Part shown: one piece after another, positions 1 through 11,879 of the stretch
How positions within the stretch are numbered: position 1 is the first letter of the stretch
Layout of the letters: each line of letters starts with the position of its first letter
Origin: Phycisphaeraceae bacterium
Lineage (GTDB): Bacteria > Planctomycetota > Phycisphaerae > Phycisphaerales > Phycisphaeraceae
DNA length: 11,879 bases
NCBI GenBank assembly: GCA_016763955.1
Contig: JAESSU010000122.1
Coordinates: forward strand, 1-11,879
Direction: 5' to 3'
Made by a program: the position numbers and the translations under genes
Notes under the pieces: generated by a model
Told to the model about the DNA's origin: nothing
Seen by the model: only the letters and a program-made list of their open reading frames with translations
Databases searched by the model: none

Positions 1-329
1 TCGAGTTTTTCGACTAACCATGTGCCATCGTAGATCCATTGTCGATTTTGTTCACGGAGTTTGCCATCGATGACAACGCGTTGAAAGTGAACTGCAAATT
101 TTACATGGGGTTTAACGACATAGTACAACTTGCCAAACCGGGTTTGTTGATCACCTAGGAGACCTTGTATTTGGTCAAAACGGATGTCTGCTTGGTAGGT
201 TTGGATGGTGTCTGATTTGGCTTCAATGCGGTCGAGCAAAGTGTCTGCTGTGTCTTGCGCATGTGCGGTCACTGTCAGTGATATCGCGATGAGTAGGGAT
301 AGTGTCAGGCTATTTAATGTGTGCATCAT
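1..329 (-). CDS. LolA-like secreted protein, N-terminal part (cut by window edge)
   Basis: Minus-strand frame open from about 329 to the window edge, giving about 109 residues. It starts MMHTLNSLTLSLLIAI, a signal peptide with a hydrophobic core ending in an Ala-x-Ala type site (TAHA|QDT). The mature part begins with an amphipathic helix containing LLDRIEAKSDTIQTYQA. Beta-strand-like segments follow (YYVVKPHVKFAVHF, then a WIYDGTWLVEKL stretch). This is the layout of the LolA / outer-membrane lipoprotein carrier fold, where a 'ie.k...i.t..a.f' helix precedes strands such as 'G.l...kP...r......G..lw.y......'. Family members bind lipid or lipoprotein in the periplasm. An in-frame ATG at 344 would add five residues (MDFNH). 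Neither start has a strong ribosome site; GGAT lies about 10 nt before the ATG at 329. It has its own transcription unit, because a terminator lies just upstream. The C-terminus is not visible, so the family call is moderate. Confidence 0.6.
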   Translation of the reverse strand, partial: MMHTLNSLTLSLLIAISLTVTAHAQDTADTLLDRIEAKSDTIQTYQADIRFDQIQGLLGDQQTRFGKLYYVVKPHVKFAVHFQRVVIDGKLREQNRQWIYDGTWLVEKL

Positions 330-435
330 ATGATTAAAATCCATTAAGGGTCACTAGTTGATACCCTTTGTAGCATCAACAGGTTGCGACTGTATTGTAC
401 TGCAATCAAGTATGGATCACGGCAAGAGGGTTGAT

Positions 436-467
436 AAAAAAACACCGGCTCACTAGGAACCGGCGTT
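436..467 (-). terminator. Rho-independent terminator after the GH2-like gene
   Basis: On the minus strand, AACGCCGGTTC pairs with GAGCCGGTGTT (11 bp with two G-U pairs) around a 5-nt loop CTAGT. A run of seven T follows (436-442 as A on the plus strand). It lies about 60 nt after the stop of the gene at 527-1303 and before the LolA-like gene, so it separates the two units. Confidence 0.8.
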
Positions 468-526
468 TCTCGAAAAGGATACATGTCAGACGACACATCT
501 AACATGATGGCTTGTGATGGAATTTG

Positions 527-1303
527 TCAGGCTGCCCAGTTGCTCGGTGAATGTTCAATGACCGGGTGGATTGGGTCGAGTTCTCGAAGTTGTTTGGCCA
601 TTTTCTGACTAAGAGAGCCTTGGGGACTGACGCACCAGCCTGCAAGACTTGGATGTGATGCAAGGCGGCTGATTTGTTTGACGAGTTGTTGTTCAGGTTT
701 TCCAGCAGGATCGATTGGGACGCATTGAACCATGAGAATGCCTGCAAGATCAGCTGCTTTAAAGAGATTGTCCGTGCCATAGTGATCGCGTACTACGATT
801 AGTGAGTCCCCTGATGCGGGTAATAGGGCAGTTTCATGGATTTGATCGACAGGGACAATGGTGTGTATTTCGCAGGGTTTGCCGTTGATCATAAAGGTGC
901 GACTGTCAAAATATTCATCTGTAATGCGCACGGATGTGAGGCCCACTGAAGTTTGCATTTGATCAAGGATATGATGCCCTTTGAGCAGGGTGATTTTGAT
1001 GCAGTAGAGTGATTGTTCGCCCATTCCCGCAGGCCACCAACGTTCGGGCAAAACCAGTTGGACACGAAGCATGCCACAGAGATGCTTGAGTTGAACTTGG
1101 GCGAAAGTTTCGTCATGGAAGCCCTTTTGATTTTCGACTTCAAGAAGGACTTTGATTTGTTTTGGGTTGGGTTTGTCGGGATGAGGCAAATACGGTTTGA
1201 GTCGAAAATGGGCATCGATGACAGCTTGCTCATCGTCCACGTATCGAACAACAGGTTTGATTTGTGCCAGCTTGGGCGTAATGACGGCAGGTAATGGCTG
1301 CAT
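527..1303 (-). CDS. Degenerate GH2-like (beta-mannosidase-type) protein, likely catalytically inactive
   Basis: 258 residues, no signal peptide. The ATG at 1303 is preceded by AGGAG six nt upstream, so the start is well supported. The order of motifs follows the middle of a glycoside hydrolase family 2 enzyme. A beta-sandwich segment comes first (about 48-120) with RWWPAGMGEQSLY at 88-100, matching the family's 'lWWP.G.G.q.LY'. Then come GLTSVRI (121-127) and the TIM-barrel entry FMINGKPCEI (137-146, family 'F.lNGkp.f..G'). A LAGILMVQ strand (186-193) corresponds to 'elGi.vwqe', and HPSLAGW sits at 217-223. In active GH2 enzymes the latter is followed by the acid/base 'N-E'; here the next residues are CVSPQGS, with no Asn-Glu. 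The N-terminal jelly-roll and the second catalytic Glu region are also absent. Active members are 600-900 residues. I infer a pseudoenzyme, perhaps with a binding or structural role. The frame is intact and has its own terminator, so it is unlikely to be simple decay. Confidence 0.6.
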   Translation of the reverse strand: MQPLPAVITPKLAQIKPVVRYVDDEQAVIDAHFRLKPYLPHPDKPNPKQIKVLLEVENQKGFHDETFAQVQLKHLCGMLRVQLVLPERWWPAGMGEQSLYCIKITLLKGHHILDQMQTSVGLTSVRITDEYFDSRTFMINGKPCEIHTIVPVDQIHETALLPASGDSLIVVRDHYGTDNLFKAADLAGILMVQCVPIDPAGKPEQQLVKQISRLASHPSLAGWCVSPQGSLSQKMAKQLRELDPIHPVIEHSPSNWAA

Positions 1304-1409
1304 ACATCTCTCCTACAACCCCAACACTTATGAATACTCGATTCACGCTAATTCTACCCGTGGCTTGGCCACATCTATGTATATCGGGCTAAGTCGCCCA
1401 AATCAACAT

Positions 1410-1449
1410 AAAAAAGCAGCGGTTATCGGAGCGTCCCTGATAACCGCTG
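1410..1449 (-). terminator. Terminator of the sdhCAB operon
   Basis: The arms CAGCGGTTATC (1417-1427) and GATAACCGCTG (1439-1449) form a perfect 11-bp stem with an 11-nt loop. On the minus strand a G-free T run follows after one C (1410-1415 are A on plus). A T run is also present on the plus strand (1450-1454), so it could stop transcription both ways. It lies about 245 nt past the sdhB stop. Confidence 0.85.
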
Positions 1450-1526
1450 TTTTTAAGGTCGTTTTGGCTGATATTACAAATGGACGGATGCAATATTTTT
1501 TTGTGATTATTCTGTTTTCTTAAATT

Positions 1527-1558
1527 CTAAGTCAATAAATTCGGTTTTTTTGACTTAG
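1527..1558. repeat. 9-bp perfect inverted repeat downstream of sdhB
   Basis: CTAAGTCAA at 1527-1535 and TTGACTTAG at 1550-1558, separated by 14 nt. No T tract follows on the minus strand, so it is not a standard terminator. It could be an mRNA 3'-end stem or a protein-binding palindrome. Two further palindromes lie close by: ACAGAT/ATCTGT (1584-1606) and TTGTGTT/AACACAA (1611-1626). Confidence 0.5.
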
Positions 1559-1692
1559 TTCCGGGTGGTGGGGACGGCCTTTTACAGATTCTTGGGACTC
1601 ATCTGTAGGCTTGTGTTTGAACACAATACGGTTGATCGACCTTGCAATCAGACACTAGACACTTGAAACCCATCCCCAATTTCCGGGGGGAG

Positions 1693-2485
1693 TTATTTTT
1701 TGCCTGTGAAGAAGTTCTTGATGGAATGCACAGTGGTTTGTCGACCGATCTTGGCGATGGCTTCGACCAAGGGCAGGTCCTTAGGGCAGACTTGGACACA
1801 GTTTTGGCTGTTACCACAGTCGGAGATGCCGCCTTCTTCTTGCATGACATTAAGCCGGTCTTCCTTGAGGGTCGCGCCGGTTTCATGGTTGTTGAAGTAG
1901 AGGGTTTGGCCGAAGATTTGAGCGCCGACAAACTGGCCTTCAGGTTGGAACTGCGGGCAGGCTTCTAGGCAGCATCCGCAGGTCATGCAGCGTGAGAGTT
2001 GGTAGCGGAGTTCCTGGTCTTCTTGTGATTCCTTAGGGCCTGCTCCAAGAGCATGTGTGCCATCGATAGGAACCCATCCTTTGATCCGCTTAAGGTTTGT
2101 AAACATGCTCGATCGGTCGACGAACAGGTCGCGGATGACGGGGAACTTGCTCATTGGTTCAAGCGTGATGGGATTGTCTTTTGAGCCTGTACCATCTCGT
2201 GCGATGAGTTCATCGACAAGTGTTGAGCAGCTTTGCCCAACGGTCCCGCCCATGACTATAGTGCACGCACCGCAGACTTCTTCTAAGCAGCTACAGTCCC
2301 AAGCGACGGGGCAACATCTTGCCTTCGACGGTGACGGGGTTTGCAGCAATCGCCTGAAGGCAGCTGATGATGTTGAGGTTCGGTTTGTATGGCAGCTCAA
2401 ACAACTGACAGTACGGATTCTTATCCGGGCCATCTTGGCGTATAACCTGTACATAAAAATTCTTTATCGCGTCGGATGCAATCAT
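1693..2485 (-). CDS. sdhB: Succinate dehydrogenase iron-sulfur subunit SdhB, reading frame broken by a frameshift
   Basis: Carries electrons from the SdhA flavin to the quinone site in SdhC through three Fe-S clusters. The protein is split over two frames. The N-terminal part (about 2485 to 2311) reads MIASDAIKNFYVQVIRQDG and runs to NPVTVEGKML, then hits a stop at 2291. The rest (about 2310 to 1693) begins PVAWDCSC in another frame. Reading across a single-base skip in the CCCC tract (2308-2311) gives about 263 residues, normal for the family. The [2Fe-2S] ligands are then C66, C71, C74 and C86 (SCLEEVCGAC, then SC after 11 residues). CMTCGCCLEACP and CVQVCPKDLP supply the [4Fe-4S]/[3Fe-4S] ligands. 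The start at 2485 has GAGAG upstream; an ATG at 2500 is in frame and would add MRACT. The homologous 'GK.vTPV.W' suggests one residue may be missing, so a 2-base loss is also possible. All cluster ligands are intact, so a sequencing error, a very recent mutation or recoding is more likely than an old pseudogene. Confidence 0.85.
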
Positions 2486-2516
2486 GGTGCATGCTCTCAT
2501 CGCGTAGCGGGAAGGG

Positions 2517-2540
2517 GCTTGTTTGCTTGCTTGCTTGCTT
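2517..2540. repeat. Tetranucleotide (GCTT)n microsatellite before sdhB
   Basis: Six units of GCTT, the second being GTTT (plus strand GCTTGTTTGCTTGCTTGCTT plus one more GCTT). On the transcribed minus strand this is an (AAGC)n tract 32-55 nt before the sdhB ATG at 2485. Units of this kind can change length by slippage. Confidence 0.75.
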
Positions 2541-2596
2541 AAAAAGCCTTAATCCCATGGTTTAAAAACTAGTCAGATCACAGTTCTTTATATCGT

Positions 2597-2615
2597 CATG
2601 ATCGCGTTGATCATG
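2597..2615. repeat. Inverted repeat between sdhA and sdhB
   Basis: CATGATC (2597-2603) and GATCATG (2609-2615) form a perfect 7-bp stem with a 5-nt loop, 18 nt after the sdhA stop codon. There is no T tract, so it is more likely an intercistronic mRNA stem than a terminator. Confidence 0.5.
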
Positions 2616-2632
2616 TCAAAATTCTGTGTCAG

Positions 2633-4495
2633 TTAGGCATCGGTCTTGCCATAGGTTCGAGCGCGAGGCTCGACCATGGGCGTGGCCACATCTTCGTACT
2701 CGAGTTGGGGCTGGTCATTGACAAATTTGACCAGCGACGTCTTTTGGAATGGATCATCCACGCGATCCGGGAAGTCCGGTCGGTAATGACTGCCACGACT
2801 TTCCTTACGGGCGATGGCGGGAACCAAAATAGCTTCAGCGTAAATCAACATGTCATTCAGAGCACGTGTGAAGCTCAGGTTCTGATTGGTCCACATCCCC
2901 GTGTCAGACAGGCAGACGTCTTTGTACTCTTCGCGGAGTTGCTTGACGACTTCTAACGCTTGGAGCATTCGTTCTTCGGTGCGAATAACGGTCGCTGCTG
3001 CGGTCATTTCCTCACCGAGGCGACGATGGATGTCATAAGGATTTGCTTTGCCCGTGGAGTTGACGAGCTTGTCGATCTTGTCCTGTTCCTGCTTCATGTA
3101 CTTGTCAATGACAGCTTGGGGCAGATCCGATGCTGGTGAGATGCGAGCTTCAGTGGCATAGTTGACCAAGGAAGGACCGCAGAACAAACCATCGAAAATA
3201 CAGTTGAGCAATGCGTTGGCACCCAGGCGTGTGCCGCCGTGGTATTGGTAGTTGACTTCACCAAATGCAAAGAGACCGGGGATGTTGGTCATCATGTTGT
3301 TCGGTGCGCCGGGCTTAAGGCCGATGGCTTTTTCACCATCACCTGCAATGGGTTCTTTTTCTTCTTCGGTGAAGACGGTATAGAGGCCGCCCATGGAGTA
3401 GTGGACTGCTGGGAAAATTTTCATGGGGACTTCGGTCGGATCGTCGCCGGTGAATTTTTCGTAAATTTCAAGGATGGCTTTGAGCTTGTCTTTTGTTGCC
3501 TGCGGTAGATGCGAGACGTCTAGATAAACCATGCGTCCGCCGCCTACGCCGTAGCCTTCTTCACAGATGAAGAAGATTTCACGGGTTGCAATGTCACGCG
3601 GGACAAGGTTGCCATACTTAGGATATTTTTCTTCTAGGAAGTAATAGCGTTCACCTTCGGGAATTTCTAATGGGGGTCGGTCGTCTCCCTTTTTACGTGG
3701 AACCCAAACGCGACCGCCTTCACCGCGTGCTGATTCGGACATCAGACGGCATTTATCTTCACCGGGAATAGCGGTGGGATGAACTTGAATGAATTCAGGG
3801 TTCCCTAACCACGCACCTGCTTGATAGCAGCGAGATGCAGCACCACCTGTGCAGATGACGGACATGGTGGATTTGCCGAAGACTAGGCCGTTACCGCCGG
3901 TTGCCATGACGACAGCGTCTGCAAGGAAAGGTTTGATTTTCATGGATCGCATGTCTTGAGCGATGATGCCTTTGCACTCCCCGTTGTCATCAATGATGGG
4001 CCAGAGGAATTCCCAAAATTCGTGTTTGGTGACTTTGCCATCCGCTTCGTGGCGTCGAACTTGTTCGTCTAAGCCGTAGAGCAGTTGCTGTCCGGTGGAA
4101 GCCCCTGCAAAGTGAGTTCGTTTAAACAGTGAACCGCCGAAGAGTCGCAAGTCGCGTTGACCTTCTGCGGTACGGTTAAAAGGCACGCCCATGCGGTCTA
4201 GCAGGTCGATGATTTTTGGGGCCCAGTGGGTCATTTCATAGACAGGGGCTTGATGCTGTAGGAAGTCTCCGCCGTAGAGTGTTTCATCCATATGAATCCA
4301 CTCGGAGTAACCTTGTTGGCGGGCGACTTCGTTACATGCGTTGATGCCGCCTTGTGCGCAAACGCTATGTGAACGTTTCACGGGGACCATGGAAAAAAGA
4401 TCCACGGGCAGGCCGCCTTCAGCTACTTTGATCGTCGCGGATAGACCTGCTAGTCCGCCGCCGACGATGATGACTCTGGGTTGTTTCTGTGACAT
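2633..4495 (-). CDS. sdhA: Succinate dehydrogenase / fumarate reductase flavoprotein subunit SdhA
   Basis: Oxidises succinate to fumarate on the cytoplasmic face of the membrane complex and passes electrons to SdhB. About 620 residues from the ATG at 4495. Numbers below count from an in-frame TTG at 4513, six codons upstream. The dinucleotide-binding motif GGGLAGL is at 18-24, and the covalent-FAD His is H49 in KRSHSVCAQGGINA. Substrate-site segments are HPTAIP (245-250), RGEGGR (263-268), VPRDIATREI with the proton-shuttle Arg (304-313) and HYSMGG (371-376). The second FAD-binding segment GEVNYQYHGGTRLGANAL is at 418-435. The sequence is of the type-B class seen in Chlamydiae, Bacteroidetes, planctomycetes and bacilli. 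I prefer the ATG start because GAAGG lies 11 nt upstream; the TTG has no ribosome site. It sits between sdhC (86-nt gap) and sdhB. Succinate oxidation is the likely direction, but the sequence alone cannot exclude fumarate reduction. Confidence 0.96.
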   Translation of the reverse strand: MSQKQPRVIIVGGGLAGLSATIKVAEGGLPVDLFSMVPVKRSHSVCAQGGINACNEVARQQGYSEWIHMDETLYGGDFLQHQAPVYEMTHWAPKIIDLLDRMGVPFNRTAEGQRDLRLFGGSLFKRTHFAGASTGQQLLYGLDEQVRRHEADGKVTKHEFWEFLWPIIDDNGECKGIIAQDMRSMKIKPFLADAVVMATGGNGLVFGKSTMSVICTGGAASRCYQAGAWLGNPEFIQVHPTAIPGEDKCRLMSESARGEGGRVWVPRKKGDDRPPLEIPEGERYYFLEEKYPKYGNLVPRDIATREIFFICEEGYGVGGGRMVYLDVSHLPQATKDKLKAILEIYEKFTGDDPTEVPMKIFPAVHYSMGGLYTVFTEEEKEPIAGDGEKAIGLKPGAPNNMMTNIPGLFAFGEVNYQYHGGTRLGANALLNCIFDGLFCGPSLVNYATEARISPASDLPQAVIDKYMKQEQDKIDKLVNSTGKANPYDIHRRLGEEMTAAATVIRTEERMLQALEVVKQLREEYKDVCLSDTGMWTNQNLSFTRALNDMLIYAEAILVPAIARKESRGSHYRPDFPDRVDDPFQKTSLVKFVNDQPQLEYEDVATPMVEPRARTYGKTDA

Positions 4496-4525
4496 GGGTT
4501 TGTTTACCTTCAAGTCAGATTCTGG

Positions 4526-4552
4526 TTTCCGGTTCCGGGGCTTCCGGGGGGG
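4526..4552. repeat. Triple TTCCGG repeat with a 7-G run between sdhC and sdhA
   Basis: TTCCGG occurs at 4527, 4533 and 4542, the last running into seven G. On the transcript this reads as C7 followed by GGAAGCCCCGGAACCGGAA. Similar CCCCGGAA sequence appears right after sdhB (1681-1690) and in the leader upstream of the DUF1844 gene (6264-6271). Confidence 0.5.
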
Positions 4553-4581
4553 AAAATTAAGTTTAATAATTAGGGCAAGTG

Positions 4582-5427
4582 TTAGTGCGTATAGCCAGTA
4601 TGTTCGTCGACTTTTATTTGGACATTGGCTGGCGTTGCTTGGTCAACGTGCTTGAGTTTTGCTTTCATCGCTTCGATGGCTTGGAGTTCGCTGGGTGTAA
4701 TTTCATATGTGTTTGCACCGACAATTGCGCCCACTGTGAAGACCGATAGTGCTAATCCAAGTGCCAAGCAGCATTGTCCCCAGCGTTTTTGAGCCATGGG
4801 AGAAATGGTGATTCCCCATGTGATGGCAGCGGTCCACAGGCCGTTGGCCCAGTGGTAGACGACCCCCAGTGCGCCGATGAGATATAACGAACTGACGAGC
4901 CAAGAAGCTTGCAGGGCATAGGCCGTTGAAGCGGTGACCAAGGGTTCGCCATCCGGCCCGTGAGCATAGAAGGGTGTGAACCAGCCAAAGAAATCCCAAC
5001 GCCAACGCAGGGTTGCCACATGCAGGAAGATGAAGATCAAAGCGATCACGCCGGTGACCCGCTGCATGGTGTAACGCCAGTTGTTTAGATGCTTGTATTC
5101 CTGGACATTGCTTTTACCTTTGAGGGTGTAGGCGATGCCTAGAATCGCGTGGAAGGCGATGGTGGACCAAAGTCCAATTTCAATGAAGATTAGTGCAGGC
5201 ATGGCGTGAATAAAGTCCACTTCATGCTGGAAGATATCTGTTTCACCAAAGAACTGCTGAAGCAGAATTTGAAAGTTGGTAAACAGATGGACGGTGCAGA
5301 ACACACCGACGGGAATGATGCCCGAAAGTGAGTGCAGGCGGCGAAGTAGAAAATGGTTCTTAGCCAGCAGAGAAGGTTCTGTGCAACAGCTCTTTGAGCC
5401 GCAGCATTTGGAGTCAGTTTGTGACAC
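4582..5427 (-). CDS. sdhC: Succinate dehydrogenase cytochrome b subunit SdhC (B-type, diheme)
   Basis: Membrane anchor that binds heme b and reduces quinone for the SdhAB dimer. 281 residues from a GTG at 5427, which has AAGGA eight nt upstream. An in-frame TTG at 5457 lacks a ribosome site. Five hydrophobic helices lie at about 33-52, 76-101, 121-141, 172-195 and 218-238. H47, H93, H136 and H192 fall one per helix in helices 1-4, the pattern of the four heme ligands in diheme anchors such as Wolinella FrdC and Bacillus SdhC. RRLHSLSGIIPVG at 29-41 is the family's first-helix signature. The B-type anchor is one polypeptide, so no SdhD is expected. The N-terminus carries an unusual cluster, KCCGSKSCC (7-15). 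The C-terminal tail (about 245-281) is charged and soluble. First gene of the operon, with a probable promoter at 5506-5534. Confidence 0.93.
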   Translation of the reverse strand: MSQTDSKCCGSKSCCTEPSLLAKNHFLLRRLHSLSGIIPVGVFCTVHLFTNFQILLQQFFGETDIFQHEVDFIHAMPALIFIEIGLWSTIAFHAILGIAYTLKGKSNVQEYKHLNNWRYTMQRVTGVIALIFIFLHVATLRWRWDFFGWFTPFYAHGPDGEPLVTASTAYALQASWLVSSLYLIGALGVVYHWANGLWTAAITWGITISPMAQKRWGQCCLALGLALSVFTVGAIVGANTYEITPSELQAIEAMKAKLKHVDQATPANVQIKVDEHTGYTH

Positions 5428-5505
5428 GGTGCAATTCCTTTGCGAAGATCCTGCCAAAGTGGTGTACTGTTAAAGAGCAGGGTAATGGAGTCGTTTGTAT
5501 TTCAA

Positions 5506-5534
5506 ATGATACCAGTCGTCATTGATCTTGTCCG
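5506..5534 (-). promoter_or_regulatory. Probable sdhCAB promoter
   Basis: On the minus strand: CGGACA (5529-5534), a 17-nt spacer, then TATCAT (5506-5511) preceded by TGG, making an extended -10 of the form TGnTATnnT. It would give a 5' leader of about 70-75 nt before the sdhC GTG. This is a match to the housekeeping-sigma consensus by eye only. Confidence 0.4.
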
Positions 5535-5613
5535 GTTGCTTGTGTTCGCGGCATATTTTTTAAAGCATCCCAAACGTTTGCATCGCGGACAAAATCATAT
5601 CCGATGGGTATAG

Positions 5614-5631
5614 AACACGAAAAAACGTGTT
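5614..5631. repeat. Small inverted repeat after the DUF1844 gene
   Basis: AACACG and CGTGTT flank six A on the plus strand, starting 8 nt past the stop codon at 5640. No T tract follows on the minus strand, so transcription termination is uncertain. Confidence 0.35.
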
Positions 5632-5639
5632 GAAAAAAA

Positions 5640-6080
5640 TTAAGCGTTGCGTTCTTCGGTGGACGCTTGGATGTAGCGTTGTCGTAATTCGTAGAGTGTT
5701 TGATTGATCATGGTGGCTTCGTCTTTGGAGAGGTTGCCTTGCGTTTTTTCTTGAAGCACGGCGAGTAAGTCAATGTGATGACGTGCGAGTCCAAGATGCT
5801 TCATTCGCTGGCCGGTGCGTGGGTCGGGAATCCCTCCCAGTGCAAAAAGGGCTTGCGTGGCGACCGTTGAGAGAAGAACTTCAAAGGTAGCTTCAGGGAT
5901 TTTCTGCCCCCCGGAAGTTTCGCCGCCGGTAGCTCCAGCAGTTCCAGCAGCGGTTTTGGCCTTTGCCGCCGATTCCGCTTTTTTTGCTTGGGCATCTTTG
6001 GTCAGGCGGTCTTTTTCAGCTTGAGCCTGAGCTTTCCAGTCGGAGTCAATTTGCAGAGATGGGTTGGGTTCAACAGTCAT
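5640..6080 (-). CDS. DUF1844 family protein
   Basis: 146 residues from the ATG at 6080, with GGAAA about 10 nt upstream; an in-frame TTG five codons earlier is less likely. Residues 1-30 hold a charged, probably helical segment (DSDWKAQAQAEKDRL). Residues 31-60 are a low-complexity Ala/Gly/Lys linker. The DUF1844 domain covers about 62-138, with ATFEVLLSTVATQALFALGG, then PDPRTG, the HHIDLLAVLQEKTQGNLSKDE core and LYELRQRYI. This small all-helical domain is widespread in planctomycetes and deltaproteobacteria; its function is unknown. No signal peptide or membrane segment, so it is probably cytoplasmic. It is on the same strand as the sdh operon, 212 nt upstream of sdhC, but sdhC has its own likely promoter, so they need not be co-transcribed. 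It is divergent from the lipoprotein gene at 6366. Confidence 0.85.
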   Translation of the reverse strand: MTVEPNPSLQIDSDWKAQAQAEKDRLTKDAQAKKAESAAKAKTAAGTAGATGGETSGGQKIPEATFEVLLSTVATQALFALGGIPDPRTGQRMKHLGLARHHIDLLAVLQEKTQGNLSKDEATMINQTLYELRQRYIQASTEERNA

Positions 6081-6295
6081 AGAGAATATTTCCAAATAAC
6101 GAAACTGATTGGTACAAAGTATAAAGAGTTGCGATCTTATGAGCGAGTCGGTGGATAAGTTTTTTTTATATTACGAAGTTAAGCCTCAGATCGCTACCCG
6201 CGGGCCTGTTTTGGCCGAAAGTTTCAAGATGGAGCATCAAGCCTTTTAAAAACTTCCGAAAGCTTCCGGGGAACATTACTTAGTAAGGTAAAACC

Positions 6296-6304
6296 TGTTA
6301 GAAT
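6296..6304 (+). promoter_or_regulatory. Possible extended -10 element for the lipoprotein gene
   Basis: TGTTAGAAT, an extended -10 (TGn plus TAGAAT, 5 of 6 to consensus), lies about 60 nt before the ATG at 6366. The position 17 nt further upstream is TTACTT, a poor -35. Judged by eye. Confidence 0.3.
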
Positions 6305-6365
6305 CTGATTCAGTCGTTGATCAGATCATTATTAGCAAGTCAACAGATATAAAGCAGAGGCCATC

Positions 6366-6956
6366 ATGGACATGTTTAGGGTATTGGTCGCAATGATTGT
6401 CATCATCACCGCGGGGCTTGGGGGCTGTAGTCCTTATGTCAACATTCCCGGTCAGCGTGGTGATACGCTTGCGACTCACAATCCCAATAGTAAATATATT
6501 CAACAGGCCATTGTGGTCGCGCTAAAAGCGGTGACAATGTATCGCCCCGTTGAGGGGAATTATCAGGTCATTCTTCCTGAGGGAACTGATCCTGCAACCT
6601 ATGCTTTACTGCTGCCGCAGCTTGGTGATCAAGCCATGTGGTCTAGTGATGGTATGCGTCAGGTCCAGACGGTGTATGAAGTCAAAGCACTTCGCATTCG
6701 CGGTGCCGATGGCGAAGTGGATATCGTCCGCCCAGCTTCAGGTCTTGCAGCCGATGGCACACAGCAGCTTGTGACCGTGGACTTAAAATATTACATCCCC
6801 GGCGGCTGGGGGCATACTCGTCTTCGTGTTTGGAAAGCATCGGTTGAAGATGCACTAAGGCAAACCGCATCACCCTCAGCGCAAACCACCATCCATGAAA
6901 ATGACCCCGCGATTTACCCCCAGGAACTTGGCACGACCATGCCTAGCTCACAATAA
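6366..6956 (+). CDS. Lipoprotein of unknown function
   Basis: 196 residues. The ATG at 6366 has AGAGG five nt upstream. The N-terminus is a lipoprotein signal peptide: a hydrophobic stretch (6-17) followed by the lipobox LGGC, with C21 as the predicted lipidated residue; the mature protein starts CSPYVNIPGQ. The rest is soluble. It begins with a helix (SKYIQQAIVVALKAVTM), and a region then alternates short hydrophobic strands with polar turns (YQVILPEGTDP, YEVKALRIRG, VDIVRP, QQLVTVDLKYYIPGGW). This suggests a beta-rich domain anchored to a membrane. The polar C-terminus (about 168-196) is Ser/Thr/Pro-rich. I do not recognise the family. It is followed 80 nt later by a second exported protein on the same strand, and both precede one strong terminator, so they are probably co-expressed. 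Confidence 0.75.
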   Translation: MDMFRVLVAMIVIITAGLGGCSPYVNIPGQRGDTLATHNPNSKYIQQAIVVALKAVTMYRPVEGNYQVILPEGTDPATYALLLPQLGDQAMWSSDGMRQVQTVYEVKALRIRGADGEVDIVRPASGLAADGTQQLVTVDLKYYIPGGWGHTRLRVWKASVEDALRQTASPSAQTTIHENDPAIYPQELGTTMPSSQ

Positions 6957-7036
6957 GTTTTTAATTTGCCGTAGCAATCAGACTAAAATTAAGTCCGGCT
7001 CTACGGATAAAACTCACGACACTAGGAGGCGTCTTG

Positions 7037-7654
7037 ATGACCCGCAAATCAATCTTTATTTCAGCCCTGACATTATTCTTTAGCTTAACGGGCATGCTCA
7101 ATGCTCAAACGACACAGCCTGCGACACAATCTGCGACTCAGCCTGCAGGTAAACCCGCTATGACCCAGCCCGCCAGACCTGCTAATCAAGCATCAGACGT
7201 GGTGGACCAGATGATGAAGCGGATGCAAAATAAGCAGCCCGTCGTTGAGCCCACTAGGCGACCTGCTGCGAGTGCAACCGAAAAACGGCCTGCACTTTCG
7301 CCCTCACCTAAGATTGACTTGGACTCTAAAGTTCTTGGCATCGCGCCGGGTATGCCCAAGCCCAAGCTTCGTCGTGAAGGTGAATTTGTAGTCAATCGCC
7401 AAGGCCGTCTGCTGCGATCCAATGATGGACAGAACATGATTTTTGCTTACAAGTCCGACAGTAAAACTCAGTCCGATCCCCCCATGATCGTTGTGCCCTG
7501 TCAGTTGTTACAGAACATGGAAGAAATGATGCTCGAGCGTGGAGACCAAATTGGCTTTTCCATCACCGGTCAAATTCTTAGCTACCATGGCACCAATTAC
7601 ATTCTCCCCACAATGATGAAGCCTTCAATCGACATGGGTAATTTGGGGAACTAA
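7037..7654 (+). CDS. Secreted protein with TQPA-type repeats, function unknown
   Basis: 205 residues. The ATG at 7037 has a near-perfect AGGAGG (7024-7029) seven nt upstream; an adjacent in-frame TTG at 7034 would be too close. The signal peptide is residues 1-23 (MTRKSIF, hydrophobic core, LNA|QTT). Residues 24-50 are a low-complexity stretch of TQPA/TQSA/TQPAR units, probably extended in the periplasm. A Pro/Ala-rich linker continues to about 95. The conserved-looking part is 97-192: LDSKVLGIAPGMPKPKLRREGEF, then a hydrophilic 'RQGRLLRS' turn, DPPMIVVPCQLLQNMEE and a beta-type GFSITGQILSYHGTNYILP ending. The short strands and 'itG.i..Y.g.nYilp' ending suggest a small OB-like or beta-barrel domain. 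I cannot name a family with certainty. It ends 67 nt before a strong terminator. Confidence 0.78.
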   Translation: MTRKSIFISALTLFFSLTGMLNAQTTQPATQSATQPAGKPAMTQPARPANQASDVVDQMMKRMQNKQPVVEPTRRPAASATEKRPALSPSPKIDLDSKVLGIAPGMPKPKLRREGEFVVNRQGRLLRSNDGQNMIFAYKSDSKTQSDPPMIVVPCQLLQNMEEMMLERGDQIGFSITGQILSYHGTNYILPTMMKPSIDMGNLGN

Positions 7655-7721
7655 GCAACGATTTAGAATTTGAAATTTTGAGTTCCGCATTTTGGAATTC
7701 GAATTGATTCAAACCAATACG

Positions 7722-7766
7722 ATCCCACTGATGATCTTTTTAAAGGTTTCTCAGTGGGATTTTTTT
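7722..7766 (+). terminator. Strong rho-independent terminator after the two exported-protein genes
   Basis: ATCCCACTGA (7722-7731) pairs perfectly with TCAGTGGGAT (7751-7760), 10 bp with a 19-nt loop, followed by six T (7761-7766). It lies 67 nt after the stop at 7654. Its 3' arm overlaps the last codons of the minus-strand frame at 7751-8182. Confidence 0.9.
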
Positions 7767-7872
7767 ATGCATGGGTGTTTGAGCGTATTTGTTGGAAAAA
7801 ACAGGAGTGCTATTCCTAGGCTGTAAACACAAAAAAACGTGCCGATGATCTGTACGCCGATCCAGTGATTGG

Positions 7873-8074
7873 TGTAGACGATCAGGGCAAACGCATGTAC
7901 CCCTATATTAGCGAACTAGGCTGTGTCAGCCCGTTTTTGCCTCTCGGTCAAGTGTTCAATCAGTTTGCAAAGTATTTTGGGCACAACATTTTTGACCTGC
8001 GGTCAATTCCGTGTTGACACAACACGGCTCGCCAAGACAATTTTCGGTACATGCGTTTGCCCTGTATAGGTGAT
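7873..8074. repeat. Imperfect 10-bp direct repeats flanking the insertion (target-site duplication)
   Basis: TGTAGACGAT (7873-7882) and TATAGGTGAT (8065-8074) directly abut the two inverted termini. They match at 7 of 10 positions, and the three differences are all transitions. This is what an aged target-site duplication would look like. A 10-bp length is also the one that keeps the surrounding frame intact. Confidence 0.55.
7883..8064. mobile_element. 182-bp MITE-like element with 19-bp perfect terminal inverted repeats
   Basis: The left end is CAGGGCAAACGCATGTACC (7883-7901); the right end (8046-8064) is its exact reverse complement. Pairing stops abruptly at both sides (7882/8065 and 7902/8045 do not pair), so these are defined termini. 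The inside holds three short perfect stems: GGCTG/CAGCC (7919-7931), TTGACC/GGTCAA (7992-8006) and CCGTGTTG/CAACACGG (8009-8027). On the minus strand, between 8002 and 7919, there is a 28-codon open stretch that reads like the start of a protein (VPKILCKLIEHLTERQKRAD), possibly the remnant of a transposase N-terminus. The element cannot encode a transposase and would depend on one elsewhere. Ends of about 18-20 bp with 10-bp duplications suit IS4-type elements; that family assignment is inference. Confidence 0.65.
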
Positions 8075-8273
8075 GTCATTGTTGGCTAATGGTAAAAGTA
8101 GCAATGCAGTTTCGCAGAGCATGCTTGTGAAAATGATCAGCAAGATGACTTTAATTTGATGTCCCCACGCCCTTGCGGGCATTAAACAGAGTTACGTCAA
8201 AAGATAGACGCAGCCGTGGCCTGTTTATTTCACCATTCGTTTTAAAAATGGGAAAATTAGATAGACACCTATT

Positions 8274-10487
8274 TCAGTGGGACGATGTGTAGGGTTTGAT
8301 CGTGACTTGGCGGATGAGCCCGGGAAAATTAGGCCATACTTTTGCCCTTGAGCCATGCCCCTTAAACTCTACGCCCAGTGCAATCGGAGCTTCGTTTTTA
8401 GTTGAGATGGGTTTGGGTAGCGTGACCACGATAGGTTTATTGTCATCAATGCTCAGCGTTGCGATGCGAAGCTCACCTGCCTTGTCGGGCGTGAGTGTGA
8501 TGTGAACAGAAGTCCACTGATCCAAGGACACTTTGGCGGTCGTGGGAATCCAAATGGGCGCATTGCCATTCTGGTTGGCGAACTGTAGCAGGAGCGTCTG
8601 GTCTTGAGCCATCAGTAAACGAAACCCTTCACTGTAATTTCCAAATGACATCAAGGCACAATGGGCCCGTTTTTTAAACGAATTTGTCACCTTGAAGGTG
8701 ATGTCCAATTGCATCCCTTCAGAAAGAATTTTGCTCCATAGGTTTTGAGGATTGCTGCCTGATGCTGATGTTGCTCGACAATTCAGTGCGCCATTTACAG
8801 ATGCATTCTTGATGACAGGACGTCCAATTTTTAGTAACAGCGGGAACTGCCCCGCAGTGTAGATCAACCCGTTGGACAATGTATCAGAAGATAAATTTGA
8901 AAAGTCAGCCGTAAACCATGTCGATGTATCTGCATTGTTGCCAGCAATGGCCAACGGACGATCTGTCACGCAAAAGTTTGAGGGGCGATATAGTTGATGC
9001 AGGTAGCCGCTGTCACGGTCGGTCCATCGCAGAGTCGTGCTGTAGGTGTGCGGAAACGTGCCTTTACCTTGTGGCAAAGCATACGTCCCTGTTAATTGGT
9101 GTGTGTCTTGGTTAAAGGTAAGTTCCATCACCTGTGGATATGACTTGCGTGATTGATCGTGACTTAATAGTAAGACCGCTCCCCGACTTGGGCTTAGACT
9201 TGGTTGCGGGTCATCCGTGAGTTGTACTTGATAGCTAAGCGTTGGAGTCGGGCCTAGGATGATGCCTGTTTGACGCTCGGTGGCAGGGGCCAAGGTCTGG
9301 TTCTCTTTTGTCGTTGCCAAGCGATAGGAAGTTAAAACCACTTGGGGCACGTCGAGTGCCGGGTTACGAAAATAGGCTGCTGAGTTGTTTAGGATCGGTT
9401 GAAATAGATGGTGTACGGAACGGGAAATCGTGGTATGCCAAGCGGTGGCAATCATGCCTCCGCAGTTTCGCTTAGCCGCATATCGGGCGAACATGGCAAT
9501 GCCTTTGTCGTTGTACCAGGTGGTTCCCCAAACATCTTTGAATCCCATGGTTTGGAAATAATCCACACTGGGATATTCGCCGCTGGGAGGAGCCCCGTAA
9601 TGCCAGTCTGCAATGATGATTTTGTTACGATGTTTGAGGTCATTGATTGCAGTGAGTGTGCTAGGGGGCGTTGCTTGTTGACTAAGCCATGATGCGTGGC
9701 CGCCTTGAATGCGCGGGTCATGGTCGAACCCGATCACGCCATGGCCGGGCTTACTGAGTTCTTTACCAAGGAGCATGTCTCCCCAGAATATAGGGGTAAT
9801 ACCTTTAGCCAGGAGTCGCTTAGTACGGCGATTAAGCAGTTGAGCAAACAGTTTGGGAACCGTCGTGTTCAATGCCTTGGCACAGATGTCCAGATCATCT
9901 ACCGCAATCTCATCGATGCCAAGAAGCATGTAGCGGGGCGGTGTCTCACCGTGTAAAGCAATGAAATAATCGATCATGGGTAACTCAATAGCATCATAAG
10001 CATCCTGTCCATCAGGGAAACGATAAGCTGGATTGAGAATGCCATTGGCCCAAGCTTCTTTGCCCGTGACGAGCAGGCCGGGGTGTTTCTTGGCTAGCTC
10101 TGTCAGTAGTGCTTTATGTTTACCGATGACTTTGACCTCAAGGATCAATTCCAATCCCGCTTGTCGAGCATAAGCGATCAGTTCCGTGACTTGCGATGGG
10201 GCCCACTTCTCAAAGCGGACTTGCCCCGGCAAGGGGATGGTGTATGCAGCCTGAAAAATTCCGCCAGTATGCAGAATAAAGGTGTTGTATCCCAGTTGGC
10301 TGGCCTGATCGATGAGCCCTCGGTAGAAGGCCGGAGTTTTTAATTGCGGGCGAAAGGGGACGTGAATCGCTCGAATCGCAAAAGGACTCACTTGCTCGGC
10401 GCCCCATGTTTTGTTGTGGACACCTAGCAATGTGAAGAGGGCGATTAATACGCTAACACTCACTTGCCGATTGATTGATCGTTGCAA
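8274..10487 (-). CDS. Secreted GH20-like glycoside hydrolase with C-terminal lectin-like domain
   Basis: 737 residues. The start is a TTG at 10487 with AAGGA nine nt upstream; this gives a proper signal peptide (basic MQRSINRQ, hydrophobic core 10-22, WGA|EQ near 30). A GTG eight codons in is the alternative. Residues 35-375 form a TIM-barrel like family 20 beta-hexosaminidases. AIHVPFRPQLKT and LGYNTFILH are the first strands, and LELILEVKVIGK the next. MLLGIDEIAVDD (187-198) sits at the '[HN]xGxDE' site with D192-E193 as candidate catalytic pair. The barrel continues with TPIFWGDM (231-238), IIIADWHYG (290-298), WGTTWYND (320-327) and MIATAWHT (345-352). Residues 380-560 are beta-rich linkers. 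About 580-735 look like a laminin-G/concanavalin-type lectin fold (LDITFKVTN, GFRLLMAQD, QWTSVHITLTPD, IRQVTIKPY). It probably acts on exported or environmental glycans with terminal amino sugars. The substrate is not deducible. Confidence 0.7.
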   Translation of the reverse strand: MQRSINRQVSVSVLIALFTLLGVHNKTWGAEQVSPFAIRAIHVPFRPQLKTPAFYRGLIDQASQLGYNTFILHTGGIFQAAYTIPLPGQVRFEKWAPSQVTELIAYARQAGLELILEVKVIGKHKALLTELAKKHPGLLVTGKEAWANGILNPAYRFPDGQDAYDAIELPMIDYFIALHGETPPRYMLLGIDEIAVDDLDICAKALNTTVPKLFAQLLNRRTKRLLAKGITPIFWGDMLLGKELSKPGHGVIGFDHDPRIQGGHASWLSQQATPPSTLTAINDLKHRNKIIIADWHYGAPPSGEYPSVDYFQTMGFKDVWGTTWYNDKGIAMFARYAAKRNCGGMIATAWHTTISRSVHHLFQPILNNSAAYFRNPALDVPQVVLTSYRLATTKENQTLAPATERQTGIILGPTPTLSYQVQLTDDPQPSLSPSRGAVLLLSHDQSRKSYPQVMELTFNQDTHQLTGTYALPQGKGTFPHTYSTTLRWTDRDSGYLHQLYRPSNFCVTDRPLAIAGNNADTSTWFTADFSNLSSDTLSNGLIYTAGQFPLLLKIGRPVIKNASVNGALNCRATSASGSNPQNLWSKILSEGMQLDITFKVTNSFKKRAHCALMSFGNYSEGFRLLMAQDQTLLLQFANQNGNAPIWIPTTAKVSLDQWTSVHITLTPDKAGELRIATLSIDDNKPIVVTLPKPISTKNEAPIALGVEFKGHGSRAKVWPNFPGLIRQVTIKPYTSSH

Positions 10488-10616
10488 AGCTGGTTTTCCT
10501 TGATGACATGAATCGGCAGAGTTTTGCGTGATCTCACGTCAACTGTAGTGATTGTTTTTGGTAATTCTTCGGCATCACATGTCGCTGACCTAGGCCACGG
10601 CAATGGAGACAAAAGT

Positions 10617-10641
10617 GTGATTGATCACGAATCGACCGATT
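10617..10641 (-). other. Paired small hairpins at the end of the first prepilin-like gene
   Basis: AATCGACCGATT (10630-10641, overlapping the stop codon) and GTGATTGATCAC (10617-10628) each form a 5-bp stem with a 2-nt loop. On the minus strand they are followed by ACTTTTG. It may serve as a weak terminator before the GH20-like gene. Confidence 0.3.
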
Positions 10642-11371
10642 AGGGCTTGGTGGCTTGTTGGAGTTCCAATGCTTTCATACGGCTGACATGTCCGCCCATG
10701 TGCAAGACGTTGGTTGCCCCAGATGGGAATGTGTTGATGTAATCAGATGTCGCGTATTGTGTGATATCACCTGGGGGATTATGCCAATAGCCTACGTTGC
10801 GAAATAGCATTGAGGTGGTTGAGGTGCCTCCAACATGGTTGTAATAGATCGACCATTCCGCAGGTGGTGCAGGCAGGTAGCCATGGTTTTCGGTGATGAA
10901 GGCTTTGCTTCCGCTAATCTCTGAAGCTCGTTTCCATTTCATAGCATTGTTCATAAGGTAATCAATGCCATGAGCTGCGGAGGGGTTAGTGGGGCAGTCG
11001 TAGGCTTTTTTATCAGATACTTTTTTCGTTCCAATCATAGTCCGGTTGTTGCCGTTCGAAACAAGATAACGGCCAAGTACACGGCCAAGCCACCATTGAC
11101 GGACGTTTGTTAGGACAAAAGGGGGGCCTTCGTTATAAAAAGGATGAAAGGTGATATCGTTGAAATCATGGAGATAAATGGCAACACCAATGGCCATTTG
11201 ATGCAGGTTGTTGGCACACTTGATGGCTTTGGCAGACTCACGGGCCTTGGCTAAGGCAGGTAACAAAATGGCGATCAAAAGAGCAATGATAGAGATCACC
11301 ACCAGCAGTTCGATTAAGGTGAATGCTTGCTTATTTTGAAATCGCTTGGTGTATTGTTGTTGATGTGGCAT
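10640..11371 (-). CDS. Prepilin-type N-terminal cleavage/methylation domain protein
   Basis: 243 residues. The ATG at 11371 has AAGGA five nt upstream. The leader (1-16, [16 protein letters not shown]) is basic and ends in Ala. The processing site is A16|F17 with FTLIELLVV (17-25) and the conserved Glu at +5 (E21). One membrane helix (about 17-40, ending [12 protein letters not shown]) follows. This is the type II secretion/type IV pilin-like N-terminus recognised by a prepilin peptidase, in the version expanded in planctomycetes. The soluble part (41-243) includes [15 protein letters not shown], then [19 protein letters not shown] and a near C-terminal [13 protein letters not shown]. The last segment corresponds to the 'DGHV' region of the H-X9-DG class, with Gly in place of Asp. 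The role is unknown: such proteins may be minor pseudopilins or surface proteins. The next gene upstream on this strand is a close paralog (85-nt gap). Confidence 0.85.
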
Positions 11372-11455
11372 GTTTATCCTTTATCCGTAACTCATTAATA
11401 CCATTATCAACAAATGAGCTAATTATGGAAGGATAATTTGGCACAAAACGGTCGT

Positions 11456-11879
11456 TTAAGGCCTGGATATTATCTTGAGGTCTTCCCCTTTCATACGGCT
11501 GACATGTCCGCCTATATGCAGAACATTCGTTGAACCTGATGGGAATGTGATGACATAATCAGAAGTCGTGTACTGCGTTAAATCGCCTGGCGTGTTGTGC
11601 CAATACCCCACAAATTTGAAGCGTGTATTCCAGTCGTAATTGATTTTCCAACCGCCATTTGGGTTGGGGACTTTGTGGTTTTCAGTAAACAGGGCTTTCT
11701 CGCCAGAAACGATTGAGGCTCGCTTGAATCCCATTTGGGCGTTCATGGCGTAATCAATACCATGGCCCGCCGAGGGGTTCGTCGGGCAGTCGTAGACCCG
11801 TTTGTCAGATACTTTTGAAGCTCCAACCATGGTTCGGCTGTTGCCGTTTGAAACCAGATAGCGACCAAGTGTTTTTCCA
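11456..11879 (-). CDS. Second prepilin-like paralog, C-terminal part (cut by window edge)
   Basis: Frame open from the right edge to TAA at 11456, about 140 residues. An internal ATG at 11830 is not the start, because the residues before it ([16 protein letters not shown]) match the neighbouring gene's [14 protein letters not shown]. The paralogs align over their whole visible C-terminal part: [61 protein letters not shown]. The main difference is in the middle loop (about 11625-11670), where this copy is four residues shorter and the sequences diverge. The prepilin N-terminus presumably lies beyond the window. It is a recent tandem duplicate, probably with the same role. Confidence 0.8.
   Translation of the reverse strand, partial: GKTLGRYLVSNGNSRTMVGASKVSDKRVYDCPTNPSAGHGIDYAMNAQMGFKRASIVSGEKALFTENHKVPNPNGGWKINYDWNTRFKFVGYWHNTPGDLTQYTTSDYVITFPSGSTNVLHIGGHVSRMKGEDLKIISRP

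Follow-up and report, generated by a model that had tools for sequence, protein, structure and literature searches.

A short genomic repeat with ISAs1-type ends and a REPIN-like core, very probably a chimeric MITE, in a Phycisphaeraceae bacterium

Which mobile system supplied the ends, and which the interior, of a 182-base gene-less element that begins and finishes in a perfect inverted repeat? The question is raised by contig 550 (11,879 nucleotides, analysed at its full length and referred to below as the window) of a 3.58-Mb Phycisphaeraceae genome, assembled in 559 contigs and 78.5% complete. Our answer, which we consider very probable, is that window positions 7883–8064 are a chimeric MITE, in which ISAs1 ends enclose a REPIN-like core of the RAYT-linked kind. 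The features are laid out as follows.

7873–7882, no strand: left copy of the 10-bp target-site duplication, TGTAGACGAT, decayed (7/10 identical to 8065–8074)
7883–7901, plus strand: left terminal inverted repeat of ISAs1 type (perfect 19-bp inverted repeat)
7908–7951, plus strand: left REP unit, degenerate, with box TTAGCGAA, hairpin GGCTG-TGT-CAGCC and a decayed second hairpin (assigned from alignment A2 of complete copies)
7952–7991, no strand: spacer separating the REP units, with a TTTGCAAA palindrome in the window's subfamily (alignment A2)
7992–8035, minus strand: right REP unit, with GGCGAG box, 8-bp hairpin CCGTGTTG-TGT-CAACACGG and second hairpin TTGACC-GCA-GGTCAA (assigned from the match to covariance model R1)
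8046–8064, minus strand: right terminal inverted repeat of ISAs1 type (perfect 19-bp inverted repeat, identity to an ISAs1 end)
8065–8074, no strand: right copy of the 10-bp target-site duplication, TATAGGTGAT (flank comparison)

The two 19-bp arms (7883–7901 and 8046–8064) are 100% complementary, and other copies end alike. Among 1000 dinucleotide-preserving shuffles of the surrounding 551-bp region, none reaches an inverted repeat of 19 bp and one reaches 14 bp, which bears out an earlier note, made from the letters of this stretch, in its claims that the boundaries are exact and that a chance match is unlikely. The flanking 10-mers TGTAGACGAT and TATAGGTGAT agree at 7 of 10 positions and differ by three transitions. 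Three perfect hairpins, already seen by the earlier note, lie inside the element (CCGTGTTG/CAACACGG, TTGACC/GGTCAA and GGCTG/CAGCC), and its single strand folds with z = −6.8 as RNA and −6.0 as DNA, a stability equalled by none of 200 shuffles. The neighbours are an ORF at 7034–7654(+) on one side and a convergent ORF at 8274–10487(−) on the other. Upstream of the insertion, at 7722–7760, an imperfect inverted repeat is followed by a T run; it probably serves as terminator to the first of these ORFs, which ends at 7654.

The window's genome contains many relatives of the element. A 571-bp query returns at least 52 rows at E ≤ 0.001 (the best 40 of 100 candidates were scored). The listed rows comprise 40 main matches, i.e., the window itself and 39 others with 74–94% identity, and 12 secondary rows, 11 of which are one arm re-matched in the opposite orientation. 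Twenty-four of the 39 other main matches extend to within 6 bp of both element ends, and the remainder are partial. The end pattern, at three mismatches or fewer, has 70 sites in this genome versus none for the reversed control. Several copies lie at contig ends, so the true copy number may be higher.

To measure the target duplication, flanks were compared at lengths of 6–14 bp for 27 of the 28 element rows, one nested pairing being left out. Mean flank identity is 0.678 at length 10, versus 0.20–0.31 at the other lengths and 0.24–0.26 in control flanks from mismatched copy pairs. At 10 bp, an identity of at least 7/10 is reached by 19 of the 27 copies and by 0.85% of 702 mismatched pairs, and one of at least 9/10 by 10 of the 27 copies and 0.14% of the pairs. 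The window's own 7/10 match is a decayed example of this 10-bp duplication, just as the earlier note had read it from a single copy. None of the 23 testable copies (four of the 27 had too little flank) interrupts an open frame of at least 120 codons, versus 712 of 920 random positions at the same loci. In sum, sharp-ended terminal inverted repeats recur in many dispersed copies with a 10-bp target-site duplication, no transposase gene is present, and the ends are common to autonomous elements of related genomes; the window element is a copy of a real MITE family, in agreement with the proposal of a non-autonomous MITE-like element. An immobile conserved structured RNA or terminator would suit the very stable fold, the position of all 23 tested copies outside long open frames and the terminator-like hairpin at 7722–7760 nearby, but not a dispersal of copies among unrelated flanks, with 10-bp duplications; the window also lacks any Rfam match at gathering thresholds, and we give this explanation practically no credence.

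Individual loci of the window's genome (G000) depart from the common form. At L020 (G000:C86:6124–6439), about 130 bp that include CACTTCCGGGGGCGTG have been inserted into a MITE copy; this motif recurs in like surroundings at L011 and L359, and a second small repeat family marked by CACTTCCGGGGGCGTG seems to be present. Three ISAs1-type ends follow one another in the same orientation, with 67-bp spacing, at L014 1366–1518 (G000:C167), which is a tandem duplication of one MITE end together with adjacent sequence. A minimal copy of 50 bp, having two ISAs1-type ends and nearly all of the core deleted, lies at about 890–945 of L064 (G000:C448).

The parent of the ends can be named from full-length elements elsewhere. 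The end pattern, at one mismatch or fewer, is found in 8 of 51 genomes of the family. In G031 (Planctomycetota BP4.bin14), two such ends lie 1304 bp apart, flanked by a 10/10 duplication and with a transposase between them (L091/L275), which is DDE_Tnp_1_assoc plus DDE_Tnp_1 in Pfam and ISAs1 in NCBIfam. The ISAs1 model NF033564 (cut-off 70) scores 397 bits at L091, 374 at L279 and 379 at L294. The full-length element at L279 measures 1505 bp and has a 10/10 duplication, that at L294 measures 1499 bp with flanks agreeing at 2/10, and that at L301, whose frame is broken and which is ISAs1-like by eye only, has a 10/10 duplication. The window's end is identical over 17 nt to the ends of L091 and L279, and its 19-bp end is identical across all 19 nt to the right end of L294. 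ISfinder gives ISAs1 a target duplication of 8–10 bp, a range into which the 10-bp duplications of the MITE and of L275, L279 and L301 fit. Since the full-length elements with these ends encode ISAs1 transposases, the parental type is ISAs1.

Both further copies in the host genome and, in related genomes, full-length elements with the same ends and a transposase gene (L091, L279 and L294) thus exist, as the earlier note had proposed to look for. Its guess at an IS4-type parent has to be replaced, since IS4 models give at most 19.2 bits (cut-off 115) for the parents' transposases; the transposase N-terminal remnant that it suspected inside the element likewise finds no support, tblastn against two ISAs1 transposases giving E = 0.88 at best. 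A full-length parent in the host itself did not turn up: neither the window's genome nor the other three of the genus yielded an ISAs1 relative when searched with the G031 transposase, and, with the window's assembly being 78.5% complete in 559 contigs, the ISAs1 gene may be missing rather than absent. A DDE_Tnp_1 gene of the same genome at C225 (L107) was considered as parent and rejected as IS5-type; its 2.3-kb locus has no ISAs1-type end at three mismatches or fewer.

The interior points to a different system. When the 182 bp alone are searched in the genus mates G049 and G050, matches are limited to element positions of about 107–152, and in at least four cases they form inverted pairs 74–94 bp apart, start to start; neither genome has an ISAs1-type end at one mismatch or fewer. 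The free unit begins with GGCGAG, followed by the hairpin CCGNNNNN-TGT-NNNNNCGG and by a second hairpin, e.g., TTGAGC-nnn-GCTCAA. Sites of the unit pattern number 43 in G049 and 78 in G050, with none in the controls. The pattern GCGAGCCNNNNNGTGTCNNNNNGG occurs in 18 of the 51 genomes, with 2 control matches in total, and in at least four of the 18 (G013, G021, G024 and G025) the stems of the matches are unpaired and look like chance.

From 30 listed free units of the genus, 19 (17 distinct) were chosen for alignment A1, six units of the window's own genome being left out by design and five as divergent or without the second hairpin. In A1, 97.9% of cells pair, a percentage favoured for the second helix by the omission of those five units, and both partners vary in 9 of the 14 pairs; the covariation score is 0.536, versus 0.162 when shuffled, and none of 500 shuffles is as high. 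The covariance model R1 was built on these 19 units, which come from G048, G049 and G050, none from the window's genome and none with an ISAs1-type end at three mismatches or fewer within 200 bp. Four of them have an end-like site with four mismatches 67–170 bp away, which we take for chance, and across 13 G049/G050 loci a single end-like site with exactly three mismatches (L157 1963) lies about 420 bp from the unit.

R1 matches window 7992–8035(−) with 62.7 bits (E 1.5e-15); its partial match to the left arm (7919–7931, 9.9 bits, E 0.11) is not significant alone. Across the window's genome, R1 has at least 78 sites (the best 150 of 1508 candidates were scored), 14 inverted pairs included, so copies that are better preserved show the doublet clearly. 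The unit is thus a hairpin with a conserved 5′ foot and with covariation among the 19 selected free units; the foot is GGCGAG rather than the canonical GT[AG]G. Judged by its sequence, the interior of the element is an inverted pair of REP units, i.e., a REPIN-like doublet. The earlier note saw the internal hairpins and missed that they are assignable to such a pair, of the RAYT-linked kind.

The link to RAYT comes from Y1 genes. Y1_Tnp matches are found in all four genomes of the genus, and REP-type units lie on both sides of the gene at 4 of the 12 Y1 loci examined, one per genome (L194, L195, L197 and L200). At L195, a gene of 170 aa is enclosed by a pair of units on each side. Its protein scores 30.7 bits against PF01797 (cut-off 23), and several relatives carry the JGI name REP element-mobilizing transposase RayT. 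An alignment of 22 RAYT-like proteins has invariant H98-V-H100, W138-W-A and Y160/Q164. The NCBIfam RAYT equivalog model NF047646 gives 18.4 bits, under its cut-off of 80. A profile search of PDB sequences yields weak matches to ISHp608 and other Y1 transposases (best E 0.0025), a single-sequence search of PDB sequences yields no match, and the structure model of a close RAYT relative (P0001) has a mean pLDDT of 88.5. Within the window's own genome, the unit adjoining the RAYT-like gene on C337 (L197 2114–2145) is identical over 32 nt to window 8008–8039, and no ISAs1-type end at four mismatches or fewer occurs in the 2.8 kb of locus L197. The gene itself (L197 1471–1988, G000:C337) is split into two 102-aa ORFs that overlap in different frames, owing to either decay or an assembly error.

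We note a further population in G009 (99% complete), where 72 GCGAGCC hairpin units (e.g., L162 1501–1558) include many head-to-head pairs about 34 nt apart, with stems that change, and are REPIN-like; the Y1 loci examined in that genome have no GCGAGCC unit alongside.

Ends and doublet are joined in one family. Alignment A2 takes in 25 of the 28 element rows (those of 316, 251 and 129 bp are left out), and a recognisable doublet lies between the ends in all 25 of these complete copies. The CTTGGCGAG box is found, at 8/9 or better, just inside 74 of 95 distinct end sites in the window's genome, versus 30 of 2000 random stretches. By eye, ten low-scoring end sites are four chance-like ones, five divergent copies, of which the window's left end is one, and one core loss (L064). 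R1 also matches all seven MITE loci that were tested in the sister genome G048 (Phycisphaerales UBA7800), and none of 15 loci outside the genus, of which 12 have MITEs and 3 have full-length elements. Free units are scarce in the window's genome: 9 of 20 re-examined loci (L355, L357–L361, L363, L365 and L369) lack an end at four mismatches or fewer within 250 bp, and in three of these (L360, L361 and L363) a decayed end is visible by eye. R1 sites beyond the 20 fall in copies already seen. A 502-bp element of G048 (L269) was considered as a double element and rejected, as its sequence includes a stretch of N.

The usual explanation of a MITE is internal deletion in a parent IS, and the window element could by the same token be an ordinary ISAs1 MITE, with a palindromic interior that bears no relation to REPs. 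G005 and G006 (Phycisphaeraceae B1Sed10_187; G015 of the same set is Phycisphaeraceae coassembly_bin.18) offer a parallel. Their ISAs1-type MITEs, mostly 150–190 bp long and several with 10/10 duplications (e.g., L239, L256 and L291), also contain an inverted palindromic pair, with a GGTGGCATGGTCAGC core and a GGTGG foot, which is unrelated in sequence to that of the window and restricted to its genus (40 and 444 core-motif sites, near control level in the other 49 genomes); a palindromic core alone therefore needs no REP origin. Two complete pairs without an end (four mismatches or fewer, 80 bp) occur at the G005 loci examined (L377/L379 and L383/L385). G006 yielded no Y1 gene, and the single one in G005 has no core motif alongside; with no RAYT link found, we do not call this core a REPIN. 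MITEs of G031 have a third type of interior, in two copies. Outside planctomycetes, the same ISAs1-type ends recur, together with a 10/10 duplication, on an element of 145 bp in a Desulfobacula MAG (L296 6494–6638). For the window's family, an origin by internal deletion is nevertheless improbable: R1, built on units without nearby ends, matches the interior at 62.7 bits, the 32-nt identity is to a unit adjoining a RAYT-like gene of the same genome, and the units are present in genomes without such ends at one mismatch or fewer.

The opposite simplification, in which RAYT mobilises a REPIN and the outer 30 bp merely resemble IS ends, draws on the REP doublet of the core and on the RAYT-like gene with the same units at C337. 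It would leave unexplained that the 10-bp target duplications directly adjoin the ISAs1-type ends, that these ends match ISAs1 elements over 17–19 nt, and that the free REP units of G048–G050 do without them. No target duplication is known from single-strand transposition of the IS200/RAYT type, and we consider this reading highly unlikely.

Both systems might still be at work, with ISAs1 moving the whole and RAYT acting on the inner doublet, shuffling or re-seeding cores. Within MITE copies, the hairpins are 92% paired overall and 97% of cells are paired in helices 3 and 4; the right arm, intact in most copies (the left is often broken), and the RAYT-like gene with matching units in the genome would agree with such a dual arrangement. 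Against it stands the covariation within MITE copies, 0.099 versus 0.091 shuffled, with 61 of 500 shuffles as high, so that continued function of the core is unsupported; moreover, the C337 gene is split between two frames, and the single coreless copy noticed (L064) is an asymmetric deletion and no clean excision. We regard a dual system as rather unlikely, and read a core that is paired yet does not covary as cargo decaying after capture.

For the chimeric MITE, the following course of events is proposed. An ISAs1 transposase, supplied in trans, would recognise the 16–19-bp ends, move the element and leave the 10-bp duplication; ends and duplication are both seen at the locus, and we infer that such an enzyme acted on the window copy. 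The REP doublet, identified as such from sequence, may have been inserted by RAYT into an ISAs1-derived palindrome or, alternatively, ISAs1 ends may have closed around a resident REPIN, both routes of entry being proposals. The composite would then have been amplified via ISAs1 into intergenic DNA, with the core as cargo that is now decaying. A wider reading, in which two unrelated transposition systems have merged, RAYT inserting REP doublets by single-strand transposition into the symmetric centre of ISAs1-derived palindromes and ISAs1 then dispersing the product by double-strand transposition, is tentative and rather doubtful.

Since the middle of this MITE belongs, on our reading, to another mobile system, some MITEs at least are composites of two systems. 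A chimeric MITE would offer REPINs a second way to spread that does not depend on their RAYT, and such elements may explain an older report of REP dimers within longer palindromes. Taken by themselves, the free units represent a RAYT-linked REP type of planctomycete-like bacteria that covaries well and has a non-canonical foot. Should the palindromic interiors of G005/G006 and G031 prove to be REPINs of other RAYTs, capture would have been repeated and would be a general route of MITE making.

Compared with ISAs1 insertion sequences (DDE transposase, PF13808/PF01609, NF033564), the window element has identical ends over 16–19 bp and the 10-bp duplication in common, but is 182 bp long, lacks a transposase gene and has a REP doublet, as assigned above, for its interior. 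It resembles the bacterial MITEs RUP, NEMIS, ERIC and Nezha, as portrayed in the pertinent sections of PMC3733652, in being short, non-coding, bounded by terminal inverted repeats, multicopy, intergenic and presumably moved in trans; unlike theirs, its interior goes beyond the parent's inner ends and consists of a unit that has a transposase partner of its own at other places in the genus. With the REPINs and RAYTs described in parts of Bertels and Rainey 2011 (PMC3116915) and Quentin 2018 (PMC6006769), it shares an inverted hairpin pair and units beside Y1 (HuH) genes, whereas the doublet here sits inside DDE-transposon ends with target duplications. Class 3 Y1 proteins, according to the relevant passages of Quentin et al. 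(PMC6006769), occur mainly in Planctomycetes, Acidobacteria and Proteobacteria and have atypical REPs. The motifs of the RAYT-like protein (HVH, WWA and Y-x3-Q) come near the class 3 signature given there (W[TA], Y-x4-Q), a likeness of motif only, with a Y-to-Q spacing one residue shorter; the foot box is GGCGAG here, versus GT[AG]G in REPs and CnGA in class 3 as stated in the same passages. The nearest likeness is to REP dimers in longer palindromes, GTAG-15 of Anabaena variabilis and CGTC-1 of H. neapolitanus (Di Nocera et al., PMC3733652), in which a REP dimer is centred in an outer inverted repeat; the paragraphs of that article on these families assign no IS to the outer palindromes and mention no target duplications, whereas here the ends are those of ISAs1. 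In the open-access literature, we found no description of an IS-derived MITE with a RAYT-linked REPIN core. ISAs1 ends and REP/RAYT units are each of a known kind, and we rate their combination as a new variant.
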